NCBI RefSeq assembly: GCF_019733395.1
Contig: NZ_JAIHOO010000001.1
Location: 3,472,501-3,536,500, forward strand
From: Lysobacter sp. BMK333-48F3
GTDB lineage: Bacteria > Pseudomonadota > Gammaproteobacteria > Xanthomonadales > Xanthomonadaceae
Length of the DNA: 64,000 nt
Direction: 5' to 3'
Part shown: positions 1-64,000 of the stretch, piece by piece
Layout: every line of letters begins with the position of its first letter
Numbering within the stretch: the stretch's first letter is position 1
The notes under the pieces: generated by a model
The model's database searches: none
Told to the model about the DNA's origin: nothing
Seen by the model: only the letters and a program-made list of their open reading frames with translations
Translations under genes and position numbers: made by a program

Positions 1-161
1 TCGGGCCGAAAGCGGACATCGGTGTAGCCCGTCAATCACCAGGACGTGATTTGTTAGGTATACGCAGTCCGGCTATGGAATCGGACATGCCCGTTTGACA
101 GGCGTCCACAGACCCTGCAATGTAGTCTCCATGGAGCGTCGAAACTCCTCGTATAGCGGTA

Positions 162-230
162 CCCACCTTCGTCAACGGTGGGTTTTTCATGCCCGATGTT
201 TGGGCATGCCGACGCGTCTTCCTGCGTCGG
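162..230 (+). terminator. Three abutting hairpins, the first a terminator
   Basis: Three stem-loops follow each other without gaps. The first (162-182) has a CCCACC/GGTGGG stem followed by five T (183-187), a classical intrinsic terminator shape. The second (188-208) has a CATGCCC/GGGCATG stem and the third (209-230) a CCGACGC/GCGTCGG stem. They lie 130 bp upstream of a small interrupted reading frame. They could end a transcript entering from outside the window, or form part of a structured leader. No gene is seen between position 1 and 360. Confidence 0.6.
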
Positions 231-360
231 GAGGGCGGCTAATACAAAACCCGCAAGGGGAATACGCCCGCCGTCTATGCGCGGTTTCGAACCTCCCGAC
301 ATCCCGCCGGTCGCACAATGTGCCGCGCGGGCTTTCCGCCTAAGGACAGGAGTGCCGCGT

Positions 361-636
361 ATGCCCCGCAAGCCCGAGTTCGCGCCCCCGCAGGAGGGGG
401 TGGTCATGTCTGTCGATGCGTTCGAAGCGCTTTCCGCTTTCCAGAGGGAGCTGCACGGGATCGTGCGGACTCTGTAGCCGGAGGTATTGATCGAGATCGG
501 GTTTCCGGCGGGGCAGGATCATCGCGTGTTGAGGGAGGTGTTTCAGGCCTTGGCGCGGCGGTTGGATCCGGTGTTGGCGGCTTGTGCTTGGACGCTGGTG
601 GGGGATGGGGCTGCCGGGGCGGGGCGGATGCACTGA
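361..636 (+). pseudogene. Small ORF of unknown family interrupted by an in-frame TAG
   Basis: An ATG preceded by a good Shine-Dalgarno (GGAG, 8 nt away) opens a frame beginning MPRKPEFAPPQEG. After 38 codons it meets TAG at 475-477 and then continues uninterrupted in the same frame for 52 more codons to TGA. The second part looks like protein (IEIGFPAGQDHRVLREVF, then an Ala/Leu-rich helix and a Trp-containing hydrophobic end). The simplest reading is a CAG-to-TAG (Gln to stop) mutation in a 91-codon gene. Amber readthrough or a functional 38-residue N-terminal peptide are alternatives. Codons are more G-ending and less C-ending than in neighbouring genes, which hints at transfer. I do not recognise the family. 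Confidence 0.5.
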
Positions 637-815
637 GTGTCGGATCGGTCTCGATGCGGGCCGATGTGCTTGGCCGTTGAGCCTCGATTGCCTCCCGTCG
701 AGGCTTGATGTCCGTTGATCGTGAGCCGTCGGCCTGGTTTTAGCGGTGCGGCATGGCCGGCGCTGAGGCCGGGATGGCATAAGGTGCGACTTGGCGCCGA
801 TGCGACGAGGACGGT
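637..815. other. Non-coding gap with a weak hairpin
   Basis: No credible gene. A 7-bp stem (GCCTCGA at 681-687 with TCGAGGC at 698-704) lacks a T-run, so it is at best a weak terminator for the interrupted ORF upstream. Confidence 0.3.
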
Positions 816-1037
816 ATGACGACTGGGGTTTTAGCCCTGCTGATTGGGCTTGTGGGTTTCGCCTCGGTGGGAGGCTCCTGGCACGTTCCGGCAGGGGCGC
901 TCGCGCTGGCCGCTGTCCTGGCCGCGTTGACGTTCGTTGGGCGCAGCCCGCAGTCGCCGGGGTGGAACTGGGCTAACACCCTGGCCGTTGCCGGCGTGGT
1001 GCTGGCCGGGGTGTCCGTCGCCCGTGTGGTGATTTAG
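816..1037 (+). CDS. Small two-helix membrane protein, unknown function
   Basis: A 73-residue protein that is almost entirely hydrophobic. One membrane segment covers about residues 4-37 (possibly a helix, turn and helix), followed by a short polar loop (RSPQSPGWNW) and a second segment at about 52-70. The start ATG has GAGG six bases upstream. No motif identifies a function. It stands alone between the interrupted ORF and a REP-like palindrome. It could be an inner-membrane accessory protein or a small toxin-like peptide, but nothing in the sequence decides this. Confidence 0.5.
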   Translation: MTTGVLALLIGLVGFASVGGSWHVPAGALALAAVLAALTFVGRSPQSPGWNWANTLAVAGVVLAGVSVARVVI

Positions 1038-1049
1038 AGACAGATGCAC

Positions 1050-1091
1050 GAACGGTGTCAGGGACAGTTTTGAGTGTCTCTGACACCGTTC
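1050..1091. repeat. REP-like palindrome between convergent genes
   Basis: A 17-bp inverted repeat (GAACGGTGTCAGGGACA at 1050-1066, complement at 1075-1091, one G-T wobble) around an 8-nt loop. The GGTGTCAGGGACA core is, from memory, a common REP-type intergenic element in Xanthomonadaceae, often linked to RAYT transposases. No such transposase is in this window. It sits between convergent genes and may act as a bidirectional terminator. Confidence 0.6.
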
Positions 1092-1142
1092 TCAAGTGGC
1101 TAGCTCGCGGGCGGTGAACTCAGGCCCTTATCCCGCCATCGC

Positions 1143-2303
1143 TTACTTCGCCGGGCTCAAGGTCGGGAACAAAGTACCGAGCACGGTTTTGGTTGCCTTG
1201 TCGCCGCCCATGTCCTCGGTGGCGTTGGCCACCACCAGGGCGCCGGTGTTCGTGTTCGGGAACAGCACCGCCCAGGCGAGCCAGTTGCCGTCGGAACCGC
1301 CGTGCACCAGCACGGGGCCCTGGCGTCCTGCAATCGAATCCTGGACGCCCCAGTCCAGGCCCGAGCCGCTGCCGGGTTGCGCCGTTTGCATCAACCGATA
1401 CGAGGCGGGGGTCAGCAACTTGCCGCGGCCTTGGCTGCCGGCCAGTTGGTCGAGGCAAAAGCGCGCCCAGTCGGCCAGGCTCATGTGCATGTTTCCGGCC
1501 GCGGTGTACATCATCGGCACGCCGTCGTCGGACACTTTCGGTGCCGTCGTCACCGGCTTGCCGCCGCGGTGGCCGAGCGGCTGGCCGGCCGGGGTGGGGC
1601 CGAAGCCGGCGCTCGCCATGGCCAACGGCTGGAAGACTTCGCGGCGCATCAGTTCTTCGAAGTCCTGCCCGGTGGTGCGCTCGGCGATGACGGCCGCGAT
1701 GAGGAAGCCGGTGTTGCAGTAGTTGAATTCGGTACCGGGTGCGGCCGCCGGCGCGTCCTTCAAGGCCTGGGCGATGAAGGCCAGGCGTTGTTGCGGCAAG
1801 GGCCGGGTGTCGGCGAAGAAGGTGTCGAGGAACTTCAGGTCGCGGATGTTCTCCGGCAGGCCCGATCGGTGCGAGAGCAGCTGGACCAGGGTGACCGACC
1901 GGTATTCCGGGCGCATCGTGTCGGCCAGGTCGGGCAGCAGCGTCGCCAAGGGCGCGTCCCAGGACAGCACGCCGCGATCGACGAGTTTGGCGATCAGCGC
2001 GACCGTCATCGGTTTGCCGGTGGAGCCGATCAGCCAGGCGTCGTCGGCGCCGACCGCGTCGGTTCCATCGCTGCGGCGCAGGCCGCGCACGGCTTGTTGG
2101 GCGATCGCGCCGTCGCGCATGACCAGGGCGCCGAGTGCGGGCGTCTTGGTGCCCTCCATCGCGTCTTTCAGCAGGGCGTCGAGATCGACGGCGTTCGGCG
2201 GCGGCGCGTCGTTGGGATGGGCCTGCACCGCGAGCGGCGCTTGCAGGAGGAGCATGGAGGCAAGAACGAGCTGAAGGAAGCTTCGACGCGCTGGATGTTT
2301 CAA
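1143..2303 (-). CDS. Secreted serine hydrolase, class C beta-lactamase / D-Ala-D-Ala peptidase family
   Basis: A 386-residue penicillin-binding-protein-fold hydrolase. Residues 1-29 form a signal peptide (ARRSFLQLVLASMLLLQ, cleavage after VQA), so it acts in the periplasm or outside. The three family motifs are present: S94-T-G-K97 (SxxK nucleophile), Y195-C-N197 (YxN), and HGG near the C-terminus in place of KTG. The HGG form is usual for esterase/peptidase members (EstB, DD-peptidase) rather than true AmpC lactamases. I chose a TTG start because it has an AGGGGAT ribosome site and puts the signal peptide at the N-terminus; the frame stays open further upstream but encodes unlikely protein. 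It stands alone. The natural substrate (peptide, ester or beta-lactam) cannot be told. Confidence 0.85.
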   Translation of the reverse strand: MKHPARRSFLQLVLASMLLLQAPLAVQAHPNDAPPPNAVDLDALLKDAMEGTKTPALGALVMRDGAIAQQAVRGLRRSDGTDAVGADDAWLIGSTGKPMTVALIAKLVDRGVLSWDAPLATLLPDLADTMRPEYRSVTLVQLLSHRSGLPENIRDLKFLDTFFADTRPLPQQRLAFIAQALKDAPAAAPGTEFNYCNTGFLIAAVIAERTTGQDFEELMRREVFQPLAMASAGFGPTPAGQPLGHRGGKPVTTAPKVSDDGVPMMYTAAGNMHMSLADWARFCLDQLAGSQGRGKLLTPASYRLMQTAQPGSGSGLDWGVQDSIAGRQGPVLVHGGSDGNWLAWAVLFPNTNTGALVVANATEDMGGDKATKTVLGTLFPTLSPAK

Positions 2304-2519
2304 GTGGATCCCCTGGTGTGCGGCTTTTCGATGAGGAACGACGCACCCCGTTGCGTCGTTACCGGACCGCAGCGAGCGCGCTTGCATGGATCGCGCGCCT
2401 GCTGCATGGGGCCATGCTGCGGCTGAGCGCGGATGCGTGCATGAGCTGCAAGTCATGGCTGCGGCGCGTGGGCTTGCGCGACCGAGCGCTACCGCCGGCA
2501 GCGCGCGCCAGCCATCGCT

Positions 2520-3182
2520 TCAGCCATTGGCCGGTTCCGCCAGACGCAGCACCAGATAACGCATGAAGAACTGCGTGACCGGGCCCACGCATAGCGCGAA
2601 TACCAGGGTGCCCACGCCGGCCGTGCCGCCCAACGCCACCCCCATCGCCAGCACCGCCATCTCGATGCCGGTGCGCACACGCTGGATCGACCCGCCCGTG
2701 CGGCGTGCGAGTCCGGTCATCAGGCCGTCGCGCGGCCCGGGCCCGAGTTGCGCCCCCACGTAGAGCGCGGTGGCCAGCGCACAGACCGCCACTCCACCGA
2801 CCAGGCAGGCGCAACGTAACGGCAACGACTCGGGCGCATCCAGAATCCGCAGATTGAGGTCGGTGAACGGTCCCAGCAACAGCGTGTTGGCCACGGTGCC
2901 CAGCCCGGGCATCTGCCGCAGCGGAATCCACAGCAACAGTACCGCCACGGCCACCAGGACCATGACCATGCCGAGCGACAGCGGAAGCTGGCGCGCAGCG
3001 CCTTGGTGGAATACGACCCACGGCGAGCCGCCGAGCGCGCTTTGCATCAACAGCGCGTTGGACACGCCGTAGAGCCATAGGCCGGCCAGCAGGCGCAAGA
3101 GCCGTTCCGGGAGACGGCCGGCACGGAGTTGGGCGAGAGGGCCGAGATTGGCCAGCCCGAGGGGAGAGGTATCGGGGTTCAT
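2520..3182 (-). CDS. YczE-like integral membrane protein
   Basis: A 220-residue protein with about five membrane segments. The N-terminus (PLAQLRAGRLPERLLRLLAG, then LYGVSNALL and GGSPWVVFHQG) matches the YczE/YyaS family (same broad class as YitT), often annotated as a membrane protein of unknown or transport function. The ATG chosen aligns with the family start; another ATG lies 33 bp upstream. It is divergent from a MocR-type regulator. YczE-MocR (YczR) pairs are a known arrangement in several phyla, so the regulator probably controls this gene. The transported or sensed ligand is unknown. Confidence 0.8.
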   Translation of the reverse strand: MNPDTSPLGLANLGPLAQLRAGRLPERLLRLLAGLWLYGVSNALLMQSALGGSPWVVFHQGAARQLPLSLGMVMVLVAVAVLLLWIPLRQMPGLGTVANTLLLGPFTDLNLRILDAPESLPLRCACLVGGVAVCALATALYVGAQLGPGPRDGLMTGLARRTGGSIQRVRTGIEMAVLAMGVALGGTAGVGTLVFALCVGPVTQFFMRYLVLRLAEPANG

Positions 3183-3243
3183 GAGCGCCAGTATCTGGAC
3201 GATTGGCACTTTCATGTAGAGCCATTTTCGCCATAGTGGCCTC

Positions 3244-4695
3244 ATGAATCGATCCATGACTGCAGAGCACCTGGCCACTTTGATCGGTCAGTTCCCGCGC
3301 AAGCCGGCCTACCGGGGGCTGCGCCAAGCCCTGCAGGAACTGATCGGCGGCGGCCGCATTCCCCTCGGCACGCGTTTGCCCAGCGAGCGGGCGATCTCCC
3401 AGGCGCTCGCCGTCTCGCGCAATACGGTGACCCGCGTCTATGCGGACCTGGTCGCCGCGGGTTACGCGACTGCGCGCCAGGGGGCGGGCACGTTCGTCGA
3501 GGTTCCCGACGACCGCCGGCGCGCGCACGAACACTCGCTGCGCCCGCTCGCCGGCGCGCGCGCCGCCGAAGGCGCCATCGACCTCAACTGCGCCGCGACG
3601 GCCGCCATTCCAGGTATCGCCTCGGCCTACGAACGCGCGCTGGAAAGGCTGTCCGGCTACCTGGGAAGCGAGGGCCACCGGCCAATCGGCCTGCCGACCT
3701 TGCGCGCGCTGATCGCGCAAATGTACGCGCGGCGAGGTTTGCCGACCGACCCCGAACAGATCATGGTCACCTCCGGGGCATTGGCCGGCACGGCGGTCGT
3801 CGCGCGCGCACTGTCGCGGCCGGGCGACCGGGCGATGATCGAATCGCCGGTATACCCCAACGCCATCGAGGCGCTGCGTCTGGGCGGCGCGCGTCTGGTC
3901 GCGTCGCCGATGGCCGATGCGCTAGGGGAGGAGGGCTGGGACTTGGATGGCATCGAGGCCACCTTGCGGCAGACGCGGCCGCACCTGGCCTACCTGATCC
4001 CCGATTTCCAGAATCCTACCGGCTTCCTGATGCGCGACGAGCAGCGCGCACGCTACGCCGCCGCGCTGCAGGCCACGCGCACGACCGCGGTCGTCGACGA
4101 ATCGCTGCAGGCCATCGCGCTGACGGACGCTGGCGTGCCCCTGCCATTCGCTGCGCACGCAGCGGGCGCGATCACGATCGGCAGCGTTTCGAAGTTGCTG
4201 TGGAGCGGGTTGCGCGTCGGCTGGATCCGCGCGCCGCACGACCTGATCGAGCGGCTTATCAAGGCCCGATTGCAGTTCGACCTGGGCACGGCGGTTTTCG
4301 ACCAACTGGTGGTGACCGAGTTGCTGGACAGCGGCGATGTCGTCGCGATGCGTCGCGCGCAACTTCGCCAGCGCCGCGATGCCCTGGCTCACGCTATCGA
4401 AGAACGGTTGCCGGACTGGCGTTTCCGGCTGCCGGAAGGCGGAATGACGTTGTGGCTGCAGTTGCCGGGCGGCAGCGCTACGCAGCTGGCGGCGCAACTG
4501 GAGACCGTCGGCGTTCATGTCCCCCCGGGCCCGATGTTCAGCGTCGAAGGCGGCAACGACCGGTGGCTGCGCATCCCCTACGTACGACCGGAGGAGGAGT
4601 TGATCGAGGCCGTTGCGCGCATCGCGGATGCTTGGTCGAGGTTGCCGGCCGGGCCCTCGGGTCGCCGCGACCGCTCGCGGGCGATCATTCTTTAG
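3244..4695 (+). CDS. MocR-family transcriptional regulator (GntR HTH + aminotransferase-like domain)
   Basis: 483 residues. Residues 20-90 form a GntR winged helix (GTRLPSERAISQALAVSRNT, then TARQGAGTFVEV). Residues 110-475 form a fold-type I PLP aminotransferase-like domain with the Schiff-base lysine in SVSK317 and the PDFQNPTG motif at 253-260. MocR proteins use PLP or an amino-acid adduct as effector rather than as enzymes. The divergent yczE-like gene is the likely target; the 61-bp gap between the two starts must hold both promoters and the operator. A second ATG 12 bp downstream is an alternative start. Confidence 0.88.
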   Translation: MNRSMTAEHLATLIGQFPRKPAYRGLRQALQELIGGGRIPLGTRLPSERAISQALAVSRNTVTRVYADLVAAGYATARQGAGTFVEVPDDRRRAHEHSLRPLAGARAAEGAIDLNCAATAAIPGIASAYERALERLSGYLGSEGHRPIGLPTLRALIAQMYARRGLPTDPEQIMVTSGALAGTAVVARALSRPGDRAMIESPVYPNAIEALRLGGARLVASPMADALGEEGWDLDGIEATLRQTRPHLAYLIPDFQNPTGFLMRDEQRARYAAALQATRTTAVVDESLQAIALTDAGVPLPFAAHAAGAITIGSVSKLLWSGLRVGWIRAPHDLIERLIKARLQFDLGTAVFDQLVVTELLDSGDVVAMRRAQLRQRRDALAHAIEERLPDWRFRLPEGGMTLWLQLPGGSATQLAAQLETVGVHVPPGPMFSVEGGNDRWLRIPYVRPEEELIEAVARIADAWSRLPAGPSGRRDRSRAIIL

Positions 4696-4826
4696 CACGA
4701 GCGCCGCGGGCTCCGCAGGGACTGCCCGCGGCCGGAAGAAGGCAGCGCCGGTCGCCGGTATCGGCGGGCTGAGGGGATGGCGGTTTTCTGCGCCGGCGCG
4801 GGCGTGGAGCGGGGGCTGCGCGGGCT

Positions 4827-4852
4827 GGTCGCGGCTTACGCCGCTCCTACAG
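4827..4852. repeat. Copy of the GTAGGAGCGGCG/GCCGCGACC palindrome
   Basis: Single copy of the window's main intergenic repeat (here GGTCGCGGCTTACGCCGCTC followed by CTACAG) between the regulator gene and the 3' end of the pga operon. Its inner part, GCGGCTTACGCCGC, can fold into a hairpin. Otherwise the 196-bp gap holds nothing recognisable. Confidence 0.8.
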
Positions 4853-4892
4853 GAGGAGTGCGGTGCGCACGGATGTGTTCGGGCAAGCGGGG

Positions 4893-6029
4893 TCAGCGCT
4901 GCGGCTTGAATTCGACCGGGACGATGACGACGGCGGCGATGGGGCGGCCGTTGCGTTGGGCGGGGGCGAAGCGCCAGTGGCGGACGGCGGCGACGGCGGC
5001 GCGGTCCAGGTCGCGGTGGCCGCTGCGTTTGGCGACGTCGAGGCGTTGCGGGCGGCCGTCGGCGCCGACTTGCACGCGCAGCGAGACCAGGCCGCCTTCG
5101 CCGCGGCGCAGGGCGTCGAGGGGGTAGGGCGGTTTGGGGCTGTAGCCGGGCAAAGGGCGGGGCTTGGCGCTGGCGCCGCGCGCGGCGGTGTCGCGTTGCG
5201 CGCGCGGTGCGGTGCCCGTCGGCGCGACGCTTGCGGCGTCGTCGTTCGGGGCGGCCGGTGGCGTTGTGGCGTCGTCGTTGCTGCCGGCCGGGTCCGGCGA
5301 CTGCGGCGGCGCCAGCGGCGGGCGGTCCAGGCCGGGCGCGCCTTCGATCTGCTGCGACGAGGTTTCGCTTTCGATCTGCCGGTAGCCGTGCGATACCACC
5401 AGCAGCACCGCGATCACGAACACCACCGCCAGGCCCAACATCGGGATCCAGGCGGTTTCGGGCAGGGTGTGGCGGGTGAAGGCCGGCATCGGCGCGGCCA
5501 GCGCCAACGGTTTCGGCGCCGGCGGTTTGACCGCGGTGACGCCGAGCGGTACGGCCTGGTTGGGGTCCATGTGCAGGGTGCTGATCCGGCCTTGGTTCAG
5601 CGCTTGCGCGACCTCGGTGCTGGCGCCGAGCGCGGCGGCGACCTGTTCCAGCGCGATCGGCGGCGGCGAACTGCGGCGTTCCACGCCGGTGAAGCGGCGG
5701 CGGTTGTATTCGGCCCACAGGATCAGCAGCGCCGCGGCGCCGACCGCGGTGGCCGGCAGCACCAGCAGCAGGAAGGGGTCGATTTCGTGCTGGCGCAGAT
5801 ACAGTTCGGCTTCGGCGCGCTGGATGCCGAACAGCCACATGAACAAGGTGACCAGCGGCATCCACAGGTAGATGTAGACCGCCCAGAACGCGCCGGTGGT
5901 CAGGCCCCAGAAGGTGCGCGGCAGCAGCGGTTGCGAGTACGGCCGCTGGATCAGGCGCGAGTCGTGCCTGTGCCGCCGAGAGCGGCGCGGCTGCGGCTGC
6001 TGCGGTGCCTGTGGCTTGGGCGTGTTCAT
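4893..6029 (-). CDS. pgaD: PgaD-TonB fusion: PNAG synthase subunit with TonB C-terminal domain
   Basis: 378 residues, more than twice a normal PgaD. Residues 1-120 look like PgaD: an arginine-rich cytoplasmic start and two membrane helices (41-69, 86-106) ending in WAEYNRRRF. PgaD normally pairs with PgaC and, with it, senses c-di-GMP. A cytoplasmic linker (115-190) follows, then a third helix (194-213), a Pro/Ala/Asp-rich stretch (220-295) and a typical TonB C-terminal domain (297-376: PKPPYPLDALRRGEGG, SGHRDLDRAAVAAVRHWRF). The third helix places the TonB domain in the periplasm, where it could touch outer-membrane PgaA. The start overlaps the pgaC stop (ATGA). The fused domain is my reading; its role is untested. 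Confidence 0.85.
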   Translation of the reverse strand: MNTPKPQAPQQPQPRRSRRHRHDSRLIQRPYSQPLLPRTFWGLTTGAFWAVYIYLWMPLVTLFMWLFGIQRAEAELYLRQHEIDPFLLLVLPATAVGAAALLILWAEYNRRRFTGVERRSSPPPIALEQVAAALGASTEVAQALNQGRISTLHMDPNQAVPLGVTAVKPPAPKPLALAAPMPAFTRHTLPETAWIPMLGLAVVFVIAVLLVVSHGYRQIESETSSQQIEGAPGLDRPPLAPPQSPDPAGSNDDATTPPAAPNDDAASVAPTGTAPRAQRDTAARGASAKPRPLPGYSPKPPYPLDALRRGEGGLVSLRVQVGADGRPQRLDVAKRSGHRDLDRAAVAAVRHWRFAPAQRNGRPIAAVVIVPVEFKPQR

Positions 6030-7285
6030 CGCAGCCCCCGATCCGGGCTGACCCACACCGCGCGGGTGCCGCGGCGCTTGGCCAGGGCCTTGGGCACCGC
6101 GGCGACGGTGGTGGTGAAGCTCAGCAGCCAGAACACCATCGGGTACCAGATCATCCAGTAATAGTTACGGCCGACGCCGGTTTCGTAGCGGCGGTCGATG
6201 ACGATGCTGGCGGCGAACTGCAGCAGGCAGATCATCGCCAGGATCACCCCGTGCCAGGACGGCAGCAGGGTCGGCACGCGCAGTTGCTCGGGCAGTTCGA
6301 ACACTTTGCCCAGCGCCCACAGCAGGATGATGAAGGCCATCATGTAGGCCCAGGCCAGGCTGAGCAGGTACTCGCCCAGCACCGGCCACATCCGCCGGCG
6401 CCGCCACGAGAACAGGTCGCGGGTATGGCGCATCAGCACTTCGACGCCGCCCTGGGCCCAGCGCAGGCGCTGCTTCCACAGCCCGCGCACGGTTTCCGGC
6501 ATCAGGATGAAGCACATCGCATTGGGCTCGTAGCGGATGTCCCAGTGGTTCATCTGCAGGCGCCAGCTGATGTCGATGTCCTCGGTCACCATGCTGTCGG
6601 ACCAGTAGCCGATCTGGTGCAGGGCGGTGCGGCGGAAGGCGCAGATCACCCCGGAGACGGTGAAGATGCGGCCGTAGACGCGCTGGGCGCGCTTGATCAT
6701 GCCGATGATCGAGGCGAACTCGCCGACCTGCAGGCGGCCGAGCAGGGTCGAGCGGTTGCGGATGCGCGGGTTGCCGGTGACCGCGCCGACCCGCGCGCCC
6801 GAACACAGGTGCCAGACCATCCAGTGGGTGGCGTATTCGTCCAGCAAGGCGTCGCCGTCGATGCAGACCAGGTACTCCGAGCGCGCCGCCAGCGCGCCCA
6901 TGCGCATGGCGTTGGCCTTGCCCAGGTTGCGGTCGAGGTGGACCACGCGCAGCTGCGGGTACTGCGCGGCGAGTAGGTTGAGCTTCTCGCCGGTATCGTC
7001 GCCGCTGCCGTCGTTGATCGCGATCACCTCGAACGAGGGATAGCGCTGGGCCATCGCCGAGGCGATGGTTTCGCGCACGTTGTCGCCCTCGTTGTGGCAG
7101 GGGATCAGGATCGACACGAACGGCGCCGCGTCCAGCGCCGGCGGGTCGGTGCGGCCGCGGGCGTGGCGCTCGCGGCGCAGGTAGTAGTACAGCCCGCCTG
7201 CGATCCAGAAGAACGACATCACGATCGGGTAATAGAAGGCGAACTTGAACGACACCGCGAGCAGGGCGCTGAGAACGTCGTACAT
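6026..7285 (-). CDS. pgaC: Poly-beta-1,6-N-acetylglucosamine synthase (GT2)
   Basis: 419 residues. A processive family-2 glycosyltransferase of the inner membrane that polymerises UDP-GlcNAc into PNAG. N-terminal membrane segment (about 10-35), then the GT-A domain with SILIPCHNEGDN, NDGSGDD, CIDGDALL, the TEDIDISWRL acceptor-binding/catalytic motif and QRLRWAQGG (QxxRW), then C-terminal membrane helices. Length matches E. coli PgaC. Third gene of the pga operon, 64 bp after pgaB and overlapping pgaD by 4 nt. Activity is expected to need PgaD and c-di-GMP, as known for the family. Confidence 0.95.
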   Translation of the reverse strand: MYDVLSALLAVSFKFAFYYPIVMSFFWIAGGLYYYLRRERHARGRTDPPALDAAPFVSILIPCHNEGDNVRETIASAMAQRYPSFEVIAINDGSGDDTGEKLNLLAAQYPQLRVVHLDRNLGKANAMRMGALAARSEYLVCIDGDALLDEYATHWMVWHLCSGARVGAVTGNPRIRNRSTLLGRLQVGEFASIIGMIKRAQRVYGRIFTVSGVICAFRRTALHQIGYWSDSMVTEDIDISWRLQMNHWDIRYEPNAMCFILMPETVRGLWKQRLRWAQGGVEVLMRHTRDLFSWRRRRMWPVLGEYLLSLAWAYMMAFIILLWALGKVFELPEQLRVPTLLPSWHGVILAMICLLQFAASIVIDRRYETGVGRNYYWMIWYPMVFWLLSFTTTVAAVPKALAKRRGTRAVWVSPDRGLR

Positions 7286-7349
7286 GGCAGTCTCCGGTAA
7301 GGGGCGCGTGCGCGGTGGAAGGGCCCGGCGCTCCAGCGCCGGGGCGGAC

Positions 7350-9275
7350 TCAGCGTTCGATGTAGGGGAAGCCGCGCGCGGACATGATTTCGCGCGCGTC
7401 GGCGGTCGAGGGCAGGTCGTCGATGAAGTTGTCCGGGTACCAGGCCAGATGGCGCACGCCGGCGGCCTGCAGGCGCCGCGCCATGGTCTTCAACCGTTGT
7501 GCCGGGATCGGCTTGTCGTCGCGCCAGTCCACGGTCTGCAGCTCGAAAATGGTCCGCGCTAGGCCGCTGGGCGAGCGCGCCACCTGCGCCACCAGCCGGT
7601 CCATCCAGGCCTGCGGCTCGCGGCTGTTCTCCATCCACGGCATCGCCATCACCGCGGTGTAGTCGTAGGCCTGGTTGAACGCGGCCAGGTTCTGGGCGAA
7701 CCAGCGCTCGCTGTCGGGGCGCAGTACCGGCTCGGCGAACAGGTTGCGCACGGTGATCAGCTTGGGCCGCCATTTGCCGGCGGCGCGGGTCAGCTCCTGG
7801 GTGAACTCGATCAGCGCCTGGGTGCGCTGCGCGGCCTGCTCCGGCGCCTGGCCGCGCAGTTCGTCGTCGCGCAGCAGGGCGTCGTCGTGGAACAGCAGGC
7901 CTTCGGTGTAGCCGCTGACCGCCAGGTCTTCGTAGATGTCGGCGACGATCTGGCGCGCCTGCGGCTGGAACGGATTGAGGCGGAAGGTTTCCTTGGGGTT
8001 GCTGGCGGCGATCGCCAGACGCTGGCGCAGCGCGGCGTCGGGCAGTTCGTAGCCCAGCACCGGCAACCAGGCGAACACCTTGACCCCGGCGCGGGTCTTG
8101 AGCTGCCAGGCGACCCGGTTGTACAGGTCGGCGCGCATCGGCAGGTGCCGGTTGGGGAAGTACAGCGCGTCGGCCGAACCGTTGCCGTCGGGGTCGGCGA
8201 AGGCCTGCAGGAACACGTGGCTGGGGCCGACCTGCTTGACCCGTTCGATCAGCTTGTCCAGGTTGCGCGCCTGCTGCGCCGGGTCGGCGTCGTAGACGTA
8301 GTCCAGGTCGACCTGCAGCGCGCGCAGGCCGTCCAGCGCTTCGTCGTGGCGCAGTTCGTAGGCCAGGTCGTTGACGGTCGGGTTGTCGAACACCAGCAGC
8401 CGGGCCAGGCCGTGCAGGTCGCGGCGCAGGGTCTGGTGGCGGCCTTCCAGGTCGAAGGTGACCTGCATGCCGAGCTGGTCGGCGATGGCGTTGGTCTGGC
8501 TGTTGTAGGCCGCGTACGGCCACACCACCGACTGCGGGGCGACGCCGAGTTCGCGCTTGATCGCGGCGACGCTGTCGCCCAGGTCCTTGCGGATCCGCGC
8601 CAGGTACTCGGCTTCGGTTTCGTAGCGCTCGGCCTTGGGATCCCACACCCGGGTGATCGCCGCCGGCATGCTGTTGCCCTGCGGGTTGGAGGTCACGCCG
8701 CGGTGCAGGGCGTGGCTGTGCGAGGCGATCTCGATCAGGCCCGAGGCCTGCATCTCGCGCAACTGGTCCCAGGTGACGAAGTCGTCGTGGGTGAACATGC
8801 GCGGGCCGTAGTCGACCTGCTGGTCGCGCGGCAGATCGACCCACGAGGTCACCACCGCCATCAGCGCCGGATAGCCGTAGGCGCGCAGCAGCGGGAAGGC
8901 GTGGGTGTAGATGCTGCGCAGGCCGTCGTCGAAGGTCAGCAGCACCGCCTTGGGCGGTAGCGGCTGCTCGCCGCGCGAAGCGGCGATGACCTGGCTCAGC
9001 GACACCGGACGGTAGCCGTGGCCGGACAGCCAGTCCAGGTGGGCGGCGAAGTTCTGGGTGCTGACCGCGTAGGCGTCGGGGTCGCCCTTGCGGGCGACGT
9101 CGTCGCGCACGTCGTGGTAGCTCAGCACCAGCAGTTCGTCGGCCTGGGCCGGCGCCAGCGCGGCCAGGGCCAGCGCGGCGGCGGCGAGCAGGCCGCGCAA
9201 CGCGCGCAGCGCGCGGGTGCGCGGCAGTAGGGTGGCGTGGCGGGTTGCGGCGGGGAGGGTTCCATCCATGTTCAT
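7350..9275 (-). CDS. pgaB: Poly-beta-1,6-GlcNAc N-deacetylase / glycoside hydrolase
   Basis: 641 residues. Partial de-N-acetylation (and cleavage) of PNAG in the periplasm, needed for export. Residues about 1-45 are a signal peptide ([19 protein letters not shown]). The CE4 domain follows, with VLSYHDV, LLTFDDGL (catalytic and metal Asp) and the ASHSHALH metal histidines. The C-terminal half is the GH153-type domain (DLDYVYDADPAQQARNLDKL and later FNQAYDYTAVMAMPWME). E. coli PgaB is a lipoprotein, but no lipobox cysteine is seen here, so this one is probably soluble. The start has GGGGAG upstream and overlaps the pgaA stop by 4 nt (ATGA). Confidence 0.95.
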   Translation of the reverse strand: MNMDGTLPAATRHATLLPRTRALRALRGLLAAAALALAALAPAQADELLVLSYHDVRDDVARKGDPDAYAVSTQNFAAHLDWLSGHGYRPVSLSQVIAASRGEQPLPPKAVLLTFDDGLRSIYTHAFPLLRAYGYPALMAVVTSWVDLPRDQQVDYGPRMFTHDDFVTWDQLREMQASGLIEIASHSHALHRGVTSNPQGNSMPAAITRVWDPKAERYETEAEYLARIRKDLGDSVAAIKRELGVAPQSVVWPYAAYNSQTNAIADQLGMQVTFDLEGRHQTLRRDLHGLARLLVFDNPTVNDLAYELRHDEALDGLRALQVDLDYVYDADPAQQARNLDKLIERVKQVGPSHVFLQAFADPDGNGSADALYFPNRHLPMRADLYNRVAWQLKTRAGVKVFAWLPVLGYELPDAALRQRLAIAASNPKETFRLNPFQPQARQIVADIYEDLAVSGYTEGLLFHDDALLRDDELRGQAPEQAAQRTQALIEFTQELTRAAGKWRPKLITVRNLFAEPVLRPDSERWFAQNLAAFNQAYDYTAVMAMPWMENSREPQAWMDRLVAQVARSPSGLARTIFELQTVDWRDDKPIPAQRLKTMARRLQAAGVRHLAWYPDNFIDDLPSTADAREIMSARGFPYIER

Positions 9276-11368
9276 TGCTCTCCCCAACGGAAGTTCAGAT
9301 CGAAGCCGAGCCGGTCCTCGCGCCGGCCGTCGTAGACCGGGCGCGACCAGTTCAGGCCGTAAGTCAGGGTGCGGCCGGTGCCCAGGCCCCATTCGTGTTC
9401 GTAGCGCAGCTGCGGCACCCAGGCGCTGCCGTAGCCTTGTTGCCAGTACGGGCCGGCGTAGGCGGTGAAGCGCTGCAGCAGGTGATGGCTGTAGCGGCGC
9501 CAGGCGACGTGGTTGACGCGCAGGCCGAGATTGAGCGAGGCGTCGCGGCTGGGGTTGAAGTAGGGCACGTCGGCGTCGCGGCGGCTGGCGCGGCTGGCCG
9601 AGAGTTCGGCCAGGCCGTCGACCTGCAGATGCGGACGGGTGTAGGCGCGCTGGTTCAGCGCCAGCGTCAGCGCGCTGCGCCGGTTGTCGTCGCTGTAGCG
9701 CAGCTGCTGCACGCGGGCGTCGAGCGCGGTGCGCTCGCTCGGGGTCCAGCGCAGGCCCAGGCTCAGCGCGTCGGCGTCGATGCCGGCGCGGCGCGCCTGC
9801 AGCGAAGCGTCCGGCGATTGCCGGTACCAGGACGCGCTGCCGCGCCAGGCGTCGTCGAAACGCCAGCCGGCGTCGAGGTAATAACCGGTGCGGTCGTCGC
9901 GGCCGAGCCAGCGGTCGCTGGCGCGGTCGACGCCGAAGCCGAGGCTGAGCCGGTCGTAGGCGTAGCTCGCGCCGATGCCCTGGCGGCGGTCGTGCACGCG
10001 TTCGCCCGGGTAGTCGGCCCAGGCGTCCTGGGCGTGCGCGGTCAGGCGCCAGCGGTCGTGGATCAGCGGGCTGCTGATCTCGACCCGGTGGGTGCCGTCG
10101 CGGCTGCCGAGCGGCGAGGCGCTGTCGCCGCCGCCGTCGGCGCGGCTGCGATGGCTCGAGGTCGACACCTGCCACTGCCAGCCCAGCCGGCTTTCCCAGG
10201 ACTCGCGCATCTGCCGCACCTGCACGTCGCGTTCGCGGCGGGCCAGCAGTTCGTCGTGGATCGGACGCGCCAGGTCGACCCGGTCGTGTTCGAGATAGGC
10301 GCCGATCTGGCCGATCCGCGCGCCGACGCTGGTCGGCTCCAGGGTGCTGGCCATGCGGAAGCGTTCCAGCGCGCGTTCGGTCCAGCCGCGGCGCTGGTAG
10401 GCGACGCCGAGGTTGGTCTGCAGGCCGGCGTTGTTCGGGCCGATCGCCGCCAGCGCTTCCAGGCCGCGCTGCGCGCCGACGGTGTCTTCGCCGTACAGGC
10501 CGACCATGATCAGGTTGGTGTCGGCGTCGTAATGGCGCCAGTTGGCGTGGCTGACCTTGGCCCCGGGCACGCGCACGAAGGCCGGCTCGGCGGCCTTGAT
10601 CTTCTCCAGTTGTTTTTTCGCGTCGTCGAAACGCTCGGCTTCGGAATAGGCATAGGCCAGCTGCAACTGCGAATCGTGGTCTTCCGGCATCTCGCGGACG
10701 ACCCGTTCCAGCACCGTCGCCGCTTCCTCGGGGTGGCGCGCGGCCAGCAGCGAGGCGCCGACCCGGGCCAGGGCGTACAGAGGCACTTCGACGCCTTCGG
10801 CCTGCAGCTGGCGATAGTTCTGCACCGCTTCGGCGTGGCGCTCGAGGATGTTGAGCATCACCAGTTCGTCGAAGCGCGTGCGCAGGTCGGCCTGGCGCTG
10901 GCTCTCGCTCTGGCCCTGGCGGTATTCGGCGATCGCGCTGCGCGCGGCGCGGATTTCCTCCAGCCGCTGTTCTTCGTTCTCCGGGTACAGCCCGCCCCAC
11001 ACCACCATCCGCGCCAGGCGATTGGATTCCAGGCGCTGGCGCTCGTCGGCGCTGAACAAGCCGGGGCGTTCGCGGTACAGGCTCCAGGCGCGATGGGCGT
11101 TGCCGAGGTCGGCCAGGGTCAGCACCTGCAGGCGCAGCAGGGCCTCGTCGCCGGGGCGGGCGGCGAGGGCGGCTTCGATGCGCGACAAGGCCGCCAGCCA
11201 CTGCCGGTCGGCGCGCAGGCGCTCGATCTCGGGCAGCGGAGACTCAGAGAGAGGGCTGGCGTACTTGTTTTGACTCTCAGAGGCAGAAACTGACGAAAAT
11301 GGGCAAATTGAGCTAGCAGAAACCAGGGCGAAGGCAAGAGCGTAAGAAAGGCGATGCGTAATCGGCAT
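9272..11368 (-). CDS. pgaA: PNAG outer-membrane export porin
   Basis: 698 residues. Outer-membrane protein through which deacetylated PNAG leaves the cell. A signal peptide (RLSYALAFALVSASSICPFS) is followed by an all-helical TPR-rich periplasmic half (about 40-400, e.g. LEALAAIGPNNAGLQTNLGV) that in PgaA binds polymer and PgaB. The C-terminal beta-barrel half has alternating aromatic strands (YYLDAGWRFDDAW, SASWYRQSPDASL) and ends in FDLNFRWGEQ. First gene of the operon. The ATG chosen begins the signal peptide; the open frame reaches 192 bp further upstream, across the Clp-type site, so the longer version is unlikely. Confidence 0.9.
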   Translation of the reverse strand: MPITHRLSYALAFALVSASSICPFSSVSASESQNKYASPLSESPLPEIERLRADRQWLAALSRIEAALAARPGDEALLRLQVLTLADLGNAHRAWSLYRERPGLFSADERQRLESNRLARMVVWGGLYPENEEQRLEEIRAARSAIAEYRQGQSESQRQADLRTRFDELVMLNILERHAEAVQNYRQLQAEGVEVPLYALARVGASLLAARHPEEAATVLERVVREMPEDHDSQLQLAYAYSEAERFDDAKKQLEKIKAAEPAFVRVPGAKVSHANWRHYDADTNLIMVGLYGEDTVGAQRGLEALAAIGPNNAGLQTNLGVAYQRRGWTERALERFRMASTLEPTSVGARIGQIGAYLEHDRVDLARPIHDELLARRERDVQVRQMRESWESRLGWQWQVSTSSHRSRADGGGDSASPLGSRDGTHRVEISSPLIHDRWRLTAHAQDAWADYPGERVHDRRQGIGASYAYDRLSLGFGVDRASDRWLGRDDRTGYYLDAGWRFDDAWRGSASWYRQSPDASLQARRAGIDADALSLGLRWTPSERTALDARVQQLRYSDDNRRSALTLALNQRAYTRPHLQVDGLAELSASRASRRDADVPYFNPSRDASLNLGLRVNHVAWRRYSHHLLQRFTAYAGPYWQQGYGSAWVPQLRYEHEWGLGTGRTLTYGLNWSRPVYDGRREDRLGFDLNFRWGEQ

Positions 11369-11424
11369 GAACCACCAAGATCCGTGGGGGAAGACGCGAC
11401 CGGGTCCGTGACGCGAATGAAAAA

Positions 11425-11440
11425 TGTGAACTACATCACA
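11425..11440. promoter_or_regulatory. Clp/CRP-type binding site upstream of pgaA
   Basis: TGTGA (11425-11429), six bases, TCACA (11436-11440), flanked by AAA and T: a perfect match to both CRP half-sites. In Xanthomonadaceae this consensus is read by Clp, the CRP homologue whose DNA binding is relieved by c-di-GMP. It lies 57 bp upstream of the pgaA start and 235 bp upstream of the divergent GH92 gene. Confidence 0.75.
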
Positions 11441-11574
11441 TTGAGTTATGGCCCCATTGACGCAAAAGCTGTGCCAAAGCGCCGTGAATCGCGGGCTTGA
11501 TTTTTGCGCCGAAGTGCTTGTCTGGATTGGATTTTGCGTAATGTGTGCAGTGCTTCCCAATGTTGCGGCGCGGT

Positions 11575-11603
11575 TTGACAGCTTCGTTTTAGATCGATTT
11601 AAA
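11575..11603 (+). promoter_or_regulatory. Sigma70-type promoter for the GH92 gene, with overlapping palindrome
   Basis: TTGACA (11575-11580), 17-bp spacer, TTTAAA (11598-11603). A perfect 12-bp palindrome, CGATTTAAATCG (11595-11606), covers the -10 box and could be an operator. The predicted leader is about 65 nt. The 306-bp intergenic region holds this promoter and the Clp-type site; I could not place a convincing pgaA promoter. Confidence 0.55.
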
Positions 11604-11674
11604 TCGGGCGAAACGACGTGTCACAGCTTCGCCAGCGGGCGCGGCGCGACGTCGCGCGAGCATGGGAGCGGGGC

Positions 11675-14600
11675 ATGGCGTTGGGCGATGCGTTGAGCGA
11701 AAAGGGGCGTCGCGTTCGCGGCGAACGGCAGCAAGAGGTGGGCGTTCGCATCGCGCGCAACGCGAGTCTGGCCATCGCCGTCGCGGCGGCGCTGTGCGCC
11801 GCGCAGGCGTCGGCGGCGGTACCGCGCAGCTTCGCGACCTCGTTCGAAACCGGCGAGCCGGTGCCGGCCGATGCGGCGGATGTGCCGGGCTCGCTGCACG
11901 TCGACGGCGGCCCGGACGCGGCCGCTGCGCTGACCGCCAAGCCCGGGGTCGGTTTCACCGGCCTGCGCTCGTTGCGCTACCAGGGCGAAGGCGGGCGCGA
12001 ACAGCGCCTGCAGGCGTTCGACGTCGACCTGGCGCTGAGCAAGGACAGCGTGCTGTCGTATCGCCTGTTCCCGCTGTCGGATGCGCGGGTGTCGGGACGC
12101 AAGGCCGCGGTGCCGGCCGACGACCTGCGCAACACGTCCGGTTACGTCGCGATCGACCTGGAATTCGACGACGGCAGCCGGTTGTCGCAACACGCGCCGA
12201 CGGACGCGTACGGCCAACCGTTGACCGCGCGCGGGCAGGGCCTGGCGCGGCTGCTGTATCCCGACCAGTGGAATGCGGTGTCCAGCCGGATCGGCGAAGT
12301 CGCGGCCGGGCGCCGCGTGCGCCGCATCCTGGTCGTGCACGACGCCGACCACGCCGCGCCGTTCCGCGGCTGGCTGGACGACCTGCGCATCGAGCGCATG
12401 CCGCAGGCCAAGGGCCCGGCGCCGCGGCCCAGCGACTATGTCGATACCCGCCGCGGCAGCAATTCCAATGCGCGCTTCTCGCGCGGCAACACCTTTCCCG
12501 CGGTCGCGCTGCCGCACGGCTTCAATTTCTGGACCCCGACCACCAACGCCGGTTCGCACTGGATCTACCAGTACCAGGAGCGCAACGGCGACGACAACCG
12601 GCCGCGCCTGGAGGCCTTGGCGCTGTCGCACGAGCCCAGCCCGTGGATGGGCGACCGCCAGACCTTCCACATCCTGCCGGCGATCGGCAGCGCCCGGCCC
12701 GAATTCGATCGCGGCAAGCGCGCGCTGAGCTTCGGCCACGACCAGGAGACCGCGCGCGCCGATTACTACCGGGTGCGCTTCGACAATGGGCTGGTCGCCG
12801 AGCTGACCCCGACCGACCACGCGGCGATGCTGCGCTTCACCTTCCCGGACCCGAACGCGCAGCTGCTGTTCGATCACCGCGACGAACACGGCGATATCCG
12901 CCTGAACCCCGACGACGGCAGCTTGAGCGGCTGGAGCGACAGCCGCAGCTCGCTGTCGACCGGCGCCACCCGGCTGTACTTCTACGCCCGCTTCGACCGG
13001 CCGCTGCGCGGCGGCGAGCGCCTGCCGCGCGAAAAGGGCCGCGACCGGGTGTCGGCCTGGTACGGCTTCGACCTCGGCGCGGATCCGTCGCGTCAGCTGA
13101 CGATGCGCATCGCCACCTCGCTGCTCGGCGTGGAGCAGGCCAAGCGCAACCTGGAACTGGAAATCGGCGCCGACGAGGGCTTCGACGCGGTGCGCGAGCG
13201 CGCCCGCGCGGCCTGGGACGCCAAGCTCGGCACGGTGCGCATCGAAGGCGCGCCCGAGCACGAACGGGCCACCTTGTACTCCAACCTGTACCGCCTGTTC
13301 CTGTACCCGAACAGCGGCTACGAGAACACCGGCACCGCCGACCGGCCGCTGTACCGCTACGCCAGCCCGTTCGCGCCGGCCGCCGGCGCCGACGGCGACA
13401 CCGTCACCGGCGCGGCCGTGGTCGACGGCAAGGTGTTCGTCAACAACGGCTTCTGGGACACCTACCGCACCAGCTGGCCGGCCTATGTGCTGCTGGCGCC
13501 GACCCAGGCCGGCGAGATGATCGACGGCTTCGTCCAGCAATACCGCGACGGCGGCTGGATCGCGCGCTGGTCCTCGCCGGGCTACGCCGACCTGATGGTC
13601 GGCACCAGCTCCGACGTCGCCTTCGCCGACGCCTGGCTCAAGGGCGTGCGCAATTTCGACGTGCGCTCGTTCTACCAGTCGGCGATCCGCAACGCTTCCA
13701 GCGTCAGTCCGATTCCGGGCGCGGGGCGCAAGGGCATCGAGCGGGCGATCTTCACCGGCTATACCGACACCACCGTCGGCGAAGGCCTGTCCTGGTCGAT
13801 GGACGGCTACATCAACGACTACGCGATCGGCCGCCTGGCCGCGGCGCTGGCGCAGGAGGCACCGGCCGACGATCCGTACCGCGCCGGCTATGCCGACGAC
13901 GCGGCCTACTACCGCAACCGCGCGCTGGGCTACGTCAATCTGTTCCATCCGCAGCTGGGCTTCTTCGTCGGCCGCCATCGCGACGGCCGCTGGCGCTACG
14001 CGGCCAGCGAGTTCGACCCGCTGCGCTGGGGCGGCGACTACACCGAGACCAACGCCTGGAACATGGCCTTCCACGCGCCGCAGGACGGCGCCGGCCTGGC
14101 CGCGCTGTACGGCGGCCGGGTCGCGCTGGGCAACAAGCTCGACCTGTTCTTCGCCACGCCCGGCCTGTTCGAGGTCGGCGGCTACGGCCAGGTGATCCAC
14201 GAAATGCTCGAAGCGCGCGACGTGCGCATGGGCCAGTACGGCCACAGCAACCAGCCCTCGCACCACATTCCCTATATGTACGCCGCCGCCGGCCAGCCGT
14301 GGCGGATCCAGGAGAAGGTGCGCGACATCCTCGACCGGCTGTACGTCGGCGGCGAGATCGGCCAGGGCTATCCGGGCGACGAGGACAACGGCGAGATGTC
14401 GGCGTGGTGGTTGTTCAGCGCAGCCGGTTTCTATCCGCTGCGGATGGGCTCGCCGGAGTACGTGATCGGCGCGCCGCGCTTCGAACGCATGAGCATCCGC
14501 CTGGAAAACGGGCGCGAACTGCGCATCAACGCGCCCAAGGTCGGCGCGCGCAATCGCTACGTGCAATCGCTGAAGGTCAACGGCGAGCCCTGGGACCGGC

Positions 14601-15142
14601 TGACCCTGCCGCACGAATTGCTGGCGCAGGGCGCGGTGCTGGACTTCCGCATGGGCCCGTCGCCGTCGAACTGGGCCAGCGCCCCGCAGGCGCTGCCCGA
14701 ATCGCTGAGCGCCGATGGCGACATGCCGATGCCGTGGCGCGACCTGGGCCGGCGCGACAACGCGACGGTGGCCGGCATCGCCGCCAAGCAGGCGGCGGCT
14801 CTGTTCGACGACGACTCCGGCACCGGCCTGCGCCTGAACCTGCCGATGCCGTCGATCGCCTGGAGCTTCAAGCGACCGGCGACCGTGCACCTGTACACGC
14901 TGACTTCGTCGGCCAAGCGCGGCGACGCCCAGGCCTGGGCCCTGCAGGGTTCCAACGACGGCGAGCAGTGGACCACGCTCGACGAGCGCAGCGGCCAGTC
15001 CTTCGCCTGGCGCCGGCAGACCCGCGCCTTCGCGCTGGCGCAGCCGGCGACTTACAGCCGTTACCGCTTGCGCCTGGCCGGCGAAAGCGGTGGGATCGAA
15101 CTGGCCGAGGTGGAGTTGATCGGCGAGGCGTCGAGGGAGTGA
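11675..15142 (+). CDS. Secreted GH92 alpha-mannosidase with C-terminal discoidin-like module
   Basis: 1155 residues. GH92 enzymes are calcium-dependent exo-alpha-mannosidases (mostly alpha-1,2) acting on N-glycans and fungal mannans. Signal peptide at about 25-48 (SLAIAVAAALCAAQASA). Residues 50-240 form a jelly-roll-like N-terminal region. The GH92 body (about 245-1000) shows FPAVALPHGFNFWTPTTNAG, YSNLYRLFLYPN, NNGFWDTYRTSWP, GYPGDEDNGEMSAWW and GFYPLRMGSPEYVIG. The last 130 residues (STASIAW-like region, LQGSNDGEQWTTLDERSG, YRLRLAG) resemble an F5/8 carbohydrate-binding fold. The chosen ATG follows the promoter and a GGAGCGGGG ribosome site; a GTG 57 bp upstream is in frame but close to the expected transcription start. 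Confidence 0.9.
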   Translation: MALGDALSEKGRRVRGERQQEVGVRIARNASLAIAVAAALCAAQASAAVPRSFATSFETGEPVPADAADVPGSLHVDGGPDAAAALTAKPGVGFTGLRSLRYQGEGGREQRLQAFDVDLALSKDSVLSYRLFPLSDARVSGRKAAVPADDLRNTSGYVAIDLEFDDGSRLSQHAPTDAYGQPLTARGQGLARLLYPDQWNAVSSRIGEVAAGRRVRRILVVHDADHAAPFRGWLDDLRIERMPQAKGPAPRPSDYVDTRRGSNSNARFSRGNTFPAVALPHGFNFWTPTTNAGSHWIYQYQERNGDDNRPRLEALALSHEPSPWMGDRQTFHILPAIGSARPEFDRGKRALSFGHDQETARADYYRVRFDNGLVAELTPTDHAAMLRFTFPDPNAQLLFDHRDEHGDIRLNPDDGSLSGWSDSRSSLSTGATRLYFYARFDRPLRGGERLPREKGRDRVSAWYGFDLGADPSRQLTMRIATSLLGVEQAKRNLELEIGADEGFDAVRERARAAWDAKLGTVRIEGAPEHERATLYSNLYRLFLYPNSGYENTGTADRPLYRYASPFAPAAGADGDTVTGAAVVDGKVFVNNGFWDTYRTSWPAYVLLAPTQAGEMIDGFVQQYRDGGWIARWSSPGYADLMVGTSSDVAFADAWLKGVRNFDVRSFYQSAIRNASSVSPIPGAGRKGIERAIFTGYTDTTVGEGLSWSMDGYINDYAIGRLAAALAQEAPADDPYRAGYADDAAYYRNRALGYVNLFHPQLGFFVGRHRDGRWRYAASEFDPLRWGGDYTETNAWNMAFHAPQDGAGLAALYGGRVALGNKLDLFFATPGLFEVGGYGQVIHEMLEARDVRMGQYGHSNQPSHHIPYMYAAAGQPWRIQEKVRDILDRLYVGGEIGQGYPGDEDNGEMSAWWLFSAAGFYPLRMGSPEYVIGAPRFERMSIRLENGRELRINAPKVGARNRYVQSLKVNGEPWDRLTLPHELLAQGAVLDFRMGPSPSNWASAPQALPESLSADGDMPMPWRDLGRRDNATVAGIAAKQAAALFDDDSGTGLRLNLPMPSIAWSFKRPATVHLYTLTSSAKRGDAQAWALQGSNDGEQWTTLDERSGQSFAWRRQTRAFALAQPATYSRYRLRLAGESGGIELAEVELIGEASRE

Positions 15143-15541
15143 GCAGCGCAGCGGAATGAAGAGCGAGCGTGCCGATACGGCGCCTGGTCGAATCCTCGCT
15201 TCTGGTTCCGGCTCAGCGGTCGTTGAACGCGGTTGTGACGCAATGCGGGCTTTAACATCGCGCGCTGCGGCCAGCATAAAACGGCGAGCCTCCGCTTTCG
15301 TAAGTCGGTGGCCGCTGCGCGCTCGTTCCTGCATTCGGCCGGCGTTCTCGTCGCGACCGTGACGCTTTCCAGGCTTTAACGCCGCGCTCATGTCCGCCGC
15401 AGCGCGGCGTCGTCCGCGGCTGCGAATCGTTCCCGATCTGTCCCGATATCGCCCCGGATTGTTCCTCGGCAGGCGTCGCGTGCGGGGCTAGGGTCGCAGG
15501 TGCTGTCCCCATCCACCTGGACGATCCTCAGCGAGGCGCAT
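15143..15541. other. Intergenic region without recognisable features
   Basis: About 400 bp between two secreted-protein genes on the same strand. I see no gene, clear hairpin terminator, promoter hexamers at proper spacing or family repeat. The next gene has a GAGG ribosome site just before its ATG. Confidence 0.4.
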
Positions 15542-17860
15542 ATGGAACGCATGCGACGTAACCGCAGCGCAGGACGGCTGGCCGCCGTGCTGGCCGCGGG
15601 CCTGATGCTGGCCGCGCCCTGGGCGCAGGCGCAGAACTTCGAAACCTATTACGGCAACCAACCTTGGCGCGACCGCGGCGAGGACGTCAAGACGGTCAAC
15701 TTCTGTCCCGGCGGCGGTTCGGTCACCGTCGGCACGCGCCGCTCCAGCGACGGACTGGAACAGGTGCTGGTGACCCGCGCCAACGACAGCGGCGTCACCG
15801 ACAACCCGGGCCTGAACACCTGGCAGCAGGCCTATCCGATCGCCGGCAGCAAACTGTCGAATGCGTTCGGCGTGATCGAACTGACCGGCGGCCGCGGTTT
15901 CGCCGTGACCGGCGCGGTCACCGTCGGCGACGGCAGCTTCGTTTACGTGCTGCAGATCGATTGCAAGGGCTATCCGCGCTGGACCACCTTGCTCGACAAC
16001 CTCGATCCCTCGCATCGCGCCACCGGCTACGACCTGATCGAAGGCGGCACCACGGTGTCGAGCACCGCCGGCAACGGCCAGATCGTGGTGGTCGGCGAAG
16101 AGATCGACCGCAACGGCCGCAGCTTCGGCCGCATCGCGCGCCTGGACCCGGCCGGCAACGTGATCTGGGACCAGGACTACGACGGCGGCAGCGATTGGCC
16201 GAACCTGCGCTTCCGCGCGGTGACCGAAAACCTGGCCGGCACCGGCGGTTACACCGACCTGGTGGTGGCCGGTTCGGCCTGGTCGAGCGCGGCGCGCGGC
16301 GGACTGATGTTCCGTACCGACGGCGGCGGCGCGCCGGTGTGCAGCAGCGTGCTCGCCACCGGCCAGGACCACCGCGACTTCCACGGCCTGGCCGCGTTGC
16401 TGAGCCCGAACTACCAGGGCGAGACGGTGCTGGTCGGCGCCGCCAGCACGCTCAGCGGCGGCAACGCCCAGGTCTACATGGCGCGCTATTCGCGCCTGAG
16501 CTGCGCGCCGAAAGTGCAGTCGGTGTGGCAGGACCGCGCCCAGGCCAGCTTCACCGCCTTCGACGTGGTCGAGGCGCGCAGCCTCGACGGACGCGACGGC
16601 GCGCTGGCGGTGGTCGGCACCATCGCCGGCACCCAGGGCTTCCTGCTCGCGGCCAATCATCGCGACCTGCTGCGTTACGGCGGCCTCGGCCCGCGCCGCT
16701 TCGGCGACAAGTTCCGCGAAAGCCTGTACGCGATCGACAGCAAGCGCGACCGCTTCATCCTCGCCGGCGACACCTACGGCGACTGGCAGGGCGTCGGCGA
16801 CGCGCAGGACGTGTACTTCGTCCAGGTCGACCCGGGCCTGAACACCGGCTGCGCCGATCCCTGGGAACCGGCCGCGGTGCCGGTCGACCTGCCGTACAAG
16901 CAGCCCTTGCCGCATCCGATCCGGATCCCCGAGTTCCGCCGCGCCGACACCCCGCTGCTGCAGGCCAGCGATTGGGGCTATGCCTGCGCGCTGGATCCGC
17001 CCGAGGGCTGCCCGGGCCTGATCAACAACGGCATCGTCCAGCTCGGCGTGTCCAACACCGGCTACCTCAACATCGAGTGTCCGAACATCGACCTGTCCAG
17101 CGGCCGCTACGGCACCCGCCTGGTCGGCCTGCGCTACATGCCGACCAACGGCGAAGCCTCGGCGCCGGGTGCGCCGTGCGAAGGCTGGGGCGTGGCCAAT
17201 GCCGATCCCTCGGCGCCGGTCACCGGCCGCACCTCGCGTTGCGCCGGCACCAGCAACATGTCGGTGGTGAGCTTCACCTCCACCCCGAGCACGGCGACCT
17301 CGGTGGTCAACGTCGGCAACACCTTCCGCGTGACCCACCAGTACACGCCGATCGCCGCGACCAGCTACCTGTACCGGGTCGACGTCAGGATCGAGAACAT
17401 CGGCCGTACTCCGGTCAACGATCTGCGTTACACCCGCGGCATCGACTACGACATCCCGCCGAACACGTTCTCCGAGTACATCACCATGGCCGGCGCTTCG
17501 CCGTTCCTGTTGGCCTGGAACAACAACGGCTTCAATTCGCTCGATCCGTTGGCGGCCAATAGCGGCACCTCGGGGCCGATGACCGATTTCGGCCCCGGCG
17601 ACCTCGGTTCGCACATGGACTTCCGCTTCGGTGCCTTGCCGGTCGGCGCTTCGCGCAGCTTCGTCACCTTCTACGGTGCGGCGCCGACCCAGACCGCGGC
17701 CTTGAACGCGCTGTCGATCGTCGGCGCGGGGCTGTACTCGTTCGGCCAGACCAACTGGGACGGCGTCGGCGGCGCCGGCAATACCAATCCCAACCCCGGC
17801 ACCTTCGGCGCCACCACCGGCGCGCCGGCGACCTTCATGTACGGCTTCAAGACGCAGTGA
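15542..17860 (+). CDS. Secreted protein of unknown function
   Basis: 772 residues with a clear signal peptide (RLAAVLAAGLMLAAPWAQA, cleavage near residue 30). The first 470 residues contain repeated short beta-rich units with the patterns VVGTxxG and VLVGAAS, compatible with a beta-propeller-like domain. The last 260 residues form a second domain beginning NNGIVQLGVSNTGYLN, containing YRVDVRIENIGRTPVNDLRY and ending FYGAAPTQTAALNALSIVGA. Six or more cysteines suggest disulphides. The ATG used places the signal peptide at the N-terminus with GAGG upstream; 14 extra codons are open upstream. A strong terminator follows. I do not recognise an enzymatic motif; it may be a surface or matrix protein. 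Confidence 0.8.
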   Translation: MERMRRNRSAGRLAAVLAAGLMLAAPWAQAQNFETYYGNQPWRDRGEDVKTVNFCPGGGSVTVGTRRSSDGLEQVLVTRANDSGVTDNPGLNTWQQAYPIAGSKLSNAFGVIELTGGRGFAVTGAVTVGDGSFVYVLQIDCKGYPRWTTLLDNLDPSHRATGYDLIEGGTTVSSTAGNGQIVVVGEEIDRNGRSFGRIARLDPAGNVIWDQDYDGGSDWPNLRFRAVTENLAGTGGYTDLVVAGSAWSSAARGGLMFRTDGGGAPVCSSVLATGQDHRDFHGLAALLSPNYQGETVLVGAASTLSGGNAQVYMARYSRLSCAPKVQSVWQDRAQASFTAFDVVEARSLDGRDGALAVVGTIAGTQGFLLAANHRDLLRYGGLGPRRFGDKFRESLYAIDSKRDRFILAGDTYGDWQGVGDAQDVYFVQVDPGLNTGCADPWEPAAVPVDLPYKQPLPHPIRIPEFRRADTPLLQASDWGYACALDPPEGCPGLINNGIVQLGVSNTGYLNIECPNIDLSSGRYGTRLVGLRYMPTNGEASAPGAPCEGWGVANADPSAPVTGRTSRCAGTSNMSVVSFTSTPSTATSVVNVGNTFRVTHQYTPIAATSYLYRVDVRIENIGRTPVNDLRYTRGIDYDIPPNTFSEYITMAGASPFLLAWNNNGFNSLDPLAANSGTSGPMTDFGPGDLGSHMDFRFGALPVGASRSFVTFYGAAPTQTAALNALSIVGAGLYSFGQTNWDGVGGAGNTNPNPGTFGATTGAPATFMYGFKTQ

Positions 17861-17890
17861 TCGCCGCGGCGACGGCCGGCGCTACGGCCG

Positions 17891-19216
17891 TCATCGCACG
17901 CGAGCCCCGGGGGCCTGTGCCCCCGGGGCATTTTCGTATCCGCCGCGGCGCAGGCTGCGCTGCAGGTGCCAGACCCCAAGCAGCAGGCACAGCGCGATCG
18001 CCGCGGCCAGGGCCGCGGCCGCCGGCGCCAGGCGCAGGCGGTCGGCGAGCAGGCCGGCGAGCAGGGTCGCCAGCGGCATCGCGCCCATGGTCGCGGCCGA
18101 GAACCAGGTCATCTCGCGGCCCATGCGCCGCGCGTCGGCGTTGCGCTGCAGCCACGACAGCGACTGGATGCCGTAATAGTTCGACGCCGCGGCTAGCAGA
18201 CAGAACGCGGCCAGGGTCGGCGCCAACGTGGCGCTGGCGGCGAGCAGCGCATAGGCGAGGGCGGCGACCGCCCAGCACAGCAGGATCTTGCCCAGCACCG
18301 ACGGCAGACGCTCGCTGGCGCGCGCCGCCAACGGCGCGGCGACGGCGATGCCGGCGAACTGGGCCAGATAGACCAGGAAATAGCGCGCGTCGCCGCGCTC
18401 GACCAGCAACAAGGGCAGCAGCACCTGCACCGGGCCGAAGGCCAGCACGGTGCTGGCCAGCAGGTAGGCGTAGTAGCTGCGCGGCACTGCGGTCGTCGCG
18501 CCCGCTTGGGCGCAAGCTTCGACGTGTGCGTTCGTGTTCGCGTCGTTGTTCGCGCTGCCGCTACGACGCACCGGCCCGCGCCGGCGCACCGCCGCCAGCA
18601 GCCACAGCGAGGCCGCCACGCAGGCGGCGTCGATCCAGAACGCCCAGGCCAGCCCGCGGGCGTCGTCGCTGCTCAGGATCAGGCTGCCGGCGAGCATCGG
18701 CAGCAAGGTCATCGCCAGGCTGGAAGCGACCGCGAACACCGCGTTGCCGGCGCTGAGCAGCGGCTTGCGGATATAGAGGCCGAAACTGGCGCGGCCGGCC
18801 GGGTAGGCCAGGGCCCAGACCAGGCCGCCGAGCAGGGCGATCGCGTACACGCTTTCGATCGCGATCCGGCCACTGCCGGCCAGGATCGCCAAGGCGGCGT
18901 TGAGCGCGACGTAACAGGCGCGGCACCACCACAGCACGCGCAGCGGGTCGAGCCGGTCGAGCAGGCCGCGCCCCAGCCACAGCAGCAGCGCGCTGGGCAA
19001 CGCCTCGATCGCCGCGGTCAGGCCCAGGTCGAAGGCGCGGCCGGTCAGGCGCATGACCAGGAACGGCAGGGCGATCAGGGTGAAGCTGGCGCCGAAGGTG
19101 GTGATCAGATTGTCGAGCAGCAGCCAGCCCAGGCGCGGATCGCGCCGGCTCAGCCGCCACAGGCGCGCGCTGTCGGCGGCCTGGCGGCGCAGCGCAGGCC
19201 AGGCCCGCGGGAGCAT
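17891..19216 (-). CDS. Major facilitator superfamily transporter
   Basis: 441 residues with about 12 membrane helices, a central cytoplasmic loop (about 205-235, polar with SANNDANTNAHVE) and the loop motif ERLPSVLGK in the second half. The N-terminal half contains LDNLITTFGASFTLIALP and LAYPAGRASFGLYI, as in MFS permeases of the multidrug/macrolide efflux type. It follows a methyltransferase-like gene by 25 bp on the same strand and is probably co-transcribed. The block is divergent from a NodC-like / NodB-like pair, so an exporter role for a modified amino-sugar product is possible but unproven. Its last codons overlap the neighbour's terminator hairpin. Confidence 0.75.
   Translation of the reverse strand: MLPRAWPALRRQAADSARLWRLSRRDPRLGWLLLDNLITTFGASFTLIALPFLVMRLTGRAFDLGLTAAIEALPSALLLWLGRGLLDRLDPLRVLWWCRACYVALNAALAILAGSGRIAIESVYAIALLGGLVWALAYPAGRASFGLYIRKPLLSAGNAVFAVASSLAMTLLPMLAGSLILSSDDARGLAWAFWIDAACVAASLWLLAAVRRRGPVRRSGSANNDANTNAHVEACAQAGATTAVPRSYYAYLLASTVLAFGPVQVLLPLLLVERGDARYFLVYLAQFAGIAVAAPLAARASERLPSVLGKILLCWAVAALAYALLAASATLAPTLAAFCLLAAASNYYGIQSLSWLQRNADARRMGREMTWFSAATMGAMPLATLLAGLLADRLRLAPAAAALAAAIALCLLLGVWHLQRSLRRGGYENAPGAQAPGARVR
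17904..17935 (+). terminator. Intrinsic terminator inside the MFS gene 3' end
   Basis: An 11-bp perfect GC stem (GCCCCGGGGGC / GCCCCCGGGGC, 17904-17929) with a CTGT loop, then CATTTT. It terminates the secreted-protein gene. The same bases encode the last residues of the convergent MFS transporter (GAQAPGA). Confidence 0.85.
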
Positions 19217-19241
19217 TGCCGAAGCGCCCGCGCGCGCCGGC

Positions 19242-19928
19242 TCAGGACGCGGCCGCGCCGGCGCGGCGCAGGAAGAACAGCTCGCCGTCGCGTTCCACCG
19301 CCAGGCCGTAGGCGCTGGCGATCGCGCGCAGCTTGCCGGCGTCCAGGCGCCATACCGGCTCGACGTCGTCGACGCCCAGGTCCAGGGTCCATTGCATGCC
19401 CAGCCAATGGGTGAGGACGAAGCCGCGCTCGCTCAGCAGCCCGGCCAGGGTTTCGAAATAACGTTCCAGATGGCGCTGGCAACAGGCGAAGCTGGCCAGG
19501 TTGTTGTCGAGCACGCAGTCGTAGCGGCGTGCGCGGAACTGTTCGGCGAACTCCAGGCCGTGCTTGTTGAGCAGATGCACCTGGTAGTCGGCGATGCCGA
19601 GGCTGCGGCCGTGTTCCCATTCGCCCGCCGCCACGGTCACCGACGTCACCCGCGCGCGGCCGGCCAGCAGGCGCGCGACCGAGGAGTTGCCGGTGCCGAT
19701 GTGCAGCACCTCGCGTCCGTCCAGCTCGGCCTGTTGCAGCCAGTGGTTGATCGCCTGCTGGTCCTCGGTCGGCTCGCACTGCGAGTAGTCGAGCAGGGGC
19801 CAGGTGGCGCGCTGCTCGGCGGCCTGATGGGTGTCGACCTGCGGTTCGCGCCCGCAGTCCAGGCGCTGCGCGCCGATGTCGAAGCGCGGCCGGAACGCGG
19901 TCGCGGAGGAGGTCGTGGATGAGGTCAT
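19242..19928 (-). CDS. Class I SAM-dependent methyltransferase-like protein
   Basis: 228 residues. A Rossmann-type motif I is seen in VLHIGTGNSSVARLL (G-x-G-x-S), followed by VTSVTVAAGEWEHG, where the acidic residue ending strand 2 is expected. DCVLDNNLASFACCQRH then fits motif IV/post-I of a class I methyltransferase. The C-terminus (LTHWLGMQWTLDLGVDDVEPVW) is a small beta-rich lid. The first 30 residues are polar and low in complexity, and no good ribosome site precedes the chosen ATG, so a downstream start is possible. It is first in a two-gene unit with the MFS transporter, divergent from a glycosyltransferase. Substrate unknown. Confidence 0.65.
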   Translation of the reverse strand: MTSSTTSSATAFRPRFDIGAQRLDCGREPQVDTHQAAEQRATWPLLDYSQCEPTEDQQAINHWLQQAELDGREVLHIGTGNSSVARLLAGRARVTSVTVAAGEWEHGRSLGIADYQVHLLNKHGLEFAEQFRARRYDCVLDNNLASFACCQRHLERYFETLAGLLSERGFVLTHWLGMQWTLDLGVDDVEPVWRLDAGKLRAIASAYGLAVERDGELFFLRRAGAAAS

Positions 19929-20293
19929 GGCGTCGGTCGGTGCGAGCGGTGCGGATCGATTCTTCAACGCGCGCCGGCGCGGTGTCGAGCGAATGCGCGC
20001 GCCGTTGCCGGAACTGCTAAAGGTCGTCACAGAAAACGCAGTGCGCCTGCTTTCATTCTTGCTTGCGAAAAACGCGGCCATGCATCGCGTTTTCGAAAGC
20101 GAACCGAGTAAAAAGTTTCGCTTGCAAGCGTTCCGCGTTTTGCCGTGCCTCCCCCCGCTGTAGCCAACGCAAGCACCGAACGTGCGGCCCTGCCCAGCAG
20201 GCGCCGTATCGACGCGTCCGGTCTGCCCAACAGACCCTGCGATCCGCCGTACGCGAAGCGTGCGCGGGCCGCGTTGCCGGATGCGTTCTCCCC
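19929..20293. promoter_or_regulatory. Divergent intergenic region with palindromes
   Basis: 365 bp between divergent genes, with a locally AT-richer core (about 20030-20150). It contains a perfect 12-bp palindrome, CGCTTGCAAGCG (20119-20130), and an imperfect inverted repeat (CGAAAAACGCG near 20067 with CGCGTTTTCG near 20088). No promoter can be assigned with confidence. An in-frame ATG at 20063 could extend the glycosyltransferase by 77 residues, but the translated stretch is basic and unlike the family. Confidence 0.4.
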
Positions 20294-21484
20294 ATGCTGA
20301 GCCAGTTCGTTCTGACCGGTCTGGTCGGTTTCTCGACCCTGATCCTGTTGTGCTGCCTGATCTTCCTCGCCGGCTGGGCGGTGTGGCGCGCCTTGCGCCG
20401 GCCGCCGTCGCCGACCCTGGCCGACTATCCCTTCGTCTCGATCCTGGTGCCGTTCTACAACGAGCCGCCGGCCTCGTTCCTGCGCACGCTGGAGGCGATC
20501 GAGAACGCCGAGTACCCCGGCCGGATCGAAGTGTTGTTGGTCGACGACGGTTCGACCAACGCCACCCCGCAGGCGCTGGCGCAGTGGCTGCGGCAACCGC
20601 GCGAGAAGCATTACCGCCTGGTGCCGCTGGCGCGCAACGGCGGCGCCAAGGGCCTGGCCCTGGACGCGGCGCTGCCGCAGCTGGCGCCGGAGTCGGACGT
20701 GGTGACGGTGATCGACAGCGACACGGTGATCCTGCCGTGCTCGTTGCGGCGCGCGGTCGAAGCCTTGTACGCCTCGCCGCGCCACGCCGCCGCCTGCGGC
20801 CTGATCGTGCCCGACGAGCGCCATCGCTCCTGGCTGCACCGGCTGCAGTTCTACGAACACGTCGGCGCGCTGGCGGCGATCCGCTACGTGCAAAGCAAGA
20901 TCGGCGTGGTCAACGTGGTCGCCGGCGCGTTCTCGCTGCACCGCACCGCGGTGATCCGCGAACTCGGCGGCTGGGGCGACTGGCTGGTCGAGGACATTTC
21001 CTGGACCTGGCGCGCCTTCGCCCACGGCTATTCCATCGCCTACGCGCCGGACGCGATCGCCTACACGATCTGCCCGACCACCCTGCAAGGCCTGTTCCGC
21101 CAGCGTCGGCGCTGGGCGCGCGGGCGGCTGGAGTCGTTCCGGGTCGCCTGGCGGATTTCCTGGGCGCGGACCATGACCATGCTGCCGTGGTGGCTGCTGT
21201 GGGCGCAGTCGGCGCTGGTACCGACCTTGCTGTTGCTGATCGCCGGCGCGCTGGTCTACCGCAGCCCCAGCCTGCTCGCGGTGGCCGGCCTGAACTGGTT
21301 GCTGATGGCGGCGCTGAACTTCGTCTCGATGATCCAGGCCCGCACCCGGCTCGGCTTGCGTCCGCTCGACCTGGCCCTGGTGTCGGTGTGCAACACCGTC
21401 ATCGACGTGCTGTTGCTGCCGGCCAACCTGATCGGCCTGCTCGACGAACTGCGCGGCGGTCGCAAGACCTGGCTGACCCGCTGA
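20294..21484 (+). CDS. Processive GT2 glycosyltransferase (NodC/IcaA/HasA-like)
   Basis: 396 residues. An N-terminal membrane helix (about 8-34), then a GT-A domain with SILVPFYNEPP, VDDGS (83-87), DSD (141-143), ED (233-234) and QRRRW (270-274), then four C-terminal membrane helices. The D,D,D,QxxRW pattern and membrane layout are those of inner-membrane synthases of chitin oligomers, hyaluronan, PNAG or cellulose. It is not the PNAG synthase, which is encoded in the separate pga operon. The next gene, 7 bp downstream, is a NodB-like deacetylase, so the product is probably an N-acetylglucosamine-containing oligomer or polymer that is then deacetylated. The start lacks a strong ribosome site. 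Confidence 0.8.
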   Translation: MLSQFVLTGLVGFSTLILLCCLIFLAGWAVWRALRRPPSPTLADYPFVSILVPFYNEPPASFLRTLEAIENAEYPGRIEVLLVDDGSTNATPQALAQWLRQPREKHYRLVPLARNGGAKGLALDAALPQLAPESDVVTVIDSDTVILPCSLRRAVEALYASPRHAAACGLIVPDERHRSWLHRLQFYEHVGALAAIRYVQSKIGVVNVVAGAFSLHRTAVIRELGGWGDWLVEDISWTWRAFAHGYSIAYAPDAIAYTICPTTLQGLFRQRRRWARGRLESFRVAWRISWARTMTMLPWWLLWAQSALVPTLLLLIAGALVYRSPSLLAVAGLNWLLMAALNFVSMIQARTRLGLRPLDLALVSVCNTVIDVLLLPANLIGLLDELRGGRKTWLTR

Positions 21485-21491
21485 GCCGCGC

Positions 21492-22205
21492 ATGGACTGG
21501 CACGGATTCCTGCAGCACCGCCCGCAAGCCTATCTCGGCCGCGGCGCGCCGGACCGGCGGGTGCTGGCGCTGACGTTCGACGACGGCCCCGGCGCGGCGA
21601 CCCCGGACTTGCTGGACGCATTGGCCGAACTGGACGTGCGCGCCAGCTTCTTCTGCGTCGGCGCGGCGATGCGCGCGCGGCCGGCGCTGGTGCGGCGCTT
21701 GCTCGACGAGGGGCATGAGCTGGGCAACCACTCCGAGCGCCATGCCGACGCGCGCGGCATCGAGGCCGGACGATGGATGCGCGAAGAGGTGGCGCCGGCC
21801 GCGCAGGCGCTGGCGGCCGCTTGCGGATCGACGCTGCAGGCCGCGCCCGCGCCCTTGTTCCGCCCGGCCTACGGCGAAATCGACGCCGCGCAATACGAGG
21901 CCCTGGCCGCGGCCGGCTACACCGTGGTCGGCTGGTCGGTCGACCCGCGCGACTGGCTGGAGCCGGACGCGCCCGGCTACGTACCCTGCGTGGTCGAATC
22001 GGTGCTGGCGCGTATCCACCCCGGCGCGATCGTGCTGCTGCACGACGGCGACGACGAAAGCGGCCGCGCGCGCGGCGGCATCGTCGAGATCGTGCGCCGG
22101 CTGGTGCCGGCGCTGCGCGGTCAGGGCTATGGCTTGGTCAGGGCCGGCGATTTGTTGGCCGAGCGGCCACCGACCGATCCGGAGCGGGCCAGCGCCGCGA
22201 ACTGA
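21492..22205 (+). CDS. NodB-like polysaccharide deacetylase (CE4)
   Basis: 237 residues, essentially only a NodB homology domain. TFDDG (28-32) provides the catalytic base and metal Asp, H80-SER-H84 the metal histidines, FRPAYGEID motif 3, and IVLLHDGDDE motif 5 with the late histidine. No signal peptide is seen, so it probably works in the cytoplasm on a nascent or lipid-linked oligosaccharide, like rhizobial NodB, rather than on finished cell-wall polymer. It is tightly coupled to the GT2 gene upstream. The pair resembles nodC-nodB in composition; whether the product is a chitin oligomer is inference. Confidence 0.85.
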   Translation: MDWHGFLQHRPQAYLGRGAPDRRVLALTFDDGPGAATPDLLDALAELDVRASFFCVGAAMRARPALVRRLLDEGHELGNHSERHADARGIEAGRWMREEVAPAAQALAAACGSTLQAAPAPLFRPAYGEIDAAQYEALAAAGYTVVGWSVDPRDWLEPDAPGYVPCVVESVLARIHPGAIVLLHDGDDESGRARGGIVEIVRRLVPALRGQGYGLVRAGDLLAERPPTDPERASAAN

Positions 22206-22246
22206 ACCTGTGTCGGTTGTCTATGCGATGCGGATGCGGATGCGGC

Positions 22247-22810
22247 TCAGCGCTTGGCGGCCGTCGTCTCGAGCCGGGTCAACGCGCCCGGCGTCCAGGC
22301 GTAGTGCCAGGTATGCCGGCCCGGCGGCGGACACTTGTCCGCGCACTGCGGCGCATCCTTGCGGGCGACGAAAGCGACCGAAATGCGCCCGCCCTCGACC
22401 CGGATCGACTCGACCTCGCCAGGAATCTGCGCGCTGGCGTTCTCGACGTAGCCGAGCGCGCGGACCCGGGCCAGGTGGGCTTTCTCCGCTGCGTCGCTCA
22501 GGCGCGAGGGTTGCGCGCGTCCATCGTTCGGGCGCAGCGCGTCCAGCACCGTCAGCGAATTCTCGCAATCGAAGTTGGCCTGGCTGCAGGTGGCCGTCAG
22601 CAGGAACAGGATTTCGGACCGGCCGTCGCCGTCGAGATCGGCGACCTGGACCCGGCGGGCGCGGAAATCGCTTTGGATGTCGTCGCCGGAGCGGTTGCCG
22701 GCGGCGGCGTCCGCCGCGCGCTGGGCCAGGGCCGGAGTCGGTGGCGCGGCGGACGATATGCCCGCCCAGCAGGCGAGCGACAGCGACAAGAGGACGACGA
22801 TCCTTGGCAT
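22247..22810 (-). CDS. Secreted protein with one calcium-loop-like DxDGDGxxE motif
   Basis: 187 residues. Signal peptide (VVLLSLSLACWAGISSA, cleaved near 22). The mature part has VADLDGDGRSEILFL at about 57-71, an EF-hand-like or FG-GAP-like calcium loop, and four cysteines (CSQANFDC and CADKC), likely forming disulphides. The rest is polar and ends in a beta-rich WHYAWTPGALTRLE. It has its own start (MPRIVV) and is convergent with the NodB-like gene. I do not recognise a family; a small periplasmic or secreted protein is all that can be said. Confidence 0.7.
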   Translation of the reverse strand: MPRIVVLLSLSLACWAGISSAAPPTPALAQRAADAAAGNRSGDDIQSDFRARRVQVADLDGDGRSEILFLLTATCSQANFDCENSLTVLDALRPNDGRAQPSRLSDAAEKAHLARVRALGYVENASAQIPGEVESIRVEGGRISVAFVARKDAPQCADKCPPPGRHTWHYAWTPGALTRLETTAAKR

Positions 22811-22981
22811 GACGACGATTCCCTGATGCCTCGGACCCGAGGCGGCAGCGGCTTAGATAACGCAGCCGCCGGCGCAGCGCAACGAGACGCCGACCGGGTC
22901 GGTGTTGCGCCGCGGCACGGCGGGGCTGGCCCGGGCGGCGGCGTGGGCCGCCTGGCGCCCCGGCGCGCGTCCGGCGCCGGT

Positions 22982-22995
22982 TTGATCTGGGTCAA
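22982..22995 (+). promoter_or_regulatory. FNR/Anr-type box upstream of nap
   Basis: TTGAT-CTGG-GTCAA, nine of ten matches to the FNR/Anr/Dnr consensus TTGAT-N4-ATCAA. If it is a class II site (centre at -41.5), transcription would start near 23030 with TAGGCT (23017-23022) as a weak -10, leaving a leader of about 100 nt before napE. The rest of the 321-bp gap shows nothing else clear. Confidence 0.7.
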
Positions 22996-23131
22996 GCCGC
23001 GCCTGCGACGACCGCCTAGGCTGGTGCGCATTGCGTCCGCGGCTGCGCCTGCGCACGGGGTCGCAATGTGGGGCCGGAGGCTTGTGCTAGCGTCCGGCGG
23101 GTATCGCCCAGCCAACGCCAGGTGATGACGG

Positions 23132-23299
23132 ATGAAGCGGCCTGCGGACACTACGGACGGCGGCAAACGGCGCGAACGCGCGGCCTTCCTGTTGCTGACC
23201 GGCGTGGTGTTTCCGCTGCTGGCGGTGCTCGCCGTTGCCGGTTACGGCTTCGCGGTGTGGATCTGGCAGATCTTCACCGGTCCGCCGACGGGGCACTGA
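23132..23299 (+). CDS. napE: Periplasmic nitrate reductase accessory membrane protein NapE
   Basis: 55 residues. A short basic start (MKRPADTTDGGKRRERAAF), one membrane helix (about 19-48: FPLLAVLAVAGYGFAVWIWQ) and a short tail, FTGPPTGH. Size, topology and the GYGFAVWIWQ pattern match NapE, a small inner-membrane protein of unknown exact role in nap operons. It is first in the operon, 5 bp before napF. Confidence 0.85.
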   Translation: MKRPADTTDGGKRRERAAFLLLTGVVFPLLAVLAVAGYGFAVWIWQIFTGPPTGH

Positions 23300-23304
23300 C
23301 GGCC

Positions 23305-23802
23305 ATGACGGCGACCGGCCTGAGCCGACGCGAACTGCTGTTCGGGCGCGCTGCGTCTGTTGCGCCGCTGCGCCCGCCGTGGGCGCTGGCCGAATCGGCT
23401 TTCCTAGAGGCATGCACGCGCTGCGATGCCTGTGTCGACGCCTGCCCGGAACGAGTGCTCGCGCGCGACGCCGCGGGCCGGCCGAGGTTCGATCCGCAGT
23501 TGGGCGAATGCAGTTTCTGCGGCGCCTGCGCCGAAGCCTGCGTGCCCGGCGCCTTGCGTCGGTCGGCCGCCTCGGCGCCGTGGACTTTGCGCGCGCTGGT
23601 TTCCGAGCGCTGCCTCGGCGATCAAGGCGTGGTCTGCCGGAGTTGCGAAGAAGCCTGCCCGGAACTGGCGGTGCTGCGACCCCGCGGCCGCCACGGCGGG
23701 GTGGCGGTGGATGCCGACCGCTGCAGCGGCTGCGGCGCCTGCATCGGCGTGTGCCCCGCCGGCGCGCTGCGGCTGCAAGCCGCCACGGAGACGGCGCGAT
23801 GA
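23305..23802 (+). CDS. napF: Ferredoxin-type protein NapF
   Basis: 165 residues, cytoplasmic iron-sulphur protein that assists NapA maturation or iron-sulphur loading. Cysteine sets: C37/C40/C43/C47, C69/C72/C75/C79, C111/C114/C118 with C103 nearby, and C140/C143/C146/C150. The LSRRELLFGRAA start is typical of NapF and is not a working Tat signal. Its stop overlaps the napD start (ATGA). Confidence 0.93.
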   Translation: MTATGLSRRELLFGRAASVAPLRPPWALAESAFLEACTRCDACVDACPERVLARDAAGRPRFDPQLGECSFCGACAEACVPGALRRSAASAPWTLRALVSERCLGDQGVVCRSCEEACPELAVLRPRGRHGGVAVDADRCSGCGACIGVCPAGALRLQAATETAR

Positions 23803-24113
23803 AGCCCGACGGCAAGCACCCTGGCGAGCGCGAGGCCGAGGTGCACATCGCCAGCTTCGTGGTCCAGCACCGGCCCAACGCCGCCGCCCGGGTGGCCGCG
23901 GCGGTCGCGGCTTACTCCGACCTGGAACTGGCCGTGGCCGGCGCCACCGGCAGCGTGGTGGTCTGCGAGTCGGCCGACCGCCGGGTGCTGACCGAACGCA
24001 TCGACGCGCTGCGCGAAACGTCCGGCGTGCTCAACGTGCTGCTGGTCTATCACCACGCCGAGCCGCGCGCCGCGCTCGAGCAACCCATCGACCCCCCTTC
24101 GCAGGCGGACTAG
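23799..24113 (+). CDS. napD: NapD, NapA signal-peptide chaperone
   Basis: 104 residues. NapD binds the Tat signal of NapA and holds it in the cytoplasm until the cofactor is inserted. Seen here: VHIASFVVQHRPNAAARVAA, a ferredoxin-like beta-alpha-beta core with AVAGATGSVVVCESADRR, and VLNVLLVYHH at the end. The start overlaps napF by 4 nt and napA follows after 3 bp, so translation is probably coupled. The first 14 residues are a polar extension. Confidence 0.92.
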   Translation: MKPDGKHPGEREAEVHIASFVVQHRPNAAARVAAAVAAYSDLELAVAGATGSVVVCESADRRVLTERIDALRETSGVLNVLLVYHHAEPRAALEQPIDPPSQAD

Positions 24114-24116
24114 CCC

Positions 24117-26612
24117 ATGCCCCTGACCCGACGCGATTTCATCCGCACCAGCGCGATCGCCACCGCGGCCGCCGCGGCCGGCATTCCATTGTCCGGCGGC
24201 GGCAGCAACCTGATCACCGAGGGCGAGCTGACCGGGCTGAAGTGGAGCAAGGCGCCGTGCCGGTTCTGCGGCACCGGCTGCGGGGTCAACGTGGCGGTGA
24301 AGTCGGGCCGGGTGGTGGCCACCCACGGCGACGTGCATGCCGAGGTCAACCGCGGCCTGAACTGCGTCAAGGGCTATTTCCTGTCCAAGGTGCTGTACGG
24401 CAGCGACCGCCTGACCCGGCCGCTGCTGCGCAAGAAGAACGGCGCCTACGCCAAGGACGGCGAGTTCGAACCGGTCGACTGGGACGAGGCCTTCGACGTG
24501 ATGGCGGCGCAGTTCAAGCGCGTACTCAAGGAGAAAGGCCCGGGCGCGGTCGGCATGTTCGGCTCGGGACAGTGGACGATCTTCGAGGGCTACGCCGCCA
24601 ACAAGCTGTGGAAGGCCGGCTTCCGCAGCAATCACCTTGACCCCAATGCGCGCCACTGCATGGCCTCTGCGGTGATGGGCTTCATGCGCACCTTCGGCAT
24701 GGACGAGCCGATGGGCTGCTACGACGACATCGAAGCCGCCGACGCCTTCGTGCTGTGGGGCTCGAACATGGCCGAGATGCACCCGATCCTGTGGACCCGG
24801 GTCGCCGACCGGCGCCTGTCGCACCCGCAGGTCAAAGTCGCGGTGCTGTCGACCTTCGAGCACCGCAGCTTCGAGCTGGCCGACATCCCGATCGTGTTCA
24901 AGCCGCAGACCGATCTGGTGATCCTCAACTACATCGCCAACCACATCATCCGCAGCGGCCGGGTCGACCGCGTCTTCGTCGACAAGCACACCCGCTTCCG
25001 CCGCGGCAACGACGACATCGGCTACGGCCTGCGCCCCGAGCACCCGCTGGAGCGCCGGGCCAAGCATGCCGGCGACCCCAACGGCGGCCAGGACATCGAC
25101 TTCGCCGCGTTCGCCGCCTTCGTCGCGCCGTACACGCTGGAAAAGACGGTAGAGATGACCGGGGTGGAGCGCGGCTGGCTGGAGCAACTGGCCGAGCTCT
25201 ACGCCGACCCCAAGCGCAAGGTGACCTCGTTCTGGACCATGGGCTTCAACCAGCACACCCGCGGGGTGTGGGCCAACAACATGGTCTACAACCTGCACCT
25301 GCTGACCGGCAAGATCGCCACCCCGGGCAACAGCCCGTTCTCGCTGACCGGCCAGCCCTCGGCCTGCGGCACCGCGCGCGAGGTCGGCACCTTCAGCCAC
25401 CGCCTGCCGGCGGACATGGTGGTGACCAACCCCGAGCACCGGCGCCATGCCGAGGAGATCTGGAACATCCCCCACGGGATCATCCACGACAAACCCGGCT
25501 ACCACGCGGTCGAGCAGAACCGCGCGCTGCGCGACGGCAAGCTCAACGCCTACTGGGTGATGGTCAACAACAACATGCAGGCGGCCGCGAACCTGATGCA
25601 GGAGACCCTGCCGGGCTATCGCAACCCGGCCAACTTCATCGTCGTCTCCGACGCTTATCCCACCGTGACCGCGCAGGCCGCCGACCTGATCCTGCCAGCG
25701 GCGATGTGGGTGGAGAAGGAGGGCGCCTACGGCAATGCCGAGCGCCGCACCCAGTTCTGGCATCAACTGGTCAAGGCGCCGGGGCAGGCCAGATCCGACC
25801 TGTGGCAGTTGATGGAGTTCTCCAAGCGCTTCACCACCGAGGAATGCTGGCCGGCCGAACTGCTGGCGGCCAACCCGCAGTTCAAGGGCAAGACTCTGTA
25901 CGAGGTACTGTTCCGCAACGGCAACGTAGACCGCTATCCGCTGTCCGACATCGAGGCCGGCTACGACAACGACGAGTCGGCCGCGTTCGGCTACTACGTG
26001 CACAAGGGCCTGTTCGAGGAATACGCCGCCTTCGGCCGCGGCCACGGCCACGACCTGGCGCCGTTCGACGACTACCACCGCGCGCGCGGCCTGCGCTGGC
26101 CGGTGGTCGCCGGCAAGGAAACGCGCTGGCGCTATCGCGAGGGCGCCGACCCCTACGTCAAGCCCGGCCGCGGCTTCGAGTTCTACGGCAACCCCGACGG
26201 CCGCGCGGTGATCTGGGCCTTGCCCTACGAACCGCCGGCCGAGTCGCCGGACCAGGAGTTCGACCTGTGGCTGGTCACCGGCCGGGTGCTGGAGCATTGG
26301 CATTCGGGCTCGATGACCATGCGCGTGCCCGAGCTGTACCGTAGCTTCCCGGCCGCGGTGGTGTTCATGAACCCCGACGACGCCAAGGCGCGCGGGCTCA
26401 AGCGCGGCGACCCGGTGCGGGTGGCCTCGCGGCGCGGCGAGATGTTGTCGCGGCTGGAGACGCGCGGGCGCAACCGGATGCCGCGCGGTGTGATCTTCGT
26501 GCCCTGGTTCGACGCCGGCCAGTTGATCAACAAGGTCACCCTGGACGCGACCGATCCGATCTCCAAGCAGACCGACTACAAGAAGTGCGCGGTCAAGGTC
26601 CAGGCGGCGTAG
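24117..26612 (+). CDS. napA: Periplasmic nitrate reductase catalytic subunit
   Basis: 831 residues. Reduces nitrate to nitrite in the periplasm with a bis-MGD molybdenum centre. Tat signal [16 protein letters not shown] (5-20). The [4Fe-4S] ligands are C48, C51, C55 and C83, with the electron-relay lysine K85 next to C83. The molybdenum ligand is C181 in ARHCMASAV. The C-terminal MopB domain includes [16 protein letters not shown]. All key residues are intact and the length is normal (E. coli 828). It receives electrons from NapB/NapC encoded downstream. Confidence 0.97.
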
Positions 26613-26622
26613 GGAGGCGGCG

Positions 26623-27177
26623 ATGCGCAACAAGACCCTGTTGATCGCGACGGCGATGGCGCTGGCCCTGGCGGCGATGGCGTTCTCCGCTGGCTGGTTG
26701 TTCGGATCGGGCGAGAAGCCGCGCCCCTCGGCGCCTCCGCCGGCCTTGCCGGTGGCCGCGGCGGCCGACGATCTCGGCCCGGCCGGCATGCAGCTCGATG
26801 CGATCCGGCGCGGCGTGCCGATCGGCCGCGAGGCCGTGCCGCCGCCGCTGGCCCGGGTCGAGAACGCCGACCTCAAGCGGGTGCGCGCCTATCCGATGCA
26901 GCCGCCGACCATCCCGCACACCATCGACGGCTACCAGGTCGACAAGAACAGCAACCGCTGCATGCTCTGCCATGCGCGAGTCAACGCCGCCACCTTCCAG
27001 GCGCCGCCGGTCAGCGTCACCCACTACATGGACCGCGACGATCAGTTCCTGGCGGCGGTGTCGCCGCGGCGCTATTTCTGCAATCAGTGCCACGTGGTCC
27101 AGACCGACGCCAAGCCGCTGGTGGGCAACGCGTTCGAGGACGTCGACAGCCTGCTGCATCCGCCGGCGAAGGACTAG
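26623..27177 (+). CDS. napB: Periplasmic nitrate reductase dihaem cytochrome c subunit
   Basis: 184 residues. A signal peptide or anchor (LLIATAMALALAAMAFSAGW) and two c-haem sites, CMLCH (113-117) and CNQCH (153-157). NapB passes electrons from NapC to NapA. Distal haem histidines are expected in IPHTIDGYQ and VSVTHYMD. A Pro/Ala-rich spacer (31-50) follows the signal. GGAGG precedes the start. 10 bp after napA, 3 bp before napC. Confidence 0.95.
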   Translation: MRNKTLLIATAMALALAAMAFSAGWLFGSGEKPRPSAPPPALPVAAAADDLGPAGMQLDAIRRGVPIGREAVPPPLARVENADLKRVRAYPMQPPTIPHTIDGYQVDKNSNRCMLCHARVNAATFQAPPVSVTHYMDRDDQFLAAVSPRRYFCNQCHVVQTDAKPLVGNAFEDVDSLLHPPAKD

Positions 27178-27180
27178 ACC

Positions 27181-27780
27181 ATGTGGATCCGAGGCAAGGC
27201 GATCCTGTTGTCCCTGTGGCGCACGCTGCGTGCGCCGAGCGTGCACTACAGCCTGGGCTTTCTGACTGTGGCCGGCTTCCTCGCCGGCATCGTGTTCTGG
27301 GGCGGCTTCAACACCGCGCTGGAAGCGACCAATACCGAACAGTTCTGCACCGGTTGCCACGAGATGCGCGACAACGTGTTCGAGGAGCTCAAGGGCACGA
27401 TCCACTACAGCAACCGCTCCGGCGTGCGCGCCACTTGTCCGGACTGCCACGTGCCGCACGACTGGACCGACAAGATCGCGCGCAAGATGCAGGCCTCCAA
27501 GGAGGTCTGGGGCAAGCTGTTCGGCAGCATCGACACCCGCGAGAAGTTCCTCGACCACCGCCTGCAACTGGCGATGCACGAGTGGACCCGGCTCAAGGCC
27601 AACGACTCGCTGGAATGCCGCAACTGCCACGACTACGACTCGATGGACCTGACCCGGCAGGGCTCGCGCGCGGCGCAGATCCACAAGCGCTGGCTGGGCA
27701 CGCGCGAGAAGACCTGCATCGATTGCCACAAGGGCATCGCCCATCGCCTGCCGGACATGACCGGGGTGCCGCAGGGCTAG
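27181..27780 (+). CDS. napC: NapC/NirT-family tetrahaem quinol dehydrogenase
   Basis: 199 residues. Membrane-anchored cytochrome that oxidises quinol and feeds NapB. One N-terminal helix (about 24-45) and four c-haem motifs: CTGCH (56-60), CPDCH (86-90), CRNCH (146-150) and CIDCH (179-183). Last gene of napEFDABC. napG and napH are absent, so this is the simple NapC-dependent route. The gene is convergent with a lipoprotein gene 64 bp away. Confidence 0.96.
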
Positions 27781-27844
27781 GGCGGGGCGGCCGGCGCCGG
27801 CCGGGCGCGGCCGCGCGAGCCGGATCCCGGCGTGATCCGGCCGA

Positions 27845-28762
27845 TCATTTCCGGGCGCGTTCCGGGTCGATCGATTCGTATTCCATCATGATCTGTTGGG
27901 TCTTCGCGTCGATGCCGCGGTAGCGCACCGCGATTTCGGTCGGGAGCAGGCGCGGGCCGCTCAAGGTGCAACGCGCGCTGGCGCCGGCCATGGCTTGCAG
28001 CGCGCCGGAGCAGTCGACCCGGGCGCCTTTCAGCTGCGACGGCGGCAGCTCCCGGTTGGCCCGCAACAGTCCGTCGAGGCTGGCGGCGAGCCGCTCCGGC
28101 GACACGTCCTGGGCGATGGTGTATTTGGTGAACAAGGCGGTGACGAAGCCGCCGGACACGCCCTCCAGGGTGGCGGTGAAATCGTTGCGCCGGCCGTCGG
28201 GCAAGACCGCTCGGCACCGCAGGGATTGGCCGGGGAGGCCGGACAGATCGGCCGGGCACTGCGCGGAGCGGATCGGCTGAGCGTTCGGGTGGCGGGCCAA
28301 TAGCTCGACCGCGCGCGCCTCCACGCTGGCCCGCGCGACCGTCAAGCGCGCCGGCCGGACCTGCAGCGTCGGGCCGGCGGCGCCGATCGATCGCACCTGC
28401 ACGTCGTAAAGGCGGGCGTGGTCGCCGGGCAGCCCGGTCGCGCACTGGGTCGCGGCGCCGATCCGCGACGGCAGCGGCTGGATGCAGGCGACGGCGCCGT
28501 CGACCGCGATACCGTCGGCCGCAAGCGCACGGCGTACGCGCTCGCTCAATTCGATCGCGGCCTGGTGCCTGTCCCGGCCGATATCGCGGCAACCCGCCGC
28601 GCCTAGGGCGACGGCCGCCAGCAACAACGCTGGCAGCGCCTTGCCCGGAGTCCAGGCCAGGCCGGCATGCGGCAGTGCCGACGGAGCGGGCCAAGCGAGG
28701 TGAGCGGTGCGACGGGCGAATCGGTCCATGGTTCGCGGGGCGGTGGCGAAAGCGGCCATCAT
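27845..28762 (-). CDS. Putative lipoprotein with three DUF4333-like cysteine-pair repeats
   Basis: 305 residues from the chosen ATG. A hydrophobic stretch ending ALGAAGC58 has a good lipobox, but 40 residues precede it, so the true start may be later. The mature part has three repeats, each with a cysteine, Leu about five residues later, Gly, and a second cysteine exactly 14 residues after the first: C93/C107, C169/C183, C251/C265. The middle one (CPADLSGLPGQSLRC, then FTATLEGVSGG) matches the DUF4333 pattern known mainly from actinobacterial lipoproteins. It is divergent from a two-component system, which may regulate it. Function unknown. Confidence 0.7.
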   Translation of the reverse strand: MMAAFATAPRTMDRFARRTAHLAWPAPSALPHAGLAWTPGKALPALLLAAVALGAAGCRDIGRDRHQAAIELSERVRRALAADGIAVDGAVACIQPLPSRIGAATQCATGLPGDHARLYDVQVRSIGAAGPTLQVRPARLTVARASVEARAVELLARHPNAQPIRSAQCPADLSGLPGQSLRCRAVLPDGRRNDFTATLEGVSGGFVTALFTKYTIAQDVSPERLAASLDGLLRANRELPPSQLKGARVDCSGALQAMAGASARCTLSGPRLLPTEIAVRYRGIDAKTQQIMMEYESIDPERARK

Positions 28763-28867
28763 GCCTGACCCTGTTCCGGATCCGGCGCGAGCCCGGCCGC
28801 GCGCGCAGCGCGTCGACCGTGCCGCGATCCGTCTTCCGGCGCCGCGCCGATGCGGTAGCCTTCGCCC

Positions 28868-29563
28868 ATGCGCATTCTCGTCGTCGAAGATCAGTCCGAC
28901 CTGCGGCAGGCGGTGGCCAAGCGGATCCGCGCGCTCGGCCATGCCGCCGACGAGGCCGAGGACGGCGCCAGCGCCGAGTCCTTCGTCCGCAGTTATGTCT
29001 ACGACGCGCTGATCCTGGACCGCCTGTTGCCCGACGGCGACGCCATCGTCCTGCTGCGGCGCTGGCGCGGCGAGGGTCTGGCCGCGCCGGCGCTGTTCCT
29101 GACCGCCTGCGATCAGGTCGACGACCGCATCGAAGGCCTGGCCAGCGGCGCCGACGACTATCTGGTCAAGCCGTTCTCGATGGACGAGCTGATGGCGCGG
29201 ATCGCCGCGATCGCCCGCCGCGGCGGCTCGATCCGGCCCACCAGGCTGCGGGTCGGCGATCTGGAGATCGACCTGGGCCGGCGCGAAGTGCACCGGCGCG
29301 GGGTGCTGTTGCCGCTGCGGCCGAAGGAGTTCGCGGTGCTGCAGCTGCTGGCCGAACGCGCCGGCCGGGTGGTGTCGCGCAGCGAGCTGATCGCCGGCTG
29401 CTGGGGCGAGGACCACGAGCCGGCCTCGAACGCCGAAGAAGTGGTGGTGGCCGCGTTGCGGCGCAAGCTCGGCGATCCCTCGCCGCTGCGCACGGTGCGC
29501 GGCGCCGGCTATCTGCTCGAAGACGGCCTGCTCGAAGACGGCGATGGCCCCCAGGCCCCGTGA
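28868..29563 (+). CDS. OmpR-family response regulator
   Basis: 231 residues. Receiver domain (1-115) with the acidic pocket VVED, phosphoacceptor D51 in LILDRLLPDGD, T/A at LTACD and K in YLVKPFS. A winged-helix DNA-binding domain follows (about 128-222: LRPKEFAVLQLLAERAGRVV, then VRGAGYLL). Its stop lies 20 bp inside the histidine kinase gene, so the pair is co-translated. The signal is unknown; divergent from a lipoprotein gene that may be a target. Confidence 0.93.
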   Translation: MRILVVEDQSDLRQAVAKRIRALGHAADEAEDGASAESFVRSYVYDALILDRLLPDGDAIVLLRRWRGEGLAAPALFLTACDQVDDRIEGLASGADDYLVKPFSMDELMARIAAIARRGGSIRPTRLRVGDLEIDLGRREVHRRGVLLPLRPKEFAVLQLLAERAGRVVSRSELIAGCWGEDHEPASNAEEVVVAALRRKLGDPSPLRTVRGAGYLLEDGLLEDGDGPQAP

Positions 29564-30785
29564 TCGCCGGCTGCGCCGGCTGCATCTGCGCCTGACCCTG
29601 GGCTGGGCCGGCGCTTGGCTGCTGTGCGTGGCGGCGCTGTGCGCGCTGGCGATCGCCACCCATGCCCGGCTGAGCCGGCTGGATTTCGAATCGGCGATGC
29701 AATTGCGCGCCAGCGCGGTGTACGGCCTGACCTGGTTCGACGAACGCGGCGCGTTCCACGACGAGTTGCTGCGCCGCGAGCCGGGCGTGCTCGACGAGGC
29801 CGTCGACATCTGGGTGATCGCGCCCGGCACGCCGCCGCGGGTGCTGCTGGCGCCGCCGCGGCCGCGCTTCGACCTGCAGGCGCGCTTCGCCCGGGTCGAT
29901 GCCTGGGTCGCGGGAGCGCAGGATTTCGCCGAAGAAGGCCGCGACGGCCGCGGCCGCGCCTACCGGTTGCAGGCCCGGGTCACCTACGACGACCAGGACC
30001 GGCCGCGCGCGCTGATCCTGGTGGTCGCCGACCCGGCCCTGCGCGACGCCGCGCAGGCGGCCTTCGTCCGCAACACCTTGCTGATCGTCGCCGCGCTGGC
30101 GGCGCTCGGCCTGCTGCTCGGCAACCTCTTGGCGCGGCGCGCGTTGCGCCCGGTGGTGCAGTCGTTCGAGATGCAGGAGCGCTTCATCGCCTCGGCCGCG
30201 CACGAGCTGCGCGCGCCGGTGGCCAATCTGCGCGCGCTGTGCGAATCCGCCGCGGCCGGCGACGACAGCCCGCAGCGCGCCCTCGATCGGGTCGGCGACA
30301 TCGCCTTGCAGGCCTCCGGTCTGGTCGACAAACTGCTGTTGCTGGCGCGGCTGGATTCGGGCGGCGCGCCGCTGCAGAAGCAATCGCTGCGCCTGGACCT
30401 GCTGGCGGAAGCGGCGCTGCCGGACGACGGTTCGGTCGCGCTGGAGGCGCGCGAATCGGTGGTCCAGGCCGATCCGGTGCTGCTGCAGTCGGCGTTGCGC
30501 AACCTGGTCGAGAACGCGCTCGCCCACGGCCGCCGCGACGGAGCGCCCGCCGCGGTCAGGGTGACGGTGGGCGCGGGCTGGGTCACGGTCGAAGACGACG
30601 GCCCCGGGTTCCCCGAGAGCTTGCGCCAACGCCTGGCGCAACCCTTCGTCGCCAGCGCCGGCAGCCGCGGCGCCGGCCTGGGCCTGTCGATCGTGCGCCA
30701 CATCGCGCAGCTGCACGGCGGCTCCCTGAGCCTGGAAAACCGCGAATCCGGCGGCGCCCGCGCAGTGCTGCGCCTGCCGGACTGA
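29544..30785 (+). CDS. Sensor histidine kinase (EnvZ/QseC-like architecture)
   Basis: 413 residues. Two membrane helices (about 20-40 and 177-197) flank a periplasmic sensor region of about 135 residues. The HisKA domain has H220 in FIASAAHELRAPVANL; the HATPase domain shows LRNLVENALAHG (N box), VEDDGPGFP (G1) and GAGLGLSIVRHIAQLHGG (G2). No HAMP domain is obvious. Cognate partner of the response regulator whose gene it overlaps. Similar in layout to QseC/TctE-type kinases. Confidence 0.92.
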   Translation: MAPRPRDRRLRRLHLRLTLGWAGAWLLCVAALCALAIATHARLSRLDFESAMQLRASAVYGLTWFDERGAFHDELLRREPGVLDEAVDIWVIAPGTPPRVLLAPPRPRFDLQARFARVDAWVAGAQDFAEEGRDGRGRAYRLQARVTYDDQDRPRALILVVADPALRDAAQAAFVRNTLLIVAALAALGLLLGNLLARRALRPVVQSFEMQERFIASAAHELRAPVANLRALCESAAAGDDSPQRALDRVGDIALQASGLVDKLLLLARLDSGGAPLQKQSLRLDLLAEAALPDDGSVALEARESVVQADPVLLQSALRNLVENALAHGRRDGAPAAVRVTVGAGWVTVEDDGPGFPESLRQRLAQPFVASAGSRGAGLGLSIVRHIAQLHGGSLSLENRESGGARAVLRLPD

Positions 30786-30934
30786 GCGTCTCAGCCAATT
30801 CTCAGGTTGGCCGCGTAGCTTGCCGCGTCGAAGGTTCCGCAGGGACCGGATCGAGCGGCGCCCGGCGCCCGCTCCGTCCTCCCGGCCTTCGCCGCCGCGC
30901 GGCGCCCCGCGCCATCGAACGAGAGTCCGATCCC

Positions 30935-32071
30935 ATGCAGACCGCTACCTCCCCCCGCGCAGGCCGCCTGCGCACCGCGCTGGCCGGCGCCTTGCTGTCG
31001 GCGCTGGCCCTGACCGGCAGCGCCGCCGCGGCCCAGGCCGGCTCGGGCTACCTGCCCGACGAAACCGCCCGCCACGACGCCACCTGGCTGCAATGGCCGC
31101 ACCGCTACACCTACGGCAGCGCTTACCGCGACCGCCTGGAGCCGACCTGGATCGCGATGACCCGCGCCCTGGTGCAGAGCGAGAAGGTGCGCATCGTGGT
31201 CTACGACGCCGCGGAACAGGCGCGGGTGCGCGGCAAGCTGAGCGCGGCCGGCGTGTCGCTGGCCCGGGTCGAGTTCCTGATCTGGCCGACCGACGACGTG
31301 TGGGCGCGCGACAACGGCCCGATCTTCGTCTACGGCGCCAACGACGAGCTCAAGATCGCCGACTGGGGCTTCAACGGCTGGGGCGAGGACGCGCCGTACC
31401 GCAAGGACGCCGCCTTGCGCGGCGCGGTGGCGGCCGAACTCGGCATCGAGCGGGTCGACCTGAGCGATTACATCGTCGAAGGCGGCGCGGTCGAAGTCGA
31501 CGGCCGCGGCGTGCTGATGGCCACGCGCAGCTCGATCCTGGAACCGATGCGCAACCCCGGCGTGAGCCAGAGCGAACTGGAGACCGCGCTCGCCGCCCAG
31601 CTCGGCGTGGCCAAGTTCATCTGGCTGGACGGCGGCCCCGGCGGCAAGGACGACATCACCGACATGCACATCGACGGCTTCGCCCGATTCGGCACGCCCG
31701 ACACCATCGTCACCATGAGCCGCGCCGACCTGCGCTATTGGGGCCTGTCCTCGACCGACATCGAGCGCCTGCGCGCGGCGCGCGACCTGGACGAGCAGCC
31801 GTACCGCTTCGTCGAGCTGCCGCTGACCGCGCGCGACGTGGTCACCGACTACGGCTACAACATCCGCTTCAAGGGTTCCTACGTGAATTACTACGTCGCC
31901 AACACCGTGGTGCTGGTGCCGGAATACAAGGATCCCAACGACGCCGCGGCCAAGGCGATCCTGCAGCGCCTGTACCCGGACCGCAAGGTGATCGGCATCG
32001 ACGTGCGCAACCTGTACCGCAACGGCGGCATGGTGCATTGCGTGACCCAGCAGCAGCCGGCGGCGCTGTAA
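30935..32071 (+). CDS. Exported agmatine deiminase / peptidyl-arginine deiminase family protein
   Basis: 378 residues. The fold is the guanidine-modifying PPAD/agmatine-deiminase family, which hydrolyses agmatine (or peptidyl-arginine) to the carbamoyl product plus ammonia. Visible motifs: WLQWPH, PTDDVWARDNGPIF, VEGGAVEVDGRG, DITDMHIDGFARF and the catalytic cysteine C369 in GGMVHCVTQQQP. Unlike usual cytoplasmic AguA, it starts with a signal peptide (RTALAGALLSALALTGSAAA), so it should act outside the cytoplasm. Exported members of this family include bacterial peptidylarginine deiminases. No aguB neighbour. The ATG was chosen because it begins the signal peptide. Confidence 0.85.
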   Translation: MQTATSPRAGRLRTALAGALLSALALTGSAAAAQAGSGYLPDETARHDATWLQWPHRYTYGSAYRDRLEPTWIAMTRALVQSEKVRIVVYDAAEQARVRGKLSAAGVSLARVEFLIWPTDDVWARDNGPIFVYGANDELKIADWGFNGWGEDAPYRKDAALRGAVAAELGIERVDLSDYIVEGGAVEVDGRGVLMATRSSILEPMRNPGVSQSELETALAAQLGVAKFIWLDGGPGGKDDITDMHIDGFARFGTPDTIVTMSRADLRYWGLSSTDIERLRAARDLDEQPYRFVELPLTARDVVTDYGYNIRFKGSYVNYYVANTVVLVPEYKDPNDAAAKAILQRLYPDRKVIGIDVRNLYRNGGMVHCVTQQQPAAL

Positions 32072-32086
32072 ATCCGGTCTTGCGCC

Positions 32087-32120
32087 CGCGATGCCCCGGA
32101 CTCGGGTTCGGGGCATCGCG
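32087..32120 (+). terminator. Strong hairpin after the deiminase gene
   Basis: A 12-bp perfect stem (CGCGATGCCCCG / CGGGGCATCGCG) with a 10-nt loop, 16 bp after the stop codon. There is no proper T-run (CATTCG follows), so termination is likely but not certain. Confidence 0.6.
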
Positions 32121-32283
32121 CATTCGCGACACCGGGGCAGGGCACAGCACGGAGCGGGCGGCGGCCGCAGACGATGAACGCCGCCGCGCGTCCGCCCGAT
32201 CGCCAGCGGCATTCGTCCCGCGCTGCTTGACGCTGCGCGCGGGCGCTCCGACCCTGTCCGCAGATCATGCGGTGGAGCGAGCC

Positions 32284-32868
32284 TTGAACATCATGCGTTG
32301 TCTGCTGGCGGCGCTGCTGCTCCCCGACGCGGCATCCGCGCAACAGGTCGTCGGCGATTACGTCTATACCTGCCCGACCGGGCTGCAGTGGAACGACCCG
32401 CGCTGCCTGCGCGAGCCGGTCCAGGGCGATCGGGGCGATGCAGTACGACCACCCGCACACGCCCCCGGCGCCTCGTTCGGTCCCGTCGCCGCGAACACGG
32501 CGTACTGGGCGTTGGCGATGGGGATCGGCTCGGACGGGCGCTCCGGCTACGCCCTCGGCGCCGATCCCGTTTCTGCGCAGGCCGCCGACAGGATCGTCCT
32601 GCGCCGCTGCCGATCCGCCGGCATCGGCGAATGCCGCATCGTTCATCGCTACGCCACGGGTGTATTCGCGATCGCCCAGGCCGCGGACGGCGGTTTCGTC
32701 CATGGTGTTTATCCTTACCCGTCGCTGACTTCGCAGTTCAAGCAGCGCAAGCCGGCGGAAAAAGCGGCCGGCGCCGCCGTGGTCGAGGCCTGCTCGGAGC
32801 AGACCGGAACGCGTTGCAGGCTGTTGCAAATCGTGCCGAGCAACGACTGGGTCGGCTACGACGAATGA
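32284..32868 (+). CDS. Secreted DUF4189-type protein
   Basis: 194 residues from a TTG start that has GGAG six bases upstream; an ATG three codons later is possible. Signal peptide MRCLLAALLLPDAASA. The mature part contains YWALAMGIGSDGRSGYALG, ADRIVLRRCRSAGIGECRIV and YATGVFAIAQAADG: the GxSxxxxxxxxAxxxALxxC pattern of DUF4189, common in Xanthomonadaceae as small secreted proteins of unknown role. Six cysteines suggest disulphides. It stands alone, with a convergent lipoprotein gene downstream. Confidence 0.75.
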   Translation: MNIMRCLLAALLLPDAASAQQVVGDYVYTCPTGLQWNDPRCLREPVQGDRGDAVRPPAHAPGASFGPVAANTAYWALAMGIGSDGRSGYALGADPVSAQAADRIVLRRCRSAGIGECRIVHRYATGVFAIAQAADGGFVHGVYPYPSLTSQFKQRKPAEKAAGAAVVEACSEQTGTRCRLLQIVPSNDWVGYDE

Positions 32869-32919
32869 ACCCGCCGCCCGGGCCCGCTTCGCGGTCGCAA
32901 GCCGAAGGCCCGGTGCGCG

Positions 32920-33330
32920 TCAACGACGGTTGTCGGAATCCGCATGGGGGCCATCCGGCGCCGCGGAGATGTCCAGGACATAGGCGACGCTGCCGGCGCG
33001 CCCGGAGGTCATGGTGCCGAACTCCGTCGCGGACACGGCGAAGCGGTAGCGTCCCGGCCGCACCGGCTCGCCTTCGATCCGGGCGCAGTCCTCGCCGCGG
33101 GCGTGCTCCAGCCGCAGCCCGTCGGGCAACTCGCCCGAGTCGATCTCGAACGCGGCGATCGGATTGCCGGGGTTGGAAACGCAGAGGGATTGGGCGTAGG
33201 GCGTCCGCACCGAGCCGGAGGGTAGGGCGTCGGGTTGCAGGCGCAACTCGCGGCTGCAGCCGGACGCGCCGGCCATCGCCGCGCACGTCGCGAGCGCAAG
33301 CCAGAGCGCATCGGTCTTGACCTTGAGCAT
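32920..33330 (-). CDS. Small lipoprotein with one putative Ig-like (He_PIG) domain
   Basis: 136 residues. The signal LALATCAAMAGASGC has a lipobox with the lipidated cysteine at residue 25. The mature part reads as a single immunoglobulin-like repeat: LPSGSVRTPYAQSL, then FEIDSGELPDGLRLE, a cysteine, IEGEPVRPGRYRFAVSATE. That is the 'putative Ig' pattern (LPxGxxGxxYxxxL ... SGxLPxGLxL ... GxPxxxGxYxFxV) usually seen in large adhesins; here it stands alone. AAAGG precedes the ATG. Divergent from a Sel1-repeat gene. Confidence 0.75.
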   Translation of the reverse strand: MLKVKTDALWLALATCAAMAGASGCSRELRLQPDALPSGSVRTPYAQSLCVSNPGNPIAAFEIDSGELPDGLRLEHARGEDCARIEGEPVRPGRYRFAVSATEFGTMTSGRAGSVAYVLDISAAPDGPHADSDNRR

Positions 33331-33446
33331 GGGGCCTTTGCATGATCGATCGCATTCGATCTTAGCCCCTACTCGGTTCCGATAGCGGCGGACGGACGCG
33401 CCGCTCGAAGGCGGCGCGGTTGGCCTATCGCAGGGAGGGGAAGGCT

Positions 33447-34682
33447 TTGAAACAGGTTTGGTCGGCCGGTTTGGCCTTGCTGGGCGTTTTGTCCGGCGCC
33501 GACGCAACGGCGCGCTGCATGGACGTGGAAGGCCGGGTGGCCGCCTGCCGGATCGCCGGGCAGGAGAAAAGCCTGGCGATCTGCCTGGCCGGCGACGAGG
33601 CGGTGTACCGCTACGGCCCGAGCCAGGGACCGGACGAACTGGTGTTGCGCGCGCCGCTGACCCAGCTCGGCTACTTCCGTGCGGACGGCGCCCAGGACAC
33701 GATCGACGAGACCGTCGTCTTCGGCAGCGGCGATCATTCCTATCGGGCCCGCTTCGGCTTTCGCGACGGCCAGGCACCGGATACGACCGAGCTGCGCAAG
33801 TTCGGCGAGCTCGAGGTCCGGCGCAAGGACAGGACGATCGCCGCGTTGACCTGTGCGCAGGACACCGTCGAACGGGTGCCCGATCTGCTGCTCGACCGGA
33901 TGCGCAAGCTCGGGCGCACCCACGCCAGCGACGCGGTCGAGTTTCCCAACTACGACATCCAGTATCCCGGCCCGGTCGCGCAGTCGCCGGCCTGCGAACG
34001 CGACTCGAACGTGGACAGCTGCTGGAGCCAGGGCGTCTCCGCCGCGCGCGGCGGCGATCCGGCGCTGGCGCTGGGCTACTTCGACAAATCCTGCGATGCC
34101 GATCTCGGGCCGCAGGGCTGCTACGAAGCCGGCAAGCTGTATTTGCACAACCGCAAGCTGCGCGACTACGCCCGCGCTTACGATCGCCTCGGCCGCGTCT
34201 GCGACAGCGACGATATCGGCCAGGGGCCCTACGCCTGCAAGTACCTGGGCTGGATGCACCACACCGGGATCGGCGCGCCGCGCGATCCGGTCCAGGCCTG
34301 GACCTATCTGGCGAAGGCCTGCTTCCTGCACAACCAGGAACTGATCGTCGACGCCGAAGGCTGCCACTTTCTGGCCGAAGCGGCGCTGCGCGAGCGGCGC
34401 GAGTCCGGCGATCGCGGCTATCTGGCTTATCTTGCCCTGGCCATGGGCTGCGCCGACGGCGCCGAGGGCATCTGCACCCAGGCCGGGACAGCGCTGGCCG
34501 AGGCCCGGGCCGGGTCCGCGAGCTGGGTCGCCCGCTGCGACGAAGACGCAGGCGCAGCGTCGCCCGCGCGCGACTGCGCCGGGCTGATCGCAGCGCAGGC
34601 CGATTACGAGGCCAACCAGGCTTTGCGCAGGCAGATCTACTCGCTGTGGCGCGCCGAGTCGGACGCACCGGACGCCCGGTGA
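33447..34682 (+). CDS. Secreted Sel1-like repeat, cysteine-rich protein
   Basis: 411 residues from a TTG start with a very strong ribosome site (GGGAGGGGAAGG). Signal peptide about 1-22 (VWSAGLALLGVLSGADA). Residues 20-170 form an N-terminal domain with paired cysteines. About 185-345 hold Sel1-like repeats, each with cysteines, as in Helicobacter Hcp proteins: GVSAARGGDPALALGYFDKS, GCYEAGKLYLHN, YLGWMHHTGIGAPRDPVQAW. Such repeats bind proteins or peptidoglycan-related ligands. It is not in an operon with a recognisable partner. Confidence 0.75.
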   Translation: MKQVWSAGLALLGVLSGADATARCMDVEGRVAACRIAGQEKSLAICLAGDEAVYRYGPSQGPDELVLRAPLTQLGYFRADGAQDTIDETVVFGSGDHSYRARFGFRDGQAPDTTELRKFGELEVRRKDRTIAALTCAQDTVERVPDLLLDRMRKLGRTHASDAVEFPNYDIQYPGPVAQSPACERDSNVDSCWSQGVSAARGGDPALALGYFDKSCDADLGPQGCYEAGKLYLHNRKLRDYARAYDRLGRVCDSDDIGQGPYACKYLGWMHHTGIGAPRDPVQAWTYLAKACFLHNQELIVDAEGCHFLAEAALRERRESGDRGYLAYLALAMGCADGAEGICTQAGTALAEARAGSASWVARCDEDAGAASPARDCAGLIAAQADYEANQALRRQIYSLWRAESDAPDAR

Positions 34683-34954
34683 TAGCGTTCGTCGCGGCTC
34701 CGCGGGCGGCCGCAGGCGATGTTGCGGAGCGGACACGGCCCGGCCATCGGAGCCCGCGGGACCGGAGCAGGGCCGCGCCGGGCTAAGAATTTTCCCCGTA
34801 TCGCCGCCGCCGGCTTCGCTGCATCTTGAAGAAAACCCCTTTGTCCGGGGCGTGTCGGCTTTGCGCGAGTGGTTGCCGAGACGGTCGGCGGTGCCGATCC
34901 TCTCCCGGCCGGGCTCGGTTCGCATCGGCGGGGCGCCCCGTCCTGGAGCATCGT

Positions 34955-35251
34955 ATGAGCCTTCTGGCCGATCTGCTGATCGGGATCTTCGATTTCGTCA
35001 TCGATGTGCTGTTGTTCAGGCGCCTGCGGCGAGGCCACGGCAGCCGCGAACGCAGCGTCGCCGAGGACACGTTCGCGATCGCGCATTTCAACTTCGGCAC
35101 GCTGCTGCTGATCGGCGTCGTCAGCGCCGGGCTGATGCTGCTGCTGGCGCTCGGCTTTGGGCTGTCGGCAGGCGTGAGCGTCGGCGTGGGTATCGCCGTC
35201 GGCGTCGTGTGGGGGCTGTGGCGTTACCTTCGCATGGTCCGCGAGGACTGA
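34955..35251 (+). CDS. Small membrane protein, unknown function
   Basis: 98 residues. The ATG follows GGAG at 8 bases. Two membrane segments (about 2-20 and 45-88, the latter long and Gly-rich: LLIGVVSAGLMLLLALGFGL, then GVGIAVGVVWGLW) separated by a charged loop with RRLRRGHGSRERS. No family recognised. It lies between the Sel1 gene (272-bp gap with no other gene seen) and the tRNA gene. Confidence 0.6.
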   Translation: MSLLADLLIGIFDFVIDVLLFRRLRRGHGSRERSVAEDTFAIAHFNFGTLLLIGVVSAGLMLLLALGFGLSAGVSVGVGIAVGVVWGLWRYLRMVRED

Positions 35252-35327
35252 GCGCGCATCGCATGGCTCGGTCGGCGAACGACACCGGTCCGCCGACGAA
35301 AGCTGCGCCGACCAAAACCGCACATAG

Positions 35328-35371
35328 CAAAAAGGCCCCGAAGTCCCGCGTTGCGCGGCTTTCGGAGCCTT
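35328..35371 (-). terminator. Terminator of the tRNA-Pro gene
   Basis: Read on the minus strand, AAGGCTCCGAA pairs with TTCGGGGCCTT around an inner GCGC stem, followed by TTTTTGC. It begins 16 bp after the tRNA 3' end. Confidence 0.75.
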
Positions 35372-35386
35372 GTGCTGTTCAACATT

Positions 35387-35463
35387 TGGTCGGGGAGACA
35401 GGATTTGAACCTGCGACTTCTACGTCCCGAACGTAGCGCTCTACCAGGCTGAGCTACACCCCG
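35387..35463 (-). tRNA. tRNA-Pro, anticodon CGG
   Basis: 77 nt with encoded CCA. Cloverleaf: acceptor CGGGGTG/CTCCCCG, D arm GCTC...GAGC, anticodon stem CTACG/CGTAG with loop TTCGGGA (anticodon CGG, reads CCG), T arm GCAGG-TTCAAAT-CCTGT. The acceptor has one T-T mismatch (6-67). CCG is the main proline codon in this GC-rich genome. Confidence 0.95.
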
Positions 35464-35738
35464 ACTGCTGAGCCGCAAATTCTAGCGACGTCCCCCCGGG
35501 TGATGCAAGAGGGGCGATGCAAAAAAATTCATCGCGACGGTTCCGGCCCCGATCAAAGCCCGCCCTGGGGCGGTTCCGGCGCTTTTACGCCGGATCGGTC
35601 GTCGTGCCCCGGCGCGGCAAGCCAGGAGCGGGGCGGGACGTTAAACTGTTTGCGTCGGTTACGCCAGCCGTTCGTCCTTCCGCGGACGGGCCCGGGCGCC
35701 GCCGCCGGCCCGTCCGCCCGACCCCATTGGAGTACCGC

Positions 35739-37124
35739 TTGATCAAGCCCCGCACCCCGCCCGGGGTCATGGAGCTCTTGCCCCGTGACCAGATCGCCTT
35801 CCAGCGCATGCTGGACACGATCCGCCGCAACTTCGAGCGTTTCGGCTTCCTGCCGATCGAAACGCCGGTCATGGAGCTGTCGGAGGTGCTGCTGACCAAA
35901 TCCGGCGGCGAGACCGAGCGCCAGGTCTATTTCGTCCAGTCCACCGGCGCGCTGGAGAAGAGCGCGCAGTCGGGCGAGCGCGGCGTGCCGGAAATGGCCC
36001 TGCGCTTCGACCTGACCGTGCCGCTGGCGCGTTACGTGGCCGAGCACGAGCACGAGCTGGCGTTCCCGTTCCGCCGTTACCAGATGCAGCGCGTGTACCG
36101 CGGCGAGCGCCAGCAGCGCGGCCGCTTCCGCGAGTTCTATCAGTGCGACATCGACGTGATCGGCAAGGACGCGCTCAGCGTGCGCTACGACGCCGAGCTG
36201 CCGGCGGCGATCTACGCGGTGTTCTCCGAACTCAACATCGGCGCCTTCACCATCCAGCTGAACAACCGCAAGCTGCTGCGCGGCTTCTTCGAGGCCCAGG
36301 GCGTGGCCGATGCGCAGCAGCAGGCGCTGGTGCTGCGCGAGGTCGACAAGCTGGACAAGCGCGGCGCCGATTACGTGCGCGAGACCCTGACCGGGCCGGA
36401 GTTCGGCCTGGCCGCGGACGCGGTCGCCACCATCCTCGACTTCGTCGCGATCCGCTCGACCTCGCACGAGGACGCGTTGGCGCGCCTGGCCGCGCTGGGC
36501 GAGGGCAACGAATCGCTGCGCCAGGGCGTGGCCGAGCTGCGCGAGGTGCTGGAGCTGGTGCGCGCGCTGGGCGTGCCGGAAAAGAACTACGCGCTGAACT
36601 TCTCGATCGCGCGCGGCCTGGACTACTACACCGGCACGGTCTACGAGACCACCCTCGACGATTACCCGCAGGTCGGTTCGATCTGCTCGGGCGGCCGCTA
36701 CGAGGACCTGGCCAGCCACTACAGCAAGTCCAAGCTGCCCGGCGTCGGCATCTCGATCGGCCTGACCCGGCTGTTCTGGCAGCTGCAGGAAGCCGGCCTG
36801 GTCAGCACCGCCGACAGCAGCGTGCAGGTGCTGGTCACCCAGATGGACGAGGCCCACCTGCCGCACTGCCTGGCGATCGCCAACGAACTGCGCCACGGCG
36901 GCCTCAACACCGAAGCGGTGATGGAAGCGTCCAAGCTCGCCAAGCAGTTCAAGTACGCCGACCGCGCCGGCATCCGCTTCGTGGTCGTGCTCGGCGAGGA
37001 CGAACTGGCCAAGGGCACGGTGACGGTCAAGGACCTGCGCCGCGAAGACCAGTTCGAGGTCGCGCGCAGCGAACTCGCGCGCACCCTGCGGGTCGAACTC
37101 GAACAGTCGCGGGCCATGCAGTGA
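35739..37124 (+). CDS. hisS: Histidyl-tRNA synthetase
   Basis: 461 residues from a TTG start with GGAG six bases upstream, which begins the conserved [14 protein letters not shown]. Class II synthetase: motif 1 region [20 protein letters not shown], motif 2 [23 protein letters not shown], histidine-A motif [12 protein letters not shown], motif 3 [13 protein letters not shown], and a C-terminal anticodon-binding domain (about 365-455). The frame is open 222 bp further upstream but that part lacks family similarity. It charges tRNA-His. It is followed by a histidine ammonia-lyase gene after 259 bp of non-coding sequence. Confidence 0.95.
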
Positions 37125-37383
37125 CCCTCTCGCGCGCCGGTCGCGTCGGCAACGCCGGCCGTCCGGACGCGCCGACGCGCGCTCGCCGCGCGTGCTCCTC
37201 CCATCCCGCGCGGCGCTCCACGCCGATGCGGGATCGGGCGCCGGCTGCGGCCGGCTTCCACCCCGCGACCGGCAGCCGCCGGCGCGGTTCCCATCGTTCC
37301 ATTGACGCACCGACTCCCGAGTATGCGCGGCCGGTTCCGGCCGTCGCAGATGATCGCCAGGGTGCGATGCGGAGAACCCACGC

Positions 37384-39282
37384 TTGAACAAGATCCAACT
37401 CGATGGCCGCTCGCTGACGCGGTCGCAGCTCGTCGCCGTGGCCTACGGCGCCCAGGTCGAACTGTCCGCGGCGCAACTGCCGGCGGTGGCGCGCGCGGCC
37501 GACTTCCTGGCCGAACAGGTGCGTCGCGAAGAGCCCATCTACGGCGTTTCGACCGGCTTCGGCAGCAACGCCGACCGCCTGCTCGGCGCGCACCATCTGC
37601 GCGATCAGCTGCCGGGCGCCAAGCGCAACCAGGAGACCCTGCACGAGGAGCTGCAGCGCAACCTGATCGTGACCCACGCGGTCTGCGTCGGCGAGCCGTT
37701 CGCGCCGGAAATCGTCCGCGCGATGCTGTGCATCCGCGTCAACACCCTGATGCGCGGCCACTCCGGCATCCGCGTGCAGACCCTGCAGGCGCTGACCGAC
37801 CTGCTCAACGCCGGCATCGTGCCGGTGGTGCCGCAGCTGGGTTCGGTCGGCGCCAGCGGCGACCTGGCGCCGCTGTCGCACCTGGCCATCGTCCTGCTCG
37901 GCGGCGGCGAAGCCTTCTATCAGGGCCAGCGCCTGCCCGGCGCCGAAGCGCTGGCGCGCGCCGGCCTGGCCCCGGTCAAGCTGTCGTACAAGGAAGGCCT
38001 GGCGCTGAACAACGGCACCGCGCAGATGCTGGCCTGCGGCGTGCTGGCCCTGGCCAAGCTCGAAGACCTGCTCGACACCGCCGACCTCGCCGCGGCGATG
38101 ACCATCGACGCCTTCGCCGGCCGCCTGGGCGCGTTCGCCGAGGAAGTGCACGCGCTGCGTCCGCACCCGGGCCAGGTCGAGGTCGCCGCCAACCTGCGCA
38201 AGCTGCTGGCCGGCTCGACCCTGTCCGACATTCCCTACCACCTGGTGCCGCGTTTCCGCGCCTGGCAGCCGCAGAGCTGGGATACTCCGGCCGCGCAGCA
38301 GCTCAGCTTCGACATCGGCTGGGACTGGGTGCCGTTCGGCCAGCGCCACGGCCGCGAAAAGTTCTACAACCGCTTCCGCCCGTTCCGCGGCGGCAAGAAG
38401 CATCAGCCGCAGGACAGCTATTCGCTGCGTTGCATTCCGCAGGTGCACGGCGCGGTGCGCGACGCCATCGCCCAGGCCGCGCGGGTGCTCGAGGTCGAAC
38501 TCAACTCGCTGACCGACAACCCGATCGTGTTCCCGGACGCGCAGGCCGAGCACGTCGAACAGCAGGTGATTTCGGCCGGCCATTTCCACGGCATGCCGCT
38601 GGCGCTGGCGATGAGCTACGTCAAGGCGGCGATCCCGGTGCTGGCGAGCATTTCCGAGCGCCGCCTCAACAAGCTGGTCGACCCGGCCACCAACGACGGC
38701 CTGCCGGGCTTCTTGATCGGCAACGAGGATTCGACCGAGTCCGGCCACATGATCGTGCAGTACACCGCCGCGGCGATCGTCAACGACCTGGCCAGCCGCG
38801 CCCATCCGGCTTCGGTGTACTCGATCCCGACCAGCGCCAACGCCGAGGACCACGTCTCGATGGGCGCCAACGAGGCGCGCCATGTGCTGGCGATGGCCGA
38901 CGACCTGGGCAAGGTGCTGGCGCTGGAGCTGTACACCGCCGCCCAGGCGCTGGACCTGCGCCGCGATATGATCAACGCCGCGCGCGATCTGGCCGACCGC
39001 GCCGATGCCGCGACTCTCGCCGCCAAGGTCGCCGGCGGCCCGCTGGCCGGCGGCGAGGATCACGCCGGCTTCCTGGCCGAAGTCGAGGGCCTGCGCGCCG
39101 AACTGGCCGCGGCCGACGAGTTCCGTCCGGGCCGCGCGGTCGCCGCCGCGCACGCGGCGCTGCGCGAAGCCATCCCGTTCCTCGATCACGACCACGCCCT
39201 CGACGGCGAAGTCGCGACCGCGGTGCGGCTGGTGCGCGACGGCACCGTGCTCGACGCGGCCCGCGCCGGGCTGCAGGACTGA
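37384..39282 (+). CDS. hutH: Histidine ammonia-lyase family enzyme, long form
   Basis: 632 residues; usual HutH is about 510. Deaminates L-histidine to urocanate. The MIO prosthetic group forms from A157-S158-G159 in GSVGASGDLAPLSH; other motifs are YGVSTGFG, YSLRCIPQVHGA, LNSLTDNP, SGHMIVQYTAAAIVND and TSANAEDHVSMG. An insertion of roughly 55-60 residues (about 282-342, aromatic and basic: WDWVPFGQRHGREKFYNRF) sits just before the YSLRC motif, and the C-terminus is about 60 residues longer. A TTG start with GGAGA upstream begins MNKIQLDG. hutU, hutI and hutG are not nearby. A related aromatic-amino-acid lyase activity cannot be excluded. Confidence 0.85.
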   Translation: MNKIQLDGRSLTRSQLVAVAYGAQVELSAAQLPAVARAADFLAEQVRREEPIYGVSTGFGSNADRLLGAHHLRDQLPGAKRNQETLHEELQRNLIVTHAVCVGEPFAPEIVRAMLCIRVNTLMRGHSGIRVQTLQALTDLLNAGIVPVVPQLGSVGASGDLAPLSHLAIVLLGGGEAFYQGQRLPGAEALARAGLAPVKLSYKEGLALNNGTAQMLACGVLALAKLEDLLDTADLAAAMTIDAFAGRLGAFAEEVHALRPHPGQVEVAANLRKLLAGSTLSDIPYHLVPRFRAWQPQSWDTPAAQQLSFDIGWDWVPFGQRHGREKFYNRFRPFRGGKKHQPQDSYSLRCIPQVHGAVRDAIAQAARVLEVELNSLTDNPIVFPDAQAEHVEQQVISAGHFHGMPLALAMSYVKAAIPVLASISERRLNKLVDPATNDGLPGFLIGNEDSTESGHMIVQYTAAAIVNDLASRAHPASVYSIPTSANAEDHVSMGANEARHVLAMADDLGKVLALELYTAAQALDLRRDMINAARDLADRADAATLAAKVAGGPLAGGEDHAGFLAEVEGLRAELAAADEFRPGRAVAAAHAALREAIPFLDHDHALDGEVATAVRLVRDGTVLDAARAGLQD

Positions 39283-39302
39283 CGTCTCGCAGGCCTCAGT
39301 GA

Positions 39303-39389
39303 CCCCTCTCCCGCTTGCGGGGTGAGGGGTTGCGTTTGCGGGCCATTGGCCCGCGCAGCCCCGAACGCCCGAACGCATCGCGTTCGGGC
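39303..39389. repeat. Intergenic hairpins of the CCCTCTCCCGCTTGCGGG type
   Basis: First element (39303-39329): CCCCTCTCCCGC... pairing with ...GCGGGGTGAGGGG. Second hairpin (39367-39389): GCCCGAACGC / GCGTTCGGGC with an ATC loop. Related CCCTCTCCCGCTTGCGG cores recur at 49941 and 50063. Likely transcription ends for hutH. Confidence 0.6.
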
Positions 39390-39423
39390 CGGGTGGGGCA
39401 GGGATGAAGGCAAGGAGCCCGCC

Positions 39424-39972
39424 ATGCAGATCGTCCGCCACAACGACCGCGTCTTCACCCTGGCGCCGCTGCTGGCGCCGGACGAATGCGCCGAACTGAT
39501 CGCGTTGGCCGAAGCGCACGGCTTCGAGCCCGCCGGCGTGCGCACCGCCGCCGGCGGCCAGAAGCCGATGGCGCATGTGCGCAACAACGAGCGCGCGGTA
39601 TTCGAATCGCCGCATTGGATCGACACCCTGTGGCGGCGCCTGCGCGAGGCCGGCCTGCCGACGCTGGACGGCGAGATCGCGGTCGGCCTGCCGCGCGCGT
39701 TGCGCTTCTACAAGTACGGCCCCGGCCAGCGCTTCCGCATGCACAAGGACGGGCCCTGGAGCGAGGACGGCCGGCTCAGCAGGCTGACCCTGCTGGTCTA
39801 TCTCAACGACGGCTTCGCCGGCGGCGACACCGACTTCCGCCAGTTCCGGGTCGTGCCGCGCACCGGCGAGGGCCTGCTGTTCGTCCACGACACCTGGCAC
39901 GAGGGCGCGGCGGTCGAGCGCGGCACCAAGTACGCGCTGCGTTCGGACGTGATGTACGCCGCGCCGCGCTGA
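39424..39972 (+). CDS. 2OG-Fe(II) oxygenase, prolyl-4-hydroxylase-like
   Basis: 182 residues, a single double-stranded beta-helix domain of the P4Hc type. Iron ligands: H and D in RFRMHKDGP, and the distal H in DTWHEGAAV; the basic 2-oxoglutarate anchor is in ERGTKYALRSDVMY. AAGGAG six bases before the ATG sets the start. No signal peptide, so cytoplasmic. Substrate unknown; related bacterial enzymes hydroxylate prolyl residues (e.g. in EF-Tu) or small metabolites. It follows hutH on the same strand, separated by hairpins. Confidence 0.85.
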   Translation: MQIVRHNDRVFTLAPLLAPDECAELIALAEAHGFEPAGVRTAAGGQKPMAHVRNNERAVFESPHWIDTLWRRLREAGLPTLDGEIAVGLPRALRFYKYGPGQRFRMHKDGPWSEDGRLSRLTLLVYLNDGFAGGDTDFRQFRVVPRTGEGLLFVHDTWHEGAAVERGTKYALRSDVMYAAPR

Positions 39973-39984
39973 GCGCCGCGCGCT

Positions 39985-41859
<1,875 letters not shown>

Positions 41860-41990
41860 CTTCCATGGCGATGACGGACGCAGGCCGTTGCGTCGCGCGG
41901 GCGGGAGGCTCCCGCGGAGGAGCGCGGGCAGGGGCGTGTCCTGAGTCTTAACGCGATTCGTTGTCGGTTCAGGCCGGCGCCGGGCCGGGC

Positions 41991-42019
41991 TTGACGCAAC
42001 CCGCCGCGATCGATAATGT
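41991..42019 (+). promoter_or_regulatory. Likely promoter of the his operon
   Basis: TTGACG (41991-41996), 17-bp spacer, TAATGT (42014-42019); GATAAT two bases earlier is an alternative -10. The -10 overlaps the palindromic operator. The leader before the TrpR-like gene is about 65 nt, with no His-rich leader peptide seen. Confidence 0.5.
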
Positions 42020-42038
42020 ATTAACGCGTTAGTACATT
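42015..42038. promoter_or_regulatory. 24-bp palindromic operator, probable autoregulatory site
   Basis: Left half AATGTATTAACG, right half CGTTAGTACATT: inverted repeats with one mismatch, core TAACGCGTTA perfect. It overlaps the predicted -10 of the TrpR-like gene that heads the his operon. Size and outer GTAC/GTAT bases recall E. coli TrpR operators. Repression by the adjacent protein is inferred. Confidence 0.65.
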
Positions 42039-42091
42039 AATGCGTTCATGGTCCGGCCTATGGCAACTGTGACGCCCGACCGGAATCGTCC

Positions 42092-42403
42092 ATGAAGCGC
42101 CGCAGCACCGACCTCGACCCCAGCCAGGACGCGCTCGCCGACCTCGCCGACGCGTTCGCCGGCCTGCGCAGCGCCGAGCAGGTGCGGGCCTTCCTCGAGG
42201 ACCTGTGCACCCCGGCCGAGCTGGAAGCGATGAGCGACCGCTGGCGGGTCGTGCCCCTGCTCGAACAGGGCGTGCCCTACCGCGAGATCCACGACCGCAC
42301 CCAGGTCAGCGTGACCACCATCGGCCGCGTCGCGCGCGTGCTCGAACGCGGCGCCGGCGGCTATGCCGCGGCTCTGCACCGTCGCCCCGGCCGACATCGT
42401 TGA
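42092..42403 (+). CDS. TrpR/YerC-family repressor, probable histidine regulator
   Basis: 103 residues, all helical. DLCTPAELEAMSDRWRVVPLLEQG is the TrpR/YerC signature, and YREIHDRTQVSVTTIGRVARVL is the helix-turn-helix. E. coli TrpR uses Trp as co-repressor; here the gene is 85 bp upstream of hisG in the same orientation, so histidine or histidyl-tRNA status is the likely signal. YerC/HisR-type TrpR relatives have been predicted to control histidine synthesis in other bacteria, as far as I recall. A 24-bp palindrome in its own promoter supports autoregulation of the whole operon. Confidence 0.85.
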   Translation: MKRRSTDLDPSQDALADLADAFAGLRSAEQVRAFLEDLCTPAELEAMSDRWRVVPLLEQGVPYREIHDRTQVSVTTIGRVARVLERGAGGYAAALHRRPGRHR

Positions 42404-42488
42404 TCGCCGCCGCGCGCGCGTCGCGCCCCCGGTCCGCCCCCGTCCCTGTCTTCTCGCCTAGCCCCCGCACCCCATCGAGACCCCGTCC

Positions 42489-43403
42489 ATGAGCCCTCCT
42501 GCCAGCGCCGTCGCGCGCGACCGCCTGCGCATCGCGATCCAGAAGTCCGGCCGCCTCGCCGATCCGGCGCGCGCCCTGCTGGCCGCCTGCGGCCTGAGCT
42601 GGCGCGAGAGCCGCGATCGCTTGTTCTGCTACGGCGAGACCCTGCCGGTCGATCTGCTGCTGGTGCGCGACGACGACATCCCCGGGCTGATCGCCGACGG
42701 CGTCTGCGACCTCGGCGTGGTCGGCCGCAACGTATTGTTGGAGCAGGACGGCGACCGCCGCGGCCAGGGCCGCGCGGCGGCGTTCCGCGAGTGGCGCCCG
42801 CTCGGTTTCGGCGGCTGCCGGCTGGCGATCGCGGTGCCCGACGCCTGGCATTGGGAAGGGCCGCAGCAGCTGAGCGGCAAGCGCATCGCCACCAGCTACC
42901 CGGCGCTGCTGAGCCAGTGGCTGGCCGAACAGCGCGTCGACGCGCAGGTGGTGCTGCTGTCGGGCTCGGTCGAAATCGCCCCGCGCCTGGGCCAGGCCGA
43001 GGCGATCTGCGACCTGGTCTCCAGCGGCGCCACCCTGGGCGCGAACCAGCTCAAGGCGGTGCAGACCCTGGTCGAGAGCGAGGCGGTGCTGGCCGGCCCG
43101 GTCGAGCGCTTCGACGACGTGCGCGGCGAACTGGCCGACCTGCTGCTGCGCCGGCTCGACGGCGCGATGCGGGTTCGCAACAGCAAGCTGCTGATGTTCC
43201 AGGCCCCGCGCGACCTGCTCGGCGAACTGCTGCCGTTGCTGCCCGACGCCGAGGCGCCGACGGTGATGCGCCTGGACAACGGCGACGACGTGGCCTTGCA
43301 GGCGCTGTGCCACGGCGCGGTGACCTGGCAACGGCTGGAAGAGCTCAAGCGCGCCGGCGCGCGCGGCCTGATGGTGCTGCCGGTGGAGGGCATGCTGGCA
43401 TGA
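42489..43403 (+). CDS. hisG: ATP phosphoribosyltransferase, long form
   Basis: 304 residues. First step of histidine synthesis: ATP + PRPP to phosphoribosyl-[12 protein letters not shown] at the N-terminus, [20 protein letters not shown], the PRPP loop region [14 protein letters not shown], and a C-terminal ACT-like regulatory domain (about 225-304) typical of the long form, which is feedback-inhibited by histidine and needs no HisZ. The stop overlaps hisD (ATGA). Confidence 0.96.
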
Positions 43404-44713
43404 GCGCGCGCATGCAACGCCTGCAATGGGATGCGCTGGACGAAGCCGCGCGCGAGCAGGCCCTGCGCCGTCCGGCGCAACAGACCCGCGCCGATACCGC
43501 CGCGGCCGTGGCGGAGATTCTCGCCGCGGTGCGCCGCGACGGCGACGCCGCGCTGCGTCTTTACGCCGAGCGCTTCGACGGCCGCGCGCCGCAGCGTTTC
43601 GCGGTCTCGACCGAGGAATTCGAGCAGGCCGAGCGCGCGTTGAGCCCGGCGTTGCGCGCGGCGATCGACGAGGCCGGCGAACGCATCGCCCGCTTCCACG
43701 AAGCCGGCATGACCCGTCCCTATGCCCTGGACACCGCCGACGGCGTGCGCTGCGAGCGGGTGCTGCGGCCGATCCGCCGGGTCGGCCTGTACGTGCCGGC
43801 CGGTTCGGCGCCGCTGCCTTCGACCGCGCTGATGCTGGGCGTGCCGGCGCAGTTGGCCGGCTGCCGCGAGGTCGCCCTGTGCACGCCGCCGCGCGCCGAC
43901 GGCAGCGCCGACCCGGCGGTGCTGTACGCCGCGCGCCGCTGCGGCATCGAACGCGTGTACAAGCTCGGCGGCGCCCAGGCCATCGCCGCGATGGCCTTCG
44001 GCACCGACAGCGTCGGCAAGTGCGACAAGCTGTTCGGGCCCGGCAACGCCTACGTCACCGAGGCCAAGCGCCAGGTCGCCTTGCTCGAGGGCGGGGCGGC
44101 GATCGACCTACCGGCCGGGCCGTCCGAGGTGCTGGTGATCGCCGACGCCGGCGCGCGCGCCGACTTCGTCGCCGCCGACCTGCTGTCGCAGGCCGAGCAC
44201 GGCCCGGATTCGCAGGTGATCCTGCTCAGCGACGATGCGGCCCTGCTCGACGCGGTCGACGCCGAACTCGAACGCCAGTTGGCCGCGCTGTCGCGCGCCG
44301 ACACCGCGCGCGCCGCGCTGGGCGCTTCGCGTTCGATCCGGGTCGATTCGATCGGCGCCGCGCTCGCGGTCAGCAACCGCTACGCGCCGGAACACCTGAT
44401 CCTGGCCCTGCGCGACGCGCGCGCCTGGCTGGGCGAGGTCGAGGCCGCCGGTTCGGTGTTCCTCGGCGACTGGGCGCCGGAGGCGCTGGGCGACTACTGC
44501 AGCGGCACCAACCACGTGCTGCCGACCAGCGGCGCGGCGCGCTACGCCGGCGGGGTCAATGTGGCCAGCTTCCAGGTCGCGATCACGGTACAGGAAGTGC
44601 AGCCGCAGGGCCTGCGCGCGATCGGCCCCTGTGCGGTCGAACTGGCCACGGCCGAAGGCCTGGACGCGCACCGCGAGGCGGTGGCGCTGCGCTTGCGCGC
44701 GGTGGCGGCATGA
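43400..44713 (+). CDS. hisD: Histidinol dehydrogenase
   Basis: 437 residues. Last two steps: histidinol to histidine with two NAD and zinc. Motifs: [60 protein letters not shown] (zinc ligands Q/H), RYAPEHLIL, and [20 protein letters not shown]. Start overlaps the hisG stop by 4 nt. A 43-bp gap with a short open stretch precedes hisC. Confidence 0.96.
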
Positions 44714-44756
44714 GCGGACGACTTTTTGTGGGCGACTTTCGGTGAGCGACGAGGCG

Positions 44757-45854
44757 ATGAACGACGATCCCGTAATGCTGTTGCGCGAGGACCTGCGCGA
44801 TTTCGCCGGCTACAGCTCGGCGCGTAGCGAGAAGCGCAGCGGCCGGGTCTGGCTGAACGCCAACGAGGCGGCTTGGCCGAGCGTGGCCGACGGCGAGGGC
44901 GCGGTGCGCCGTTACCCGGACCCGCAGCCGGCGGCGTTGCGCGAGCGCCTGGCCCAGTTGTACGGCTGCGAACCGCAGCAACTGCTGGCCGGGCGCGGCA
45001 GCGACGAGGCCATCGACCTGCTGGTGCGGGCGCTGTGCCGGCCCGGCGGCGACGCGATCGTGATCACCCCGCCGACCTTCGGCATGTACGCGGTCTGCGC
45101 GCGCCTGCACGGCGTGCGCACCGTCGAAGCGCCGTTGCGCGATACGCCCGAAGGCTTCGCCTGCGATTTCGCCGCGCTGGCCGATACGGTCGAAGCGCAG
45201 GCGGCCAAGCTGGTGTTCCTGTGCTCGCCCGGCAATCCCTCCGGCACCCTGCTGCCGCTGGACCAGATCGCCGCCTTGGCGCGGCGCCTGCGCGGCCGCG
45301 CCCTAGTGGTGGTCGACGAGGCCTATATCGAATTCGCCGACGCCGCCTCGGCGGTGAGCCTGCTCGGCCGCGAGCGCAACATCGCCGTGCTGCGCACCCT
45401 GTCCAAGGCGCATGCGCTGGCCGCGGCGCGGATCGGCGCGGTGACCGCCGATGCCGGCCTGATCGCCGCCTTGCAGCGCTGCCAGGCGCCGTACCCGCTG
45501 CCCACGCCCTGCGTCGGCCTGGCCCTGCGCGCCCTGGCCGAGGTGCCGCTGAACACCACCAAGGCGCGCACGACCACCGCGATCGGCGAGCGCGAACGCC
45601 TGGCCGAGGCCTTGCGCGGCCTGCCCGGCGTGCGCCGGGTCTACCCGTCGCAGGCCAACTTCCTGCTGGTCCGCTTCGACGACGCCCAGGCCGCGTTCGA
45701 CGGCCTGCTCGACACCGGCGTGGTGGTGCGCGACGTGCGCGCCGCGGCGCGGCTGGACGACGCGCTGCGGATCAGCCTGGGCACGCCGGAGCAGAACGCG
45801 GCGGTGATCGAGGTGCTGGGCCGGATCGCGCGCCGCGCCGGAGTCGCGGCATGA
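44757..45854 (+). CDS. hisC: Histidinol-phosphate aminotransferase
   Basis: 365 residues. PLP enzyme converting imidazole-acetol phosphate plus glutamate to histidinol phosphate. [11 protein letters not shown] at the start, [39 protein letters not shown], and the PLP lysine in [15 protein letters not shown]. Start uncertain: GTG 15 bp upstream (giving VSDEA) or this ATG (MNDDPVML); the GAGG lies only two bases before the ATG. The stop overlaps hisB (ATGA). Confidence 0.94.
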
Positions 45855-47011
45855 GCGCCGGTACGCCGATCCTGTTCGTCGATCGCGACGGCACCCTGAT
45901 CGAGGAGCCGGCCGATTTCCAGATCGACAGCTACGCCAAGCTGCGCTTCGTGCGCGGGGTGATCCCGGCGATGCTGAAGCTGCGCGACGCCGGCTACCAG
46001 TTCGTGATGGTCACCAACCAGGACGGCCTGGGCACCGAGTCCTATCCGCGCTGGAGCTTCGACGGCCCGCACGAGCTGATGATGCAGGTGTTCGACAGCC
46101 AGGGCATCGCGTTCCGCGAGGTTTTGATCGACACCAGCTTCCCGGCCGAGAACCGGCCCACCCGCAAGCCCGGCATCGGCCTGGCCCTGCACCTGCTGAA
46201 GGACCGCGGCATCGACTGGGCGCGTTCGGCGATGGTCGGCGACCGCGAGACCGACAACGGCTTCGCCGACAACCTGGGCATCCGCGCGTTCCAGCTGCGC
46301 ACCGAGCAGTTCGGCGGCGAGTGGGACTGGGCCGGGATCGCGCATGCCCTGGCCGACCGCCCGCGCACCGCGCGGGTGCAGCGCAACACCCGCGAGACCC
46401 GGATCGAGGTCGCGCTGGACCTGGACCGCGCGGCCGAGCCGCGGGTCTCGACCGGGCTGGGCTTCTTCGACCACATGCTCGAGCAGATCGGCAAGCACGG
46501 CGGTTTCGCCCTGGAACTGCGCTGCGAGGGCGACCTGCACATCGACGAGCACCACACCATCGAGGACAGCGCCCTGGCCCTGGGCCAGGCCCTGCGCGAG
46601 GCGCTGGGCGACAAGCGCGGCATCGGCCGCTACGGCTTCGATGCGGCGGCGGGCGAGGGCGCAGGCGACGGCGACGGCGTTCAGGAAGAAAGCACATTAG
46701 CCCGGCCGGCCAGCTTCGTCCTGCCGATGGACGAGACCCTGGCGCGGGCGGCGCTGGATTTTTCCGGCCGGCCGTACTTCGTGTTCTCCGGCGCGTTCGC
46801 GCGCGAGCGGGTAGGGGATTTCCCCACCGAACTGGTGGCGCACTTCTTCCGTTCGCTGTGCGAAACCGCCGGCCTGAACCTCAATCTGAACGTGGAAGGT
46901 GATAACGATCACCACAAGATTGAGGCATGCTTCAAGTCGGTAGCGCGTGCGCTGCGTCAGGCGATCCGTCGCGAAGGTCGCGAGCTGCCGAGTACCAAAG
47001 GGGTTCTGTAA
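45851..47011 (+). CDS. hisB: Bifunctional histidinol-phosphatase / imidazoleglycerol-phosphate dehydratase
   Basis: 386 residues. The N-terminal HAD phosphatase (1-165) has [10 protein letters not shown] and MVGDRETDN. The C-terminal IGPD (about 170-386) has [31 protein letters not shown] and [14 protein letters not shown]. The IGPD part has an acidic, glycine-rich insertion of about 23 residues between GRYGF and VLPMDETLA ([17 protein letters not shown] region), where other enzymes run straight through. Stop and hisH start overlap (TAATG). The bifunctional form is the gammaproteobacterial type. Confidence 0.95.
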
Positions 47012-47622
47012 TGACGTGGGTGGTAGTAGTGGATTCGGGGGGGGGGAACGTCGGCTCGGTGCGTTATGCATTGGAGCGGTTGGGCGCGCGTTCGATCCTG
47101 AGCGCGGACCCAGCGACGATCGCCTCGGCCGATCGCGTGATCCTGCCGGGCGTGGGCGCCGCCGCCCCCGCCATGGCGCGTCTGCGCGAGCGAGGCCTGA
47201 TCGACCCGATCCGCCGCTTGCAACAGCCCTTGCTCGGGATCTGCCTGGGAATGCAGCTGTTGTACGAGTCCTCGGAGGAGGGCGAGGTGGAATGCCTCGG
47301 CCTGCTTCCGGGCCGTATCACCCGACTGCCATCAGGACCAGGAGTGCGTGTGCCACACATGGGCTGGAACCTCCTCCGCCAACGCGCGCCGCGAGACCGC
47401 GGCGACGCCCTGCTCGCCGGGCTCGGCGAGCGCGACCAGGCCTATTTCGTCCACAGCTACGCCGCACCGGTGACCCAGGACACCCTGGCCAGCGCCAGCT
47501 ACGGCATCGACTTCACCGCCGTGGCCGGGCGCGGCAACTGCTACGGCGCCCAGTTCCACCCCGAACGCTCCGCCGCGGTCGGTTCGCGCCTGCTCGCGAA
47601 CTTCCTGGCCCTGGAGGGGTGA
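47011..47622 (+). CDS. hisH: Imidazole glycerol phosphate synthase, glutaminase subunit
   Basis: 203 residues. Class I amidotransferase that supplies ammonia to HisF. Nucleophile C in [12 protein letters not shown]; His/Glu in QFHPERS; oxyanion region LPGVGAA. Codons 11-14 (S-G-G-G) are encoded by an uninterrupted run of ten G (47037-47046), a slippage-prone tract near the start. The first 60 codons use more G/T-ending codons than the rest of the operon. Start overlaps the hisB stop by one base. Confidence 0.95.
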
Positions 47623-47624
47623 AC

Positions 47625-48374
47625 ATGGGCAACGCCACCTTATATCCCGCGATCGACGTGCGCGACGGCCGGGTCGTGCGCCTGCACCAGGGCGACTACG
47701 CCCAGGAAACCCGCTACGAGACCGAACCGCTGGCGCTGGCCACCCGCTATGCCGAGGCCGGCGCCAAGTGGCTGCACCTGATCGACCTGGACGCCGCCCG
47801 CTACGGCGGCTACACCCTGGCCCCGCTGCTGCGCGCGATCACCACCTCCAGCTGGATGCGGGTGCAGACCGGCGGCGGCGTGCGCAGCGAGGCCGACGTC
47901 GAGGCGATCCTGGATGCCGGCGCCGACCGGGTCGTGGTCGGCTCGCTGGCGGTCAAGGAGCCCGAGCAGGTGATCGGCTGGTTCCGCCGCTTCGGCACCG
48001 AACGCATCACCATCGCCCTGGACGTGCGCCAGGCCGGCGATGGCGGCTGGGAGCTGCCGGTGGCCGGCTGGACCGAGGCCAGCGGCGCGCGCCTGGAGCC
48101 GGTGCTGGAGCGCTATGCCGGCGCCGGCCTGCGCCACCTGCTGTGCACCGACGTATCGCGCGACGGCACCATGGCCGGACCCAACCTGGAGCTGTACCGG
48201 CACCTGCACACGATCGCGCCGCAGGTCCAGGTGCAGGCTTCCGGCGGGATCCGCGACATCGCCGACATCGTCGCCGCCGACGGCGTCGGCTGCAGCGGCG
48301 CGGTGCTCGGCAAGGCCCTGATCGAAGGCCGGTTCCAGCTCGGCGAGGCGCTGCGCCAGGTGCGCCGATGCTGA
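47625..48374 (+). CDS. hisA: ProFAR isomerase
   Basis: 249 residues. (beta/alpha)8 isomerase opening the ribose of Pro[23 protein letters not shown] with catalytic Asp near the N-terminus, [26 protein letters not shown] with the second Asp, and [17 protein letters not shown] precedes the ATG. Overlaps hisF by 7 nt. Confidence 0.96.
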
Positions 48375-49174
48375 ACGCCGCCGCGCCGAACCCGACCCCG
48401 CTGAGCCGGCGCATCGTGCCCTGCCTGGACGTGCGCGACGGCCGGGTGGTCAAGGGCGTGCGCTTCCGCGACCACGTCGACATGGGCGACATCGTCGAGC
48501 TGGCGCTGCGCTACCGCGACGAGGGCGCCGACGAACTGGTGTTCTACGACATCACCGCCAGCCCGCAGGGCCGCAGCGTCGACCGCGACTGGGTCGAACG
48601 GGTTTCGCGCGCGATCGACATCCCGTTCTGCGTCGCCGGCGGCATCCGCTCGGTCGAGGACGCGCGCGGCGTGCTCAACGCCGGCGCCGACAAGATCTCG
48701 GTCAACACCCCGGCGCTGGAGCGGCCGGCGCTGATCGGCGAAATCGCCGCCGAGTTCGGCGTGCAGTGCGTGGTGGTCGGGATCGACAGCCTGCGCGACC
48801 CCGACGGCGAATGGCGGGTGCGCCAGTACACCGGCGACCCCAGCCGCACCCAGGCCCTGGCCCGGCGCACCCTGGACTGGGTGGTCGAGGCGCAGCGCCT
48901 GGGCGCCGGCGAGATCGTGCTCAACTGCATGGGCAGCGACGGCGTGCGCAGCGGCTACGACATCGAGCAACTGGCCGCGGTGCGGGCGGTGTGCGAGGTG
49001 CCGCTGGTCGCTTCCGGCGGCGCCGGCGCGATCGAGCATTTCGGCGCGGTGTTCCGCCAGGCCGATGTCGACGCGGCCTTGGCGGCCAGCGTGTTCCACT
49101 CCGGCAGCATCCGCATTCCGGTCCTCAAGGCAGCGTTGCGAGAGCAGGGTGTCCCAGTCCGCGAACTCCAATGA
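48368..49174 (+). CDS. hisF: Imidazole glycerol phosphate synthase, cyclase subunit
   Basis: 268 residues. Uses HisH-derived ammonia to make IGP and [24 protein letters not shown] (catalytic Asp), [52 protein letters not shown] and [12 protein letters not shown] are all present. The N-terminus is about 10 residues longer than in E. coli. The 3' end overlaps hisI by 26 nt. Confidence 0.96.
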
Positions 49175-49835
49175 CCCCGCCGCGTCCGGCCTGGATGCGG
49201 CGCAGATCGACGCCCTGGCCTGGGACAAGCAGGACGGCCTGCTGCCGGCGGTGATCCAGGACGCCGCCGACCTGCGCGTGCTGATGCTCGGCTACATGGA
49301 CCGCGCCGCGCTCGACGCGACCCTGGCCAGCGGCCACGTCACCTTCTACAGCCGCAGCAAGCAGCGGCTATGGACCAAGGGCGAAAGCTCCGGCCACTTC
49401 CTCGACCTGGTTTCGATCCAGACCGACTGCGACCGCGACACCTTGCTGGTGCGCGCGGTGCCGCACGGGCCGACCTGCCACCTCGGCCGCGCCAGCTGTT
49501 TTCCCGAGGCGCCCGTCGATGCGCTGGCGTTCCTGGGCGAGCTCGACGGCCTGATCGACCAGCGCGAACGCGAGCGCCCGCAGGGCAGCTACACCACTCA
49601 CCTGTTCGACAAGGGCGTGGCGACGATTGCCAAGAAGGTCGGCGAAGAAGCCGTGGAGACCGCCCTGGCCGCGGTCGGCGAAGACGATGCCGCGCTGTGC
49701 GGCGAAGCCGCCGACCTGCTGTTCCACCTGCAGGTGCTGCTGCGCGCGCGCGGCCTGTCGCTGGCCGACGCGGTCGCGGTATTGCGCGCGCGCCACGGCC
49801 AGCCGCATCGCGGCGCGCGCCGGCGCGAGGACTGA
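49149..49835 (+). CDS. hisI: Bifunctional phosphoribosyl-AMP cyclohydrolase / phosphoribosyl-ATP pyrophosphatase
   Basis: 228 residues from a GTG start inside the hisF end. The HisI domain (about 10-125) has [20 protein letters not shown] and [19 protein letters not shown] (zinc and magnesium ligands). The HisE domain (about 135-225) has [20 protein letters not shown] and [11 protein letters not shown]. The fused form is sometimes called hisIE. Last gene of the operon; a region of tandem repeats with a hairpin follows. Confidence 0.94.
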
Positions 49836-50137
49836 GGCGCCCCGAGCGGCCCTCATTCCGCCCTCTCGGTTTTCTGTTTGCTTCGCTCGCCATAATCGCG
49901 ACAGCGACGTACTACGGCGCCTTCCCTCGCGACGAAACCGCTCCCTCTCCCGCTTGCGGCAGCAGGTTGTGCTGCGATGCTTCCAGGTGCGACGAAACCG
50001 CTCTCTCTCTCCGGCTTGCTGCAGCGGGTTGTGTTGCGGTGCTTCCAGGTGCGACGAAGCTGCTCCCTCTCCCGCTTGCGGGAGAGGGAGCGGGCGGCTT
50101 ACCCGTTCAAGCGTGGCGCCGCCGTAGCGGCCAGAAC
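49836..50137. repeat. Three imperfect ~60-bp tandem repeats ending in a 14-bp hairpin
   Basis: Units start at 49929, 49989 and 50051 with GCGACGAA, each followed by a CCCTCTCCCGCTTGCGG-like core and, in the first two, GGTGCTTCCAGGT-like ends. The third ends in a perfect 14-bp stem (GCTCCCTCTCCCGC / GCGGGAGAGGGAGC, 50062-50091). It lies between convergent genes and may terminate the his operon. No gene is seen in this gap. Confidence 0.7.
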
Positions 50138-50929
50138 TCAACTGATGTCGTTCTCGAACGCCGCCCGCGTCAGCCCGGCGATGGTCGTCGAGCTGTCGCT
50201 GAGCACCGCCTTCTCGAACCAGTTCAAGGTATTCCACTGGTCGTCGATGCCCTTGTGCATGTACTCCTTCTGCAGCTCGGAGTACGGCGACACCGGGCCG
50301 GGCCCATTCTGCGGGATCTCGCCTTTCTGCTTCTTGTCCATGTAGGCGTCGACCATGATCCCGGAGACGATGTTGTTGGATTTCTCCGTCTCCCAGCGCG
50401 CGCGCAGGTAGTCGGCGGCGACGGCGAGGTTGGTGTCGTAGAAATGGCCCGGGGTCCAGCGCAGGTCGCGCAGCTGCTCGAACGCGCCCTGGATGTCGTC
50501 CGGGTGGCGATCCATCGCGTCCTTGATGTAGGCATCGACCTTGCTGCGGTCCTCCGGCGCCCACTGGGTCGCCTCGGTCTTGTAGGCGCCGATCGCCGCG
50601 TCGATGGTGTCGCGCGAAGCGGCGGGCAGGTCGGGATGGCGTTCGAGGATCTTCTGCCCGTACTGGTCGACCAGTTGCGCGATCGTCGGTTCGCGTTCGG
50701 TCTTTTGCCGGCCGGGCAGGGCCAGGATCTGCAACTTGATCTCCACCGCGACGGCCTTGTCGATCGCGGCGCGGTCGTCGGCCAACTGGCTGGCGCTGGC
50801 GCCCTGGCTGAGGTGGGTCTGGTACTGCTCGATCGCCTGGTCGGTGACTTCCGAGGCGGTCGGCGGTTCGGGCGGTTCGGGTCGATAGGCGTAGGCGGTC
50901 GGTGCCGCCGCATTGATCGGCGTAACCAT
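50138..50929 (-). CDS. Hypothetical helical cytoplasmic or secreted protein
   Basis: 263 residues, no signal peptide and no membrane helix. A strong AGGGAG lies six bases before the ATG. A Pro-rich N-terminus (YRPEPPEPPTASE) is followed by helical, charged sequence: DDRAAIDKAVAVEIKLQILA, IAQLVDQYGQKILERHPDLP, LQKEYMHKGIDDQWNTLNWFEKAVLSD. Similar 'MVTPINAAA...' proteins exist in Lysobacter as far as I recall, without assigned function. The lack of a signal together with a soluble helical body would fit a secretion-system substrate or a structural protein, but nothing in the sequence proves this. Confidence 0.65.
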   Translation of the reverse strand: MVTPINAAAPTAYAYRPEPPEPPTASEVTDQAIEQYQTHLSQGASASQLADDRAAIDKAVAVEIKLQILALPGRQKTEREPTIAQLVDQYGQKILERHPDLPAASRDTIDAAIGAYKTEATQWAPEDRSKVDAYIKDAMDRHPDDIQGAFEQLRDLRWTPGHFYDTNLAVAADYLRARWETEKSNNIVSGIMVDAYMDKKQKGEIPQNGPGPVSPYSELQKEYMHKGIDDQWNTLNWFEKAVLSDSSTTIAGLTRAAFENDIS

Positions 50930-51068
50930 GACGGACTCCCTGCGGATTGGGGGACTTTCACCCTAGGACGCTGCGCCGGCCGCGGCCATTCGGGCCATCC
51001 CTAGGCCTTTGTTAAGCCGGAACCGGCTTCGCAGCGGGTATCGCCCGAATCCGATACGCCCCCGCCCC

Positions 51069-51242
51069 CTGTAGGAGCGGCGCGAGCCGCGACCGACCGC
51101 AGCGAGGTGCGCGAGCGTTGCGTCCGAAGCCCGGATACCGCGGTGAGGCCGGATTTTCGCTTCGGATACCGCGCTCGTGCGCACCGCTGCCGTTGTCGCG
51201 GCTTATGACCGGAGGAAATCCCCGTGGGACGCCGCTCCTACA
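51069..51242. repeat. Two copies of the main palindrome, one with a 24-nt insert
   Basis: Short copy at 51069-51094 (CTGTAGGAGCGGCGCGAGCC then GCGACC). The inverse copy at 51195-51242 is interrupted by ATGACCGGAGGAAATCCCCG and TGGGA in the loop. The two face each other in the 374-bp gap between divergent genes. No gene is seen there. Confidence 0.8.
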
Positions 51243-51303
51243 AGGAGCCGCGAGGCATGCGGCGACGACCGCGCATAATGGGCCGTTCCCAAGGAGTTCC
51301 CGC

Positions 51304-52920
51304 ATGCGCTCGATCGCGTCCGCCGCCGCCCTGTTGTTCGCCCTGTCCGCTACGGCCGCCTCGGCGGCGCCGCGGTGCGAGGGCACGGTCTACGCCGACC
51401 GCAACGGCAACGGCCGTCGCGATCCCGGCGAGGCGGGGCTGGCCGGGCAGCGCGTGTCCGACGGCGAAACCATCGTGCTCAGCGACGCGCAGGGCCGTTA
51501 CCGCCTGAGCCCGCGCGACGGCAGCAGCCAGTTCCTGATCAAGCCGGCCGGCTATCGCCTGCCGTCGCGCGACAACGGCCTGCCGGATTACTGGCTCAAT
51601 GTGCGCGACGACGACGGTCCGGCATTGAAGTACGGCGGCATCCCGCGCAGCGCCGCGCAGTGCCGCGACTACGGCCTGATCCCGCAGCGCGGGCAGGCCG
51701 ACCAGCCGCTCGACGTGCTGGTGTTCGCCGATCCGCAGACCAAGAGCGCGCTCGACGTCGAGCATTACCGGCGCGCCATCGTCGAGCCGCTGGCGCGCGC
51801 CGGCGCGGCCGCCCAACTGGGCCTGAGCCTGGGCGACATCACCCACGACGACCTGTCGCTGTATCCGCGGCTCAACGCCGCGACCGCGCGCCTGGGCGTG
51901 CCCTGGCTGCACGCGCCGGGCAACCACGACCTCGATTTCGACGCTACGCGCGACGAGGATTCGCTGCTGAGCTTCCGCCACGTCTACGGCCCCGACACCT
52001 ACGCCTGGGAGGAGGCGCAGGCCAACTTCGTCGTGTTCGACGACGTGGTCTATCGCCCGCAGCCGAAGCCGGACTACATCGGCGGCCTGCGCGCCGACCA
52101 GTTCGCCTTTCTCGAACGCTATCTGGCCGATGCGCCGAAGCGGCGCCTGCTGGTGCTGGCCATGCACATCCCCTTGTTCGACACCGCGCCGGGACGCGAA
52201 ACCTTCCGCCATGCCGACCGCGAGCGCTTGTTCGCCCTGCTGCGGCCGTTTCCGCGGGTGCTGGTGCTGAGCGGGCACAGCCATGCCCAGCGCCATGTCT
52301 TCCACGATGCGGCGAGCGGCTGGCAGGGCGCGGCGCCGCTGCACGAGTACAACGTCGGCGCCGCCTGCGGTGCGTTCTGGTCCGGGGTGCGCGACGCCCA
52401 GGGACTGCCCGACGCGACGATGAGCGACGGCACCCCGAACGGCTACGCGCGCCTGCGCATCGGCGCGGACGCGCGCTACGCGCTGAGCTGGCATCCGGCG
52501 CCGTCGGCCGGGCGTGCGCTGGATGCGGATTCGGTCGCCAATGCGCATCTGCGCCTGTATGCGCCCAAGACCCTGCGCCGCGGCTCGTATCCGATCCGCG
52601 GCGTGTACGCCAACGTGTTCATGGGCCGCGAGGACAGCCGGGTCGAGCTGCGCATCGACGGCGGCGAGTGGAAACCGATGCGCCGGGTCGAGCAGCCCGA
52701 CCCCGCGCTGTTGGCCGAGAACGCCCGCGACGACGCGGCCGAGCGCCTGCGCGGCTACGATCGCGCGGCGATCGCGATGCCGTCGGCGCATCTGTGGAAC
52801 GCGGCGCTGCCCACCGACCTGGCTGCCGGCGAACACGCGATCGAAGTGCGGGTGTTCGACCCGTGGCAGGGCGAGCAGCGCCTGGTCACCGGCTACCGCC
52901 TGATCGAGGCCGCACCGTGA
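51304..52920 (+). CDS. Secreted calcineurin-like phosphoesterase
   Basis: 538 residues. Signal peptide (SIASAAALLFALSATAASA). The N-terminal domain (about 22-120) is an SdrD B-like/MetallophosN fold with GTVYADRNGNGRRDPGEAGLAG. The metallophosphatase domain (about 130-390) has VFADPQTKS (D-x-Q instead of the usual D-x-H), LGDITHDD, PWLHAPGNHD, LAMHIPL and LSGHSHAQRH. The C-terminal MetallophosC domain (about 400-535) has RLYAPKTLRRGSYPIRGVYA. AAGGAG sets the start. Probably a periplasmic or extracellular phosphoesterase; substrate unknown. Overlaps the next gene (GTGA). Confidence 0.88.
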   Translation: MRSIASAAALLFALSATAASAAPRCEGTVYADRNGNGRRDPGEAGLAGQRVSDGETIVLSDAQGRYRLSPRDGSSQFLIKPAGYRLPSRDNGLPDYWLNVRDDDGPALKYGGIPRSAAQCRDYGLIPQRGQADQPLDVLVFADPQTKSALDVEHYRRAIVEPLARAGAAAQLGLSLGDITHDDLSLYPRLNAATARLGVPWLHAPGNHDLDFDATRDEDSLLSFRHVYGPDTYAWEEAQANFVVFDDVVYRPQPKPDYIGGLRADQFAFLERYLADAPKRRLLVLAMHIPLFDTAPGRETFRHADRERLFALLRPFPRVLVLSGHSHAQRHVFHDAASGWQGAAPLHEYNVGAACGAFWSGVRDAQGLPDATMSDGTPNGYARLRIGADARYALSWHPAPSAGRALDADSVANAHLRLYAPKTLRRGSYPIRGVYANVFMGREDSRVELRIDGGEWKPMRRVEQPDPALLAENARDDAAERLRGYDRAAIAMPSAHLWNAALPTDLAAGEHAIEVRVFDPWQGEQRLVTGYRLIEAAP

Positions 52921-53510
52921 GCGCCGCGCCCAAGGGGCCGGCCGACGACCTGCCGGTGATCGCCTTCGCCGATGCTGCGGCGTTCGAATGCTGGCTGGAA
53001 AGCGGCGAGGATCCGCGCGGGGTATGGCTGAAGATCGCCAAGAAGGGCCAGGGCGTGGTCACGGTGAACTATCAGGACGCGCTCGATGTGGCGCTGTGCC
53101 ACGGCTGGATCGACGGCCTCAAGCGCGGCCTGGACGAGGTCTACTTCCTGCAACGCTTCACTCCGCGCCGGCCGCGCAGCCTGTGGTCGAAGATCAATAT
53201 CGGCAAGGTCGAGCGGCTGATCGCCGACGGCCGCATGCGCCCGGGCGGGCAGCGCGAAGTCGATGCGGCGCAGGCCGACGGACGCTGGGACGCGGCCTAC
53301 GAATCGGCCAGCAAGATGAGCGTGCCCGAGGACCTGGCGCTGGCGTTGAAGCGCGAGCCGAAGGCGCGCAAGCAGTTCGAGGCGCTGGACGGCGCCAACC
53401 GCTATGCGGTGCTGTGGCGGGTGCATACGGCGAAGAAACCGGAAACGCGCGCGGCGCGGATCGTCAAGCTGGTGGCGATGCTGGCGCGCGGCGAGAAGAT
53501 CCATCCGTGA
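52917..53510 (+). CDS. YdeI/OmpD-associated family protein
   Basis: 197 residues from a GTG overlapping the upstream stop. Contains GVWLKIAKKGQGVVTVNYQD, ALCHGWIDGLKRGLDE, LQRFTPRRPRSLWSKIN, VERLIADGRMRPGGQREV and the C-terminal helical part LKREPKARKQFEALDGANRY: the YdeI (OmdA) family. Linked elsewhere to envelope or antimicrobial-peptide resistance, but molecular function unknown. No signal peptide. Probably co-transcribed with the phosphoesterase. Confidence 0.85.
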   Translation: MSAAPKGPADDLPVIAFADAAAFECWLESGEDPRGVWLKIAKKGQGVVTVNYQDALDVALCHGWIDGLKRGLDEVYFLQRFTPRRPRSLWSKINIGKVERLIADGRMRPGGQREVDAAQADGRWDAAYESASKMSVPEDLALALKREPKARKQFEALDGANRYAVLWRVHTAKKPETRAARIVKLVAMLARGEKIHP

Positions 53511-53528
53511 GCCAGGGACGCGTGAGCC

Positions 53529-53570
53529 AGGGACGAAGGGGGTTAAGCGCGCTTAACCCCCTGCGTCCCT
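53529..53570. repeat. 42-nt near-perfect palindrome after the YdeI gene
   Basis: Left arm AGGGACGAAGGGGGTTAAG, centre CGCG, right arm its complement with one mismatch. It is preceded by a direct repeat, GTGAGCCAGGGACG twice, the first copy containing the stop codon. It may be a bidirectional terminator or a REP-type element. Confidence 0.7.
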
Positions 53571-53686
53571 GTGCAATTGACGCGGGTTTTACGCGTCGGG
53601 CGGCGGCCGGGAATGGAGCCTTTACGCCCGCCGTTCCTACAGTGAGCCTCAAGGCGCGCCGTCCCGAGTGCGCCGCGAGTGCCAAC

Positions 53687-54139
53687 GTGTCGATCCTGAT
53701 CCTGCGCGGCCCGCAGTCCGAGGCCGCCGTCGAGTGGCCGCTGCAAGCGCTGGCCGGCCCGGTCCGCGCCGGTTTGATCGAGCGCGCCGCCAGCGCCGGC
53801 AAGGCGCTGGCGCTGCGCTGCTGCCGCAGCGAGCGCGAACTGGTCGACTGCCTGCGCGGCATGCGCGCGGCCAATACCGAGCTGCTGCTGCTCGATCCGG
53901 GCGCCTGCGTCCCGGCCAGCGCCGAACTGCGCGACGCCCTGGACGGCTTGCCGATGCCTTACATCGAAGTGCACGACGACCGGATGGGCGCGTTGGAGCC
54001 CTCGATTCTCCCGCATTGCGGCCCGCGCCTGCGCCTGGTCCACGGCTATGCCGCGCACAGCTACACCCTGGCCTTGTCGATCGCGCTGGAGCACCTGGGT
54101 TGCGACGAAAGCGGCAACGATGTCCACGTGGGCACTTGA
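53687..54139 (+). CDS. Degenerate type II 3-dehydroquinase-like protein
   Basis: 150 residues from a GTG that aligns with the AroQ start; a GTG 45 bp upstream is possible and neither has a good ribosome site. The AroQ scaffold is recognisable: ILILRGPQ for ILVLNGPN, CRSERELVDCLR for QSNHEGELID, LLLLDPGACVPASAELRDAL for NPGAYTHTSVALRDAL, PYIEVHDDRMGA for P-EVHLSN--ARE, and HGYAAHSYTLALSIALEHL for GFG--GY-LAL-AL. The catalytic His of YTHTS, the NGPN Asn and the N-terminal Tyr loop are missing, so dehydroquinase activity is unlikely. It may be a repurposed paralogue. The family assignment is by eye. Confidence 0.65.
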   Translation: MSILILRGPQSEAAVEWPLQALAGPVRAGLIERAASAGKALALRCCRSERELVDCLRGMRAANTELLLLDPGACVPASAELRDALDGLPMPYIEVHDDRMGALEPSILPHCGPRLRLVHGYAAHSYTLALSIALEHLGCDESGNDVHVGT

Positions 54140-54146
54140 GCCGGTC

Positions 54147-54365
54147 ATGGACGAGACCAGCGAGCACCATTTCTATTTCGCCGACTACGAGATCCTGGTC
54201 GGCGGCCGGTTCTGCATCCGCGGACAGACCACGCTGGACTATGCGCCCGCGGAGGCGGCGCGGTTCGACCCGGCCGACCTGGTCGAACGCATCCGCCGGC
54301 GCATCGCCGAGGAGCGCGGCGTCGAGCGCGAGGAAGTGCGCATCCGCCAGTTGAGCCGGTTGTAG
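54147..54365 (+). CDS. Small hypothetical protein
   Basis: 72 residues, 7 bp after the dehydroquinase-like gene. Starts MDETSEHHFYFADYEILVGG, then a DPADLVERIRRRIAEERGVE amphipathic helix and a short basic end. Neutral, soluble, no signal. An ATG 27 bp upstream, overlapping the previous gene, is an alternative. Unknown family; spacing suggests co-expression with the upstream gene. Confidence 0.55.
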   Translation: MDETSEHHFYFADYEILVGGRFCIRGQTTLDYAPAEAARFDPADLVERIRRRIAEERGVEREEVRIRQLSRL

Positions 54366-54403
54366 CCCCCCGCCGCCAGCCGCCGCGATCGACGCATCGC
54401 TCC

Positions 54404-54561
54404 CTGTAGGAGCGGCGTGAGCCGCGACAGCCGAAGCGGCGTACGCGAGCGCAGCGGCCGAAACCCACGAATAAACGGGCTAGTCCTGACCGTGCCCGGG
54501 CTGCGGACACGGGCGTGGTATGACGTCGCTGCGGCGGTCGCGGCTCACGCCGCTCCTACAG
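54404..54561. repeat. Facing pair of main palindrome copies
   Basis: Copies at 54404-54428 (CTGTAGGAGCGGCGTGAGCC then GCGAC) and 54536-54561 (inverse), about 110 bp apart, forming a large inverted repeat between convergent genes. Confidence 0.8.
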
Positions 54562-54581
54562 TGGCCCGCAGGCCGCTTGGA

Positions 54582-55280
54582 TCAAACCGGATCGATCTGG
54601 GCGAACGACTCCACCCGGGTGTGGCCGTGGGTGGCTTCGCCTTCGCGGGGCTGCGGGTAATCCTCGCGGCGGTCGAGCAGCACCGTGCCGACGCCGGCGT
54701 CGCGGGCGGCGTCGAGTTCCTCGACCACGTCGGACAGGAACAGGATCTCCTCGGCGGGCAGGCCGATCGATTCGACGATGCGGGCATAGCTGTCGCGCTC
54801 GCGCTTGCCGCCGACCTCGGTGTCGAACCAGCCGGAGAACAGTTCGGTCAGGTCGCCCGCGTCGCTGTGGCCGAACAGCAGCCGTTGCGCCGGCACGCTG
54901 CCGGAGGAGTACACGTACAGGCGCAGGCCGGCGTCCTTCCAGCGGCGCAGCGCCGGCGCGGCGTCGGGGTACATGTGCGAGGTGAAATCGGCGCTGCGGT
55001 AGCCGTCGGCCCAGATCATGCCCTGCAGGGCCTTGAGTGCGGTGTGCTTGCGGTCCTGGTCGATCCAGCCCTGCAGCACCTCGATCACGGTCGAGTCCTG
55101 GCACACGCCGCCGTTCTCCAGCGCCACCGCGTCCAGCCATTTGCGCACCGCCGGCTCGCGCCCGCGCGCGGCGACGAAGCCCGGCAGGGCGCGGCGCGCG
55201 TAAGGGAACAGCACGTCCTTGACGAACGAGATGCTGCTGGTGGTGCCTTCGATGTCGGTGAGGATGGCGCGGATGGGCAT
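54582..55280 (-). CDS. mtnC: Enolase-phosphatase E1, methionine salvage
   Basis: 232 residues. HAD-type enzyme converting 2,3-diketo-5-methylthiopentyl-1-phosphate to acireductone. [23 protein letters not shown] at the N-terminus (nucleophile Asp in TDIEGTT), [18 protein letters not shown], and [16 protein letters not shown] (HAD motif 4). Start MPIRAILTD. Third gene of mtnB-mtnD-mtnC, but separated from mtnD by about 215 bp holding an imperfect duplication. Confidence 0.95.
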
Positions 55281-55299
55281 GAGGCTAGGAAATAGTGGA

Positions 55300-55496
55300 G
55301 AGGAGTGAGGAGGGAGCGAAAGCGGCAGGCGAAGCATGGGACTGGACCCGGGCCAGGAGCTTCTCGCTCCTCGCTTCTCTGCGCTCTTTTCTCGCTCGAC
55401 GTGGAGGAGCGAGCGAAACCGGCAGGCGTAGCGGCGGAACGAACGCAGGCAGGAGCGTCTTCTCACTCCTCGCTGCTCTGCGCTCACTCCTCGCCC
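55300..55496. repeat. Imperfect ~95-bp tandem duplication between mtnD and mtnC
   Basis: Two related stretches, each with GCGAAA-CCGGCAGGCG-AGC followed by CAGGAGC-TTCTC-CTCCTCGC and TCTGCGCTC. No coding capacity recognised. It lies within an operon, so it is probably transcribed. Confidence 0.5.
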
Positions 55497-56054
55497 TCAC
55501 CCCGCCTGCCCCTTCTCGTAGCGCGGAAACTGCTGGGCCAGGTCGCTGCCGGTGAAATAGCCGACCCAGCCGTCCGGCTCGGTGAAGAAGCGGATCGCGA
55601 CGAAGCTGGGCTCCGGGCCCATGTCGAACCAGTGCAGGGTGCTGTCGGGCACCGAGATCAGGTCGCCTTGCTCGCACTTGATCTCGTACACGTTGGGTTC
55701 GACGTGCAGGGTGAACAGCCCCGAGCCGGCGACGAAGAAACGCACTTCGTCTTCCTTGTGGTAATGCTCGTCGAGGAACTTGCCGCGCATCGCCTCGCGC
55801 TGCGGATTGTCCGGGGCGATGCTGACCACGTCGACGGTCTTGAAGCCGCGTTCGGCGGTGATGCGTTCGATGTCGCCGCGGTAGGCGGCCATGATCGCCT
55901 CCGGCGTGTCGCCCGGCTTGACCGGCTGGGCGGCCTGCCACTGTTCGAAGCCGACCCCGATCTTGGCCAGCTCGCGCGCGATCTGGGCCTGGTCGCCGGT
56001 GCTCAGCTTCGGCGTGCCGGGTTCGTCCTCGGCGAAAATGCGCAGGCGGCTCAT
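55497..56054 (-). CDS. mtnD: Acireductone dioxygenase
   Basis: 185 residues, cupin metalloenzyme (Fe2+ or Ni2+) of the methionine salvage pathway. Metal ligands in [12 protein letters not shown] (H-x-H-x4-E) and the later His in [10 protein letters not shown]. Length and [12 protein letters not shown] match the family. The start overlaps the mtnB stop by 4 nt. Confidence 0.95.
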
Positions 56055-56689
56055 CGCTGCAGTCTCCTCAGTTCCAGTTCGCATCCGAGCAGGAATTCGA
56101 ACGCCTCCAGGTGGCGCCGGGCTTCGGCCATGTCGCGGCCCCAGGCGTACAGGCCGTGGCCGTCGATCAGATAGCCCCACATCGGCTGCCGGTCGAGGGT
56201 GGCGTCGACCTGGGCGGCCAGGGTCGGCATGTCTTGGGTGTTCGGATACACCGGCAAGTCCAGCTCGGTGTCGTGGGTGGAGGTGCCGCGGAAGGCCTTG
56301 AGCAGCTCGTAGCCTTCCAGGTGCACGTGGCCCTGGCCGGCGAACAGGCGCGAGGCCACGGTCTGGGTCTGCGAGTGGGTGTGCAGGACGCAGCCGACCT
56401 CGGGGTAGCGCTTGTACAGCTGGGTGTGCAGCAAGGTCTCGGCCGAGGGCCGGTGCTCGGTGGCGACCGGTAGCCCGTCCAGGTCCACGACCATGATGTC
56501 GTCTTCGGTCAGCCGGCCCTTGTCGCGGCCGGAGACGGTGATGGCGACATGCGCCTCGTCGATCCGGCGCGAGAAGTTGCTGCTCGTGGCCGGGGTCCAG
56601 CCGCGCTGGGCCAGCTCGCGCACGTTGACGATGATCTCGCCGGCGCAATGCGCCAGGCGCTGGGGGTCGTAGGGCAGGGGGCTGTTCAT
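56051..56689 (-). CDS. mtnB: Methylthioribulose-1-phosphate dehydratase
   Basis: 212 residues, class II aldolase fold with zinc. [49 protein letters not shown] (HTH zinc ligands) and [12 protein letters not shown] (third His). First gene of the mtnBDC unit. A terminator for the permease gene upstream lies just before its start, so it should have its own promoter, which I cannot place. Confidence 0.95.
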
Positions 56690-56701
56690 GGTCTCAGTTT
56701 A

Positions 56702-56735
56702 CAAACAAACGGCGACCGGGGCGGCCCGGTCGCCG
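56702..56735 (-). terminator. Terminator of the APC permease gene
   Basis: Perfect 11-bp stem CGGCGACCGGG / CCCGGTCGCCG with a four-base loop, followed on the minus strand by TTTGTTTGT. It starts 55 bp after the permease stop and ends about 12 bp before the mtnB ATG. Confidence 0.85.
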
Positions 56736-56790
56736 TGGGTTTGCCCCTCCTGGCGGCAACACAGCGTTGCCGCCGGCCGCAGAGGGCCGT

Positions 56791-58218
56791 TCAGCGCGGC
56801 CGCAGGCGGCTGTGGCGGAAGCCGTAGGCGAAATAGACCACGATGCCGACCGCGGTCCAGACCGCCATCAGCATCCAGTTGTGCGCGCTCATGGTCGACA
56901 GCAGGACCAGGCAGCTGACGATGCCGGCCAGGCAGATCGGCCAGGCGAACGGGATCCGGAACGGCCGCGGCAGGTCGGGCTGGGTGCGGCGCAGGATCAG
57001 CACCCCGGCGCAGACCGCGGCGAACGCGATCAGGGTGCCCATCGAGGTCATGTCGCCGAGGATGTCGAGCGGGAACAGCGCCGCCAGCAGGGCGATGCCG
57101 ATGCCGGTGATGACGGTGTTGATGTGCGGGGTGCGGTGCTTGGGGTGGATCTTGGTGAACACCGGCGGCAGCAGGCCGTCGCGGGCCATGATCATGAAGA
57201 TGCGCGGTTGGCCGATGATCATCACCAGCACCACCGAGGACAGGCCGACCAGGGCGCCGACTTCGACCACCACCCGCAGCCAGTTCAGCGCCGGATGGGC
57301 GGCGATCGCGGTCACCACCGGCTCGTCGGTGCCCAGGCTGGTGTACGGCGCCAGGCCGGTCATCACCGCGGCCATGCTGATGTAGAGCACGGTGCAGATC
57401 GCCAGCGAGGCCATCATGCCGATCGGCATGTCCTTCTGCGGCTTGTGCGATTCCTGCGCCGCCACCGACACCGCCTCGAAGCCGATGTAGGCGAAGAACA
57501 CCATCGAGGCGCCGCGCAGCACGCCTTCCCAGCCGTACTTGCCGTCGCCCTGCGATTCGGGGATGAAGGGCGTCCACAGCTCGGGGTTCACGTACTTCCA
57601 GCCGACCGCGATGACCAGCACGATCAGGCCCGACTTCAGCAACACCATCGCCATGTTCATGGCCGAGGATTTGCGGATGCCGACGTAGCACAGCCAGGTC
57701 AGCAGCAGCACGATCGCCGCCGCCGGCAGGTTGGCGATCGCGCCGGTCGGGCGCAGCTTGGCGTCCAGCGGCGCCTGCACCAGCGCCGCCGGCAGGGTGA
57801 TGTCGAAATGTTCCAACAGACTGAGGAAGTAACCGGTCCAACTGACCGCCACCGCCGAGGCGGAGACGCCGTACTCCAATATCAGCATCCAGCCGATGAA
57901 CCAGGCCGAGAGCTCGCCCAGGGTGGCGTAGGTGTAGGTGTAGGCGCTGCCGGAGACCGGCACCATCGCCGCGAACTCGGCGTAGGCCAGGGCGCAGAAG
58001 GTGCAGCAGATCGCGGCGAGGACGAAGGACAGCATGATCGCCGGGCCGGCGTGCTCGGCCGCGGCCTTGCCGGTGATGACGAAGATGCCGCCGCCGATCA
58101 CCGCGCCGATGCCCAGCGCGGTCAGGCCCCAGGGGCCGAGGGTGCGGTGCAGGCTGAGGCCGTCGGCGTCGCTGTGGGCGGCGTGCGGGTGTTTGGTCGC
58201 CCGGAGTTGTTCCAGCAT
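56791..58218 (-). CDS. APC-family amino acid permease (first paralogue)
   Basis: 475 residues with about 12 membrane helices. GLTALGIGAVIGGGIFVITGKAA is the substrate-binding unwound helix 1 of APC transporters; FAAMVPVSGSAYTYTYATLGEL, VFFAYIGFEAVSVAAQE and GQPRIFMIMARDGLLP are further family motifs, close to YfnA/CAT-type permeases. AGGA lies eight bases before the ATG. Very similar to the next permease, so a tandem duplication is likely. Located in the inner membrane; substrate amino acid unknown, although the methionine-salvage genes are next door. Confidence 0.93.
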   Translation of the reverse strand: MLEQLRATKHPHAAHSDADGLSLHRTLGPWGLTALGIGAVIGGGIFVITGKAAAEHAGPAIMLSFVLAAICCTFCALAYAEFAAMVPVSGSAYTYTYATLGELSAWFIGWMLILEYGVSASAVAVSWTGYFLSLLEHFDITLPAALVQAPLDAKLRPTGAIANLPAAAIVLLLTWLCYVGIRKSSAMNMAMVLLKSGLIVLVIAVGWKYVNPELWTPFIPESQGDGKYGWEGVLRGASMVFFAYIGFEAVSVAAQESHKPQKDMPIGMMASLAICTVLYISMAAVMTGLAPYTSLGTDEPVVTAIAAHPALNWLRVVVEVGALVGLSSVVLVMIIGQPRIFMIMARDGLLPPVFTKIHPKHRTPHINTVITGIGIALLAALFPLDILGDMTSMGTLIAFAAVCAGVLILRRTQPDLPRPFRIPFAWPICLAGIVSCLVLLSTMSAHNWMLMAVWTAVGIVVYFAYGFRHSRLRPR

Positions 58219-58267
58219 GGGGTTCGTCCTGGTGTTGCGTGTGTCCGCGCTCCGGATCACTTCGTCC

Positions 58268-58350
58268 CGTCATTCCCGCGAAGGCAGGAATCCAGAGACT
58301 TCAGCGTCTCGCCCCGATGCCGTCCTGGGTTCCCGCCTGCGCGGGAATGA
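58268..58350. repeat. CGTCATTCCCGCG / CGCGGGAATGA repeat
   Basis: An inverted-repeat element of the type GTCATTCCCGCG...GGGAATCCAGAGACTTCAGCGTC...GGGTTCCCGC...GCGGGAATGA, a widespread intergenic repeat in GC-rich proteobacteria. Single copy, between the two permease genes. Confidence 0.7.
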
Positions 58351-58403
58351 GGAGGCGGCGAGGCTCGGTCTCGGAGCGGATCGGTAGAAACGTTGCAGCG
58401 CGA

Positions 58404-58438
58404 AAAGGAAAAAGGCCGGCGGAAGGTCTCCGCCGGCC
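58404..58438 (-). terminator. Terminator of the second APC permease
   Basis: 10-bp stem (GGCCGGCGGA / TCCGCCGGCC) with a five-base loop, followed on the minus strand by TTTTTCCTTTT, 22 bp after the stop. The two permease genes therefore are separate transcription units. Confidence 0.9.
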
Positions 58439-58460
58439 TCGAATCATGGATGCGCCGGGT

Positions 58461-59942
58461 TCAGGCCTTGCCGCCCGCCGCCTTGCGCAGCTTGCTGTTG
58501 TGGTAGCCGTAGGCGAAGTAGATCAGCAGGCCGATCGCGGTCCAGCCGGTCATCAGGTGCCAATGCTCGGAGAACGGCTTCCAGAACAGGTACAGGCAGG
58601 CCGCCGCGCCGAGCGGGCAGACCACCGCGACCAGCGGCACCCGGAACGGGCGCGGCAGGTCCGGACGGGTCTTGCGCAGGATCAGCACGCCGACGCAGAC
58701 GGTGGCGAAGGCGAGCAAGGTGCCCATCGACACCAGTTCGCCGAGCAGGCCGATCGGCAGGAAGCCGGCCAGGATGCAGGCGAACACGCCGACGATGATG
58801 GTGCCGATGTAGGGCGTCTGGAACTTCGGATGGACCTTGGCGAACATCTGCGGCAGCAGGCCGTCCTTCGCCATCGAATAGAAGATGCGCGGCTGGCCCA
58901 TCAGCATGACCAGGATCACCGAGCTCAGGCCGGCGATCGCGCCGATCTCGACCAGCAGTTTCAGCCAGCCCAGCGCCGGGTAGGCTTCCAGCGCGGTCGC
59001 CACCGGCTTGGGCGTGCTCAGCATGTGGTAGGGCAGCAGGCCGGTCAGCACGCCGGAGACGATGATGTAGATGATGGTGCAGATCACCAGCGAGCCGAGG
59101 ATGCCGATCGGCATGTCGCGCTGCGGGTTCTTGGCTTCGCCGGCGGCGGTGGAGACCGCGTCGAAGCCGATGTAGGCGAAGAACACCACCGAGGCGCCGC
59201 GGATGATGCCGTCGTAGCCGTACTTGCCCGGGCCCTGGTTTTCCGGAATGAACGGCACCCAGTTGTCCGGGTTGACGTACTTCGCCGCGAAGGCGACGAA
59301 CAGGGTGATCACCACCACCTTGATCGCGACGATGATGGTGTTGATGAAGGCCGACTGGGTGATGCCGACGTAGCACAGGCCGCTGAGGGCGGCGACGATC
59401 GCCACCGCCGGCAGGTTGATCAGGCCGCCGGTGTAGACGATCGAGCCGTCGACCACGTTCAGCGGCGCCGCCGACAGCGAGGCCGGCAGGCCGACGCCGA
59501 AGCTGGTCAGCAGGCTGTTGAGGTAGCCCGACCAGCCGACCGCGACGGTCGAGGCGGCGAACAGGTACTCGAGCACCAGGTTCCAGCCGATGAACCAGGC
59601 CACGAACTCGCCCAGGGTGGCGTAGGAATAGGAGTAGGCGCTGCCCGAGACCGGCAGCATCGCCGAGAACTCGGCGTAGCACAGGCCGGCCAGGGCGCAG
59701 GCGAAGCCGGCGACGATGAAGCTCAGCACGATCGCCGGGCCGGCGTGTTCGGCGGCGGCATGACCGGAGAGGACGAAGATGCCGGCGCCGATGACCGCGC
59801 CGATGCCCAGCATCACCAATTGGGTCGCGGTCAGGGACCGTTTCAGCGTGGCTTCGCCTTCGAGGCTGCCCTCTACGGGCTCGCCGGCGTCCACGTGGCC
59901 GGCCGGCGCCACGGGTTTGGTGATGAACAGGCCTCTCGACAT
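58461..59942 (-). CDS. APC-family amino acid permease (second paralogue)
   Basis: 493 residues, about 12 membrane helices, same motifs as its neighbour: MLGIGAVIGAGIFVLSGHAA, FSAMLPVSGSAYSYSYATLG, VFFAYIGFDAVSTAAGEAKN, GQPRIFYSMAKDGLLP. It has a longer, polar N-terminus (GHVDAGEPVEGSLEGEA). GGGGAG five bases before the ATG. Divergent from the Nudix gene. YfnA/CAT-like; substrate unknown. Confidence 0.93.
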   Translation of the reverse strand: MSRGLFITKPVAPAGHVDAGEPVEGSLEGEATLKRSLTATQLVMLGIGAVIGAGIFVLSGHAAAEHAGPAIVLSFIVAGFACALAGLCYAEFSAMLPVSGSAYSYSYATLGEFVAWFIGWNLVLEYLFAASTVAVGWSGYLNSLLTSFGVGLPASLSAAPLNVVDGSIVYTGGLINLPAVAIVAALSGLCYVGITQSAFINTIIVAIKVVVITLFVAFAAKYVNPDNWVPFIPENQGPGKYGYDGIIRGASVVFFAYIGFDAVSTAAGEAKNPQRDMPIGILGSLVICTIIYIIVSGVLTGLLPYHMLSTPKPVATALEAYPALGWLKLLVEIGAIAGLSSVILVMLMGQPRIFYSMAKDGLLPQMFAKVHPKFQTPYIGTIIVGVFACILAGFLPIGLLGELVSMGTLLAFATVCVGVLILRKTRPDLPRPFRVPLVAVVCPLGAAACLYLFWKPFSEHWHLMTGWTAIGLLIYFAYGYHNSKLRKAAGGKA

Positions 59943-60141
59943 CGAACTCCCCTCTCTCTCGTAAGAAGTGATCTTGAAGTGATCTGTGCCCGTCGTTCTG
60001 CGACGACGATGGATGACCGACTCCCGGAGCGGGGCGGCGGGCCACCTTAACTCAGTGCGGAAACGGGCGGCAAGCGGAGCCGGTCATGGCCTTTGCGGCG
60101 ATAATCACGGTCCCGGCCTCGCCCCATGTGCTTTTTTCGAT

Positions 60142-60741
60142 ATGCCTGTGAAACATTCGGATCCGATCGGTCAGCTGCGTTCCAATCTCGACCTGTACGC
60201 GCGGCAATGGCCCGAGGAAGCGGAACATACGCTGCCGTTTCTGGCCTTGCTGGACGAGGCGGACGGCGGCGGAACGGCGCCGGACGGCGCGACCGAGCCG
60301 GGCGACCCCTTCCAGCGCGAGCGCCTGGCCGGCCACTTCACCGGCGGCGCCTGGCTGATCGACCGGGCCGGCCGGCGGGTGCTGCTGACCCACCACCGCA
60401 AGCTCGGCCGCTGGCTGCAGCTCGGCGGCCACGCCGACGGCGACCGCGACCTGGCCCAGGTCGCCCTGCGCGAGGCCGAGGAAGAATCGGGCCTGACCGG
60501 CCTGAGCGTGGACCCGGAGCTGTTCGACCTGGACCGGCACTGGATCCCGGCCCGCCACGAGGTGCCGGGGCACTGGCACTACGACCTGCGCTACGTGGTC
60601 CGCGCCGGCGACCACGAGGACTACGTGGTCAGCGAGGAATCGCTGGACCTGGCCTGGCGCGACATCGCCGAACTGCTGGCCGACCCGACCAGCGACGAGT
60701 CGATGCGGCGCATGGCGGGCAAGTGGCTGGCGCGGGGGTGA
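60142..60741 (+). CDS. Nudix hydrolase
   Basis: 199 residues. The Nudix box is GGHADGDRDLAQVALREAEEESGL at about 98-121: the REAEEESG core is intact, but the first conserved Glu (GX5E) is Arg, a variant common in this GGHADGD subgroup. It cleaves an unknown nucleoside-diphosphate-X. RHEVPGHWHYDLRYVVRA follows. No signal peptide. The ATG (MPVKHSDP) has no strong ribosome site; the frame is open upstream. Confidence 0.88.
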   Translation: MPVKHSDPIGQLRSNLDLYARQWPEEAEHTLPFLALLDEADGGGTAPDGATEPGDPFQRERLAGHFTGGAWLIDRAGRRVLLTHHRKLGRWLQLGGHADGDRDLAQVALREAEEESGLTGLSVDPELFDLDRHWIPARHEVPGHWHYDLRYVVRAGDHEDYVVSEESLDLAWRDIAELLADPTSDESMRRMAGKWLARG

Positions 60742-60769
60742 GGAACGCGGCGACCGAGGCGCGCGCTTG

Positions 60770-61105
60770 ATGGCCATCGTTACTAAGACCTGCCCGCACT
60801 GCGGCGCCCGCGTTCGGGTGACGGCAGCCGAGTTGATTAGGGATAGTCCCCGCACCTATTGCCGCGCCTGCCGCGGCTGGGTGCCGCATTCGTTCGCCGT
60901 GTCGAGTCTGGCCAATCTGGGCGGATTGGTCTGCGGTGGATACGCTGCGGTCGAGTTTTTGCACCTGCTGGAATCGGGCATGGGCAAGCCGGTGCCATTA
61001 TGGGCATGGGCTTTGATGCTAGCGGTGGCGATCATGGTAGGCCTGACCATGGCGATGTTCTTTGCCGGCGTGGCGTATTTGTTGCACGCCCTGTTGCGGC
61101 GATAG
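60770..61105 (+). CDS. Zinc-ribbon membrane protein, unknown function
   Basis: 111 residues. An N-terminal zinc ribbon (CPHC at 8-11 and CRAC at about 31-34) is followed by two membrane helices (about 48-65 and 76-108). GC content is lower than in neighbours (many A/T-ending codons), suggesting acquisition or low expression. Start ATG or the TTG just before it. 28 bp after the Nudix gene on the same strand. No family name can be given. Confidence 0.65.
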   Translation: MAIVTKTCPHCGARVRVTAAELIRDSPRTYCRACRGWVPHSFAVSSLANLGGLVCGGYAAVEFLHLLESGMGKPVPLWAWALMLAVAIMVGLTMAMFFAGVAYLLHALLRR

Positions 61106-61954
61106 CTGATTTTCGCGATCGGTGGGCCGGCCACCGGAAGAAATCTCCGTAGGCGCCGCCGCGTCACCGCCTTGTCGCGTGCCGCGTGTCGCGTTGCCGG
61201 TCTCCGCCGGCGCCGCGCTTGCGTCCACCGCTTCGGTTGTCGCGGCTTATGCCGCTCCTACAGGACGCGGATCCATCAGGGGTAGGAGCGACGCGAGTCG
61301 CGATCGCCATGCATCCAGCGCGCCGTAGCGGAGGTTTTCCAGCGTGCGCCGCAACCGCGGTATCGCGGTCGCGGCTTGCGCCGCTCCTACCCCTGAATGC
61401 GCGGCCTGCAGCGGCGGGCTCGCCTGTAGGAGCGGCGTAAGCCGCGACCACCGCAGCGGTGCGATACCACGATTCCTTCCGCAGCTGTGGATCGACAGAC
61501 CATCGGCCGTTTCCGTGTTGCCGATTTCCGCCGGGCTGCGCTTGCGTCCACCGCGTCGGTTGTCGCGGCTCACGCCGCTCCTACATGAGGCGGCTCCATC
61601 GGGGGTAGGAGCGACGCGAGTCGCGACCGCCATGTTTCCAATTGCATCGTCATATCGCAAAACAGCGCGGTCGCCTGTAGGAGCGGCGTCCCACGGGGAT
61701 TTCCTTCGGTCATAAGCCGCGACCGTCGCAGCGGTGCGATACCACGTTCCCGTCCGCGGTTGCGGATCGACAACATCATCCGTCGTTGCCGCTTTGCCGC
61801 GTTGCCGGTCTCCGCCGGCGCTGCGCTCGCGTCCACCGCTTCGGTTGGTCGCGGCTCACGCCGCTCCTACAAGGAGCGGCTTCGTCAGGGTAGGAGCGAC
61901 GCGAGTCGCGACCGCGGTGTCCAACGGTCGCGTCGCAAAACCGGGTGGCGAAGC
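61106..61954. repeat. Compound array: nine copies of the main palindrome in three higher-order units
   Basis: Copies at 61239-61263, 61281-61304, 61367-61390, 61434-61449, 61562-61585, 61604-61628, 61675-61724 (long form with insert), 61847-61871 and 61889-61913. They alternate in orientation and come in two types: GTAGGAGCGGCG...GCCGCGACC and GTAGGAGCGACGCGAGTCGCGACC. Spacer sequence also recurs: CTTGCGTCCACCGCTTCGG-like text begins near 61219, 61540 and 61828, and GCAGCGGTGCGATACCACG at 61454 and 61728. So the array is about 2.5 tandem units of roughly 285-325 bp. No gene is seen in this 849-bp stretch. Confidence 0.85.
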
Positions 61955-64000
61955 TCAGCCTCGCCCGATCGCCGGATCGCTGACGCCCGGGGCGCCGTTC
62001 TCGGCATGCCCGGCGATGCGGCGCAGATAGCGCGCGTCGCTATCGCAGGTGACGCTGAAGTCGTACCAGCGCTGGCTGGTCGCCAGCGGCCAGTGGTCGC
62101 GCACCCGCGCGCCCGGGGCGAGGTCGTAATGGCGCGCCGGTGCGTCGCTGTAATGGTTCGGGCGCAGGGTCAGGCGGCAGGCCGCGCGGCCGCTGTTGAC
62201 CAGCTCCAGGCTCAGCAATTCGCCGATCGCATCGTGGCGCACGATCATTTCCGGATTGGCCCCGGTCGCCGACAGCGCCTTGTTCAGATCGCCGCGGAAC
62301 TGGCGCAGGAAGCCGTTCGGGCCATAGGCTGCCAGATTGTAAATGCCCTGGGTGTACTGGCGCGCGCTCCAGTAATCCGACAGCGCGGTGTTCGCGTCCA
62401 GGGTGTAGTACCACGGCCCGTCGCTGCGGTTGCCGGCGTATACGTTCAGACACGCGCCGGCGACGCCGTCGTTGCCGAAGTCCAGCCAATAGCGGCCGCT
62501 GGACGCCTCGATCCGCCCGTCCACCCGCAACTCGTACGGCAGCGCGCGCGCCGGCCGCGCGCCGCGTTCCTGGCGCGGCATCAGCGGCTTGCTCGGCGGC
62601 TTGGGCTCGTTGAGCTTGCAACTGGCGTCGGCGCCGCTCATCGCGCCGGAGGTGTCCGGCAAGGCCGGCCACTGCGCATTGGGATTGGCGAAATCGAACG
62701 CGGTGCTGAGGTCGCCGGCGACGCTGCGGCGCCAGGCGCTGATGTTCGGCTCGGCGATGCCGAAGCGCGCTTCCAGGAAGCGCAGCACCGAGGTGTGGTC
62801 GAACACCTGCGAGTTGACCCAGCCGCCCTTGCTCCACGGCGAGATCACGAACATCGGCACGCGGATGCCGAGCCCGACCGGAATGCCGTTGTAGTTCTCG
62901 GTCGCGGTGTCGACCGTGCTCTTGCCCAGGCTGGAGCTGATCGCCGGCAGCGGCGGCGGGACATGGTCGAAGAAGCCGCCGTTCTCGTCGTAGTTGATGA
63001 TGAACACGGTCTTCGACCAGACCTCGGGGTTGGCTACCAGCGCTTCGAGCAGGCGCGCGGTCAGCGACTCGCCGTAGGCCGGGGTGGCTTCCGGGTGCTC
63101 GCTCATGATGTAGGACGGCACGATCCACGACACCGCCGGCAGCGTGCCCTGGCGCACGTCCTTGGCGAATTCGGCGATCAGGTGCTCGCCGCGCGAGGTC
63201 TTGGCGTTGGCCTCGTTCGAGCCCGGCACGATGGCGCGGGCGCGCTTGTACAGTTCCGAAGCGGTGTCCAGCTTGCGGAACTTGGCGAAGTAGGCCAGCG
63301 AGTTGTCGCCGTAGTTGTCGTGCTCCTGGTACACCCGCCACGGGATCCCGGCGTTCTGCAGGCGCTCGGCATAGGTGGTCCAGCGATGGCCGGCGAAGTT
63401 CGGATTGTCGCGCGCCATGTCGCCGGTCCAGTTGCCGTCGTCGGCGTTGTTGACCGCCTGCGGACCGAAGTCGCCGACGGTCATGCCGCTGGTGCCGGCG
63501 AACAGGTGCATGCGGTTGGGATTGGTCGGGCCGTGGTGCGAGCAGTAGTAGGCGTCGCAGACCGTGAACGCGTCGGCCAGGGCGTAGTAGAACGGCAGGT
63601 CCTCGCGGCGGAAGTGGCCCATGCACATCGAGCCCTTGGTCGCGATCCAGGCGTTGTAGTCCTTCCAGCGCGTATGCGAGCCCTTCCAGCTATGGTCGAT
63701 GTCGGCCATGCAATGCGCGGCGGTGCGCATGGTGTCGAGATGGAACGGCAGCACCGCCTGCGGGTTGGTCGCCGACTTGGGCTGTTCCCACACGGTCTTG
63801 CCGCCGGGGATCGGAATCGGCCGCGGATCGTCGAAGCCGCGCACGCCGCGCAGCGCACCCAGGTAATGGTCGAAGGAACGGTTTTCCTGCATCAGGATCA
63901 CCACGTGCTGCACGTCCTGGATGGTGCCGGTGACGCGCGCGGCCGGGGTGGCGAGCGCGGCGCGGATGGTGGGCGGCAACAGGCTCAGGGCGGCGGCGGA
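61955..64000 (-). CDS. Phosphocholine-specific phospholipase C (partial, N-terminus outside window)
   Basis: The 681 residues present lack the first part of the (probably Tat) signal; the window edge reads SAAALSLLPPTIRAALA. The phosphoesterase domain starts VQHVVILMQENRSFDHYLG (metal Glu/Asn and nucleophile region), with DAYYCSHHGPTNPNRMHLFAG, INYDENGGFFDHVPPP and VPMFVISPWSKGGWV. The C-terminus holds two DUF756 repeats (about 495-585 and 590-670). This is the PlcH/PlcN/AcpA family of secreted enzymes that cleave phosphatidylcholine. A membrane-damaging secreted hydrolase fits a predatory lifestyle. Confidence 0.92.
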   Translation of the reverse strand, partial: SAAALSLLPPTIRAALATPAARVTGTIQDVQHVVILMQENRSFDHYLGALRGVRGFDDPRPIPIPGGKTVWEQPKSATNPQAVLPFHLDTMRTAAHCMADIDHSWKGSHTRWKDYNAWIATKGSMCMGHFRREDLPFYYALADAFTVCDAYYCSHHGPTNPNRMHLFAGTSGMTVGDFGPQAVNNADDGNWTGDMARDNPNFAGHRWTTYAERLQNAGIPWRVYQEHDNYGDNSLAYFAKFRKLDTASELYKRARAIVPGSNEANAKTSRGEHLIAEFAKDVRQGTLPAVSWIVPSYIMSEHPEATPAYGESLTARLLEALVANPEVWSKTVFIINYDENGGFFDHVPPPLPAISSSLGKSTVDTATENYNGIPVGLGIRVPMFVISPWSKGGWVNSQVFDHTSVLRFLEARFGIAEPNISAWRRSVAGDLSTAFDFANPNAQWPALPDTSGAMSGADASCKLNEPKPPSKPLMPRQERGARPARALPYELRVDGRIEASSGRYWLDFGNDGVAGACLNVYAGNRSDGPWYYTLDANTALSDYWSARQYTQGIYNLAAYGPNGFLRQFRGDLNKALSATGANPEMIVRHDAIGELLSLELVNSGRAACRLTLRPNHYSDAPARHYDLAPGARVRDHWPLATSQRWYDFSVTCDSDARYLRRIAGHAENGAPGVSDPAIGRG

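Follow-up and report, generated by a model that had tools for sequence, protein, structure and literature searches.

A conserved fusion of PgaD to a TonB C-terminal domain in PNAG operons of Lysobacter

PgaD, the partner of the PNAG synthase PgaC, is joined in Lysobacter sp. BMK333-48F3 to a third hydrophobic helix, a spacer and a TonB C-terminal domain (TonB_C). The fusion is genuine, conserved and under selection, and it concerns a synthase controlled by c-di-GMP. In E. coli, PgaD has been reported to bind c-di-GMP together with PgaC, which activates the synthase (PMC8461298). With somewhat more confidence than doubt, we read the added part, hereafter the arm, as a motor-less periplasmic tether on this c-di-GMP-sensing synthase. 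An arm built naturally into PgaD, found in 15 of 20 Lysobacter genomes and missing from the other 5, offers a ready test of the way in which the PNAG synthase of the inner membrane reaches the exporter of the outer membrane; a tether, if true, would show a TonB domain working independently of the Ton motor. The gene lies in the window, i.e. the whole stretch of 64,000 nucleotides that was analysed, in which a complete PNAG operon, pgaA-pgaB-pgaC-pgaD, runs on the minus strand from 11368 down to 4893:

9272..11368, minus strand: pgaA, export porin with TPR repeats (TIGR03939, 406 bits, cut-off 367; start at 11368 predicted from the signal peptide)
7350..9275, minus strand: pgaB, deacetylase (TIGR03938, 802 bits, cut-off 322; start at 9275 predicted)
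6026..7285, minus strand: pgaC, PNAG synthase (TIGR03937, 632 bits, cut-off 422)
4893..6029, minus strand: pgaD-tonB fusion gene, 378 aa, ATG to TGA, the final gene of the pga operon
5565..5951, minus strand: PgaD domain, residues 27-155 (PF13994, E 2.6e-23)
5388..5453, minus strand: third hydrophobic helix, residues 193-214, lacking the motor-contact His (hydrophobic segment and pattern scan)
5169..5387, minus strand: spacer, residues 215-287, steady in length and free in sequence
5319..5348, minus strand: juxtamembrane motif IEGAPGLDRP, residues 228-237, with a similar motif in 21 of 23 fused sequences
4905..5138, minus strand: TonB_C, residues 298-375 (PF03544, E 1.1e-20)

Both domains are recognised in one frame by Pfam and NCBIfam profiles alike. 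The PgaD part reaches 83.1 bits with PF13994 (cut-off 27) and 114.4 bits with the equivalog TIGR03940 (cut-off 31.45), covering profile positions 3-142 of 148, and the TonB_C part reaches 74.3 bits with PF03544 (cut-off 24.6) and 67.4 bits with TIGR01352 (cut-off 27.1), covering 78 of 79 profile positions; the two-domain protein of the original prediction is thus borne out, with its coordinates correct, and the Pfam search that had been proposed as a check matched both domains. The products of the adjoining pgaA, pgaB and pgaC genes all score above their NCBIfam equivalog cut-offs, and the start codon of pgaD-tonB overlaps the pgaC stop by four bases (ATGA), so that the protein shares with an ordinary PgaD (PF13994, TIGR03940) both the whole-length domain and the operon position. 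The G+C content at codon position 3 stays at 0.89-0.92 across all four regions of the fusion gene, which argues for a single frame coding throughout. Together with the same architecture in at least 32 database proteins and 17 genomes, this steadiness rules out an assembly or frameshift artefact, namely that two separate genes had been joined in error.

A search with the window protein returned 79 relatives, at least 32 of which (P0003-P0034) carry both Pfam domains; this figure is a lower bound, as scoring was confined to the 8000 candidates with the largest number of words in common. When the PgaD part served as the query and the search was restricted to proteins of like length, which finds close kin only, 16 relatives were obtained, 15 with two domains and one partial. 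The named two-domain proteins belong to Lysobacter, one Luteimonas aquatica and one 'Pseudomonas sp. CGJS7', the last being 52% identical and ranking among the Lysobacter sequences; further relatives are a protein named for L. firmicutimachus, at 85% identity, and a record of L. antibioticus HS124, at 85%. In a sample of 395 genomes of the family, a PgaD match was found in 145 (144 above the cut-off), and among the matches listed the fusion profile covers both halves in 17 of these, i.e. 15 of 20 Lysobacter genomes (including that of the window) and two of 18 PgaD-bearing Luteimonas genomes, the arm being absent from the other five Lysobacter and 16 Luteimonas; for this count the fetched loci were re-read and the remaining genomes were judged from the match ranges among the matches listed. 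Each of the 17 fused genomes has a single PgaD match, and therefore the fused form is the sole PgaD seen there. The five unfused Lysobacter genomes measure 4.4-4.7 Mb vs 5.1-6.3 Mb for the fused ones. When frames were re-read with our own profiles, 36 loci (some overlapping) with TonB_C had 213-235 residues after the PgaD domain, comprising helix, spacer and TonB_C, whereas in 83 loci (some overlapping) without TonB_C the ordinary PgaD ends 3-64 residues past the domain. Outside the family, no TonB_C was found at 20 PgaD loci from 18 genomes in a class-wide sample of 369 genomes (15 of them recognised by our own PgaD profile), nor at 18 new PgaD loci in a phylum-wide sample of 398 genomes (11 of the 18 recognised).

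The TonB half is conserved to about the same degree as PgaD and is under purifying selection. The mean pairwise identity among 23 fused proteins is 0.74 for PgaD and 0.76 for TonB_C, against 0.54 for helix 3 and 0.38 for the spacer; between the two Luteimonas-type sequences and the rest, the corresponding values are 0.61, 0.59, 0.37 and 0.16. Nei-Gojobori dN/dS over nine pairs is 0.11-0.43 for TonB_C, 0.05-0.30 for PgaD and 0.13-1.09 for the spacer. These figures bear on the possibility that the tail is a passenger, tolerated after the stop codon between pgaD and a tonB-like gene was lost and having no role in PNAG production. The absence of the tail from five Lysobacter and from 16 of the 18 PgaD-bearing Luteimonas is what such a passenger would lead one to expect; however, dN/dS of TonB_C lies well below 1 in all nine pairs and its identity across the clade is as high as that of PgaD, and we hold this explanation to be most improbable.

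The order of helix, spacer and C-terminal domain is shared with TonB (PF03544, TIGR01352); the fusion differs in that this set sits behind PgaD. Three hydrophobic segments were found in the window protein, at residues 45-70 and 82-108, both inside the PgaD domain, and at 188-220, in agreement with the three-helix topology claimed at the outset. Provided that PgaD has its usual orientation, these segments would place the TonB domain beyond the membrane. Charge counts gave no decision, with K+R frequencies per residue of 0.18 and 0.10 for the parts presumed to lie inside and of 0.16 and 0.13 for those presumed to lie outside, so it is from the segments that we infer an arm reaching the periplasm. 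The spacer measures 73-88 aa in all 23 fused sequences. It had been described as Pro-rich, which holds for the window protein and the two sequences nearest to it, where Pro makes up 15-21%, holds partly for others, and fails as a general description, as the content ranges over 4-21% in the 23 sequences; five Lysobacter spacers have Pro- and Gly-free stretches of 53-58 residues with high helix propensity, and are somewhat similar in this to TolA. Just past helix 3, the motif EG[TA]PG[LMI]DRP occurs in 21 of the 23 sequences, the pattern having been chosen after the motif was seen. A resembling motif was found 31-44 residues past the helix in nine of 52 stand-alone TonB_C proteins, with a tenth match elsewhere, and in shuffled spacers this type of motif arose at most 2 times. 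Its presence suggests that PgaD gained an entire TonB-like protein.

TonB and TolA are reported to bind their motors via a Ser-His-Leu-Ser (SHLS) helix pattern (PMC12204202), and the D-box of TonB is reported to bind ExbD (PMC10907165). In helix 3, by contrast with TonB, a core His is missing from all 23 fused sequences (P0033 alone has a His, as its first, interfacial residue), the full SHLS pattern occurs in 0 of 23, and after the helix the D-box is matched in 0 of 23 under the strict pattern and in four of 23 under the loose one. As a control, the exbB-linked TonB of the same genome (L003) keeps the His and fails both the full SHLS and the strict D-box pattern, so that the motor argument rests on the His. 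These results go against an energised arm, in which ExbB/ExbD or TolQ/TolR would drive PgaD-TonB and the protein would pull on the export complex. The complete TonB_C, the presence of a membrane helix and four ExbB-family matches elsewhere in the genome are compatible with it, but no ExbB homologue lies in the window. The use of ExbB/ExbD energy, one of the roles first offered for the fusion, is therefore not supported by the sequences, and we regard an energised arm as very unlikely.

TonB_C domains are not confined to motor-linked proteins in this genome, which has 10 matches to the domain. By eye, three of these proteins have the helix His (L003, L008 and L158) and L002 has Asn in its place; a lipobox is present in three (L005, L006 and L159), and a tandem pair of TonB_C genes beside serS, where no pga gene is found, lacks the helix His; the tenth match is the fusion itself. 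The lipobox proteins and the His-less pair indicate that TonB_C commonly serves in this genome without a helix of the motor type.

The tether that we favour would work as follows. Gene fusion would have extended PgaD by a third membrane helix, by a spacer that is steady in length and lies in the periplasm, and by TonB_C; the PgaC-PgaD pair would work as elsewhere. The motor-less arm would hold the synthase to the PgaA/PgaB export complex, to another outer-membrane protein or to the cell wall, and the polymer would then be synthesised where export is possible. We infer this tethering, and the coupling of synthesis to export, from the following: the fused PgaD is the sole PgaD seen, TonB_C is conserved and selected, the spacer is steady in length, the motor His is missing, His-less TonB_C is common in the genome, and in the alginate system Alg44 is reported to interact with AlgK; the two domains, their conservation, the purifying selection on the TonB half and the missing motor-contact His are observed directly. 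Against the tether we count that no partner, no TonB box in PgaA or PgaB and no shared PgaA residue was found, as well as the absence of the arm from many relatives, and a PgaA that is short in fused and unfused operons alike.

The search for a partner covered PgaA and PgaB. In the text available from PMC9384988, the N-terminal TPR region of PgaA is suggested as a bridge to PgaC/D, with no experimental evidence yet linking the two complexes. Neither PgaA nor PgaB matches a simple TonB-box pattern in any of the 17 fused operons, and the sole match to it among 41 PgaA is in an unfused operon (L113). Residues specific to the fusion and common to both fused lineages numbered 0 in PgaA (1-22 in thirteen control lineages), 3 in PgaB (controls 0-10), 2 in PgaC (0 in eleven controls, 1 in one and 5 in one) and 2 in the PgaD core (controls 0-1); in these comparisons PgaC and PgaD appear slightly above most controls, with too few residues to build on. 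A shortened PgaA as the reason for the arm is not specific, as the N-terminus is short in 10 of 10 proteins tested, five fused and five unfused, whose profile matches begin at model position 123-165 of 800. Likewise, the idea that the lipid anchor of PgaB was traded for the arm is rejected; a lipid anchor is described for the PgaB of E. coli (PMC9384988), and by eye the canonical lipobox is absent from 39 PgaB sequences of this family, fused or unfused (the lipobox search pattern had missed both fused Luteimonas PgaB). Within Lysobacter, with two near copies left out, identity to the window proteins is 67-73% in fused vs 47-51% in unfused operons for PgaA, 82-90% vs 68-71% for PgaB and 85-88% vs 82-84% for PgaC. 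PgaA and PgaB of the two fused lineages are moreover not each other's nearest kin. The arm thus persists together with exporters that differ from one another, and so it would bind something general or a feature that these exporters share. A bridge to PgaA, the other role first offered for the fusion, has left no trace in these comparisons. PgaA or PgaB as the partner is a special case within the tether reading, and one that we put forward tentatively as fairly unlikely. The operon is a mosaic within Lysobacter: the nearest kin of pgaA and pgaB differ between fused and unfused operons, and pgaC looks native to the genus.

The intact TonB_C could instead serve as a sensor, reading the state of the outer envelope, e.g. 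the free TonB boxes of TonB-dependent receptors, and gating PgaC-PgaD from the periplasmic side, so that PgaD would have two inputs. The domain is of near normal length, its PDB matches are solved TonB C-terminal domains (2k9k, E 3.7e-07), and the C-terminal domain of TonB is reported to recruit the Ton-box of a receptor as a strand (PMC10907165). However, no receptor is among the Pfam matches of the scanned window proteins (27, some counted twice) and nothing ties the operon to a receptor; moreover, helix-prone spacers of ~58 residues may, by our estimate, fall short of a receptor plug. We consider such a sensor unlikely. In a wider form, which we offer as a rather improbable speculation, PgaD would be a two-input receptor that combines cytoplasmic c-di-GMP with an envelope signal received through the motor-less TonB domain, be it the TonB boxes of nutrient receptors, the assembly of the export complex or contact with the cell wall, and PNAG would be made only where and when the envelope is ready. 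We know of no polysaccharide synthase gated by a domain of the TonB type, and a two-input PgaD, if true, would be the first case.

As to the origin of the fusion, in a tree of the PgaD core, from which the TonB part was omitted, the 17 fused sequences fall on one side of a branch with support 92/91, and a grouping of all Lysobacter is rejected (p 0.043); after removal of ten long-branch sequences these values become 82/79 and p 0.19. In the TonB_C tree the fused sequences group with support 98/90, with a stray long branch (L006 of the window genome) inside and the bootstrap not settled, and a clade of fused sequences alone is not rejected (p 0.21). Among the stand-alone TonB_C domains nearest to them is a member of the pair beside serS (open fork, 80/91). 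Quick trees reject a single clade of fused operons for PgaA (p-AU 1.6e-81) and PgaB (8e-4), and for PgaC such a clade is borderline (p 0.050). The PgaD and TonB_C trees are suggestive of a single origin of the fusion, the likely course being that it arose once and was then transferred or lost. Among 24 unfused operons, read ~10 kb to each side, only one has separate TonB_C genes, a single case to which we give no weight. In that operon (genome G391, locus L105, 13326-17654), two TonB_C genes of the type of the serS pair stand directly upstream of pgaA.

Two known systems invite comparison. The alginate c-di-GMP receptor Alg44, which has a PilZ domain (PMC9734138), is reported to interact with AlgK (PMC9384988, PMC9734138). 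It resembles the fused PgaD at most in its working, as a c-di-GMP receptor of a synthase reportedly in contact with the outer-membrane side via AlgK; the domains are unrelated, and the comparison, made from the available text of these sources, is our own. A PgaD of Mariprofundus (P0083) and three relatives (P0084-P0086; tailed loci of this type are L151, 1465-2409, and L152) likewise have a third hydrophobic segment, and they end in a tail very roughly 90-120 residues long. This tail differs in being poorly conserved, rich in S/T/P/A and devoid of TonB_C, Pfam giving PgaD alone. A third helix and a tail, as judged from these sequences, may have been added to PgaD more than once.

The remark that no PNAG system with such a fusion had been described agrees with the open-access literature, in which we found no description of it; most subscription journals were outside this coverage. 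Both domains are already listed on the fusion entries in protein databases. A survey of exopolysaccharide operons (PMC7112194) counts fusions between the operon components themselves, and the words TonB and Lysobacter are absent from its main text. In a genome paper on L. capsici, a gene for a protein with the PgaD domain is noted within a cluster that is probably for PGA (PMC10384520), the L. capsici PgaD of the protein database (P0029) is fused, and for a different L. capsici strain the expression of pgaA, pgaB and pgaC has been measured (PMC8969512).

Elsewhere in the window, three frames at 15500-17860 (plus strand), 2520-3278 (minus strand) and 19242-20081 (minus strand) are long and coding-like, and have no Pfam match at the limits used. 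A diguanylate cyclase with a 7TMR-DISM sensor is encoded at 39985-41859 on the minus strand, ~34 kb from the pga operon, and is a possible source of c-di-GMP for it. Finally, a glycosyltransferase of family 2 that matches chitin synthase (20063-21484, plus strand) is followed by a polysaccharide deacetylase (21492-22205), the two forming a second small pair of polysaccharide genes.
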